A DNA stretch of 42,978 nt from Clostridiales bacterium (GTDB taxonomy: Bacteria; Bacillota; Desulfotomaculia; Desulfotomaculales; VENG01): assembly GCA_021736985.1 (NCBI GenBank), contig JAIPEW010000024.1:1-42978 (forward strand), read 5' to 3'. The notes under the pieces are model-generated. The model ran no database searches. It saw only the letters and a program-made list of their open reading frames with translations, and was not told where the DNA came from. A program made the translations under genes and the position numbers. Of the stretch, positions 1 through 42,978 are shown in pieces (the stretch's first letter is position 1; the number at the start of each line of letters is the position of its first letter).

Positions 1-40
1 TAAAAAATGAAGTCCCAACTTGCCGAAAAAACGAAAGCGA

Positions 41-79
41 AAAATAACCCCCCCCTTCCGGCCGGGGTGGGTTTTATTT
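41..79. terminator. Bidirectional intrinsic terminator candidate
   Basis: A run of eight C at 48-55 faces GGGGTGGG at 64-71 across a short TTCCGGCC loop, which gives a GC-rich stem with one mismatch. A-rich sequence lies on the left and TTTTATTT on the right, so both strands have a U-rich tail. It could close the minus-strand small-gene unit to its right and any gene arriving from the left edge. Confidence 0.5.
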
Positions 80-123
80 GACGCTTACGAAACTATCAGC
101 TTAGCAGACATGCCGGGCAAACA

Positions 124-157
124 ATTAAGCCCATACTTTTAAAAGTACAGGCTTAAT
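124..157 (-). terminator. Hairpin overlapping the stop of the 52-aa gene
   Basis: ATTAAGCC at 124-131 is exactly complementary to GGCTTAAT at 150-157, and the space between contains the palindrome ACTTTTAAAAGT. The minus-strand stop codon of the small gene (153-155) lies inside the right arm. The tail on the minus strand is not a clean T-run, so this could be a weak terminator or an mRNA 3' stabiliser. Confidence 0.3.
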
Positions 158-311
158 CAAAGTCTTTAAAAAGCAGCTTTATTCTTTTTCTAAGCCTACC
201 TACTCTGTCATTTCTCTCATCCGGCATTTTGGCTGTCTTACGGCTTAACCCTCCACGAACTTTAATCTGCTTGTTTTTTTCTTTTAATTCCTTGAGTGTA
301 AATTTTTTCAC
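153..311 (-). CDS. Small basic protein, paralogue of the adjacent 56-aa protein
   Basis: This is a 52-residue, very basic hypothetical protein of unknown function. I chose the GTG at 311 because GAGGA lies four bases upstream. An ATG at 317 in the same frame would give 54 residues but overlaps that ribosome site. The middle of the protein (RGGLSRKTAKMPDERND, then RVGRLRKR) is nearly identical to the protein encoded at 378-548, and the DNA of the two genes is also very similar, so this is a recent tandem duplication. The conservation at protein level and the matching ribosome sites suggest that both are real genes. The basic, arginine-rich composition would suit nucleic-acid binding, but that is only a guess. 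Confidence 0.5.
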   Translation of the reverse strand: MKKFTLKELKEKNKQIKVRGGLSRKTAKMPDERNDRVGRLRKRIKLLFKDFD

Positions 312-377
312 ACACATTCCTCAACTTCTTCTTTATAGTTAGTATAACCAAAAGAGGAATATGTTATTACTATCTAA

Positions 378-548
378 TTAACTTGTTTTTTCAAGTTTCT
401 CGATTACTTTTTCTTTTCTTTTCTTTAGTCTACCTACTCTGTCATTTCTCTCAGCCGGCATTCTCGCTGTTTTACGGCTTAATCCTCCACGATCTTTAAT
501 GCGCTTGTTCTTTTCTATTAATTCTTGAAGATTGTCAAACCCCTTCAT
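378..548 (-). CDS. Small basic protein, paralogue of the adjacent 52-aa protein
   Basis: This is a 56-residue basic protein of unknown function. The ATG at 548 is preceded by AAGGTGG at a normal distance. A GTG at 563 in the same frame would add five residues but would sit on the ribosome site. Residues from about 20 onward (RGGLSRKTARMPAERND, RVGRLKKRKEK) match the neighbouring 52-aa protein almost residue for residue. The two genes lie head to tail on the minus strand with about 65 bp between them and are probably co-transcribed. No membrane segment, Cys motif or catalytic motif is visible. It may be a nucleic-acid-binding accessory protein, but nothing shows that directly. Confidence 0.55.
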   Translation of the reverse strand: MKGFDNLQELIEKNKRIKDRGGLSRKTARMPAERNDRVGRLKKRKEKVIEKLEKTS

Positions 549-621
549 AGCGAGGTCCACCACCTTTCAATTCTATAACCACTTTTAACCATTATATCAC
601 TAGAGGCCTAAAAACAAAATA

Positions 622-1506
622 TTATGTTTCATCTTCCTTCTTTAAAATAAGCATGTCTATAGATATGAATAAGTAATACTCAAAATAATTTAATATATTG
701 TAGATAAAATACTGTTCATCAACTATTAAATCGTTTTTGCTTTGCAGCGCAATGAGAATTTTATCTTCCAAGTAATCGCTTTTATACGGTATAAATAAAA
801 TATCCTTTTTATAATTTAAAGTTTTGGTTTGTTTATCACAATAAAAAGTTTGATAATTTAAAATGCTATTCCTGAGTATTTTAAACGCTGAACAAGTTAA
901 GCTAAAATGACTTTTTAATTGATGAAGGTTTTCTTCAATTAAACCATCGTAAATAACAATTTCTATGTCCGACTTTTGATAATCACAGTACATTTTTAAA
1001 GGTTGATAAATATACGATTCATACGAGAATGTCAAGTTTTCTAATTCATGTTCTAAATTTTGTGTATAATCAGAAAAACCCTCAAATATTTCATTTTCTG
1101 CTTTTATTTTATCAAACAAGATATCAATAGTGTTGTCCTGTTCATCAATAATATCTTTGGTAGTCTCCTCGCTTATACTGCCTCCAATGTTGCCGAATCG
1201 GATTTCCCCCAGTTTAGTTGTTCTGATAATTAAATGGTCAATGACTACGGCAAAAGTTGTAAAAGCAATAAAGTGGATTAGCAATATCCATAATTCTTGT
1301 GGTATCCCTATTTTACTAGATGTTTTAAAAATATCAGAAGGTAAATTGTCTATATAAACTGAATAAAACAAAAATACAAGTGAATACCATAACTTCCTTA
1401 TTTTTTTAATGTTAGATGCATCACTTAATTCTTTAACAAAAAAATTGATTACAGAATATATTGTTAAGACAATTGCTAATAAAAAAATATATAAATAATT
1501 GTCCAT
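622..1506 (-). CDS. Membrane protein with N-terminal TM segments and C-terminal GAF-like domain
   Basis: This is a 294-residue hypothetical protein. Three hydrophobic segments lie near residues 4-24, 40-55 and 70-94 and are followed by a polar, partly coiled region (about 115-165). The C-terminal part (about 165-290) alternates strand-like and helical stretches, and its pattern recalls a degenerate GAF/sensor domain: LFIPYKSDYLEDKILIAL, then a final amphipathic helix. No output domain (kinase, GGDEF, HTH) is present, so if it senses something it must pass the signal to another protein. The ATG at 1506 is preceded by GGAGGGGC, 11 bases upstream. The gene is strikingly AT-rich compared with carB next to it, which suggests horizontal acquisition. 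The GAF reading is an inference from pattern only. Confidence 0.6.
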   Translation of the reverse strand: MDNYLYIFLLAIVLTIYSVINFFVKELSDASNIKKIRKLWYSLVFLFYSVYIDNLPSDIFKTSSKIGIPQELWILLIHFIAFTTFAVVIDHLIIRTTKLGEIRFGNIGGSISEETTKDIIDEQDNTIDILFDKIKAENEIFEGFSDYTQNLEHELENLTFSYESYIYQPLKMYCDYQKSDIEIVIYDGLIEENLHQLKSHFSLTCSAFKILRNSILNYQTFYCDKQTKTLNYKKDILFIPYKSDYLEDKILIALQSKNDLIVDEQYFIYNILNYFEYYLFISIDMLILKKEDET

Positions 1507-1566
1507 ATGTTAATTTAGCCCCTCCGCATACTTTAATGCTTTTTCATGGTCTATTTTTTATTTAAG

Positions 1567-1596
1567 AATATATCAAAAAAATTTTTTTGATATATT
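1567..1596. repeat. Perfect 30-bp AT palindrome
   Basis: The arm AATATATCAAAAAAA (1567-1581) is followed directly by its exact reverse complement (1582-1596), so the whole is one uninterrupted palindrome. It lies about 60 bp upstream of the minus-strand membrane gene and about 430 bp upstream of carB. It could be a protein-binding site or a cruciform-forming intergenic element. Without a T-tail on a GC stem it is an unlikely terminator. Confidence 0.6.
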
Positions 1597-1823
1597 TCAC
1601 TTTTATCCTCCTGGCCCACACACTTACTAATAAAGTATTTATTCCTCACTTATTGACATTTTCCTCCAAACAAAAATCGACTTCTTTTACAAAAATAATT
1701 ACTGTATTTAACTCCCATTTTACCTACTTCAAAACAAAAGAACTACCCGTTAAAGCGGATGGTAATAAACTTGCTACTCTTTAAATGTTTTGGAGATTAT
1801 ATCTACTGATAATTAACAAACAA

Positions 1824-1850
1824 ACTGACAGTCTTTGCGGGAATTGACAG
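1824..1850 (+). repeat. Short repeat, copy 1 of 3 (upstream of carB)
   Basis: The sequence ACTGACAGTC at 1824, followed by TTTGCGGGAATTGACAG, closely matches two copies beyond the carB stop (5430-5456 on plus, 5501-5523 on minus). Unit length is 23-27 bp. The core is a GACAG, then a GGGAA, then a second GACAG. The rest of the 1507-2027 gap holds the palindrome at 1567 and the carB promoter; an open frame at 1587-1784 has no ribosome site and is probably not a gene. Confidence 0.6.
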
Positions 1851-1959
1851 ATTGGTGGTAACGTAACTAAACTAACAAAAGAATAAAGTGTATGTGGTGG
1901 GGTGGTTAATTATTACATTTTGATATTCCTTTTATAGATTTTGTTTATTTTTTAAAAGG

Positions 1960-1988
1960 TTTACATGGAAAAATGATAAATGTATATT
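1960..1988 (+). promoter_or_regulatory. Probable sigma-A promoter of carB
   Basis: TTTACA at 1960-1965 and TATATT at 1983-1988 are separated by 17 bases, close to the housekeeping consensus. The start codon of carB follows about 40 bases later behind a strong AGAGGAGG ribosome site. I see no PyrR-type attenuator structure in the short leader. Confidence 0.55.
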
Positions 1989-2027
1989 AATTAAAATGCA
2001 TAGTAAATAAGCTAAGAGGAGGAAAAT

Positions 2028-5000
2028 ATGCCCAAAAGAAACGATATCAATAAAATTCTTATTATTGGCTCAGGCCCGATTATCATTGGACAGGCCTGTG
2101 AATTTGACTATTCCGGCACCCAAGCCTGTAAAGCCTTGAAAAAATTAGGCTACCAGATTGTTCTGGTCAATTCAAATCCGGCCACAATTATGACTGACCC
2201 GGAAATTGCTGATGTCACCTACATTGAGCCGTTAAATTTAAAGAGCCTTACCGGCATTATAGCTAAAGAGCGCCCTGATGCAGTGCTGCCCAACTTGGGC
2301 GGCCAGTCGGCCCTGAACTTGTGTTCCGAGCTTTACAAGGCGGGTGTATTGGAAAAATACGGAGCTAAAGTAATCGGAGTGCAAATTGATGCCATTGAAC
2401 GCGGGGAAGACCGCATCGCTTTTAAAGGAACAATGGACCGTTTGGGCATTGAAATGCCCAAAAGTAAACCGGCTTACAGTATCGAGCAAGCTAAAGAAAT
2501 CGCACAAGAAATGGGATTTCCGGTGGTTATCCGCCCGGCTTATACCATGGGAGGTACCGGCGGCGGGCTGGTTTTTAATATGGAAGAGCTGGAAACAATA
2601 GTCAGCCGCGGCATTAGTGCCAGCATGATTGGACAGGTCCTGGTGGAAGAATCGGTTCTGGGATGGGAGGAACTGGAGCTGGAAGTTGTCCGGGATTCCA
2701 AAAATCAAATGCTGACTGTTTGTTTTATTGAAAATGTTGATCCCATGGGTGTGCATACCGGTGATTCTTTTTGTACGGCACCAATGCTCACCATCGACCA
2801 GGAGCTGCAGGATCGCTTGCAGAAATGCGCCTATGCTATCGTTGAGGGCATAGAAGTGATTGGCGGTACCAATGTGCAGTTTGCCCATGATCCCAAAACC
2901 GGCCGGGTGGTAATTATTGAAATTAACCCCAGGACCTCCCGCTCGTCGGCATTGGCTTCAAAGGCTACCGGCTTTCCTATCGCTTTTATCTCGTCCATGC
3001 TGGCCGCCGGCTTAACCCTGGATGAAATTCCTTACTGGCGGGACGGCACTCTGGATAAATATACGCCTTCCGAGGACTATGTGGTGGTCAAGTTCCCCCG
3101 CTGGACTTTTGAAAAGTTTCCTGATGCCCAGGACAAGCTGGGTACACAGATGCGCGCTGTGGGCGAAGTGATGAGCATCGGTAAAAACTATAAAGAAGCC
3201 TTTCAAAAAGCTATCCGCTCTCTGGAAATAGGGCGTTACGGGATGGGATTTGCCAGGGATTTTCACCAGCGTTCGCTGGATGAACTATTGTCTCTGCTGG
3301 CGGAGCCATCAAGTGAGCACCAGTTTATTATGTATGATGCCCTGCGTAAAGGCGCCAGCGTGGAGCAGTTATACGAAATTACCCACATCAAGCCCTGGTT
3401 TATTGAGCAGATGAAAGAGCTTGTACAGCTGGAAGAAAATATCCTGGAATATAAACACGACCAACTGCCTGACGAGCTGCTGGTGCAGGCTAAAAAGGAC
3501 GGGTTTGCGGACCGTTATTTGGCCCAGCTGTTAAGTGTCCCGGAAGCTGAAATCCGCCGGCGCAGAACCATATTGGGGATGGTAGAGGGATGGGAAGCGG
3601 TCCCGGTAAGTGGTGTGGAAAACGCAGCCTACTATTTCTCTACCTACAACGCACCTGATCAAACTACAGCCAGCGACCGGGCGAAAGTGATGATCGTGGG
3701 TGGGGGCCCGAACCGCATCGGCCAGGGGATTGAGTTTGACTACTGCTGTGTACATGCGGCTTTTGCCCTGCGGGATATGGGGCTGGAGACAGTGATGGTG
3801 AACTGTAACCCGGAAACGGTTTCCACTGACTATGACACTTCTGATAAGCTGTATTTTGAGCCTCTGACCCTGGAAGATGTATTGAGTATATACGAAAAGG
3901 AAAAACCCCTGGGGGTAATCGTACAGTTCGGGGGGCAAACTCCCTTAAACATTGCCAGGGAACTGGCTGCGGCCGGGGTGAAAATATTTGGCACCTCTCC
4001 AGAAACAATAGACCTGGCAGAAGATCGTGACAGGTTTCGACAGGTAATGGAAAAACTTGAAATTTCGATGCCGGAATCCGATATGGCAATGTACTTTGAA
4101 CAGGCACTGGTCATTGCCAATCGCATTGGTTACCCCTTGATGGTTCGTCCTTCATACGTTTTGGGTGGACGCGGCATGGAGGTTGTCTACGATGAGGAAA
4201 GCTTGCGCCAGTACCTGGAGGCAGCTGTGGAGGTTACGCCGGAAAGGCCGATTCTAATAGATAAATTCCTGGCTAACGCGATTGAAATTGAAGCTGATGC
4301 TGTCGCTGATAGCACTGATGTTCTTGTACCCACGGTGATGGAGCATATTGAACTGGCAGGTATTCATTCCGGAGATTCCGCCTGTGTGATACCACCGGTA
4401 AATCTTCAGGCCAAGCATATAGAAACCATCGTGGAAATCACCAGGAAAATTGCAAGAGAACTAAATGTAGTGGGGTTGATGAATATTCAGTACGCCATTG
4501 CTAATGACCAGGTTTACGTGCTGGAAGCCAACCCCAGGGCATCACGAACAGTTCCCCTGGTGTCCAAGGTATGTAACATCCGGATGGCCCGTATAGCCAC
4601 AGAAATAATGCTGGCCGGCCAAACCGGTAAAGAATCACCAATCAAGGGCTTCGTTCCCGGGAAGATTCCTCATTTTGGAGTAAAAGAGGCAGTTTTCCCC
4701 TTCAATATGTTCCAGGAAGTGGATCCACTGCTGGGCCCCGAAATGCGCTCTACCGGGGAAGTGCTGGGGATTGCCGGTTCCTTCGAGTTGGCGTTTTTTA
4801 AAGCCCAGGAAGCAACCCGGTCGCCCCTTCCCGTATCGGGAACCGTTTTGATTAGTGTGAACGATGATGATAAGCAGGCGGCCCTGGAAGTAGCCAAAAT
4901 ATTTAACCAGCTGGGCTTTAATATTAAAGCTACGGAAGGAACCCATAAGTTCTTTAAAGAAAATGGTATCCCATCGGAAGAGATCAAGAAACTATATCAA

Positions 5001-5261
5001 GGCCGACCCAGCATAACCGATGGCATTAAAAATAAGGAAATTAACCTGGTAATAAACACCCCGTCCGGTAAACGCAGCCAGCATGATGATTCCTATATTC
5101 GCAAGACAGCAATTAAATATAATATCCCCTATATTACCACCATGGCTGCTGCCCTGGCCAGTGCCAGGGGCATTGCGGTATACAAAGAAAATAATGCCCG
5201 GGAGGCCGAGAAAAAATCTTTACAAGAGTACCACCGGGATATTAAGCATTCCGTTAAATAG
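2028..5261 (+). CDS. carB: Carbamoyl-phosphate synthase large subunit
   Basis: This 1077-residue protein makes carbamoyl phosphate from bicarbonate, ATP and ammonia delivered by the glutaminase subunit CarA; the product feeds pyrimidine and arginine synthesis in the cytosol. The length is full for the family. The first ATP-grasp half opens with the conserved GSGPIIIGQACEFDYSG. The second half starts near residue 550 with VGGGPNRIGQGIEFDYC. The C-terminal MGS-like allosteric domain spans about 940-1060. The ATG follows AGAGGAGG at a normal spacing. Unusually, no carA lies beside it: the upstream genes are on the other strand and the next plus-strand gene is a regulator 730 bp away. It may be a single-gene unit working with a distant carA, or a second carB copy. 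Confidence 0.98.
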   Translation: MPKRNDINKILIIGSGPIIIGQACEFDYSGTQACKALKKLGYQIVLVNSNPATIMTDPEIADVTYIEPLNLKSLTGIIAKERPDAVLPNLGGQSALNLCSELYKAGVLEKYGAKVIGVQIDAIERGEDRIAFKGTMDRLGIEMPKSKPAYSIEQAKEIAQEMGFPVVIRPAYTMGGTGGGLVFNMEELETIVSRGISASMIGQVLVEESVLGWEELELEVVRDSKNQMLTVCFIENVDPMGVHTGDSFCTAPMLTIDQELQDRLQKCAYAIVEGIEVIGGTNVQFAHDPKTGRVVIIEINPRTSRSSALASKATGFPIAFISSMLAAGLTLDEIPYWRDGTLDKYTPSEDYVVVKFPRWTFEKFPDAQDKLGTQMRAVGEVMSIGKNYKEAFQKAIRSLEIGRYGMGFARDFHQRSLDELLSLLAEPSSEHQFIMYDALRKGASVEQLYEITHIKPWFIEQMKELVQLEENILEYKHDQLPDELLVQAKKDGFADRYLAQLLSVPEAEIRRRRTILGMVEGWEAVPVSGVENAAYYFSTYNAPDQTTASDRAKVMIVGGGPNRIGQGIEFDYCCVHAAFALRDMGLETVMVNCNPETVSTDYDTSDKLYFEPLTLEDVLSIYEKEKPLGVIVQFGGQTPLNIARELAAAGVKIFGTSPETIDLAEDRDRFRQVMEKLEISMPESDMAMYFEQALVIANRIGYPLMVRPSYVLGGRGMEVVYDEESLRQYLEAAVEVTPERPILIDKFLANAIEIEADAVADSTDVLVPTVMEHIELAGIHSGDSACVIPPVNLQAKHIETIVEITRKIARELNVVGLMNIQYAIANDQVYVLEANPRASRTVPLVSKVCNIRMARIATEIMLAGQTGKESPIKGFVPGKIPHFGVKEAVFPFNMFQEVDPLLGPEMRSTGEVLGIAGSFELAFFKAQEATRSPLPVSGTVLISVNDDDKQAALEVAKIFNQLGFNIKATEGTHKFFKENGIPSEEIKKLYQGRPSITDGIKNKEINLVINTPSGKRSQHDDSYIRKTAIKYNIPYITTMAAALASARGIAVYKENNAREAEKKSLQEYHRDIKHSVK

Positions 5262-5429
5262 GGTCTATACCGGTCTACGAGCACCCAATCTGTGAAGCAG
5301 GAATCTGTAGATATTTTTCTATTTACAGAGGAACGGCTAAACCCTTCTTAGTATTTTGTCATTGGTTACATATTTCCAACCATTGTCTTTGGTTAATGTT
5401 AGTACAAAGTGATCCTGGAATTCTGTTTT

Positions 5430-5523
5430 ACTGACAGTCGTTGTGGGAACCGACAGTAATTTCTTCATTATTATTTATATCTTCTTGCTTGTTGTTGTGT
5501 TGTCAGTTCCTACGACTGTCAGT
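5430..5523. repeat. MITE-like inverted pair of the carB-flanking repeat
   Basis: A plus-oriented copy (5430-5456, ACTGACAGTCGTTGTGGGAA then CCGACAG) and a minus-oriented copy (5501-5523) face each other across about 44 bp of AT-rich sequence. Their outer 12 bases are exact inverted complements, and the inner parts match except for a three-base gap. The 94-bp structure with terminal inverted repeats and no gene resembles a small non-autonomous element. A related single copy lies upstream of carB at 1824. Confidence 0.55.
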
Positions 5524-5621
5524 TAGTCCTGCAAAAAGTGTTGTGTGGGTTGGTTTGTTTGAATATGAATAAAAGTTGCAAGTGAGTTGAACAAATAATG
5601 AAAGTGAATATAGATTGATTT

Positions 5622-5658
5622 ATCAGGAGAGTGTACCATCTACCCTCCTGATTTTTTT
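5622..5658 (+). terminator. Rho-independent terminator
   Basis: ATCAGGAG (5622-5629) pairs exactly with CTCCTGAT (5645-5652) and is followed directly by a run of T to 5658. This is a clear plus-strand intrinsic terminator, possibly ending a long carB transcript or a small RNA from the carB-luxR gap. Confidence 0.75.
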
Positions 5659-5883
5659 ATTAGGAGTAACTATAAATAATGTCGAATATTAGGTCAAGGA
5701 AAAAGCAACCAGTTGACGAAATATAGATAAAAACATCAGACAAAAAATTATTTTTAATAAGTATTTTGCAATATTTTTATTTGATTTGATTAAGTAGATA
5801 TTTTGTCTATTAATGCGAAATTCAAGATTCGTTGATGTTTCTTCAGTGTCAGGTTTCCAGGGTATTTATTTTTAAGAGTTGCA

Positions 5884-5926
5884 GTAGACAGCATAAAAAT
5901 TTTATTTTTTAATTGTCTACTTGACA
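5884..5926 (+). promoter_or_regulatory. Possible operator and -35 element of the regulator gene
   Basis: GTAGACA (5884-5890) and TGTCTAC (5914-5920) form a perfect 7-bp inverted repeat with a 23-bp spacer. A consensus -35 hexamer TTGACA (5921-5926) follows at once. No good -10 lies at 17 bases, so an activator-dependent promoter is possible; binding of the encoded MalT-like regulator here is speculation. Confidence 0.25.
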
Positions 5927-5993
5927 GGGGTCAGTTCAGGAAAATAAGCAATTGTGTACGGAGGCTTAGCTTACAAAACTTTAAAAAGGTTGT

Positions 5994-8486
5994 ATGTTTG
6001 GAAGTGATACAGTGCCTGAAAGTAATGTTTTTCAATACAATGTTCATTATAATTCTCACCGACTGCTCAAAAAGCTGGAAGGGACTTTAAATGCACCGGT
6101 GACAGTAATAGAAGCCCCTTCTGGGTTTGGCAAGACTACGGCGGTGTGGGATTATTTCGTGGATAAACTGCCAGAAGATATGCCAGTTTACTGGTGGAGT
6201 GCCGCAGAGGGTGCTCCGGAATTTTCCTGGACGCGGCTGTGCAGGGAATGTGAAAAGATTGATTCAGCGACGGGAAAACAGCTTCTTTCTGTCGGTTTTC
6301 CCAGGTTAATGTCTGCATGGGAGATCGGGCATTTAATCAGCGGTTTAAACTGCGATATGCAATCGGTGTTGGTACTGGATGATTTTCACTTTTTGCAAAA
6401 GGAACTGCCACGGACAGTTGTGTCAGCGCTACTTTCCTATGTTGGAACAAAGCTACACATTGTTATTATCACTCAAACGGCGAGACCATTCCCTCTATCT
6501 TTTTTCGAGCAGGCTGGAACTCATTATATCCAGACAGAAGACCTGCGGTTAACCAGGGAAGATGTGCGGCGTTATTGTCGACTTTGCAGGGTTGCCGTTT
6601 CAGAGGCTGAAACCGATCAGCTTTACGAATATACCGAAGGTTGGATAGTAGCTGTTTATCTTACAGTGCAGCAAATGCGGCGTGGAGAAGGCCCTTCTCC
6701 GGGGCTGAGCCTCCTCCAGTTAATGGAAAAGATTGTATGGAAAGATATGAGCCATCAGGGTAGAAACTTATTTTTACATATTGCGCTCTTTTCCGGCGTA
6801 ACTATTGAGCAGATATGTTTTTTGCTTCAGGCCGATCCCCTTCCGGAAAGCGTGTTAGCCCTGCTGGAAGATACGCCGTTTATACGTTATGAGGCAGAAG
6901 AGCGGCGCTACGTGCCCCATGCCATTCTGAGGGAAATGCTGCTGCGAAGGCTCAAGGCTGCGGATTCCCGGACGAAAATTCGCTGCTATAGTCGGGCCGG
7001 TGCATGGTACGCCCGGGCGGGTGAAACTTTGTATGCAGTATCGTGTTTTTTTGAAGTTAGAGATTATGAAGCCATCCTCTCCCTTTCGCTGACCCATCTT
7101 ACCATGGCGCGGATTGATGGAGAGCCCTTTGCACGGCTTGCAGCCGAGCTGCTTGATGAGTGTCCTATCGAGACCAAGTGTAAATATCCCATCTCTCTGT
7201 TGCGCATAGCTTATGCGCTTATCGGTGCTGACAGGCGTGAAGAAGCGGGTGCGCTGCTTTCAGAAATCAAGTCTCTCATTGGACAGGTGCCAGCAGGCGA
7301 AACAGAACGGAATGCTTTGCTGGGTGAATGGATGCTGGTATCAGCCTTCCTGGAGTTTCCCGATGTTCTTAAAATGGAGCCGGTACTCCAAAAGGCAGCC
7401 GAAATGATTGGTGGCAGGTGCAGGACGCTGCCTGCCGGTGAGCCTTTTGCTTTTGGCCTGCCTTTGATGATATTTTTTCACCGGAGACCCGGCCAACTGG
7501 AAAAGGAGATCAAGTCTCTTTCCATTGTGGTTGATCTGTATAATGTCCTTACCGGGGTAAATAGCGGGGCCGATGTGCTGTTGGAGGCTGAAGCTGCCCT
7601 TTATCGCGGGTATCTTTCAGAGGCGGAGCTTACTGGCTACAAAGCTGCTTTCATGGCCGAAGGAAGCGGTCAGTGGTCGATGCGTACAGGAGTAGTTAAT
7701 TTGATGGCGCAGCTGGCTTTTAAGCTGGGCAGCAATAATGACCTGTCCCAGTACATAAAGGAATTGGAGGAAGCAGTTGGCACGGATGCTATGTGTCCTT
7801 TTGTTTCGCAAATGCTGCAGACGGATTATTACATGTGGTTGGGTTTGACTGAGCTGATTCCGAAATGGATCCGCAGCGGCAGGGCAGCTTTCCATGACGC
7901 TCCGTCATGGATTAAGGTCTACTTAATGTACTACCGTCTTGGTATTCTTTTGCAGGAGGAGGAATATGTCCAGTTGTTGGGGACAGCGGAAGCTGCAATA
8001 GCGGAATGCCGGGAGTTGGGCTATTTGATGGTGGAAATTTATATGTCTATTATAGCGGCAGTAGGCAGTCTTAAAACCGGCCAGGAAAGAAAAGCTTTTT
8101 CTCATGTTAGGGAAGCTCTTGCTAGAGCCAGGCCCGACGGAATTTATCTTCCCTTTATGGAATTTAGTTGTATGTTGGGCAATTTAGTCAAAAAAGCCTT
8201 TTTCGAGCTGGGCGAGGGGATGCCCGAAGAAATTGCTGCAAATGCCCAAATAATAGCTGATAACTGGAAGCTGGTAATCCGTATAATTTCCGAAAGCGAT
8301 AATTTGCCGTACGGACTGACAAAGCGGGAACTGGAGGTAGCTACTCTTGCTGCTAAGGGCATGAGTAATAAGGAAATTGCTGCAAACCTCTTTATTTCCG
8401 AGGCTACAGTAAAATTTCATTTGCGCGCTGTGTTTTCTAAGCTGGATATCGATCGCCGGAGCAAACTGGCCGGGATTCTTGAATGA
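5994..8486 (+). CDS. MalT-like LuxR-family transcriptional regulator (STAND ATPase)
   Basis: This 830-residue protein has the layout of the MalT class of large regulators. It has an N-terminal NTPase with Walker A APSGFGKTT at about 41-49 and Walker B VLVLDD near 125-130. A long helical, TPR-like sensor middle spans about 330-740. A C-terminal LuxR helix-turn-helix lies at about 765-830 and starts LTKRELEVATLAAKGMSNKE. Such proteins bind ATP and an inducer, oligomerise and activate nearby promoters. The ATG follows AAAAAGG. The gene is followed by a perfect hairpin terminator, a DUF2442 gene and two giant secreted proteins, so control of that surface locus is the likely job. The inducer cannot be read from the sequence. 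Confidence 0.9.
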   Translation: MFGSDTVPESNVFQYNVHYNSHRLLKKLEGTLNAPVTVIEAPSGFGKTTAVWDYFVDKLPEDMPVYWWSAAEGAPEFSWTRLCRECEKIDSATGKQLLSVGFPRLMSAWEIGHLISGLNCDMQSVLVLDDFHFLQKELPRTVVSALLSYVGTKLHIVIITQTARPFPLSFFEQAGTHYIQTEDLRLTREDVRRYCRLCRVAVSEAETDQLYEYTEGWIVAVYLTVQQMRRGEGPSPGLSLLQLMEKIVWKDMSHQGRNLFLHIALFSGVTIEQICFLLQADPLPESVLALLEDTPFIRYEAEERRYVPHAILREMLLRRLKAADSRTKIRCYSRAGAWYARAGETLYAVSCFFEVRDYEAILSLSLTHLTMARIDGEPFARLAAELLDECPIETKCKYPISLLRIAYALIGADRREEAGALLSEIKSLIGQVPAGETERNALLGEWMLVSAFLEFPDVLKMEPVLQKAAEMIGGRCRTLPAGEPFAFGLPLMIFFHRRPGQLEKEIKSLSIVVDLYNVLTGVNSGADVLLEAEAALYRGYLSEAELTGYKAAFMAEGSGQWSMRTGVVNLMAQLAFKLGSNNDLSQYIKELEEAVGTDAMCPFVSQMLQTDYYMWLGLTELIPKWIRSGRAAFHDAPSWIKVYLMYYRLGILLQEEEYVQLLGTAEAAIAECRELGYLMVEIYMSIIAAVGSLKTGQERKAFSHVREALARARPDGIYLPFMEFSCMLGNLVKKAFFELGEGMPEEIAANAQIIADNWKLVIRIISESDNLPYGLTKRELEVATLAAKGMSNKEIAANLFISEATVKFHLRAVFSKLDIDRRSKLAGILE

Positions 8487-8525
8487 AATAGCTACAAAAA
8501 CTATTCTTTTGAACGGGGCGATTAA

Positions 8526-8563
8526 AAAAAATCTCCTTTATGATGTCATAAAGGAGATTTTTT
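8526..8563 (+). terminator. Perfect 18-bp-arm hairpin terminator after the regulator gene
   Basis: The arm 8526-8543 (A-run, then ATCTCCTTTATGA) is the exact reverse complement of 8546-8563, which ends in a run of T. It lies 40 bp after the regulator stop. It would end most transcripts and leave some read-through into the DUF2442 and surface-protein genes, or act as an attenuator. It also shows that an open frame starting at 8479 is not the true start of the next gene. Confidence 0.8.
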
Positions 8564-8589
8564 GCGCAAAAGCAGGGGGAGGTGCTTTG

Positions 8590-8829
8590 ATGGGGTATGT
8601 TCGTTCTGTCATCCCTTTAGAGGGTTATCGACTTCTGATAGAACTCCATACCGGCAGTAGTATTACTGTGGATTTATCGTCCAAACTGAAAACCGCGCGT
8701 TTTGCAGAGCTTTCTGATTGGGCGGTTTTTAATAGTGTGAAAACCGATGGGGAAACGATCATTTTGGGGGACAGTGTGTTGAAAATACCGGTGTATGAAT
8801 TGATTGACGTTGCTGTTGTTGGTATGTAA
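8590..8829 (+). CDS. DUF2442 domain protein
   Basis: This is a 79-residue protein. The start is the ATG at 8590, preceded by AGGGGGAGG at seven bases. A longer frame back to 8479 would translate straight through the terminator hairpin and overlap the regulator, so it is rejected. The pattern GYRLLIELHTGSSITVDLS, then a FAELSDWAVFNSV stretch and an ILGDSVLKIPVYELIDVA ending, fits the DUF2442 fold. That is a small beta-rich domain found alone, in toxin-antitoxin-like pairs, or next to regulators; its molecular function is not settled. No DUF4160 partner is present. It lies 41 bp before the secreted-protein gene and is probably co-transcribed with it, perhaps as a local regulator. Confidence 0.7.
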   Translation: MGYVRSVIPLEGYRLLIELHTGSSITVDLSSKLKTARFAELSDWAVFNSVKTDGETIILGDSVLKIPVYELIDVAVVGM

Positions 8830-8870
8830 AAGGGTACTGGTGAATTGAGTTTACAGGGGAGGAGATTTAA

Positions 8871-11800
8871 ATGAAAAAAAATAATTTTATATTTTTTATG
8901 TATAAGTTCATGCGGGCTGTATCTTTCTCCTTGCTTCTTTTGGGTTTATCCCTGGGCTTTCAGGGGCCTTTACCGGCGTATGCCGGCCCGTTTGCCGGTG
9001 GAGACGGCACGGCTCAATCTCCCTATGAAATCGAGACGGTAGAACAGTTAAATAGCGTGCGGGAATCCGTATACATGGACAAGCATTTTAAGCTGGTTAG
9101 CGACATAGACCTCGGGTCCGGATTCGAAAACTGGGACCCCATAGGGGACTCTGAGAATCGTTTTCTGGGTACGTTTGACGGCGGTTATCACTATATTAAC
9201 AATATCACTATTGAACGGCCCGAAGAAGATAATATAGGTTTATTCGGAGCTAATGCAGGTGAGATAAAAAACGTCGGAGTAACCGGTTTCGTTTATGGAG
9301 GAGATAATACGGGCCTTCTTGTAGGCTCTAATACTTATGACTATGTAGGAGGCGAAGAACGCTACGGGAATATTAACAGTTGTACCTCTGGTGGAAGCGT
9401 TCAGGGTAATAATTTCGTCGGTGGTTTGGTAGGTTTTAATGACTGTGGTATTACTCAAAGTTATTTTTTCCCTTCAGCTTCGGGAACAGCTGAAATAACA
9501 GGCAATTCATATGTCGGCGGCTTGGTTGGTGTTACACAGTTGTATATGTCGGACAAAAGCTATATTGAAAATAGCTTTGCCTTAGGAAATGTCAGCGGAA
9601 GCGAGAAAGTCGGCGGCCTGGCCGGGTCTGTAGGAAAAGGAGAGAACCCCGGCAGGGTTGAAAACTGCTATACTGCGGGTTTTCCCTCAGGATCGAGTGA
9701 AGTCGGCGGTCTTGCAGGAGCTGCTGTTGATGAAAATATGGTTACAAACTGCTATTATAACGCGGAAATTCCTCCGGAGATTGATTCCGGTGTAGGTATA
9801 TATAAGACTGTCGATGAGATGCAGTTACAAAGCACCTTTGAAAACTGGGATTTTGAGAATACGTGGTACTTTTGGGGCGGAGCTGGAGAAGGCGATCTGT
9901 ATTCATTTCCGATGTTGTTGAATTTCCAGCAGTTTTCGGGAGCGGATCTGTCCGGTTTTGAGGTCGGGTTAGCGGAAAGCAGCAGCAAGCTGGCTGGAGA
10001 AATGTTTAATTTGAATATTTCAAATGCCAGAGATGTCAACAGTGAAATGTTGAGCGGCGATATTAACGTCACAGTAACCAGTGACAGGTCTGATGGTGAG
10101 GTTTGCAACACTACGGCGGCTTTTTCCGGGGGAGAAGCCAGTCTCGGAATAACACTGAATACTACCGGTGTTCACACCCTTACCGTGGATGTGGACGGTA
10201 TAACTTTTGGCAGGGATCTGACGGTGGAGGTCCGGGAACCCGCGGCGCCGGCAGCGAGCACGCTGACACCGGAACGGGGTGCAGCGGGAGTAGCGCGTGA
10301 TGCTGCGGTAAGCGTGGAGTTCGATTGCGACCTTACCGAAAACGATTTGAGCGGTATCAAAATAGAATACGAGAACGGCGGAAGCGTACAGGAACTGGGG
10401 GGCGTCAGCGGCACTCTTTCAAACAATACCATTACCATTGTCCATGACGAATTTGCCTACAGTACCGAATATACCGTTACCGTTCCAGCGGGTGCGGTAA
10501 AGAGCCCGGACGACCTGGGGAATCCTGAGGTTACCTGGAGTTTTATGACTGAGGCGGCACCTGACCTGTCCGATTTTAATGTGGCAGTGGTTGATCCGGG
10601 CCTGCCCAAATATACGGGTATACCTTTCGATCTCGATATTTCCAATGCCGTGGATGCAGGTGGCCAAAACTTAACCGGCGATATCAACGTTACGGTTACG
10701 AGCGTACCGAAATATGAGGAGAACCCTGTACCTCAGGAGCTGTACAACGGACCGGTAGCTTTTTCGGGTGGAGAAGCTGCGGTTAGTTTAACCGTAACAG
10801 GCATGGACCCCCAAGCCTATATTCAAACGTATACATTTACTGTGAATGTGGAAGCGATTACTGCCACCCGGGAGTTGGATGTGGCCGTGCATAAACAGAC
10901 GGCCCCGGAAGAGGAAGCTCTGATGCCTGCGGACGGTGCGACGGGGCTACCTGCTAATACCGAAGTAAGCGTAGTGTTTGACCGGGAAATTTTTGCCGGG
11001 TCCAATATAGAAAGCATTTATATAAAAAAGGAAGGGGAGGAATCCCCTCGAGAGGTTTCCGGTACCATAAATGGTCGTAAATTAACCATAAACCACGGTG
11101 GTCTTGAATATCAAACCGAATATACCGTAACAGTTCCGCAGGATACGGTACGCAATAACGTCGGAAAATACAATGCAAATTTTATTAGGTGGAATTTCAC
11201 AACTGGAAGCGCTGCTAAGGTGGAAGTGTATTACAGTGATACAGATCCTACCCGGAGCAATGTGGAGGTATGGATACATCCTAAAAGGGAGGGCAGGCAG
11301 TTTACTATTACCAATAATAACGGCTCCAATGACTACGTGTTTACCGAAAACGGCAGCTTTACATTCGAGTTTGAAGATAATCTTGGAAATCCCGGGCAGT
11401 ATACGGTTTCCGTGGATTGGATTATAGAGGAGAAGCCTGCTTTTGACCATTTCGAATACATTCCCTGCCTGAATGGAAATGAGGAAGTTCCGGAACCTAC
11501 CAACGAATCGATATACGTTATTCTCTACGTGAAATATGAAGATGGTGAAGTAGATTCCATGGGCCAGGCTAAGGTTTTTTCCGAAAACGGGCAATACAGT
11601 TTTGAGGCAGAACATTTTTCTTCCAACAAAGTTTATTCCTATCCCCTGACCGTGGATTGGATTGACAAAGAGGCCCCGGAAATTAGTGTAGCTAAGAGCG
11701 TTTATACGCCGACGGCGGAAGATGTTATCTTAACTATAACCCCCAGTGAAGCAGTGAACCTGAGCGTAACTAATGCCGGAGGTCAATCCTTATTCCAGGA

Positions 11801-12500
11801 GGATGTCAGCGGAAGTCACGACCTGGCCGTGCAGGAAAACTGTGAACTAACAATAACAGCAGAAGACCCTGCCGGCAACACCAGCGAAAAAGCGGTAACC
11901 ATTGATAATATCTTTAAGGATGCGCCCGTGCTCACGTATACCGGGGCCCAGGCCATAGCTGCGGAACGTGGCCGGGAAGAGGAGGCCCTGGATTCGATCT
12001 TAAGCTATATGACAGCAGAAGACAAGCAGGGTAATGACATTAGCGAAGACATCGAATTTGCAGTAAAAAACAGCGAGATTAACCAGTTCGGGGACGAACT
12101 GCTTACGTATGAATTTCAAGTTGAAAACGAGGCCGGGCTCGGTTCAAATAAGATTTTTGTCGATATGCTGGTTGTAGAAAGGTTGTCCCCGGCAATCTTT
12201 GTAGACGGCGAGGAAGTCGACAATAGAATAACTCTTGAAGTACCTTCCGGAAAAGCTTCACTTACCACTGCCATAGATTTCGCAGGTTTCATGGGCGAGT
12301 ATACGGTTAAGCTTAGCGGGGGCGAAAAACCCCCGGCGGCATTTAAGAAAGAGAATGTAGCCTACAACAGCCGCGTCAGTGGCGGAAAAATTGAACCTTT
12401 CAACCTGACGCCTGGAACCTACACCGTTTACGCTTATGACCAGGAGATGCTCGATAAATCCGTAGTGGTTGAAGTTGTGAAAGGAGGTGAGCAGCAGTAA
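8871..12500 (+). CDS. Secreted GLUG-repeat and bacterial Ig-like domain surface protein
   Basis: This is a 1209-residue exported protein. A signal peptide (hydrophobic core about 16-31) ends near AYA at residue 38. Residues about 105-290 carry GLUG-type repeats (VGGLVGFND, VGGLAGSVG, VGGLAGAAV, each followed by an N-C-Y/F stretch) that form a beta-solenoid typical of adhesins. Two SbsA/Big_5-like Ig domains follow at about 455-560 and 673-778, each opening with a TPERGAAG or PADGATG motif and closing with a WSFMT or WNFTT strand. Further beta domains fill the rest. There is no SLH, LPXTG or TM anchor, so it probably attaches through its partner. The ATG follows GGGGAGGAG. The stop overlaps the start of the next gene by one base (TAATG), which implies coupled, stoichiometric synthesis with the SLH protein. 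Confidence 0.85.
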   Translation: MKKNNFIFFMYKFMRAVSFSLLLLGLSLGFQGPLPAYAGPFAGGDGTAQSPYEIETVEQLNSVRESVYMDKHFKLVSDIDLGSGFENWDPIGDSENRFLGTFDGGYHYINNITIERPEEDNIGLFGANAGEIKNVGVTGFVYGGDNTGLLVGSNTYDYVGGEERYGNINSCTSGGSVQGNNFVGGLVGFNDCGITQSYFFPSASGTAEITGNSYVGGLVGVTQLYMSDKSYIENSFALGNVSGSEKVGGLAGSVGKGENPGRVENCYTAGFPSGSSEVGGLAGAAVDENMVTNCYYNAEIPPEIDSGVGIYKTVDEMQLQSTFENWDFENTWYFWGGAGEGDLYSFPMLLNFQQFSGADLSGFEVGLAESSSKLAGEMFNLNISNARDVNSEMLSGDINVTVTSDRSDGEVCNTTAAFSGGEASLGITLNTTGVHTLTVDVDGITFGRDLTVEVREPAAPAASTLTPERGAAGVARDAAVSVEFDCDLTENDLSGIKIEYENGGSVQELGGVSGTLSNNTITIVHDEFAYSTEYTVTVPAGAVKSPDDLGNPEVTWSFMTEAAPDLSDFNVAVVDPGLPKYTGIPFDLDISNAVDAGGQNLTGDINVTVTSVPKYEENPVPQELYNGPVAFSGGEAAVSLTVTGMDPQAYIQTYTFTVNVEAITATRELDVAVHKQTAPEEEALMPADGATGLPANTEVSVVFDREIFAGSNIESIYIKKEGEESPREVSGTINGRKLTINHGGLEYQTEYTVTVPQDTVRNNVGKYNANFIRWNFTTGSAAKVEVYYSDTDPTRSNVEVWIHPKREGRQFTITNNNGSNDYVFTENGSFTFEFEDNLGNPGQYTVSVDWIIEEKPAFDHFEYIPCLNGNEEVPEPTNESIYVILYVKYEDGEVDSMGQAKVFSENGQYSFEAEHFSSNKVYSYPLTVDWIDKEAPEISVAKSVYTPTAEDVILTITPSEAVNLSVTNAGGQSLFQEDVSGSHDLAVQENCELTITAEDPAGNTSEKAVTIDNIFKDAPVLTYTGAQAIAAERGREEEALDSILSYMTAEDKQGNDISEDIEFAVKNSEINQFGDELLTYEFQVENEAGLGSNKIFVDMLVVERLSPAIFVDGEEVDNRITLEVPSGKASLTTAIDFAGFMGEYTVKLSGGEKPPAAFKKENVAYNSRVSGGKIEPFNLTPGTYTVYAYDQEMLDKSVVVEVVKGGEQQ

Positions 12501-15500
12501 TGAAAATAAAGGGTACGCGCTTGCTCAACTGGTTTGTTGCTGCTGTAATTTGTGTCTTGTTCTGCTTGCCGGGAGCGGCGCAGGCTTATGAATACGATTG
12601 GACAAACGGGTATAAGACCCTTTCGATCATCAAGAATGATATGCTGATGGCCGGTGTCGACCCGGTGAACGGAAGGTTTTTGATCAGAACCTTAGAGGGT
12701 GATCCGGATAACAACGTGGACTTCGGTATGGACCTGTTGACTGCCAGCAAAACGGCAAATTCCCGGGACGCATGGGGTGCCGAAAGTTCTTTCACTACTT
12801 TCGCTATTGACGGTGAGAATTATATTTTTGGAAATGACTACGGCTTTGCCGGCTCCGGAAATAACGTAATATCGAATAAAAATGTCGATAGCCAAACCCA
12901 CGAAGTTGTGTGGCAGGTAAAAGGTATTGAAGCTACCCAGACGCTTTACGTACCGTCTTCCGAATTGGATGAGAAATCCGGCCTGGTGAAGATAGCCTAT
13001 AGTGTCAGGAACACTTCAGATTCAGAACGGGAAGTAGGGGTAAGGACCCTTTTTGACATAGCTGCAGGTTCCTCCGACAGTCCGCAGGTGATTGTCCCCG
13101 GTCCTGCCGGTGAGGAACCTATTCAGCGTGAGATCGAGTATTCCGGGGACGATGTGCCTGAATACTGGAGAATTGAGTCTAACTACGGCAGTAGCCCTCT
13201 ACTGCGCCATGCGTATGGATTGCTCGAAGCTGAGAATGCGGAAAAAAAGCCGGACCGGATTGTTGTTGGTCACTGGAAAAACATGGTTGATAACAAGTGG
13301 GATTATACACCGGACCCGAATTTTGACTTTACTACTACCGGTAATCTCCACAAAACTGCCGACGCTGCTGCGGCTTTGTACTGGGAGCCCGTCGTTCTCC
13401 AGCCGGGGGAAACCATGCAGTGCGAAACATATTACGGTATAGGTACGGATCTCGTCTCCAAGAATCCCCTCCAGGCGGAAGACGTAGAATATCCTGACAG
13501 GGTAGAACTGGCTCCTGAAGGGGACGCTTACCAGGACTTTGAAGTTAACATGAACCTAAAGAATACTTACGACAAAACGCTCAGGAATATCCGGGTGAGG
13601 ATTGTTTACCCCGGTGGTATGGATACCAAAGATTACCGGAGAGCAAGCGTAAGAGGTATGCTGCATGGCTCTGAGGCGAGGAAGATTAAAGAACTGGTGC
13701 CCGGCAAAGGTGCAACCGTAACGGGTACCTTTGCAATCACGGGTATGAAAGACAAAATGTACATGCAGGACTTTGAAGTGCTTTATTCCTATGTTGACCC
13801 GGACACCGGGGAATGTGAAGGCGGATCGTATGACTGCCAGATTATAGTCCCCGCAATAGAGAACTGGCCAAGTGTTACTTTTTCCGGGATTACTCCCGAA
13901 AACGTATTCTATAAGGAGCCGGGGCTTTTCCGAGTCCTGGGAAGCGGTTTCGATAACCTGGATAGCGGCTCTATAGAACAAACCGGTGACGTGGAAATTG
14001 TACTGCAAAACGTAAAACAGTCTGAAAACCGGATTCAGATTCCCAGCTATGCAATTAACATCGTAAGCGACAATCTGCTTTCATTTTTTGTTCCTACGTT
14101 TACGAATCCTAACAAAAAACTGGGTATGGATGAAGAATATACCGTAAGCATTAAGACCAGGGAGGACAGCCTGGTAGGCGTCAATACTTTCAGTGCTAAA
14201 ATAATGTCCAGTAACTTGGAAAAGTACAAAAATAAGGATTACGGCATTTTATGTGTCTACAGGAATAAGGAAAAAAAGGTTCACCACTTGAAGGTTTTTG
14301 ATGGTGAAAGGAAGATGGATCAGTTTTTTGGTAGTGATGGAGAACTTCAGCTTTTAATTGAAGTCAGGGGTAGTATTTTCGGCAACGAGGAAAACGGTTT
14401 TGAAATAGGGGATGAAAGTGTCATAAACGGAGCTGTTAAGTACAATGCCCCGGAGGGACAGCCCGACAAAAAAATGTTTATTAACAAGTATTCTGCTGAC
14501 AGCGGGCATGCAGAACCTTATATCAGTCTTGATGGAGAGGGCGTCCTGACAGCGCAGGGAACTAACGTAATTAGCGATAGCTTTTCCCTTGAGCTAGAAG
14601 ACGGCAAGAACTATACTTATTCATTTCCTCCGCCGGACCCGTGGGGAGAGGGCACGGAATGGGGAGATCAATTTTCGGGCGGAGAGCCTTTACCTATTGA
14701 GATTCAGCGGGAAAATCCCGTGGTCGAGTTTACGCGGAAGATCGGCGGGTGGCTTGTAAGTATCGAAGATATTAAGTTGAGGCCGAATGGTGTGTCGCTC
14801 GGAGGAAAAATGAAATTTTTCGGCGCTGGCCTGGGTGGCGGAGTTGGAGTCGAGGATATTCGTTATTCGTCCTCCGGGTACGAGGGAATTAAAGCCAATG
14901 CGGAAGCGGGTGTGCCGAGCGGCCTTATTCCAGGGATCAAACTCGGAGGCACGGGTACCGTAAAGATAGATACCATGGAAGATCTCTACGGAATAGAGGT
15001 CGATTTCCAATTTAAGATTCTTAACGGAAAAGGGACCATGATAATGAAAGTGCCGGTAGAGAACAATACGGTTTATACCCCTTACCCGGACACGATCGAT
15101 TTTGAGGTCTCCGGTTCACGCGGTTTTCCAGTTATTCCGGGTGCGACGTTATTTAGAATCGTCCGTGGTGGAGGAGGTATACACAATATTTCGACCGTAG
15201 TTGAAGGGGAGCAGCACGGATCTCCCTCGCCATGGGTCAGGTTTACCGGGGGAATAGCTGATCCCACCGGTAAGCTCTTAAAAGGTGATCCGGTAACAAT
15301 ATATGTTACCAAAAACAAGGCCCGGATTGAAGGAACGGTAAGTATTATTTCCCTGAGTCTTGCAGATGCTATCCTTTCAGTAAGCGACAGCGCGGAGAAC
15401 GGCGTTCGCGTTTCCGGCGAGGGCGGTCTCAATATTCTTGATCTGCTTGACGGAAGGGCAAAAGTCTATATCGGTTATAATGAGTCTAACTTAAGCAATC

Positions 15501-18500
15501 CCTTCCGTCCCCTCGACCTGGGGGGTAAGGGAAAAGTTTCCGGAAATCTTCTGGGATTCAAACTTGCCGGTGGTATGGCCGGTATCAGCAATGAAAACGT
15601 GTATATCAGGGGAAAAGTGCTTGGTAAGGAAATCGGGGCCAAGTACTACTGGCAGGAGGAAAAGATAGTATTGGCCTCTGTGGGTGCAGCAAACTTGTAC
15701 CCCGAGCGAGACGGCGAGTATATCTACAAAGAGACCAAAGACGGCAAAAAGATTGTAATTGACAACTTCAAAGTCATATCCTCTTCCAAAATGGATAAAA
15801 AGTTCAAATACCTGGCGTCACTGGACGGGGGGGTGTGCAGATTACCTTTCCTGTCTTCTGCTTCTTCTACGCGGCATGATATTGAAATCAGCGAGGCCGG
15901 AGACTATTTTATCAAGATTCCGTATGAAGGCAGCTTTCCGGACCTGACGCTGACAAAACCCGGCGGTAAAGAGTTTGCGCTGCAGGAGGACCAGAACTAT
16001 TCGCTGTCGGAGGAAAATGGCCAGAAAGTTGCCTTTGTCCTGCTTGAAGGCCCGGAAATGGGGACGTGGCAGTTAGAATCCAGTGTTCCCGTGGGCTATG
16101 AACTGATCAAGATAGCAGAACTTCCCGGGATTACGGGGGCTAAAGTGATAAGTACCAGTATTGACTTAGAAAAAGACAGCAATGCGGAGTTGAGAATTAC
16201 CACAAATAAGGGCAAGGATTTGAAGGTGCGCCTCTATTTGAGCAAAAACACCGAAGATGCAGGACAGCTGGCAGGCGAGTACGATTTAACGGACAACGAA
16301 TGTATGATCGATATGGACATCCCCGAAGAAGTTTCGGCCGGTGAGTATTATGTCCGGGCCGAGTTGATGCGGGAAGGAAGCAATATCGATTCTCTTTATT
16401 CAGACAACACGATGCTTCTCTCCGGCGGTAATACACCTGAGGCTCCCGGTAGCGTAGAGCTGGCGAATGCAGGTGGAAACCATCTCAAAGCAACGTGGAT
16501 TGCCACGGATGAAAAGGCTGACGGGTACTATATTGAGATTTTAGATGCAAACGGAGACCCGCTGCCTGAAGCCGGTACTGCCTATTGTGAGCGCAGCGAC
16601 AGTATGACCCAGGAGACGCTGATTGCTGCAAGGTGGAATATTGAGGGGCAGGAAGCCGGACTTGTTGATGGAAAGTCTTACAATGTGGCTGTGAGCGCAT
16701 ATAATACGGTGACCGGAGAGGATGCAGGAGAAGAGGTTGAGGTCACCTACACGAGCGGCCAGGTTAATAGTAATTCCGTTGTGTTTAGAGAAGCGGACCC
16801 GCCCGAGCTGGACTTTACGCTCGAAAATAATGCCGGGAAGCTAAACAAAGCTACTTACCAGGGGCAGAAAGCTTATTTTACAAGCGAACGTGAAATCAGT
16901 ATCCTGTTGAAAGCGGGTGAAAACAGCGAACTTGAAATCAAATATGATGATTCTTTGGTTGCAGATACTGAGGGGATGTCTTTAAGAACCTCTTTAACGC
17001 TTCAAGAAGGAGCCAATGTTCTGCTTGTGACTGCCCGGGACGGTGCCGGGGATACCACTAAAAAGAGGATACTTGTTGTCGCTGATTCTGTCCCGCCAGT
17101 CCTTATGGTTGAAAGTCCAGAACAGGGACAGGTGGTAGAAGGAGAACGGCTCAACGTAACCGGTTTTACAGAGTCCGGCAACCGGGTAACGATAAACGGC
17201 CGCGAAATTCAACCCCGGATGGACGGCACTTTTGCTGCTGCTTTATCAGTGAAAGGCAGCCAGAGCAAAAAGGTTTTGATTGAAGCTGAGGACAAAGCAG
17301 GGAATAAGAGCGCTTACGAAACAAAGGTGATGAAGAGTTCGGGGGCTCAAATCAAGTCAATTATGGTTAGCGTGGCAGCAAACAGGATTGATCAGGGTAA
17401 GTCAGTTCACCTTCACGTGTACGGAACGAAGGACGACGGCAGTGAGTTACTAGTTGACAGCAGCCGGGTGAATTGGTCTTTGATTTCAGGAGATGAATAT
17501 GCGGAGATTACGGAAAATGGTGAACTGACAATAAATGATGTCGGCCCGGTTTTGGTTATGGCTTCTTATCCCCTGACGGGAGGATTTGCCCTTGAGGACA
17601 TCCGGGAACTTTCCATAGGGGAAGTTGAGCTTGAAGCTGGTACGTTTAATGTAACGTACCGGGGCAACGGGAATACCGGCGGAAGCGTGCCGGTTGACAG
17701 TGAGAATTATCAGCGGGGCGACAGTGTAACGTTTTTGGGAAACACGGGTAGTCTTGTTAAGACAGGCTATACTTTCAGTGGTTGGAATACGGTAATAGAC
17801 GGTAGCGGAACTTCATATTATGCGGGCGATACTTTCAGTATGGGAGGCGCTAACGTTATTCTATATGCCCAGTGGGTGCCAAGGGACAACTCGGGAAGTG
17901 ACCATAACGACGGTGACAACCAATCGGATACCGATCCCGGGCCGGAAGTGTACCCGATGGAAAATATTGTTGAAACAGAAGAGGGGCAGGTTCCTGTCGT
18001 TTCTGCTGAATTACCTTTTACAATGGATACCGAAACAGGGGTTACCTCGGTAAAAGTTGGCCCCGGGGTTATGGAAGACCTGGTTGAAAAGGCTAAAGGA
18101 GCTGAAAAAGAAGGGGCTTCCCTGGTTATTGAAATGAAAGTCGATACAGATCCGAGTGCAAATGCTGTACAGGTCGATCTCGCAGGTGAGGCGTTCAGCA
18201 AGCTGCCGGAAGCGGGAGGATCCAGCCTGAAAATAGATACGGGAATGGCTTCTACTATCTTTGATGGGCAGACGCTAAAGTCTATAGGAACTGTAGCGGC
18301 GGGAGAAGATATCAATATTACTACTGCTAAAGTTGATAACAACACATTGCCTGCGGCAGCCCGGGAGAAAGTTGGCAGCAGGCCCGTATACGATTTCAAT
18401 GTGAGAGCCGGGGATACTGCGATATCAGACTTTAACGGAGGGCACGCGGAGGTTTGCATTCCCTATGTCCCGGAACCCGGCGAGAAGAAAAACTCCATTG

Positions 18501-19168
18501 TAGTTTACTACATTGACGACCGGGGTAATTTGAATACCGTAAGAGGAAGATACAGTGAACAGACAGGCACAGTCGATTTTACTACATCTCACTTTTCAAA
18601 GTTTGCTGTAGGCTACAACGAAGTAAATTTCAGTGACGTTTTGGACAGTGATTGGTACAGCGAGCCGATTGGCTTTATGGCTGCCAGGGAAATTGTTAAC
18701 GGAGTAGGGCAGAACAAATTTGCTCCTGATGATAACGTGACCAGGGCGGAGTTTCTCGTCATGGTAATGAACGCATACGGCATAGAGCGGGATAGGATAG
18801 TAACCGACAACTTTTCAGATGCCAGAAAAGCGTATTATACTCCGTATCTCGGAACTGCAAAGAGGCTCGGTCTCGTCTCGGGAGTAGGGAATAATCTCTA
18901 CATGCCAGACGCCCGGATTAGCCGCCAGGACATGTTTGTAATTCTCCACCGCATTTTGGAGCAGTTGGGAGAACTGCCGGGCGGTGACAGCGGCAGGACA
19001 CTCGGAAGCTTTAACGACGCGGGGGAAATATCCGGGTATGCAGTAAATACCTTAAAACTGTTTGTTGAAACGGGAACTATTGAGGGTGACGGTCAAAACC
19101 TAAACCCAAAGGCAAATTCCACGCGAGCTGAGGCAACACAAGTGCTGTATAACCTTCTTTCCAGATAA
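12500..19168 (+). CDS. Giant SLH-anchored multidomain surface protein
   Basis: This is a 2222-residue exported protein. A signal peptide ends near AQA at residue 29. A beta-sandwich N-terminal region (about 30-320) comes first, then long repeated beta regions. There is an FN3-like segment (about 1315-1425), an Ig-like domain starting PPVLMVESPEQGQVVEGE (about 1532), a Big_2-like segment and an InlB-B-type repeat (about 1714-1794, ending NVILYAQWVP). A hydrophilic Asp/Gly/Ser linker follows at about 1795-1815. Three SLH domains at about 2044, 2102 and 2170 (FSDV, FSDA, FNDA starts; TRAEFLV and TRAEATQ motifs) tie it to pyruvylated secondary wall polymer. The ribosome site AAGGAGGTGA lies inside the upstream gene. 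A cell-surface adhesin or S-layer-associated scaffold displaying the upstream GLUG protein is the likely role; no enzymatic motif is seen. Confidence 0.88.
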   Translation: MKIKGTRLLNWFVAAVICVLFCLPGAAQAYEYDWTNGYKTLSIIKNDMLMAGVDPVNGRFLIRTLEGDPDNNVDFGMDLLTASKTANSRDAWGAESSFTTFAIDGENYIFGNDYGFAGSGNNVISNKNVDSQTHEVVWQVKGIEATQTLYVPSSELDEKSGLVKIAYSVRNTSDSEREVGVRTLFDIAAGSSDSPQVIVPGPAGEEPIQREIEYSGDDVPEYWRIESNYGSSPLLRHAYGLLEAENAEKKPDRIVVGHWKNMVDNKWDYTPDPNFDFTTTGNLHKTADAAAALYWEPVVLQPGETMQCETYYGIGTDLVSKNPLQAEDVEYPDRVELAPEGDAYQDFEVNMNLKNTYDKTLRNIRVRIVYPGGMDTKDYRRASVRGMLHGSEARKIKELVPGKGATVTGTFAITGMKDKMYMQDFEVLYSYVDPDTGECEGGSYDCQIIVPAIENWPSVTFSGITPENVFYKEPGLFRVLGSGFDNLDSGSIEQTGDVEIVLQNVKQSENRIQIPSYAINIVSDNLLSFFVPTFTNPNKKLGMDEEYTVSIKTREDSLVGVNTFSAKIMSSNLEKYKNKDYGILCVYRNKEKKVHHLKVFDGERKMDQFFGSDGELQLLIEVRGSIFGNEENGFEIGDESVINGAVKYNAPEGQPDKKMFINKYSADSGHAEPYISLDGEGVLTAQGTNVISDSFSLELEDGKNYTYSFPPPDPWGEGTEWGDQFSGGEPLPIEIQRENPVVEFTRKIGGWLVSIEDIKLRPNGVSLGGKMKFFGAGLGGGVGVEDIRYSSSGYEGIKANAEAGVPSGLIPGIKLGGTGTVKIDTMEDLYGIEVDFQFKILNGKGTMIMKVPVENNTVYTPYPDTIDFEVSGSRGFPVIPGATLFRIVRGGGGIHNISTVVEGEQHGSPSPWVRFTGGIADPTGKLLKGDPVTIYVTKNKARIEGTVSIISLSLADAILSVSDSAENGVRVSGEGGLNILDLLDGRAKVYIGYNESNLSNPFRPLDLGGKGKVSGNLLGFKLAGGMAGISNENVYIRGKVLGKEIGAKYYWQEEKIVLASVGAANLYPERDGEYIYKETKDGKKIVIDNFKVISSSKMDKKFKYLASLDGGVCRLPFLSSASSTRHDIEISEAGDYFIKIPYEGSFPDLTLTKPGGKEFALQEDQNYSLSEENGQKVAFVLLEGPEMGTWQLESSVPVGYELIKIAELPGITGAKVISTSIDLEKDSNAELRITTNKGKDLKVRLYLSKNTEDAGQLAGEYDLTDNECMIDMDIPEEVSAGEYYVRAELMREGSNIDSLYSDNTMLLSGGNTPEAPGSVELANAGGNHLKATWIATDEKADGYYIEILDANGDPLPEAGTAYCERSDSMTQETLIAARWNIEGQEAGLVDGKSYNVAVSAYNTVTGEDAGEEVEVTYTSGQVNSNSVVFREADPPELDFTLENNAGKLNKATYQGQKAYFTSEREISILLKAGENSELEIKYDDSLVADTEGMSLRTSLTLQEGANVLLVTARDGAGDTTKKRILVVADSVPPVLMVESPEQGQVVEGERLNVTGFTESGNRVTINGREIQPRMDGTFAAALSVKGSQSKKVLIEAEDKAGNKSAYETKVMKSSGAQIKSIMVSVAANRIDQGKSVHLHVYGTKDDGSELLVDSSRVNWSLISGDEYAEITENGELTINDVGPVLVMASYPLTGGFALEDIRELSIGEVELEAGTFNVTYRGNGNTGGSVPVDSENYQRGDSVTFLGNTGSLVKTGYTFSGWNTVIDGSGTSYYAGDTFSMGGANVILYAQWVPRDNSGSDHNDGDNQSDTDPGPEVYPMENIVETEEGQVPVVSAELPFTMDTETGVTSVKVGPGVMEDLVEKAKGAEKEGASLVIEMKVDTDPSANAVQVDLAGEAFSKLPEAGGSSLKIDTGMASTIFDGQTLKSIGTVAAGEDINITTAKVDNNTLPAAAREKVGSRPVYDFNVRAGDTAISDFNGGHAEVCIPYVPEPGEKKNSIVVYYIDDRGNLNTVRGRYSEQTGTVDFTTSHFSKFAVGYNEVNFSDVLDSDWYSEPIGFMAAREIVNGVGQNKFAPDDNVTRAEFLVMVMNAYGIERDRIVTDNFSDARKAYYTPYLGTAKRLGLVSGVGNNLYMPDARISRQDMFVILHRILEQLGELPGGDSGRTLGSFNDAGEISGYAVNTLKLFVETGTIEGDGQNLNPKANSTRAEATQVLYNLLSR

Positions 19169-19181
19169 ATTGCTCAAATTG

Positions 19182-19208
19182 ACCCCCTGCACAATACTGG
19201 CAGGGGGT
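19182..19208 (+). terminator. Hairpin downstream of the SLH gene
   Basis: ACCCCCTGC (19182-19190) pairs exactly with GCAGGGGGT (19200-19208) across a nine-base loop, 13 bp after the stop codon. The T-tail is poor (TTGAAAGTT), but placement and stem strength favour a terminator of the surface operon. Confidence 0.6.
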
Positions 19209-19513
19209 TGAAAGTTAATATGAGGAATTTTTTGTGCTATTTGAACAAGTTGTTAATTAAATTAAGAAGATACTGGCCCCATAAATTGTCTTAAGAGAAA
19301 ATGTGCTTAAAACAAATAAGAGAAAAGTTATAATGTAAGGTTTAAGAAAGAATATAAAAGGAGGATTCTACCTCCCCATTAGAAGGCCTGGAAAGTGAGT
19401 AAAAGGCATTATTCTTAAAAGAGGGGCATGTAATGAGATATTGTAAAAGATTAATTATTAAATTTAACATTTTTTCGGTGCTAAGTTCACATTATCCATA
19501 AGAATGCATATAT

Positions 19514-19542
19514 AAAACCATCCGCAAAGGTGGATGGTTTTT
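19514..19542 (+). terminator. Second intrinsic terminator in the island-boundary gap
   Basis: AAAACCATCC (19514-19523) and GGATGGTTTT (19532-19541) form a 10-bp stem with an eight-base loop and a short T-run. No credible gene ends just before it; a 22-codon frame starting near 19433 behind GAGGGG is too short to call. It may end read-through from the surface operon or a small RNA. Confidence 0.6.
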
Positions 19543-19605
19543 GATGCTGAGCTTTTATATTCCCTCTTTTTGTCGGGAGTTTTTGTTTATTGATGCGTAT
19601 ATTTA

Positions 19606-19770
19606 TCATACCAGGTACTTTATCTCCGCCTCCGGAAACAGCTTTTCTATATGCTCATTGAAGAATTCTTCTATCTCTTGCATGTTTTCTTTGGGATAAA
19701 CATATTTTCCATGCGAACCCATTAACAGAATAAATGGCTGCAATCCTTGTGTGGCACGGGTTGCAGTCAT
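19606..19770 (-). CDS. Short unrecognised ORF or C-terminal gene remnant
   Basis: This 54-codon frame runs from an ATG at 19770 and is open back to a stop shortly before it. Its product contains GLQPFILLMGSHGKYVYPKE and ends in an acidic amphipathic helix finishing AEIKYLV. The composition looks protein-like rather than random. There is no good ribosome site, so it may be the tail of a larger gene whose front was lost. I do not recognise the family. Confidence 0.25.
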   Translation of the reverse strand: MTATRATQGLQPFILLMGSHGKYVYPKENMQEIEEFFNEHIEKLFPEAEIKYLV

Positions 19771-20055
19771 TTTTAGTCTTTTGCTTTACTTTGCATAAGA
19801 TATCTTTCACTAAACATTATCCTTTCCGGTGCTTATGCCAGCATGGTGCCTGTTTCTTTATGCTCTTACTTGAAACCTATTTAGATTGAAAAATCAAGTT
19901 TTAAGATGATAACTTGCTTTAGTTTAATATTATTGCCAATAAAGTAGTTAAATATACAGTCATATATAATATTTGGGTTGATTATTCTGCTTAACTCGTT
20001 GCTGTAACTTTTGATGTAGAATAGCTAATTTATAATTTTTGTTTTGGAATAAAAC

Positions 20056-20085
20056 TTGATTATCTTTAAAAGTATTTCAGATAAA
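20056..20085 (+). promoter_or_regulatory. Weak promoter candidate for the defence operon
   Basis: TTGATT (20056-20061) and GATAAA (20080-20085) are 18 bases apart in a very AT-rich stretch about 105 bp before the AbrB-like gene. The match to consensus is moderate only; TAGTAT just after (20090-20095) is an alternative -10. Confidence 0.25.
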
Positions 20086-20191
20086 ATGCTAGTATGTGTT
20101 GAGATTTGTCTTTACTGGCAGGAATTTGCTTAAGGTGCAACGAAATGACTAAATTAACCAAATTCCAAGATTCCAGGTAGGTGGTTTTTAC

Positions 20192-20389
20192 TTGACTAAA
20201 GTTTTCACACCTAAAATTGGGCCCAAAGGGCAGATGACTTTACCCAAGCAAATAAGGGATTCCTTGAAAATACAAGAAGGGGATCGTATTTTGCTCAAAG
20301 TGGAGCCCGAAGGAAAAGTTGTTTTAGAAAAAGGCATGATTGTACCCTTAAGCATTAAAAAAGTATCTTCATATTCTGCAGAAGGGTAA
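20192..20389 (+). CDS. AbrB/SpoVT-type DNA-binding regulator
   Basis: This is a 65-residue protein. The N-terminal swapped-hairpin AbrB fold shows clearly in IGPKGQMTLPKQIRDSLKIQ, then GDRILLKVEPEGKVVLEK; that motif spans about residues 8-48 and is the usual DNA-binding dimer of transition-state regulators and antitoxins. The start is a TTG at 20192, supported by AGGTAGGTGG seven bases before it. It lies 58 bp upstream of the DUF499 ATPase, on the same strand and with no terminator between, so it is probably the first gene of the defence operon and its autorepressor. No PIN or other toxin gene follows, so a classical VapB role is unlikely. Confidence 0.8.
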   Translation: MTKVFTPKIGPKGQMTLPKQIRDSLKIQEGDRILLKVEPEGKVVLEKGMIVPLSIKKVSSYSAEG

Positions 20390-20447
20390 CCTGAAGGAAT
20401 GGGCGCATAAGCCAGTGGTTTAGAGATTAGATTAGGAGGGAAGAACT

Positions 20448-23400
20448 GTGAGTTCGGTATTGGAAACATGTAAACCCCGGTCAGAGTTGCTGGCTGGTAC
20501 TATTAATCTGGATGCCTTTACTGCCGCACTTAGTCCAATTATAGAGTATTATCGCAGTGGGCAAGGCAGTATCGATGATATTTATACTAATGCAGAAATG
20601 TTTTTTAGGGACGCTACTTACTCAACCCAGGGATTACGTTCCACCCTAGAAGAAGTTTTCAGTCGTATTGCAGGAGATATGACTGTTCCTGCTATTCACA
20701 GGTTAGAAACTGCTTTTGGTGGAGGTAAGACCCATACATTAATTTCTTGTACGCATATTGCTTATAAGGGTACAGAATTATACGATGTTACCCGAGATAT
20801 TTTGTCCCCAGATGTTCTTCCCGAACCGGGTTCTGTAGAAGTGGTTGGTGTTGCCGGGGACGAAATACCTGTACATAAACCCAAGGGTGATGCCTTAGTA
20901 CCTTATACGCTCTGGGGTGAGATTGCTTACCAGGTTGGTGGAGAAAGTCTTTATCTTGAAGTGGAGGAAGAAGCTAGTTCTTATGCTGCTCCGGGTAAGA
21001 CTTATTTTGATAGTGTCTTTGGTGGCCGTAAAGTTCTTATTATGCTAGATGAGCTTGCTCAGTACGCGGCACGCCTGGATGCTGCCCGGCCAGACGGTGC
21101 CAACCAGTTAGCAGCTTTTTTGATGGCCTTGCATGGTTATGCTCGCAATCATCGTGGTATGGCAATTGTACTTACCCTGGCCAGTGCTGCTGATGCTTTT
21201 GGAAAGCAGACCGAAAAATTAGCAGAGTCACTTAGTAAAGTGCGCGGTGAAGATATGAGTGAAGACGATGCACTGGGGATAGGTGAAAAAGCAGTGCAGG
21301 GTGTTGCCAGCGTAGCGGCCCGGGATGCAGTACAGGTTACTCCGGTACAGGCAGCTGAGATTTCATCTGTGCTGGCAAAAAGGCTTTTTATTTCTGTAGA
21401 TCGTGATGCAGCTAATCAAACTGCTGAGGAATACAAGGCCCTTTATCAGCGTAATGCCTCGTTATTGCCGGAGGAGGCATCCAGTGAAGATTACAAAGAT
21501 CGCATGATAGCTAACTATCCATTTCATCCTACCCTGGTTGATTTTTTAAATAATAAACTTGCTAGTGCTGAAAACTTCCAGGGTACTCGAGGCGTCCTTA
21601 GGGTACTTGCTCTGGCTGTGCGCAGTTTGTGGCAAAAGAAGAATCCTGTACCCATGATCCATACCTGTCATTTAGACTTGCGGGATAGCCGGGTGGTGAA
21701 TGAAATACTAAACCGAACTGGCAGTTCAGACCTTTTAAACGTTTTAAATGCTGATGTGGGTGGCGTTGATACTGACAAACTTGAAGGTGGCCGCAGTAAC
21801 GCGGAACTTGCTGACAGAGAAAACCCACATCCTGAAGGGCATCCATTTCATGAATATACATGGAAGACTGTATTTGTACATAGTTTGGTGGGGCGTGAAG
21901 AGGGGCTAAATTCCAATATATTTGGCATTACTGAATCTGAAGCCCTTTTATCGGTAGTTTTTTTAGAGCTTACTCCCCCCCAGGTGAAAAAAGCTCTGGA
22001 TAAAATTGAACAAACAGCCTTCTATCTGAAATTCGAGCAGGGAAAGTGTTTTGCCAGCGAAGACCCAACAATCAATGCTGTCCTAGCCAGGATACATAAA
22101 AAACTTAGGTGGAATGAAATAACAGCTCTCATCCAGGAAAAAGCACGCAATATAATAAGTGGAAATGCAGGGTTATTCCATGTTGAACACGATGTCACGT
22201 ATCCTGAGCATTTACCTGACGGCAAAAATAAACCTGTGCTGGGTGTGGTTTCACCTACTGCCGAAAGTGTTGATATATATGCTATGGTAACTACCAAAGG
22301 TGAAAATACTCCCCGGGAGCAGCAAAACGTAATTTTCGTTCTAGTTCCTAAAACTGTTACTATTCTGGGCTTTGGTGGACAAAAAGGACTCTTCCCTGAC
22401 CAGGATACTCAAAATAAAGAGAACGATCGGCAGTATATTGAAGGTGTTGCCCGGCAGGTTAAGGCTATGCGTCTATTAAAAGATAAACCACAGAACTATG
22501 GAGTTAATCCTCGCCGGTTGAAAGATGAAGACTTTGAAAAACGGTACTCAGAACGTGAACAAGCCCTGAGTACTGCTGTAGCAAGCATTTACACTGGATT
22601 ATACTATCCATCTACTACCGGCCAGCTGGTACGCAAGGAAATTAAATCTGCCGGTGGTGAGAGCGGTGTTCCTTTTGTAGAACAAATTAAAGAGCAGCTG
22701 CTTGAAGATAATGATCTGCTAACTGAGAACAATGTTACCCAATCAGACCTCCAAAATTTAAGCCAGCTGTTTTTCCAGGTGGGAGATACAGTTACCCTGG
22801 CCAAGTTGCGCTACAACTTTTACTGTGTGCGTAGTTGGCCGGTATTGGAAAACTCCGTGGTGTTTGAGCAGATTGTAAGGGCAGGTGTTCAAAAGGGTGC
22901 ATGGTGTTTATTCCGCATGGGCGATGCAGAAAATGTAAAACCCGCAGAGTTTTATTATCGTGAAAATGCAATACCCATGGGGGTAAACCTGGATGAGAAA
23001 GGCTATAGCCTTATTACTCCCCAGGGGGCCAAGCAGCGCGGGTGGACTGAAGATACCGTGGATCCGGCAAAAGTGCGCGAGGGTATAACCAATGCCATGA
23101 AGCAGGACAGTATTGTTACAGTTGATAAAGTTGCTGAAAATGTTAAAGAACAGTACGGTGAAGTTCTGGATAAAGATTTTGAGGAAGTTGTTGTGTCACA
23201 GGTTAAAAAAGGCAGCCTTATGGCTTACCGCGGCACTCCAGACCAAACGGAAAAACCGGAACTCATTAAGGGTGTTGATGCTGCCATCTATACTCCACAG
23301 CCCGGTGATGTGCTTATTACACCGTCTGAGGCCGCCCAGAGAGGATGGGTTACCAGTAAACCTGACAGCTTTTCTCTATCTAGCAGGGAGGGGGCAGAGA

Positions 23401-23690
23401 TTCTTCTTCCAATGTTGCGCTGTCTAGGTAGTATCTATAACCGCGGGGCAAAATCTACGATAAAAAACCTGGAACTGATGGAATTGGAATTGCCGGAGGG
23501 CGGTAACATCAGTATCCAGCTTGCTAATGTTACACCGGAATCTATGCAGATCCTGGGTGAAATTTTTGAAGTCCTGGATGGGGTAGTGGAAAAAGGAGAG
23601 CAAACTGAAGCCTTCCTTGAAATAGATAATCCTGATGATGATTGTTCTTTTATAAAAGAGCTAAAACAACAAAAGGGTGAGACAGAGTAA
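20448..23690 (+). CDS. DUF499 family AAA-like ATPase of a defence system
   Basis: This is a 1080-residue protein. A P-loop with the glycine-rich form FGGGKTHT lies at about 90-97 and a Walker B strand VLIMLDE at about 196-202, both in the N-terminal third. This is the signature of DUF499 proteins, large ATPases found with DUF1156 methylases and helicases in bacterial and archaeal defence clusters. The C-terminal half has acidic helical segments and winged-helix-like stretches near 850-950. It probably uses ATP to drive DNA recognition, translocation or complex assembly, much as BrxC might in BREX, but this is an inference from context. The start is a GTG with TAGGAGGG upstream. The stop is followed immediately by the ATG of the next gene, so the two are tightly coupled. 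Confidence 0.88.
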   Translation: MSSVLETCKPRSELLAGTINLDAFTAALSPIIEYYRSGQGSIDDIYTNAEMFFRDATYSTQGLRSTLEEVFSRIAGDMTVPAIHRLETAFGGGKTHTLISCTHIAYKGTELYDVTRDILSPDVLPEPGSVEVVGVAGDEIPVHKPKGDALVPYTLWGEIAYQVGGESLYLEVEEEASSYAAPGKTYFDSVFGGRKVLIMLDELAQYAARLDAARPDGANQLAAFLMALHGYARNHRGMAIVLTLASAADAFGKQTEKLAESLSKVRGEDMSEDDALGIGEKAVQGVASVAARDAVQVTPVQAAEISSVLAKRLFISVDRDAANQTAEEYKALYQRNASLLPEEASSEDYKDRMIANYPFHPTLVDFLNNKLASAENFQGTRGVLRVLALAVRSLWQKKNPVPMIHTCHLDLRDSRVVNEILNRTGSSDLLNVLNADVGGVDTDKLEGGRSNAELADRENPHPEGHPFHEYTWKTVFVHSLVGREEGLNSNIFGITESEALLSVVFLELTPPQVKKALDKIEQTAFYLKFEQGKCFASEDPTINAVLARIHKKLRWNEITALIQEKARNIISGNAGLFHVEHDVTYPEHLPDGKNKPVLGVVSPTAESVDIYAMVTTKGENTPREQQNVIFVLVPKTVTILGFGGQKGLFPDQDTQNKENDRQYIEGVARQVKAMRLLKDKPQNYGVNPRRLKDEDFEKRYSEREQALSTAVASIYTGLYYPSTTGQLVRKEIKSAGGESGVPFVEQIKEQLLEDNDLLTENNVTQSDLQNLSQLFFQVGDTVTLAKLRYNFYCVRSWPVLENSVVFEQIVRAGVQKGAWCLFRMGDAENVKPAEFYYRENAIPMGVNLDEKGYSLITPQGAKQRGWTEDTVDPAKVREGITNAMKQDSIVTVDKVAENVKEQYGEVLDKDFEEVVVSQVKKGSLMAYRGTPDQTEKPELIKGVDAAIYTPQPGDVLITPSEAAQRGWVTSKPDSFSLSSREGAEILLPMLRCLGSIYNRGAKSTIKNLELMELELPEGGNISIQLANVTPESMQILGEIFEVLDGVVEKGEQTEAFLEIDNPDDDCSFIKELKQQKGETE

Positions 23691-24299
23691 ATGGCAAACA
23701 AAAAATCAAATACAAAATTGGAGTTGAAGCAACAACTTCAGCACCGGATTCAACCACTGGTAAAACATGCACCCTGGGTGCTGCGCGTAACCGAGTATAA
23801 AGATAAACCTGTACCCGTACTGGTTATTAAGGAGCGTTTTTCCCCGGAGGAAGATGCGCCTAATCATGGTAGTGCTAAAAAAATGGTTTTAAGAGACCGA
23901 GGGATTTTATACGGGCAACCCCTGCGTCGCTGCCTGCCAGTAATTCGTAATATTATAGGTGGCGTGTGTGATGATGCAGAAATTCCCCTAGAATTGCATC
24001 GCTACCTGGGTAATGGTCGCATTAGTTTTCGGGGTAATTTGCCCTTAGATGAAGAAGCTGGCGTAAAGTTATCACTTATTTTTAAATTGCAGGAACGGTT
24101 AAAGGATATGGACCGGGTAGAGCTCATTGCCTGGCGTGTAGAACGTTTTAGCCGGGAGGAAGCTGCATACTGGCTAACTCGCGTAACACAGTATGGTACT
24201 GCAGCAAGCCGTTGGGCTCGTTCCGGTATGCGCACTATGCTGGGCGGGCAGCCCGGGGATAAAGAAGTTTTAAAAATGTTGGAGAAATTACGGAAGTAA
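23691..24299 (+). CDS. Conserved linker protein of the DUF499/DUF1156 cluster
   Basis: This is a 202-residue basic protein. It begins directly after the DUF499 stop codon, and its gene ends 17 bp before the methyltransferase start. The N-terminal half is beta-rich (PWVLRVTEYKDKPVPVLVI) and the C-terminal half is helical and basic (YWLTRVTQYGTAASRWARSG). No catalytic motif is visible. Small proteins of the DUF3780/DUF7680 kind occupy this slot in similar clusters, and I suspect it belongs there, but I cannot confirm the family by eye. A structural adaptor between the ATPase and methylase, or a DNA-binding subunit, would suit its size and position. Confidence 0.7.
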   Translation: MANKKSNTKLELKQQLQHRIQPLVKHAPWVLRVTEYKDKPVPVLVIKERFSPEEDAPNHGSAKKMVLRDRGILYGQPLRRCLPVIRNIIGGVCDDAEIPLELHRYLGNGRISFRGNLPLDEEAGVKLSLIFKLQERLKDMDRVELIAWRVERFSREEAAYWLTRVTQYGTAASRWARSGMRTMLGGQPGDKEVLKMLEKLRK

Positions 24300-24316
24300 A
24301 TAGGGGAGACATTAAT

Positions 24317-27300
24317 ATGCAAAATAACAATGGTGAAAAAGACGTTCGATTAATAGAAGCAGGCTTTCCCTGTCACCAGGTGGGTGCAGAGACGCAGCGA
24401 GAACGTGATACTGGGAAAGCACCACCTACTCACCGCCTACATGTTTGGTGGGCCCGGCGCCCATTAACGCCTAGCCGTGCTGCTATCCTGGGTTCATTGT
24501 TGCCTGCGGATACTGACCCGGACTGGTTTTTACGCCAGCTGGGTATTGAAAAGGTGCAGGCGATAATTAACGAGAAACCTTGGGTGCTTACTGGTAAACT
24601 TCTTGAACGAGTAAAAACCGATAAGGATGGTTTTCAATGGCTTACGGTAGATGATGTGATAATTCGAGCGTTAGACAAAGAACAGCAGCGACGAGAAAAA
24701 AAACGAGAGATCATAAAAGAGCTATGTGATGCTGATGGAAATTTGAGTAATCATCCGGTAGTTATCCGTTGGGCCCAGGAATCTCAACCGTTACCAGAAC
24801 CCTGGCCAGAAAAAAACGAGTACATTCCAGTGCAACGAGTTATTGCCGATCCTGCGCATGTTAATGAAAGAATTGCATTTGCAAAGTCGGAACATATAAA
24901 AAGTCTTTTAGGATATGTGATTAAATGGGATGCAGAAGACCTGTACGGTTATAGCAGAGCTTATATGCGAGAACCTGTTCCAGGAAGCGAAAAAAAGACT
25001 GTACTTGATCCTACAGCTGGTGGTGGATCAATCCCTTTTGAGGCTTTGCGCCTCGGACACAATGTCATTGCAAATGATTTAAACCCTGTTGCAGCTGTAA
25101 TTCTTTATGCTACTCTTGATTACCCTGCAAGGTTTGGTCTTGATCTTAAAGAAGACATTGAAAGGTGGGGTGATGAACTTGTTTCCCGGGTTGAAAGCCA
25201 AATGATAGATGTAACACCGTTTTCTCCACTTCCCCAAGAAGAAATCGCCCAACTTAAAAGTCATTGTATAAACTGCCCAGAACTGGTACCGGAATTCAAT
25301 GGACCAGAATATGACCAAACTGGTTTGATTTATTGCCGTCAGGTCACCTGCCTCCACTGTGGCGGAGATGCCCCGCTTTTAAACACTTGTTGGCTTTCCA
25401 AATCGGGGCAGAAATGGGGGGTACGCATAGTTCCCGACGGGAATAAGAAGAATGGAAAAGTAAAGTTTACTACCTATCGTATAAAGGGAAATAAAGGGCC
25501 CCAGGGCGAGGACCCTAATTTCGCCACGGTAAGCAAAGCCGTCGGTACGTGTATTCACTGCCGCCAGGCTATTTCCGCCGATGAAATAAAGGCTCAGGCC
25601 CGGGGAGAGTCTTCGCATGGTAAGTGGCAGGACCGGTTGTACTGTGTTGTTGCTGTGCGCTACCAGCCCAAGATGGATAAAAATGGTAAGCCACAGTACT
25701 ACAAAAGCGGTCCTAAAGCCGGGGAAATCAAGACCGAGAAAGTACGCTTTTTCCGTCCTCCTACAGAACGAGATTTACATGCACTGGCTGAGGCTGAAAA
25801 GGCACTGCAAGAACGCTGGACGGAGTGGGAAGATCAAGGACTTATTCCTACTGAACGTATTCCTCAAGGGCATAAAACAATGGAATTGCTCCGTGTTGGC
25901 ATGACTCGCTGGTGCCACATGTTTACCCCCCGCCAGCTTTTGGGACACTTAACCCTGGTGGAGGAGCTTAACCGCCTTAAACCTGAAATCCTGGCCGAAC
26001 TGGGGGAAGAACGCGGGTGTGCTGTAATTACATACTTGCAGTTTGTGATTGATAAGTGCGTTGACTATAACAGTAAGCAAACGAGATGGATACCGCAGAG
26101 GACGATTGTTTCAGGGACATTTGGACGACATGATTTTTCTTTAAAATGGACGTTTGGGGAAATGATTTTTAGCGGTCCTAACTCCGGTTTGGCTTGGGGG
26201 CTTTCGCAAATCATAGATGCCTACGCGGGAATGGCAAAATTGATGGTGCCATTACATGAAGAACTGGATGGAAACGTACCCCCGGTGACTGTTCGCCATG
26301 GTACGGCTGCTCACACAGATCTTCCTGAAAGCAGTATAGACCTAGTATGTATTGACCCGCCCTATTATAACAATGTTCAGTACGCAGAACTTTCAGATTA
26401 TTTCTATGCCTGGCAGCGTCGGACTCTTAAAGACCTATATCCCAATTTTTTTCGTCGAAGGGCTACCAACAAGAATGATGAGGCTGTGGCTAATCCCGCG
26501 CGAGATGGATCTGCTGCCGTAGCAATCAAAGAATACGAGCGGTTCATGGGGGAAATTTTCGGGGAATGTCGCCGGGTTATCAAAAATGACGGCATTATGA
26601 CTATTATGTTTACTCATAAAACGCAACAGGCCTGGGAGGCCCTTACCCGCTCATTAATTGAAAATGGTTGGATTATTACATCATCAATTCCGGTAGAATC
26701 TGAATTTGCCAATTCCCAACATATTATGGATAATGCCGCTGCTGCCAGTTCCATTTTCTTGACCTGTCGCAAGCGGGAGCATACAGATGACAATAGTCCA
26801 GCCATTTGGACTGGTTTCGGTGGTGCTGGGGTTGACCATAGTATACGAGAAGCAGTGAGATATGCGCTGGAGGATTTCGAGCCCCTGAGGCTCAACGCAG
26901 TGGATGAAATGGTGGCCGGTTACGGGCGGGCGCTGCAAGTGCTGTCTGAAAACTGGCCGGTTATGGACGGGGATGAACTCGTTAGCCCCATTCGCGCTAT
27001 GAACGAAGCCAGTGCAGTAGTGGCTCAAAACCAGGTGACTAAAATAACTGGAGGGCGTCTGAAGCTAAAAGATCTTAATTCTGAGGCTGCTATGGCTCTT
27101 ATCCTGTATGGTATTTTTGGTACAAGCAAATTTCCCTATGATCAAGCTTTAAACCTCTCCCGTTCTTTTGGAATTAATCTGGAGGAAAGGTCTGCCGGGT
27201 ACAGTATACAAGGTAAAATGATTGGCATTAATGATGAGAGCAGGGGGCAGCGTACTAGCCGTAGAGTTAGTGGAGGTCAACCTGAAGACGCTGGATACCA

Positions 27301-27577
27301 TGCGCCTCTTGCAATGCGCTCAGGTAAATTACGCTTAGTTTTGCCCGAGGAACGGAATAAAAAGCGTATAGAGGATCCCCAGACTGAGTGGGATATTCTA
27401 CACGGTCTTATTCTGGCTTACAGGGAGGGTGATGCCCCTGTAGTACGGGCCTTTCTATCTCAACATGCTGAAGGTAGAGAACAGCTCATACTGGATTTAC
27501 TCTCAGTATGGGCGACAGAAATGCCTGATGAAGAATTACGTAAGGAAGCCGAGGCTATACTGTTTGGCTTGAATTAA
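24317..27577 (+). CDS. DUF1156 DNA methyltransferase (adenine or N4-cytosine)
   Basis: This is a 1086-residue protein. The N-terminus carries the DUF1156 hallmark HRLHVWWARRPLTPSRAA (about 40-56). The SAM-binding motif I is DPTAGGGSIPFEAL (about 231-244), followed by NDLNPVA. The catalytic motif IV is DPPYYNNV at about 680, which marks an amino-methyltransferase. The roughly 430 residues between them, with CxxC pairs near 316, 345 and 412, look like zinc-ribbon and target-recognition insertions. The family is annotated as DNA methylase and recurs beside DUF499 ATPases. Here it would mark host DNA so that the helicase and nuclease proteins spare it. The ATG follows GGGGAG. All catalytic residues that I can check are intact. 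Confidence 0.9.
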   Translation: MQNNNGEKDVRLIEAGFPCHQVGAETQRERDTGKAPPTHRLHVWWARRPLTPSRAAILGSLLPADTDPDWFLRQLGIEKVQAIINEKPWVLTGKLLERVKTDKDGFQWLTVDDVIIRALDKEQQRREKKREIIKELCDADGNLSNHPVVIRWAQESQPLPEPWPEKNEYIPVQRVIADPAHVNERIAFAKSEHIKSLLGYVIKWDAEDLYGYSRAYMREPVPGSEKKTVLDPTAGGGSIPFEALRLGHNVIANDLNPVAAVILYATLDYPARFGLDLKEDIERWGDELVSRVESQMIDVTPFSPLPQEEIAQLKSHCINCPELVPEFNGPEYDQTGLIYCRQVTCLHCGGDAPLLNTCWLSKSGQKWGVRIVPDGNKKNGKVKFTTYRIKGNKGPQGEDPNFATVSKAVGTCIHCRQAISADEIKAQARGESSHGKWQDRLYCVVAVRYQPKMDKNGKPQYYKSGPKAGEIKTEKVRFFRPPTERDLHALAEAEKALQERWTEWEDQGLIPTERIPQGHKTMELLRVGMTRWCHMFTPRQLLGHLTLVEELNRLKPEILAELGEERGCAVITYLQFVIDKCVDYNSKQTRWIPQRTIVSGTFGRHDFSLKWTFGEMIFSGPNSGLAWGLSQIIDAYAGMAKLMVPLHEELDGNVPPVTVRHGTAAHTDLPESSIDLVCIDPPYYNNVQYAELSDYFYAWQRRTLKDLYPNFFRRRATNKNDEAVANPARDGSAAVAIKEYERFMGEIFGECRRVIKNDGIMTIMFTHKTQQAWEALTRSLIENGWIITSSIPVESEFANSQHIMDNAAAASSIFLTCRKREHTDDNSPAIWTGFGGAGVDHSIREAVRYALEDFEPLRLNAVDEMVAGYGRALQVLSENWPVMDGDELVSPIRAMNEASAVVAQNQVTKITGGRLKLKDLNSEAAMALILYGIFGTSKFPYDQALNLSRSFGINLEERSAGYSIQGKMIGINDESRGQRTSRRVSGGQPEDAGYHAPLAMRSGKLRLVLPEERNKKRIEDPQTEWDILHGLILAYREGDAPVVRAFLSQHAEGREQLILDLLSVWATEMPDEELRKEAEAILFGLN

Positions 27578-27604
27578 TATGTGTAAAATCTGCGAGGCGA
27601 TAAC

Positions 27605-30600
27605 GTGACGGAGCAGAGCATTAGAGCTGTTAAAAATAAAGGGTTAAATTCCCGTGAGTGGCGTTTTTCCTATAAGACGTCTTCTACTATGATTGATGGC
27701 CGCCCGGTAGATGTGCTGCAGGATTTTTATATTCCAGCCCTTAGTCTTTCCGTGCGATATGACCGTGTGGCAGGGTATTTTCGCTCTTCTTCTCTGGCTG
27801 CTGCTTCCCAGGGGTTTTCTTCCTTTGTCGGGCGCAACGGTAAAATGCGCCTTATTGTCGGTGCCGACTTGGAGCCCCATGATGTACAGGCTATTCTGGA
27901 CGGCGACTCCAAGCGGCTGGCGGAACAATTGAATAACGAGCTGGAAGGGGTGGAGTCCTGGCCGGAAAGTGTCAAAAATGGGATGACGCTTTTAGCCTGG
28001 ATGGTGGCCCATGGCTACCTGAAGGTGCAGGTGGCCTTCCGGGTACACGGGAAGACCGGGGAGCCGCTTTCCTTTGATTCCGTGGATGATGGTTATGTTC
28101 ATGAAAAGTGGTTTGTGCTGCGCGATGAATGGGGTAATCGTCTCTACGGGGCAGGGACGCTTAATGAATCCAAAACGGGACTGGTTTTAAACGCCGAAAA
28201 TATAGATGTGCACTGCGACTGGTGGGCGGAGATTGAACGCATCCGGGTTGATGAGGGGGAGAATAGTTTTGAAGACTTGTGGAACGGCCGCTCTCCCAAT
28301 TTGGTGGTGATGACACTTCCCGAAGCAGTGCAGCGAAAACTGGTAAAAATGGCTGCAAGTATTGATTACCCTGTGGAAATTGACGGTACTGGTTCTGAGC
28401 CTATCGAGGCTAAGCAGCCTTCGGCTTTAGAGCGCTTGCGTTTTGCTGTACTCCAGGATGGACCTAAAATGCCGGGAGGTCGGCTGGTAGGTATGGAAAC
28501 AGCACCAGTAAAACCCTGGCCGCATCAGGCTGTGGTGGTGCGACGGCTGGTGGAAACTTGGCCGTATTCATATCTTTTATGCGATGAGGTTGGTCTCGGT
28601 AAAACCATCGAAGCCGGGCTTGCTTTTCGTTCCCTGTATCTTTCGGGAGTGGTTAAGCGTATTCTTATTGCTGCTCCAAAGAGTCTTACCCGGCAGTGGC
28701 ACCGGCAGATGGCCTCCAAGATACTGCTTTCCTTTGGCAGAGTCCGAACCGGGCCGGGGGTTTCTCATGAATATATATTCCCCTCAGAAGAAAACCAGCA
28801 GGCAGCGTCTATCTTTGAACCGGATTTAGCTATTATATCTACGGGTTTATTGGCCCGTCATGATAGGGTGAAAGACCTTTTAAATGTTGAGTCCTTCGAT
28901 ATTGCCCTGGTGGATGAAGCTCATGCCGCACGCAGAAGTAATCCTACCGGCGGGCCCGGGGCTTATCCGAAATTTGGTAACTTATACAATTCCATTAATA
29001 ATTATTTACGTAGAAAAGTACGCAGCCTATGGTTAGCTACAGCTACACCAATGCAGATACATCCCGTGGAAGTATGTGATCTTCTTGCGCTTACCAACCG
29101 TGCAGGTGTTTTTCAATTTGATCCATCTCTGGCGCTGCAATATTACGATATCCTTGGCCGGTTAGTACAAGGTGAAGAGCTTCGTCAACAGGAATGGGAA
29201 TTTTTACGGAAGGCCGTAAAGGCAGTTAAAATGCAAGATCCTTTACTATGGAACTTTGTGGATGAAAGTATTATTGATGGGCGCATACGCAGGCCTGTGC
29301 AGCAATGGCTTGATAACGGGCGGGTGCCCTGGGGGCGTAATCGCAATTTAATAAGTAGGTTAATTTTTACAGTATCGCCACTGGCACGGGTAATGATGCG
29401 GCATACCCGGCAGCTTTTAGAGATATATCGTGATAAAGGTGAACTCCAGGAAAACCTGGCTCACAGAAATATATTACATTTACCCCGCATAGAATTTTCG
29501 CCCTTAGAGAAGCGAATTTATGATCAGCTAGAAGATTACTGTCAGGGCTTAGCCAGGCAGGTTAACAAGCACGGAGAACATCAATCACGACAAATGATAA
29601 GCTTTTTGCTTAGTTTTCTACGCTTGCGTTTTGCTTCCAGTTTATATGCATTACGGGAGACACTGCAGCGCCGCCTTTACAAGGTGGAAACCACACTCCG
29701 CTACCAGTTAGCCCAGGAAGATGAGTCTGAGGGTGAGGATATGGACGATTTCAGGTATGGTGGTGAAGATGAAGACGATGCAGATGCAGTGCAATTTCTT
29801 TTAAAAAATAGGAGTACACCAGATTTAGAATGGGAGCAATCCCGCATTAAGGTCATGTTGAATGATATGAAAGATCTAACCGGGCCGTCCTCAAAGATGA
29901 TGGAATTATTAAAAACCTTGGATAAGCGCTGGGATCGTCAAACCGGGCGTATTCAGCAAACAGTAATTTTTACCCGCTTTTATGATACACTAAAAGACAT
30001 AGTAGCCAGGTTGCGCCAGAGTAACCCACGTATGCATATTGGAACTTATTCAGGAAAAGGTGGGGAGTACTTTGACTCTCAAAGCGGGGATATGGTGAGC
30101 GTAAACCGAGAGGAAGTGAAGGAGCGGTTTTTACGCGAAGAAATTGATATACTGGTATGTACTGATGCCGCGGCAGAAGGTTTGAACTTACAGACTGCAG
30201 ATATGCTAGTGAATTTTGACCTGGGTTGGAACCCTATGAAGGTGGAGCAGCGTATTGGGCGTATTGATCGTATAGGGCAAAAACATAAGCATATTTCTGT
30301 GTTAAATCTTTGTTATGTAGATAGTGCTGAAGCAGTTGTATATGGCCGTTTGTTGGACCGTCTCTCCAAGGCTAACATGATTGTAGGTACTCAGCAGTTT
30401 TCCCTTTTACCGGTGGAACCTGAGGATTTTGAGCAATTGGCCGAGGGAGAAATAACCCCTGAAGAATTGATGTCCCGTGCCCAGGATAAAATGAAAAAGC
30501 AGCAAAAATACAGGGAGCGCATGGAGATTCCTCCAGAAGATCTTTATGAGATATACATGCGTATATCCCGGAAAGCCAAATGGAGATCTGCGCCCGTTGA

Positions 30601-31492
30601 CTTATCGGCAATATGGGAAGGTTTGACTAATTCCAAATATTTAAAAAGCCAGGGGTGCATAGTTGAAAAACAAGCAGATAAGCAATTAATGAAAGTTTCC
30701 AACATTAAAGGGGTGCCAGATGAAACGGTATTAACCGTTTCTCGTAAGCTTTTTGAAGAAGGTATTTCCGAAACAGGAAAGAAAGTTCACTTTGCTTCCT
30801 ATGGTGATCCTTGCTTTGATTCCTTGTTGGAACACTTGAACAGTTTTGATTTACCTGGATGTATGCAAAGAATTGCCATACCGGTTCCGGGGATGGACGG
30901 GATGGAAATGGTAGGGTACGCCGTGGCATGTCGTGGTGTCGGTGGGGCCCGCGAAGTGAGACTTATTCAATCATGGCAGGATCTTAAAGGGCTAGACCTT
31001 GCAGAAGATAACTTTTTAACTGAGGACGAGGTGAAGCCCATAAGGGAAAAATTAGAACGTGTGGCTGCCGAGGAATTTGAGTCCTGTTGTGCGGCAGAGC
31101 GTATTGAACGTGAAAATATACGTGCAGCCAGGGCCCAGGAATTGTTAAACTTCCTGGTCATTCAAGATATACTAGGAGCAAATTTTGCCAGGGATGGTGC
31201 ACATTTTTGGCCGGCTTTACGAGAAGTAGAGTCTCTTTTAGAAGATCGAGATTATATCAACGTTACTGATCTACCGGCAGATATTTTACGACCATTGGAA
31301 GAAGATTTGCTTTTCGATTGCCATGTCCCAACTGTGGGTAACAAAGCTCACTTAAAAGCTCCTCACCTTTTAGTATATTCCTCTATTGATGCTGCATCTC
31401 GTGTTGCTGACAGTATGAAGATGAAAAAAAGCGAACTCCGTGTGGATAAAGTTTTAGGGAGTTTGCAGCGTGAAATAGAAAATCGGCGCTAA
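27605..31492 (+). CDS. PLD-SNF2 helicase fusion of the defence system
   Basis: This is a 1295-residue protein. The N-terminal third resembles a phospholipase-D-type nuclease: VAGYFRSSSLAAASQGF (about 57), then HEKWFVLRDEWGNRLYGAG with the HxK pair near 165-168. A RapA/SNF2-type superfamily 2 helicase follows, with Walker A DEVGLGKTIEAGLA (about 326-339), motif II VDEAHAAR (about 437-444) and motif VI EQRIGRIDRIGQ (about 881-892). DISARM class 1 carries a similar SNF2 helicase (DrmD) and a separate PLD protein (DrmC); here both activities seem to sit in one chain. It probably translocates on foreign DNA and may cut it. The GTG start has GCGAGG seven bases before it. Only one clear HxK is visible, so nuclease activity may need a dimer. 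Confidence 0.9.
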   Translation: MTEQSIRAVKNKGLNSREWRFSYKTSSTMIDGRPVDVLQDFYIPALSLSVRYDRVAGYFRSSSLAAASQGFSSFVGRNGKMRLIVGADLEPHDVQAILDGDSKRLAEQLNNELEGVESWPESVKNGMTLLAWMVAHGYLKVQVAFRVHGKTGEPLSFDSVDDGYVHEKWFVLRDEWGNRLYGAGTLNESKTGLVLNAENIDVHCDWWAEIERIRVDEGENSFEDLWNGRSPNLVVMTLPEAVQRKLVKMAASIDYPVEIDGTGSEPIEAKQPSALERLRFAVLQDGPKMPGGRLVGMETAPVKPWPHQAVVVRRLVETWPYSYLLCDEVGLGKTIEAGLAFRSLYLSGVVKRILIAAPKSLTRQWHRQMASKILLSFGRVRTGPGVSHEYIFPSEENQQAASIFEPDLAIISTGLLARHDRVKDLLNVESFDIALVDEAHAARRSNPTGGPGAYPKFGNLYNSINNYLRRKVRSLWLATATPMQIHPVEVCDLLALTNRAGVFQFDPSLALQYYDILGRLVQGEELRQQEWEFLRKAVKAVKMQDPLLWNFVDESIIDGRIRRPVQQWLDNGRVPWGRNRNLISRLIFTVSPLARVMMRHTRQLLEIYRDKGELQENLAHRNILHLPRIEFSPLEKRIYDQLEDYCQGLARQVNKHGEHQSRQMISFLLSFLRLRFASSLYALRETLQRRLYKVETTLRYQLAQEDESEGEDMDDFRYGGEDEDDADAVQFLLKNRSTPDLEWEQSRIKVMLNDMKDLTGPSSKMMELLKTLDKRWDRQTGRIQQTVIFTRFYDTLKDIVARLRQSNPRMHIGTYSGKGGEYFDSQSGDMVSVNREEVKERFLREEIDILVCTDAAAEGLNLQTADMLVNFDLGWNPMKVEQRIGRIDRIGQKHKHISVLNLCYVDSAEAVVYGRLLDRLSKANMIVGTQQFSLLPVEPEDFEQLAEGEITPEELMSRAQDKMKKQQKYRERMEIPPEDLYEIYMRISRKAKWRSAPVDLSAIWEGLTNSKYLKSQGCIVEKQADKQLMKVSNIKGVPDETVLTVSRKLFEEGISETGKKVHFASYGDPCFDSLLEHLNSFDLPGCMQRIAIPVPGMDGMEMVGYAVACRGVGGAREVRLIQSWQDLKGLDLAEDNFLTEDEVKPIREKLERVAAEEFESCCAAERIERENIRAARAQELLNFLVIQDILGANFARDGAHFWPALREVESLLEDRDYINVTDLPADILRPLEEDLLFDCHVPTVGNKAHLKAPHLLVYSSIDAASRVADSMKMKKSELRVDKVLGSLQREIENRR

Positions 31493-31539
31493 AAAATGTG
31501 ATACAGTTATTTAATATAATTGTCCTTGGGGGTGAGTAA

Positions 31540-33210
31540 GTGAAAAATCAAAAAGAAACCATAAGAAAAATGGTTAACTATTTAAATAATCCAGAAAAAG
31601 ATGGAGGGTTCTGGTTACCAAATATTCAACGTCCCTTTGTATGGAATGAAGAACAAATTGAAAGGCTGTTTGACTCCATAATGCGTGAGTATCCTATCAG
31701 CACCCTGTTAGTATGGAAAACTAAAAGTAAAATTCGACGCAGAAAGTTCATCGATAATTATAGAAGAGGGGTAAAGCTGACAGACTTTTACGTCCCGGAA
31801 GACGACAAAACAAAAATGCTGGTACTGGATGGTCAACAGCGATTACAAAGTCTGTTTATTGGCCTTAAAGGTAGTTACGACAAAAAGGAGCTATATTTTG
31901 ATGTTTTAAGTGGGCAAAAGAAAGCTCCGGAAGATATAAGATTCAGATTTAAATTTATTGATAGTAGTAAGGCCGACTTACCTTGGGTTAAATTCAAGGA
32001 TTTAGTTTTTAGCACCAAAAAATATTCGCGAATTGTCAAAGATATAATTAGCCAGTTCGATCGAGAGTTAAACGAAGAGGAAGAAACGACTGTTGAAGAT
32101 AATATTTCGACTGTAAAACAGTTGTTTCAATCAGATGATAGTATTGTATATCAGGAACTGGATAGTGTTGATACCCCGGATCTTTATTCCGAGGATGATG
32201 TAGTGGAAATTTTTATCCGGGCAAATTCTGGCGGGACAGTGTTAGGCAAGTCTGATTTATTGTTTGCCCTTTTGACTTCCAGCTGGGAAGAAGCAGATGA
32301 AAAGATGGAGGAATTGCTCGAGGACTTAAATAATACGGGTTACGGGTTTAGCCGGGATTTTGTTTTAAAGACTTGCTTAACTCTACTTCGTAAGGGTGCT
32401 GCATATAACGTTACCAAATTTCGAGATGAAACCACCAGGCAGAATATAATAGATAACTGGACAGATATCGCTGAGGCCATAAAGGATGTAAAAGATTTTC
32501 TCTGGGGTAAAACATATATTCGTAGTCACAATGCTTTACCATCATATCTGACCCTGATTCCAGTAATTTATTTTCGTTATCACTATAAATCAAAATGGCA
32601 GTCGGTTAAAGGCTTAGATAATTACATTTTACGTACATTAATTTCCGGGGCCTTTAGCGGGAGCCCTGATAATCTTATTGATAAATGTACAGATGTTATT
32701 GATGAAAAGAAAGATTTTATAGTTGATGATATTTTTGACACGATTCGTGCTGAAGGCAGAAGTTTGGAAATCTCCAGGGATACAATTTTTAATCAATACT
32801 ATGGGTCTAAACACATTCACTTGTTCTTCAATATATGGTATAAAGATTTTAATTATCATCCATCCTTTCAAAACAATAGCCCGCAAGTTGACCACATTTT
32901 CCCGCAGAGCATGTTAAAAACCGTAAAGGAGAAAAACCCCAGAACAGGGCATAAGAACATATTAAAATACAAAGTTAAAGATAGAGATCAAATTGCCAAT
33001 TGTATGTTGCTATCCCAAGGAGAAAATGGTGCAGGTGGGAAAGGTGATACCATGCCAGAAGAATGGTTTAAGGATAAGGATGATACTTATCTGGACATGC
33101 ATCTAATACCCAAGGACAAAGAATTGTGGAAACTGGAAAACTATGAAGAATTTATTGAGGAGAGAAAGAAATTAATCGAGCAGAAGTTTAGTTTTCTTAT
33201 CTTTAGTTAG
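31540..33210 (+). CDS. DUF262/HNH (GmrSD-like) protein
   Basis: This is a 556-residue protein. The N-terminal DUF262 domain shows LPNIQRPFVWNEEQIERLFD (about 27-46) and the nucleotide-binding motif LDGQQRLQSL near 96-105, as in GmrS-type and ParB-like NTPase domains. The C-terminal part carries an HNH-type nuclease pattern, VDHIFPQSML near 449-458, with a downstream N-rich LLSQGENGAGGKGD segment. GmrSD and BREX-associated relatives cut modified phage DNA using NTP hydrolysis. Its gene starts 47 bp after the helicase gene on the same strand and precedes a terminator, so it is probably the last gene of the operon and may be its nuclease effector. The GTG start follows GGGGGTGA. The gene is more AT-rich than those before it, so it may be a later addition. 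Confidence 0.85.
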   Translation: MKNQKETIRKMVNYLNNPEKDGGFWLPNIQRPFVWNEEQIERLFDSIMREYPISTLLVWKTKSKIRRRKFIDNYRRGVKLTDFYVPEDDKTKMLVLDGQQRLQSLFIGLKGSYDKKELYFDVLSGQKKAPEDIRFRFKFIDSSKADLPWVKFKDLVFSTKKYSRIVKDIISQFDRELNEEEETTVEDNISTVKQLFQSDDSIVYQELDSVDTPDLYSEDDVVEIFIRANSGGTVLGKSDLLFALLTSSWEEADEKMEELLEDLNNTGYGFSRDFVLKTCLTLLRKGAAYNVTKFRDETTRQNIIDNWTDIAEAIKDVKDFLWGKTYIRSHNALPSYLTLIPVIYFRYHYKSKWQSVKGLDNYILRTLISGAFSGSPDNLIDKCTDVIDEKKDFIVDDIFDTIRAEGRSLEISRDTIFNQYYGSKHIHLFFNIWYKDFNYHPSFQNNSPQVDHIFPQSMLKTVKEKNPRTGHKNILKYKVKDRDQIANCMLLSQGENGAGGKGDTMPEEWFKDKDDTYLDMHLIPKDKELWKLENYEEFIEERKKLIEQKFSFLIFS

Positions 33211-33587
33211 CTAAGTATTTATTCATCTATTGGATAGAATAGGAATCTTTGATGGAGAGCAGCTTGAGCTCTCGGTGGAGTTTTAAAAGGTATAAAGGAG
33301 GGCCCGAATTCATAAGCTTTTAAATTTTATTAAATTCAGGAGGAAATTGGTAAATAGTGTTGTAATTTACTATAAAGCAGCTAAGGCAAGACAGAAAGCC
33401 TGGGGTTGCTTTTTCTTTTTTTATGTAGTGGTAAAAATTTGATTATAAACCTTATGAGATTTACAAAGGCCATTAAAATAATTAAGCGGTCGGAATTTAA
33501 AACTTTAAAATTGGAATGCACCTAATGTCTATTAGTGGAAGTTAACGAAGAGAAGATGAGGCAGGACTTAGATAAAAAGGGATTATA
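33211..33587. other. Gap between the defence operon and the FRG gene pair
   Basis: The gap holds a GAGAGC/GCTCTC hairpin near 33256, a terminator at 33374-33418 and AT-rich sequence that probably contains the promoter of the FRG gene. Isolated SD-like GGAGG motifs at about 33297 and 33341 have no credible frame behind them, so small gene remnants are possible. Confidence 0.4.
33374..33418 (+). terminator. Terminator of the DUF499-DUF262 operon
   Basis: AAAGCAGCTAAGGC (from 33374) folds with GCCTGGGGTTGCTTT through a stem with G-U pairs and one internal loop. A T-rich tract follows. It lies about 165 bp after the DUF262 stop and separates the defence operon from the FRG unit. Confidence 0.5.
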
Positions 33588-34634
33588 GTGGAGGACAAAT
33601 TGAATACAAATAATTTGACTGACTGCAATAATATCTTTGAAGCAATTGCACAGTATAAAAGAAGCAGTTCATTATTATTGTTGGAACATAATGAACCCTT
33701 TAAGCTAAGAAGAACTTTGCAATTTATTTTATTGGCAGATGAAAATGGCAAAAACATAATTATGCCTAAAGTATTACCAGGGAGTTTATATCGAGGAGAA
33801 CCCGGAAAATACGATGAATGTAAACCTGGTTTATATAGAAAAGACAAAAAATATGATGAAGCAGATCTTGTTATTAAGGAACTGAATATAATCGATTTTG
33901 AATTAATTTTAAAAAAACATCCCTATTCAATCTTCTATGAAAGTAATAATTTAATAGTTCAATATAAAGCATTGGCACAGCATTACGGATTGGATACTGA
34001 TTTAGTGGATTTTACCTGCGATATAGCTGTTGCTGCATATTTTGCAACCCATAAATTTAATGAGAGTACAAATAAATATGAACCAATTTTAGATGACAAT
34101 AGCTATGGTTGTTTAAGGCAAATAAATGGGATAATGGCTTTTGACAAAGAAAGGTCATTAAATGCATTGGGAATACAACCTTTTATGCGACCTGGAGCAC
34201 AATATGCTTTTGCTCATAAAGTCGATAGAACGGATGATTTAGAAGGGAAATGCAGAAAAATTATTTTCAAGCAAAACCCAGAAGCAAACCAGAAAATCAG
34301 CAAGATATTCGCTCACCAAAGTGTAAATAAACCGTTTCCGAATGAAAACAAGTTATTCCCCATAGAAATTATACCTCTCATTGCTGATGAGATTAAAAAA
34401 AGCTACTTTGTAACACATGATGCCTTAGTACTTTATTGTAAAAGGTTTGAAAAAGATATTTTCACTATCAAAGACGTTATTTTTTCAAAAGGATACAGTA
34501 TTTCTCAGTACCCCGTTTTTAGGTTCTCCAGGCAAATGAACAGAAGACTGGAACAGGAAATACGTGAACATCCATATAGGCTAAATATGTATGATAACGC
34601 GGTTGTTACAACAAAATTAATTTATCATCTTTAA
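33588..34634 (+). CDS. FRG domain protein
   Basis: This is a 348-residue cytosolic protein. The FRG domain is visible as SLYRGEPGKY near residue 66 and the hallmark QHYGLDTDLVDFTCDIAVAA near 130-149. FRG proteins occur widely in phage-defence and toxin contexts; an ADP-ribosyltransferase-like or other effector activity has been suggested, but the reaction is not established. The start is a GTG with AAAAAGG upstream. The gene is strongly AT-rich compared with the DUF499 operon, and a terminator separates it from that operon. Only 25 bp divide it from the next gene, so the two probably form a two-gene module, perhaps effector and regulator. Confidence 0.8.
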   Translation: MEDKLNTNNLTDCNNIFEAIAQYKRSSSLLLLEHNEPFKLRRTLQFILLADENGKNIIMPKVLPGSLYRGEPGKYDECKPGLYRKDKKYDEADLVIKELNIIDFELILKKHPYSIFYESNNLIVQYKALAQHYGLDTDLVDFTCDIAVAAYFATHKFNESTNKYEPILDDNSYGCLRQINGIMAFDKERSLNALGIQPFMRPGAQYAFAHKVDRTDDLEGKCRKIIFKQNPEANQKISKIFAHQSVNKPFPNENKLFPIEIIPLIADEIKKSYFVTHDALVLYCKRFEKDIFTIKDVIFSKGYSISQYPVFRFSRQMNRRLEQEIREHPYRLNMYDNAVVTTKLIYHL

Positions 34635-34659
34635 GCGGATCTGTTTTTTGTAGATTGGA

Positions 34660-36120
34660 ATGGGTATAATGTTAAAATATAAATTAAACGATTTTAATAA
34701 TTACAATGAATTAAAATCGCATATTGATATGCTGTTAAAAGAAAATAATAATAAGCAAGCATATGAATTAATTGGTGAGGCGTGTAATAAAGGTGTTTTT
34801 ATAGAACATAAATTTGATTTATTATTTAGAAAGGCTTTTATTCTTGTTCTTTGTGGAGATATGACTTCCGCTGATCTGTTGTTGATGGAAATCAAGCAGA
34901 AGGACTATCTAAGGTACTGTTATTTGAAATCTCTTATGTTGTTAGAACAAGGATTAGTAATAGAAGCCGAATCATTATGTGAACAAGCTGTTGATGTGGT
35001 AGTTGAGGGGAATGCTGATAATTTACTTAAGGCAGCTATTTACAATAACTATGGTGTTTTAAAGCAAATAAAAGGTTCCATGGATGATGCTTTATTAAAT
35101 TACCAAAAAAGTTATAAATCTTACATAGATAGTGACAGTAAAGTGATTAACCATTCTATATATCAAAATCTAATAGAAATGTACCAAATTAAAGGTGATA
35201 TGGATAACTATCGAAAATATATGGACATATATGATAGCCATATAAGCCCGGATAATATACATGACTTTTTAGAAATGCATAATTTTAAACTGGCATGTTT
35301 GAGGCAGCAAGAAGATAAAAGCATCCAAATTAAACAAATAATACATGGATACTACGAAATCAGAAAAAAATTACCAAAGCATCAACTAAGGATCTTTGAA
35401 TGCTCAATCATAAGAATGTTGTTTAATGCAGGCATTCTTATTATCAATAAGGTTATGAATAGTATTGAATGCAATCTCGAATATTACCTCAAGATGAACC
35501 CTAGGGAGAGGTTTTTGTGCTGTAAGGAGATTATCTTTACATTAGAATATTCTGAAACTAGGGCTTTTAATAGATATATTGATATGTATTTTAAGCTAAA
35601 CAAGTATCAATTCCAAAAAGCAATAAGTGATATTAATTACTGCATTATAGAATTAGCTGAATATCAGATTTATGAAAGAATAGCATTAGAAAAAGATAAA
35701 ATTTTCATAACCAAAGAGTATGCTGACATATATGACTTTCAGTTTGTTTATAATGCATTATTGAATATAAAGAGACTGTGTGTAAGGCATAATCTATTGA
35801 TTGAAGAGATAGAAGTTGATTTAAATATAGCTGATGAATGCCTGACCAATATTGAAAGCAGTGATGTTCAATTAAAGGAAATGTGCGTAGGTTTGATCGA
35901 GAGGTATGTTGACTTAGCCAAATACAAATTGCCTAGGCTTTGTAGACATTCAAGGGCTTCTGAATTTTATCTTTTAATTGCTTATTACCAATTTGCTATT
36001 AACCAAACGGAAGCGGCCAAAAAATATTTACAGATGTTTGAAAATACGGGCATTAGTATTGCGAATTATAATTGCATACTGCAGTCGTATTATTATGAAA
36101 TGAAAAAAAGACTTAACTAA
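34660..36120 (+). CDS. TPR-like helical-repeat protein paired with the FRG protein
   Basis: This 486-residue protein is made almost wholly of amphipathic helices. The clearest TPR-type repeats are near residues 125-150 (AAIYNNYGVLKQIKGSMDDA) and 163-180 (YQNLIEMYQIKGDMDNY). The N-terminal 100 residues and C-terminal part look similar but more diverged. There is no membrane segment, HTH or catalytic motif. It has the same extreme AT-richness as the FRG gene 25 bp upstream and is most likely co-transcribed with it. It could be the sensor or inhibitor of the FRG protein; that is inferred from pairing only. The start may be the ATG at 34660 or the ATG at 34669 three codons later. Confidence 0.7.
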   Translation: MGIMLKYKLNDFNNYNELKSHIDMLLKENNNKQAYELIGEACNKGVFIEHKFDLLFRKAFILVLCGDMTSADLLLMEIKQKDYLRYCYLKSLMLLEQGLVIEAESLCEQAVDVVVEGNADNLLKAAIYNNYGVLKQIKGSMDDALLNYQKSYKSYIDSDSKVINHSIYQNLIEMYQIKGDMDNYRKYMDIYDSHISPDNIHDFLEMHNFKLACLRQQEDKSIQIKQIIHGYYEIRKKLPKHQLRIFECSIIRMLFNAGILIINKVMNSIECNLEYYLKMNPRERFLCCKEIIFTLEYSETRAFNRYIDMYFKLNKYQFQKAISDINYCIIELAEYQIYERIALEKDKIFITKEYADIYDFQFVYNALLNIKRLCVRHNLLIEEIEVDLNIADECLTNIESSDVQLKEMCVGLIERYVDLAKYKLPRLCRHSRASEFYLLIAYYQFAINQTEAAKKYLQMFENTGISIANYNCILQSYYYEMKKRLN

Positions 36121-36272
36121 GGTTTGACAGTGTATTTGCAAAACTTTGTCGTTACTGGGCTAAGTACGTAACACAATAAAAGAAATCCAAAAATCTGGAT
36201 GCATCTTCAGCCCTTGAAGTACAAAGGTTTTTTACTTTGAGACGTTAAACTTTAGCATAACTTATAACTTAG

Positions 36273-36573
36273 GTAAAGGAGAAATACGTTTACTTTGAAG
36301 AAGGGGAAGACATAGTTAGTCGCTTTGTTGATTTTGTTAGGATAACCTTCGGGGAGAATACCCTGGAAGATAATCTGGACTTTATTGCGGAGACCTTAAA
36401 GAAAAAATCAGGGGAAACTTCCCGCCAAGCCAATTGCCTACGTAGCCAACCAGAGGATAGAAATAGATCTGGATGACGGTGTAAAATATAACTATGCTAA
36501 GTTCCAGGGCGTGGAAATACCCCAGGGTGAAGGCAAAAAGCCCTTAAAAGCTAACTTGCTGGCCAAAATATAA
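36273..36573 (+). pseudogene. pglX: Remnant of BREX type 1 methyltransferase pglX
   Basis: Two segments in different frames look like the C-terminal region of PglX. From 36291 one frame reads [20 protein letters not shown], then [16 protein letters not shown] and [10 protein letters not shown]. After a frameshifting deletion near 36425-36435 another frame reads [20 protein letters not shown] and ends LKANLLAKI at a stop (36571-36573). In intact PglX the first block leads into a conserved IRxYF...RPIYW section, which is missing here. No start codon or N-terminal two-thirds is present. The remnant lies directly upstream of the MNT gene and in the right order relative to the brxL remnant. The assignment rests on remembered family motifs. 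Confidence 0.65.
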
Positions 36574-36603
36574 ATTGGTAGAAGCCAGAAATGAGGTGGT
36601 TCT

Positions 36604-36951
36604 GTGAACCGGTTGGCGCTATCAGAAACTGAAGAAAGGGTCTTAAAGAAATTTATACAAAAAATAACACACTTATACCCCCAACAAATTGTGTCTATTG
36701 AGCTGTTTGGCTCCAAAGCACGTGGGGATACTCACTACGATTCAGATATAGATATACTCATTATTGTAAAAGACCGTCAAAAAATTGACCGCAATAAGCT
36801 CTATGATTATATATTAGATGCGGAATTGGATTACGGGATAGACATTTCTTTAAAAATTTATAACAAAGAAGATTTTGATAAGCTTGTAGAATTGAATGCT
36901 CCGTTTGCCAGTAATATTCAAAAAGAAGGCGTTACGTTATGGGCGATGTAA
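36604..36951 (+). CDS. MNT-type nucleotidyltransferase, antitoxin of a HEPN/MNT pair
   Basis: This is a 115-residue protein with an intact minimal nucleotidyltransferase core. The motif FGSKARGDTHYDSDIDILII contains the GS at 36-37 and catalytic DxD at 48 and 50. Proteins of this class (MntA) neutralise a HEPN RNase by adding AMP units to it. The GTG start follows GAGGTGG. The next frame begins MGDVNYKDLS, overlapping its end as HEPN partners do, but it stops after ten codons, so the toxin is gone. It now sits between remnants of pglX and brxL, which suggests that this pair had been part of a BREX locus. It is a solitary antitoxin or a decaying passenger. Confidence 0.85.
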   Translation: MNRLALSETEERVLKKFIQKITHLYPQQIVSIELFGSKARGDTHYDSDIDILIIVKDRQKIDRNKLYDYILDAELDYGIDISLKIYNKEDFDKLVELNAPFASNIQKEGVTLWAM

Positions 36952-36984
36952 ACTATAAAGATTTGTCCTAAGCGGGTGGAATAA
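36939..36984 (+). pseudogene. Deleted HEPN toxin gene, ends only
   Basis: An ATG at 36939 overlapping the MNT stop starts MGDVNYKDLS, which resembles HEPN partner N-termini, and then meets a TAA. One frame over, the codons AAG CGG GTG GAA TAA (36970-36984) look like the tail of a gene, and the TAA overlaps the next ATG as TAATG. An internal deletion of almost the whole HEPN gene would explain both ends. This is an inference from about ten codons. Confidence 0.35.
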
Positions 36985-37066
36985 TGAATTTAGACAAAGT
37001 AAAAAAAGTACTGAATGACATGAAATATGGAGCATTATTAAAATGGGAAATTCTTATGACGAGTAA
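36984..37066 (+). pseudogene. Possible N-terminal scrap of BREX pglZ
   Basis: A frame starting at 36984 behind GCGGGTGG reads MNLDKVKKVLNDM and then continues into unrelated residues until a stop at 37091. Short MNLxxVKxxL starts are usual for BREX PglZ proteins, and pglZ stands between pglX and brxL in type 1 loci, which is the position here. Thirteen residues are too few for proof; an unrelated 35-aa peptide is the alternative. Confidence 0.3.
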
Positions 37067-37282
37067 AGTAAAGATGTCAGTCTATTTATGATTAATAACT
37101 TTAAGCCTATCCAGTTGCCTAGTTTGGATATGGAGGAAATTTTTCAGCAAAGATCGTATTTTGACAAAGAGGAATGGATAGATGTACTGCTGCGGTCTAT
37201 TGGTATGGAACCTACTCAGCTGGAATATAATGTGAAGTGGCACCTGTTGGCCCGGAAAAGAAAGCATTACCACTGCCTTTAA
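37067..37282 (+). pseudogene. brxL: Internal remnant of BREX Lon-like protein brxL
   Basis: From 37067 one frame reads SKDVSLFMINNFKPIQLPSL, then DMEEIFQQRSYFDKEEWIDV and LLRSIGMEPTQLEYNVKWHL, and ends after LLARKRKHYHCL. This matches the middle of BrxL/TIGR02688 proteins just before their Walker A (where GPRGTGKSH would follow), as I remember the family. The N-terminus and the whole ATPase and protease parts are missing. An ATG at 37088 allows a 64-aa frame, but this is a fragment and not a functional gene. Together with the pglX remnant it indicates a deleted type 1 BREX locus. Confidence 0.65.
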
Positions 37283-37307
37283 TTATTTTAAAGCTAATAA
37301 AAAAAAG

Positions 37308-37390
37308 AGAGAATGTCTTGCACTTTGCATAAATGGTCATCTCCTTTATTGGTAGTTATGACCATTTACACAGAGTGGAAGATGTTCTCT
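37308..37390. repeat. Long imperfect inverted repeat, bidirectional terminator or element end
   Basis: The arms 37308-37340 and 37358-37390 (33 nt each, about 80% complementary by eye, 17-nt loop) face each other, with the inner 10 bases AAATGGTCAT perfect. A-rich sequence precedes and TTCTTTTTT follows, so transcripts from both strands would end in U-runs. It separates the plus-strand island from the minus-strand kinase operon. Confidence 0.65.
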
Positions 37391-37481
37391 AGTACAATTC
37401 TTTTTTCCTTTAAATGTTAATATATTTCTATATTAACGGGGATATACAAATAAACTTACTTTTCTTTTCTCCAGCTATCAC

Positions 37482-38018
37482 TTATATATCTTGCGGCTCT
37501 AAAGGGTTAGAAGTATCATAGTGTCCGGCAAGACTCTGCATTTTATCCCCTTCCAGTAAAAATTGTACTTTTTCAATGCCTTCTAATTCACAAAGGGAAT
37601 TAGTCACCGAATATAGTGTCATAGTTTCACCTGTAGAACCTCCCCAGTGCTTAGTAGAAAACTCCTTGGAAAAGTTTACATAAGCAACCCCCTCTACTAC
37701 GGAAACCGACATTAATTCTGCTTCCTGGGGGATAGTTTTATTATGTTTCGGATTTTTGGGACCTTTTATTAATTCTCTTATAACAATTTCTTCCAGCGCT
37801 TCTCCCTCTTTAGAGACTTCACGTTGTTCAGTAACTAAATGCATTGCCTGGTCGTCAGAAAAATAAAGAGTTACTTCTACCGGAGTTTCTTGGGGCTCGG
37901 AACTAATAGGGGGCTGATTCTCATTATTAGCCTTAGAACTATTATCCGAACATCCCGACACAAAAATACCTGCTGCAGCTACACTTAATGCTAACACCAA
38001 ACCGATTATTTTTCGCAA
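37482..38018 (-). CDS. GerMN-domain lipoprotein
   Basis: This is a 178-residue protein. It has a lipoprotein signal peptide with lipobox FVSGC, lipid-bearing Cys at residue 23, then a low-complexity linker and a GerMN domain (about 48-168): VEVTLYFSDDQAMHLVTEQR, LIKGPKN, VAYVNFSKEFSTKHWGG. In spore formers GerM is a germination/sporulation lipoprotein. GerMN also occurs in LpqB, an accessory of the actinobacterial MtrAB kinase system. Here the gene follows the sensor kinase by about 115 bp on the same strand, so an extracytoplasmic partner of the kinase is plausible. The start is a TTG at 38018 behind GAGGAGG. It probably sits on the outer face of the membrane. Confidence 0.88.
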   Translation of the reverse strand: MRKIIGLVLALSVAAAGIFVSGCSDNSSKANNENQPPISSEPQETPVEVTLYFSDDQAMHLVTEQREVSKEGEALEEIVIRELIKGPKNPKHNKTIPQEAELMSVSVVEGVAYVNFSKEFSTKHWGGSTGETMTLYSVTNSLCELEGIEKVQFLLEGDKMQSLAGHYDTSNPLEPQDI

Positions 38019-38133
38019 TAAAAAAACCTCCTCGTATTTTTTTGCTGTTCCGAATGATTTTTATTATAAGTAATAGATTTTACACGACTATAAACAAGTG
38101 TTACAAAAAATAAGTTAAATTGTTACATAAATA

Positions 38134-39528
38134 TTAAGCTTTAGGAATGGTTATTTCAAAGACTGTTTTTTTATTGCTACTTTCTACATTAATGACACCA
38201 CCATGGAGTTGAACAGCCTGTTTTACAATAGACAGTCCAAGCCCGGACCCCCCTGTTTCTCTGGACCGGGCTTTATCTGCCCGGTAAAAGCGGTTAAATA
38301 AATATGGAATATCATCACCGGTTATACCCTCCCCGTTATCCTGGACTCTGAGCACCAAATCACCAGATGCTTCACGGGCTTGTACTAATACTATACCACC
38401 CCGGGGTGGGGAATACTTAATTGCATTATCAATTAAATTAAAAAGAATTCTTACCATCAGGTCTGCATCTAATGAATGCTTAATATCCTCAGGGACATCT
38501 TCTTTTAACTCTACATTTTGTGCCTGTGCCTTTGATTGTAAAAGACTTAATACATGTTCTACCAAAGAAAGAACTGAAACCTCTTGCCTTTTAAGTTCGA
38601 CCCCTTTTTCTTCAAGGCGAACAAGGTACATCAGCTCATCTGCCAGCCGGGATAACCGGTCTGTTTCCAGATCAATATCAGATAAAAATTCCCGGTACAC
38701 TTCGGGATCATCTTCTCTACTGTTTAGTAAAGATTGTGCTAAGGCTTTAATGGACCCAAGCGGTGACTTAAATTCATGGGAAACATTTGCAATAAACTCT
38801 CTCCTTGCTTTCTCCACCCGCTCCAGCTTGGAGCTCATTGTATTAAAAGCTGAGGCCATTCTTCCCATTTCATCTTTGCTTCGCACCGGTACTCTTACCC
38901 CAAATTCTCCACGGGTCATCTTTTCAACACCGGTAGTTAATTCTTGAACCGGTTTTGTTAAAACTCCGGCCAGGAACATACTTAATAATACTGCTGTAAT
39001 ACCGACTAAAAAAGATAATAGTATTACTTGTCCCCGCACCTGCTCCAAAGTATTATATATATCTTCCAGGCTCGTTACCAACATTACAATGCCCTGTACT
39101 TGTTGATGATTTAATACAGGGGCAGTTATGTATAATACATGTTTTCCATCTTTCAATTGGTGAACACCGGCACTACTTTCACCGGCAAGAGCTGAATTTA
39201 CTTCTTTATGTTTAATTAAACGACCTTCCAGCCAGGCTTCTCCGAATGAGTCCATTATAACCTTTCCGTTTGAATTTAACATTAGTACCCGGGCGTCTAT
39301 CTTATCCCCGTAATCTCTGGCGAAATAGAAAGAATTACGGTCCCCGCTTAAAAGCATTTCCTGTCCCGTGCCTCCTATGATGTTTGCATGAGTAAGATAA
39401 GCCTTCTCTCGAGATTCTATATAGTGATTTTCTAAACTTGTTAAAATCATCCAACTAAAAAACAATAAAGTCGCTAAAATAATAAATGTATAAGTACCGG
39501 CCATTTTCCACTTTAAACTTTTGTTCAC
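38134..39528 (-). CDS. Membrane sensor histidine kinase
   Basis: This is a 464-residue protein. TM1 lies at about 10-30, followed by an extracytoplasmic sensor domain of about 135 residues, then TM2 (about 167-190), HAMP (about 190-242), HisKA with phospho-acceptor His251 in ANVSHEFKSPLGSIKAL, and a HATPase domain with NLIDNAIKYSP, DNGEGI and GSGLGLSIVKQ. The class resembles ResE/PhoR/WalK-type kinases. The GTG start directly follows the stop codon of the response regulator gene, so synthesis is coupled. The GerMN lipoprotein gene follows. The signal is unknown; all catalytic boxes that I can see are intact. Confidence 0.95.
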   Translation of the reverse strand: MNKSLKWKMAGTYTFIILATLLFFSWMILTSLENHYIESREKAYLTHANIIGGTGQEMLLSGDRNSFYFARDYGDKIDARVLMLNSNGKVIMDSFGEAWLEGRLIKHKEVNSALAGESSAGVHQLKDGKHVLYITAPVLNHQQVQGIVMLVTSLEDIYNTLEQVRGQVILLSFLVGITAVLLSMFLAGVLTKPVQELTTGVEKMTRGEFGVRVPVRSKDEMGRMASAFNTMSSKLERVEKARREFIANVSHEFKSPLGSIKALAQSLLNSREDDPEVYREFLSDIDLETDRLSRLADELMYLVRLEEKGVELKRQEVSVLSLVEHVLSLLQSKAQAQNVELKEDVPEDIKHSLDADLMVRILFNLIDNAIKYSPPRGGIVLVQAREASGDLVLRVQDNGEGITGDDIPYLFNRFYRADKARSRETGGSGLGLSIVKQAVQLHGGVINVESSNKKTVFEITIPKA

Positions 39529-40221
39529 CTAATCTTCCCCCCGGAAAAAATACCCTACACCCCATTTTGTAATTATAAATTCAGGTTTTTTGGGGTTTTC
39601 CTCTAATTTCTCCCGCAACCTGCGAATGTGAACATCTACACTTCTAAGGTCCGCATAATATATTGACCCCCATACTAATTCCATCAATTTTTCCCTGGTA
39701 TAGACTCTCTCAGGGTGAGATGCCATTAATTCCAATAAATCAAATTCCCTGGCAGTCAATTCCAATTCTTCTTTTCCCCGCAGAACTTTGCAGCGTTCCC
39801 TATCAATTATTAAATTACTGAATTCAATATTTTGCACTTCTTTTGTATTTTCCACAGAAAAAGAGTAACGGCGCAGCACTGCTTTTATGCGTGCCAATAA
39901 CTCTCGCGTATTAAATGGCTTGGTAATATAATCGTCAGCCCCCACTTCCAGCCCTACTATCTTATCTACATCTTCCCCCAGGGCTGTAAGCATTATAATA
40001 GGAAGCTGACTACTCTTTCTAATATAACGGCATACATCCAGCCCATCTATTTCGGGCAGCATCAAATCTAACACCACGAGATCCACTTTTTGTTCTTCTA
40101 ATTTATTCAGACATTCTCTACCATTATAAGCAGTAAAAACTGTATAACCAGCTTGTTCGAGACTGCGCTTAAGTCCTTTTACCAAAAGTTTTTCATCGTC
40201 AACTAATAGTATTGTCGTCAC
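39529..40221 (-). CDS. OmpR/PhoB-family response regulator
   Basis: This is a 230-residue protein. The receiver domain has acidic pocket residues D8/D9, phosphorylation site D52 in VLDLMLPEIDG, a conserved T79 and K101 in ITKPFNTRELLARI. The C-terminal winged helix (about 130-230) ends with the typical SVDVHIRRLREKLEENP. It is phosphorylated by the adjacent kinase and then binds direct repeats at its target promoters. The GTG start follows GGTGGAGG at seven bases. The gene is first in a three-gene minus-strand operon, regulator, kinase and GerMN lipoprotein. An 8-bp inverted repeat just upstream may serve autoregulation. Confidence 0.96.
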   Translation of the reverse strand: MTTILLVDDEKLLVKGLKRSLEQAGYTVFTAYNGRECLNKLEEQKVDLVVLDLMLPEIDGLDVCRYIRKSSQLPIIMLTALGEDVDKIVGLEVGADDYITKPFNTRELLARIKAVLRRYSFSVENTKEVQNIEFSNLIIDRERCKVLRGKEELELTAREFDLLELMASHPERVYTREKLMELVWGSIYYADLRSVDVHIRRLREKLEENPKKPEFIITKWGVGYFFRGED

Positions 40222-40236
40222 AATTAAACCTCCACC

Positions 40237-40262
40237 TTGATAAACTTAGATAATTTTATCAA
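40237..40262 (-). promoter_or_regulatory. Inverted repeat upstream of the response regulator gene
   Basis: TTGATAAA (40237-40244) and TTTATCAA (40255-40262) are exact inverted complements with a 10-bp spacer, about 15 bp before the start codon and next to the ribosome site. It may be an operator or mRNA hairpin regulating the two-component operon. OmpR-type regulators normally prefer direct repeats, so binding by the regulator itself is uncertain. Confidence 0.3.
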
Positions 40263-40550
40263 CTTCATACCCGGGCTACAAATTTTTTTGCTTATAATTT
40301 CTATGCCTACACAATTTCTTTAAATCGTAAGACTTTAGTTAAGCTTTGATAAATTATAAAAGGCAGCTAGTAGTATGTTAAAACATAAAATAGTGTTTAT
40401 ATTGGAAATATTATCTAAAAAATTAGCTTCACGTATAGGATGATAGCAGGCAGCTATCCTTCCTTTTTTTGTCCAGGAATTCTGGAAGTGTGTGACAGGG
40501 AAATTTTAATAGACGGTGGTGAAATTATAGTAAGCGGTACCTGGATCATT

Positions 40551-40589
40551 AATAAAAATTCCCGGTACATATTACCGGGAATTTTTATT
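40551..40589. terminator. Perfect bidirectional terminator hairpin
   Basis: The arm AATAAAAATTCCCGGTA (40551-40567) is exactly complementary to 40573-40589 with a five-base loop. The AT-rich outer stem gives a U-tail in both directions. No live gene ends beside it, so it may belong to a lost gene. Confidence 0.75.
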
Positions 40590-40779
40590 AATTTTTCTAT
40601 ATTTCTAGTTAATTCTTTATTTCTTAAATAATATTATGTCTATCATTAAGAACCCCGTCTTTCGAGTATACTCATCTTCACCAAGTTGACTCCAATAAAG
40701 CTTTCCATCTTTAATATCTAATCTATACGGTTCTTACTACAAATATCAGTAGTTTATTCTTCTTATCTTATTAATCTAA

Positions 40780-40986
40780 CTTAAAACGTTTGTATTAAAA
40801 ATTACTGATGAAGGAAAACACTGGCATAAGCAGCTAAAAAATTTTTACCCTGGTAGTTTTCCTGTAAGAAGCATAGATATTCAATTTATTGATGGAACAA
40901 CCGGTTGGTTTCTAATATCAAATTTAAATACATGGAGATGCTTACATTTTTACACCTCTTTTTGCAACATAGCCACTGACAAATAA
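40780..40986 (+). pseudogene. Fragment of a BNR/Ycf48-like repeat protein
   Basis: This frame is open from 40780 to a stop at 40984-40986. It reads ITDEGKHWHKQLKNF, then SIDIQFIDGTTGWFLISN, the pattern of a BNR/Ycf48-like beta-propeller blade (an S/T-D-x-G-x-x-W Asp box and a D-x-x-T/H-G-W strand). There is no start codon with a ribosome site, and the sequence after the motif is not family-like. It is most likely a truncated internal piece of a secreted propeller protein. Confidence 0.35.
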
Positions 40987-41023
40987 AAATGTCTATTTTT
41001 GCGTAATAATTATTTAAAAATTG

Positions 41024-41064
41024 TTAATTAAGGGGGCAGGATATATATCCTGCCCCTTAATTAA
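41024..41064 (-). terminator. Terminator of the stalk-WD40 gene
   Basis: TTAATTAAGGGG on the left and CCCCTTAATTAA on the right close a long stem (one extra G on the left) with an inner GCAGGATA/TATCCTGC. On the minus strand a run of T follows soon after. It lies about 115 bp beyond the WD40 stop. Confidence 0.65.
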
Positions 41065-41177
41065 GCTTCTTTATTTTTTTTATCGTATTTGCTTGTTAGT
41101 AATCAGCAAGCTCTTCGAAAAATCGAAGCTTGAAGGTTTCGTTTTTGTCAGAAGAATCCTTAAGTGTTGCAAGCGGG

Positions 41178-42512
41178 CTATTTCTTCTGAAATTCGTAAT
41201 AGTACAGGTTTCCATTGCCAGTGCCTATTGCCAGATTCTTGCTGTCCGGCGAAAAAGAAAGGCCGTTAATTTCATCATCGTGTTCAACCGAGTAAAGGAG
41301 AGAGCAGTTACCTGTATCCCATACGTATAATAAGCCATCATACCCTCCGGATGCAAGCTTGGTGCCATCGGGAGAAAAATCCAGGCTAGAAACTGTAATG
41401 TCGGGAGCATCCAAAACCTTCTGCCTGCTGCCGTCCTCAAGGCTGAAAAGGTGAACTTCCCTGCCTAAGTCAGGCACTACTGCTGCCAGCGTTTTCCCAT
41501 CAGGGGAAAACGCCAGGTCGCGTACTCCTCCTGTGTCTTCAAACGTAAAAGTATATGCCAGCTTGCCACTGTCCACTTCCCACAGCCGTACTTCGCCATC
41601 ACGGAACGCAGCGGCCAGGTAAGCACCATCCGGGGAAAATTCTATTGCACTTACCCCACCGGCTTCGGGATCAAATTCAGCTACCTGTTCGAAATCTACT
41701 CCTTTTTCCGCCTGCCACAGCCAGACAACACCATTAGTTTGATTGGGATGTGTGGCCAGCATTTTGCCGTCGGGCGAAAAAGCGACCCTGCATTCGTGCC
41801 CGCCGTGCAGAACATCTATCTTTGTCAGGTCCTTCGCATCCCATAAACTAACGCCCCACCATGCTGTACCCAGGATGGAACCGTCCGGGGAAAAATCCAG
41901 GCTGTTTGATTGCGGGCGATCCCCTTCGGGATTATCTTCCCCGGAAGCAATAATTTCACGCTCTGTCACGGAAAATAGATCTACTTCTTTTGCGCCTATA
42001 GCTATTGTGTCACCATCGGGTGAGTAGGCCAGGTTAGAAATTTCTTCCCACTCTTCCGCCGTATAGAGCAGTACCATTTTCTCTTTTTCCTCAGAGCTGG
42101 GGATTGTAATCGTCTTTGTTGCCCCGTCCCAAATTACATCGCGGCCAAAGGCTTCACCGGAAAATCTCAAGGGAATATAGGTTCTTCCATTAAAGATCTG
42201 TGCTGGGACATCTAAAACTTTTGTTTTGCCATTAACAGTAACTTCTTTACTACCAATAGGTATATCTACCCGTTGGTTACCTAGTATTCCGGTAGCTATG
42301 TTGTTTTGTGCATCCCATTCCATTTTAGCCCCAAGAGGCTCAAAGATATGTCTGGCAGGAACCAGGGTTCGACCGTCAATGATTTTTGGCGGGGCATCAG
42401 GCTGAATGGTCTCTCCATCAATAATTAATTCGATATCTTCCTGGGCTTCCGCCGTCATTCCTAATGAAACAACTAACATAAGGGCTAAAAATAAAATAGT
42501 AATTTTTTTCAA
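41178..42512 (-). CDS. Secreted stalk-domain (Cu-amine-oxidase-N type) WD40 protein
   Basis: This is a 444-residue exported protein. A signal peptide (MKKITILFLALMLVVSLGMT) ends near AEA at residue 23. Two copies of the copper-amine-oxidase N-terminal-like stalk motif follow (IIDGRTLVPARHIFEPLGAK near 44; IFNGRTYIPLRFSGEAFGRD near 106). Then a seven-bladed WD40/YVTN-type propeller begins near 155, each blade carrying YSPDG or FSPDG/FSPDS. Such fusions are common at the surface of anaerobic Firmicutes; the likely role is protein-protein or wall interaction, with no enzymatic motif. The apparent start is a TTG at 42512. The insertion element ends only about 10 bp upstream, so the native promoter and possibly the original ATG and ribosome site were displaced. 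Expression may now depend on the element. Confidence 0.88.
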   Translation of the reverse strand: MKKITILFLALMLVVSLGMTAEAQEDIELIIDGETIQPDAPPKIIDGRTLVPARHIFEPLGAKMEWDAQNNIATGILGNQRVDIPIGSKEVTVNGKTKVLDVPAQIFNGRTYIPLRFSGEAFGRDVIWDGATKTITIPSSEEKEKMVLLYTAEEWEEISNLAYSPDGDTIAIGAKEVDLFSVTEREIIASGEDNPEGDRPQSNSLDFSPDGSILGTAWWGVSLWDAKDLTKIDVLHGGHECRVAFSPDGKMLATHPNQTNGVVWLWQAEKGVDFEQVAEFDPEAGGVSAIEFSPDGAYLAAAFRDGEVRLWEVDSGKLAYTFTFEDTGGVRDLAFSPDGKTLAAVVPDLGREVHLFSLEDGSRQKVLDAPDITVSSLDFSPDGTKLASGGYDGLLYVWDTGNCSLLYSVEHDDEINGLSFSPDSKNLAIGTGNGNLYYYEFQKK

Positions 42513-42523
42513 TTTATCAAATT

Positions 42524-42579
42524 CCGCCAGAAGACCCCCACCTCTAAGCCGAGGGCGAAGGTGGGGGATGAATGGCGGC
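42524..42579 (-). mobile_element. Right-end hairpin of an IS200/IS605-type element
   Basis: CCCCCACCT (42535-42543) pairs with AGGTGGGGG (42559-42567), and an outer CCGCC (42524-42528) pairs with GGCGG (42574-42578). This two-tier subterminal hairpin, just after the iscB stop on the minus strand and beginning with CATCCCCCACC, is the usual right end of IS200/IS605-group elements, which end in single-strand hairpins instead of inverted repeats. The left end and any TnpA lie beyond the window. Confidence 0.7.
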
Positions 42580-42580
42580 T

Positions 42581-42978
42581 TTAAAGCACATTGTCATAGT
42601 ACAGTAACTTAACCGCACAGGTCTTGACGGGTTTAGCTAAACCGTCAAGTTTAATGTAAGCTCCCTTGTTCTGCACCCCTTTAACCAAGTACCTTTGACC
42701 GTAATAAAGAACAGTATCAAATGGCTGCAGTGGATACCGCTGGCGGCGTATGCTAACCCGGCCTTTCTTAACCTTGTGGCCACGGTACTTACGAAGGTTC
42801 TCCGTGTTTTGGTTCTTATTCCGGGTGCGCCTGCCGCTGTTTAACTCCTGGCCGCTGGCTTTGTCCCCGGTGCGGGTGTCTATATACCTGGCATCGTAGA
42901 ATTTTTGCAGGGAACGGTTATTGCGGCGCACCTGCTGGATAGTTAGGGATTCACACCTGGTTTGGATTGTACCCCCGG
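42581..42978 (-). CDS. iscB: IscB-family RNA-guided nuclease, C-terminal part (partial at window edge)
   Basis: The frame is open to the window edge, so the N-terminus is missing; 131 residues are visible. They match the C-terminal end of IscB/RRXRR proteins: VRRNNRSLQKFYDARYID, SGQELNSGRRTRNKNQNTEN, KKGRVSIRRQRYPLQPFDTV and VKGVQNKGAYIKLDG. IscB is the transposon-encoded, omega-RNA-guided ancestor of Cas9; the RuvC and HNH parts should lie beyond 42978. A GTG at 42931 is only an internal codon. The omega RNA would be expected upstream of the gene and is therefore not visible. The right-end hairpin of the element follows the stop within a few bases, consistent with an intact 3' end. Confidence 0.85.
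   Translation of the reverse strand, partial: GGTIQTRCESLTIQQVRRNNRSLQKFYDARYIDTRTGDKASGQELNSGRRTRNKNQNTENLRKYRGHKVKKGRVSIRRQRYPLQPFDTVLYYGQRYLVKGVQNKGAYIKLDGLAKPVKTCAVKLLYYDNVL

What the first reader, a model, noticed from the sequence alone, without database searches (positions are those of the whole stretch)
42512..42978. IscB element landing immediately upstream of the stalk-WD40 gene
The right-end hairpin of an IS200/IS605-type element ends about 10 bp before the TTG start of the WD40 gene. The native upstream region is displaced. The element carries an IscB nuclease, so a guide RNA should lie beyond the window edge.
Basis: partly seen in the sequence, partly recalled or inferred. Interest (0 to 1): 0.55.

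Follow-up and report, generated by a model that had tools for sequence, protein, structure and literature searches.

The report
IscB transposon inserted at gene start
A small jumping gene that carries an RNA-guided DNA-cutting enzyme (IscB, a cousin of Cas9) has landed five bases in front of the start codon of a secreted-protein gene, probably separating the gene from its own ribosome-binding site; it is an ordinary member of a known transposon family.

Summary
Observation confirmed; the reading largely holds. A strong hairpin (42524-42578) ends 11 bp before the TTG (42512) of the Cu-amine-oxidase-N/WD40 gene. The frame entering from the contig end (42976-42581, minus) is the last 131 aa of an IscB, 71% identical at best to full-length RRXRR+HNH proteins elsewhere. 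The window is a whole contig that stops inside a repeated element: the genome holds four more right ends and seven left ends, all running into contig ends. The left end is HEARO RNA (RF02033), the IscB guide-RNA scaffold. The element starts GTCAAY, ends AATTTG (one copy TTTT) and is followed by ATAAA, a published IscB target-adjacent motif; at a sister insertion, similarity to an uninterrupted homologue begins exactly at ATAAA. Hence the boundary is 42517/42518. Best candidate for the lost upstream side is contig C1 (GGAG 8 nt before the TTG). Best explanation: an iscB-only element moved in trans by a Y1 transposase, carrying a guide against its own empty site. Not shown: this copy's HNH/RuvC part and left end (absent from the assembly), the C1 pairing, any activity. 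New member of a known kind; low interest.

The parts
42581..42976 (-). 3' part of iscB (last 131 codons, starting just after the RuvC-III motif; 5' part beyond the contig end). Carries a 9-nt in-frame deletion near its end relative to the four sister copies.
42524..42578 (-). Right-end imperfect hairpin: outer stem CCGCCA/TGGCGG around a 9-10 bp inner stem
   Evidence: the same region, with a few base differences, in 5 of 5 right ends of this genome
42518..42978 (-). The part of the IscB element that lies in the window; last element base 42518 (…GGCGGAATTTG on the minus strand)
   Evidence: boundary from 5 right ends, the homologous uninterrupted site of a sister insertion and, weakly, the frame test on the C52 flanks
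42513..42517 (-). ATAAA: host target site next to the element and presumed IscB target-adjacent motif (TTTAT on the other strand)
   Evidence: ATAAA at 5 of 5 own right ends and downstream of the element genes in 6 of 6 relatives looked at; published NTAAA/ATAAA TAM of OrufIscB
41178..42512 (-). Neighbour gene: predicted secreted protein (signal peptide by eye), Cu_amine_oxidN1 ('stalk') domain and WD40 propeller, TTG start

Best explanation
The right-hand 461 bp of an iscB-carrying IS200/IS605-superfamily (ISC) element. The full element is inferred to be guide-RNA scaffold (HEARO) - iscB - right-end hairpin, without its own transposase. A Y1 transposase (TnpA) supplied from elsewhere in the genome moves it as single-stranded DNA, cutting the strand that reads TTTAT next to the right end and TTGAC at the other end. 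The element inserted at ATAAA five bases before the TTG of the WD40 gene, between the gene and its ribosome-binding site (GGAG). The HEARO RNA starts with about 16 nt copied from the left flank (candidate TTAATATTTGGAGTGT), so IscB can recognise flank + ATAAA, that is, the site left empty after excision. Cutting it would let repair from the sister copy put the element back. Shown: right-end boundary, guide scaffold family at the left end, target motif, family of the protein's C-terminus. Inferred: the full make-up of this copy, transposition in trans, cutting, retention, the C1 flank, and a drop in translation of the WD40 gene.
For: C-terminal IscB homology to RRXRR+HNH proteins. HEARO over its gathering score at one left end of the same genome (C36, 108.3 bits against 83); the other six left ends are recognised by 95-100% DNA identity over its first 81 bases. 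HEARO upstream of iscB in L011-L016 and L094, 7 of 7. Seven left ends and five right ends, all running into a contig end, as repeats in a draft assembly do. No tnpA between the iscB stop and the hairpin. Uninterrupted homologue of a sister insertion: similarity starts exactly at ATAAA. C52 flanks rejoin into one open frame of 228+75 codons at |GTCAA / TTTG|ATAAA. C1 flank: best ribosome-site energy of the six left flanks, -6.8 kcal/mol, reached by 9 of 249 ATAAA sites of the window. An intact Y1 transposase gene is present on C36.
Against: The first ~304 residues of iscB, with RuvC-I/II and HNH, were not found in the assembly, so this copy could be broken. The window copy has a 9-nt deletion. 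The C1 join is not proven: with six left flanks and a 3.6% background rate, one such match arises by chance about one time in five; -6.8 is weaker than 7 of 10 gene starts scored in the window; and the C1 gene has a match in 0 of 112 other genomes of the order, so no synteny test was possible. Open frames do not decide the pairing: C52L also runs open into the WD40 frame (674 codons), and C47 with C58 is as open as C9 with C58 (163 against 162). In the C52 frame test, cuts three bases further also left 74 codons open. That C36's TnpA serves these elements is only inference. HEARO on C36 is followed by tnpA-tnpB, not iscB, so some of the seven left ends may not belong to iscB copies.
Confidence: 0.87

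Rival explanations
1. The copy is a dead or truncated relic: a right-end fragment with only the iscB 3' part, immobile, merely a scar next to the gene.
For: Only the C-terminal 131 aa are seen; 9-nt deletion unique to this copy among five; N-terminal part not found in the assembly.
Against: The contig ends inside the frame at the same base as the C36 copy, as expected of a collapsed repeat; the frame is open to the last base and the deletion is in frame; right end 95% identical to the C36 copy over 467 bases.
Confidence: 0.12
2. The element supplies a new leader: the right end now drives or translates the WD40 gene (weak ribosome site GGCGG in the element, read-through from iscB), so that the insertion rewires rather than silences it.
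For: Same direction as iscB; the terminator scan finds no site in the right end; the present 20 nt upstream score -4.8 kcal/mol against the 16S tail; 3 of 5 right ends in the genome lie 5 to 30 bp upstream of a start codon.
Against: Two of those three genes keep a ribosome site of their own on the gene side (sequence); promoter-like hits in the region are at background level (4 found, 2.3 expected, sd 1.4; one of the four lies at the junction); an AT-rich target favours 5' regions anyway (inference).
Confidence: 0.15
3. The hairpin is the tail or attenuator of a native operon and there is no mobile element.
For: Hairpin directly upstream of a gene.
Against: The same end sequence lies at four other places with different flanks; uninterrupted homologue at one of them.
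Confidence: 0.01

Closest known systems
ISC / IscB elements of the IS200/IS605 superfamily with HEARO (omega) RNA, Rfam RF02033
   Different: Nothing of kind; the present copy sits 5 bp before a start codon, and its N-terminal half is unseen
OrufIscB (PMC13180657, passages seen)
   Same: NTAAA, best ATAAA, as target-adjacent motif
   Different: Tested enzyme; here the motif is deduced from insertion sites only
ISDra2 TnpA/TnpB (PMC8612924 and PMC2806898, passages seen)
   Same: Single-strand peel-and-paste next to a pentanucleotide that is also the nuclease's motif; proposed retention by cutting the empty site
   Different: TnpB guide comes from the right flank and the motif precedes the left end; here, by inference, the guide comes from the left flank and the motif lies at the right end

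Membership tests
IscB (RRXRR/HNH RNA-guided nuclease) | C-terminal part homologous to known IscB | tested here: met
   71% to L011, 65% to L012 (69% to L011 in the alignment); of 7 plasmid records hit, 5 are annotated iscB, at 52-60% identity
IscB (RRXRR/HNH RNA-guided nuclease) | RRXRR N-terminus, RuvC-I/II and HNH in the same protein | tested here: inconclusive
   RRXRR in L011-L015 and L094, HNH over cut-off in all of these but L015 (of L013 only the first 326 residues were scanned); this part of the window's own gene was not found in the assembly
HEARO / omega RNA | RF02033 match over gathering score at the left end | tested here: met
   C36 copy 108.3 bits. C37 45.5 bits, under the cut-off of 83, cut by the contig end. 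The other five are cut too short for the model. The window's own left end is not in view
IS200/IS605 superfamily | Hairpin ends and insertion next to a fixed short target | tested here: met
IS200/IS605 superfamily | No target-site duplication | tested here: inconclusive
   The C52 flanks rejoin in frame without a duplication, but other offsets fit too; both flanks of one insertion are nowhere proven to belong together
IS200/IS605 superfamily | Y1 (HUH) transposase acting on the element | not testable with these tools
   no tnpA between iscB stop and right end; Y1 genes elsewhere in the genome; action in trans is inference
IscB (RRXRR/HNH RNA-guided nuclease) | RNA-guided DNA cleavage | not testable with these tools
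   needs an assay

The most novel reading that the evidence does not exclude
On contig C36 of the same genome the HEARO left end is followed not by iscB but by tnpA and tnpB with a TnpB-type right end. Read boldly, a single element family here combines an IscB-type guide scaffold at one end with a TnpB nuclease and its own guide at the other, and its TnpA mobilises the iscB copies that share its left end.
Probability: 0.08. Interest if true: 0.5.

Novelty: new member of a known kind. Interest (0 to 1): 0.2.

Why it matters
It is a natural example of an IscB element whose right end, target motif and candidate guides can be deduced from one draft genome, and it shows how such elements break assemblies: the contig edges are the elements. 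The effect on a gene's ribosome-binding site is testable but ordinary insertional biology.

Tried and rejected
Native hairpin/attenuator: rejected by the sister copies and the uninterrupted homologue. Synteny of the C1 gene: no match in 112 other genomes of the order. Close copies in viral contigs: one relative, L094, 64% identity. HEARO upstream of tnpA as a general arrangement: a nucleotide profile built from seven HEARO copies found none in the 80 viral loci with a relative of C36's tnpA (86 had matched, the best 80 were kept). Limits of that test: the flank was 2,500 bases at most, in four of the 80 loci (L102, L104, L112, L162) under 300 bases lie before the match, and the three positives (L022, L011, L094) were all in the profile's training set. 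Papers: three DOIs that I take from memory to be the primary selfish-spread, omega-RNA and ISC papers are not held; what I say of them is recalled or comes through PMC9755519. A first model put the cut at G|TCAAC / TTTGA|TAAA (used); replaced by |GTCAAC / TTTG|ATAAA, which gives an empty site of the same length and fits the conserved bases better.

Full report
What the window holds. The window is the whole of contig C21 of a draft genome of 65 contigs and 2.84 Mb. Its right end reads, on the minus strand, an open frame of 131 codons cut by the contig end, a stop, a hairpin, and 11 bp later the TTG of a 444-codon gene with a Cu_amine_oxidN1 domain and a WD40 propeller. The hairpin is far stronger than shuffles (z -4.8 as RNA, -4.6 as DNA, 0 of 200 each).

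The protein is IscB. The 131 residues hit no family model by themselves. A scan of genome contigs gave six related loci. In L011 (Syntrophomonas), L012 (Pelotomaculum), L013, L014 and L015 the protein has RRXRR (5 of 5), and HNH is over its cut-off in four of the five, not in L015. Of L013 I scanned only the N-terminal 326 residues; the rest lies in another frame. The fragment starts just behind the RuvC-III motif (motif name recalled) and is collinear to the end. L016 is cut by its contig end, and its left flank and left-end sequence as printed are the same as those of L011, so it is no independent case.

The element is repeated in this genome. The window's last 579 bases match five places including itself; the other four right ends lie at ends of contigs C36, C52, C58 and C63. 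All five share the hairpin region, with a few base differences, and go on with AATTTGATAAAT (four) or AATTTTATAAAG (one). The window copy lacks 9 bases near the iscB stop that the others have. The left end was found as HEARO RNA (RF02033): C36 right end, 108.3 bits, and C37, 45.5 bits, below the cut-off of 83 and cut by the contig end. Searching with the first 81 bases gave seven places, C36, C35, C9, C1, C37, C47 and C52, at 95-100% identity. Six of them run off a contig end after 138 to 199 bases; on C36 the contig begins with the element and shows no flank. An eighth hit was the palindrome within C52's own copy. All seven start with GTCAA[C/T], and the six flanks in view are all different. 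Relatives L011-L016 and L094 start their HEARO with GTCAAC, 7 of 7 with L016 a repeat of L011.

The missing middle. A search of the genome with the 439-residue IscB of L011 found only residues 305-437. The RRXRR family was not found either, but that search was silent in its control genomes too. A collapsed internal contig left out of the assembly would explain this; it is an inference.

Boundaries and target. A gene on C36 whose TTG lies 30 bases beyond the right end there has a homologue inside C52 (93% over 322 bases). The alignment starts exactly at ATAAA: C52 reads AAGA before it, C36 the element's TTTG. ATAAA follows the right end in 5 of 5 own copies and occurs within about 57-105 bases behind the end of the last element gene, or a point near it, in 6 of 6 relatives; four of these six have more than one ATAAA, and I took the one that follows the hairpin by eye (the relatives' right ends were not folded). 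ATAAA occurs at 0.0029 per position in the window. The two flanks on C52 rejoin to one frame of 228+75 codons at this cut; cuts three bases further leave 74. C52 has the left end on one end and the right end on the other, so it may be a circular replicon with a single copy. Host sequence in the window therefore ends with ATAAA at 42513-42517, directly in front of the TTG; the element begins at 42518.

Known motif. OrufIscB is reported to recognise NTAAA, best ATAAA (PMC13180657, passages). This places the motif on the right flank and the guide on the left, the mirror of ISDra2 TnpB, whose guide comes from the right flank and whose motif TTGAT precedes the left end (PMC8612924 and PMC2806898, passages). 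On the strand that a Y1 transposase would cut, the target reads TTTAT and the far end TTGAC; that this is the cut strand is inference.

The displaced leader. With the element, the 20 nt before the TTG score -4.8 kcal/mol against the 16S tail; with the C1 flank restored, -6.8, with GGAG 8 nt before the TTG; the other five flanks give -4.4 to +1.5. 9 of 249 ATAAA sites in the window reach -6.8, so one hit among six flanks could arise by chance about one time in five, and 7 of 10 gene starts scored in the window are stronger. Exclusion helps little: C52L and C52R, and C9 and C58, look like halves of one gene each when their translations are read, but open frames alone do not decide (C47 with C58 is as open as C9 with C58, and C52L also runs open into the WD40 frame). 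The last C1 gene, a predicted lipoprotein (by eye) without a Pfam family, points toward the junction and ends shortly before it. I put C1 as the partner at about 0.65; on recounting I lowered this from 0.7 and the overall confidence from 0.88 to 0.87.

Mobility. No tnpA lies between the iscB stop and the right end, whereas in L011 tnpA overlaps the iscB end. [quoted passage not shown] The genome has twelve Y1_Tnp matches, several of them pieces; the strongest is a 131-residue gene on C36 with a near-complete Pfam match. Mobilisation in trans is the natural inference.

An odd neighbour. On C36 the HEARO left end runs into tnpA (131 aa) and tnpB (364 aa) with no iscB. The piece just before tnpA recurs alone on C19 at 82% over about 70 bases. 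None of 80 viral loci with related tnpA had a HEARO match, within the limits given under Tried and rejected. It may be a nested or adjacent pair, a deletion, or an assembly join at a repeat.

Verdict. A genuine IscB element, correctly read by the first stage, ordinary in kind.

Noticed in passing
L022 about 1375-3369 (contig C36 right end, minus strand): HEARO RNA followed by tnpA and tnpB with a TnpB-type right end (by eye) and no iscB between; its first 81 bases are 100% identical to three other left ends.
   Followed up: partly
Contig C52 (L095-L098), both ends: Left end at one end of the contig and right end at the other, flanks rejoin in frame; most long frames on one strand. Possibly a circular plasmid or integrative element with one IscB-type copy.
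   Followed up: partly
L094 1834-3560: HEARO-iscB element (453 aa, RRXRR and HNH) in a viral contig of IMG/VR, HEARO 146.8 bits, followed by a 939-codon frame.
   Followed up: partly
L023 about 500-905 (contig C36 left end): The gene behind that right end has, by eye, a TnpB zinc-ribbon-like tail at its C-terminus; the homologous frame on C52 (50568-52184) is much longer.
   Followed up: no
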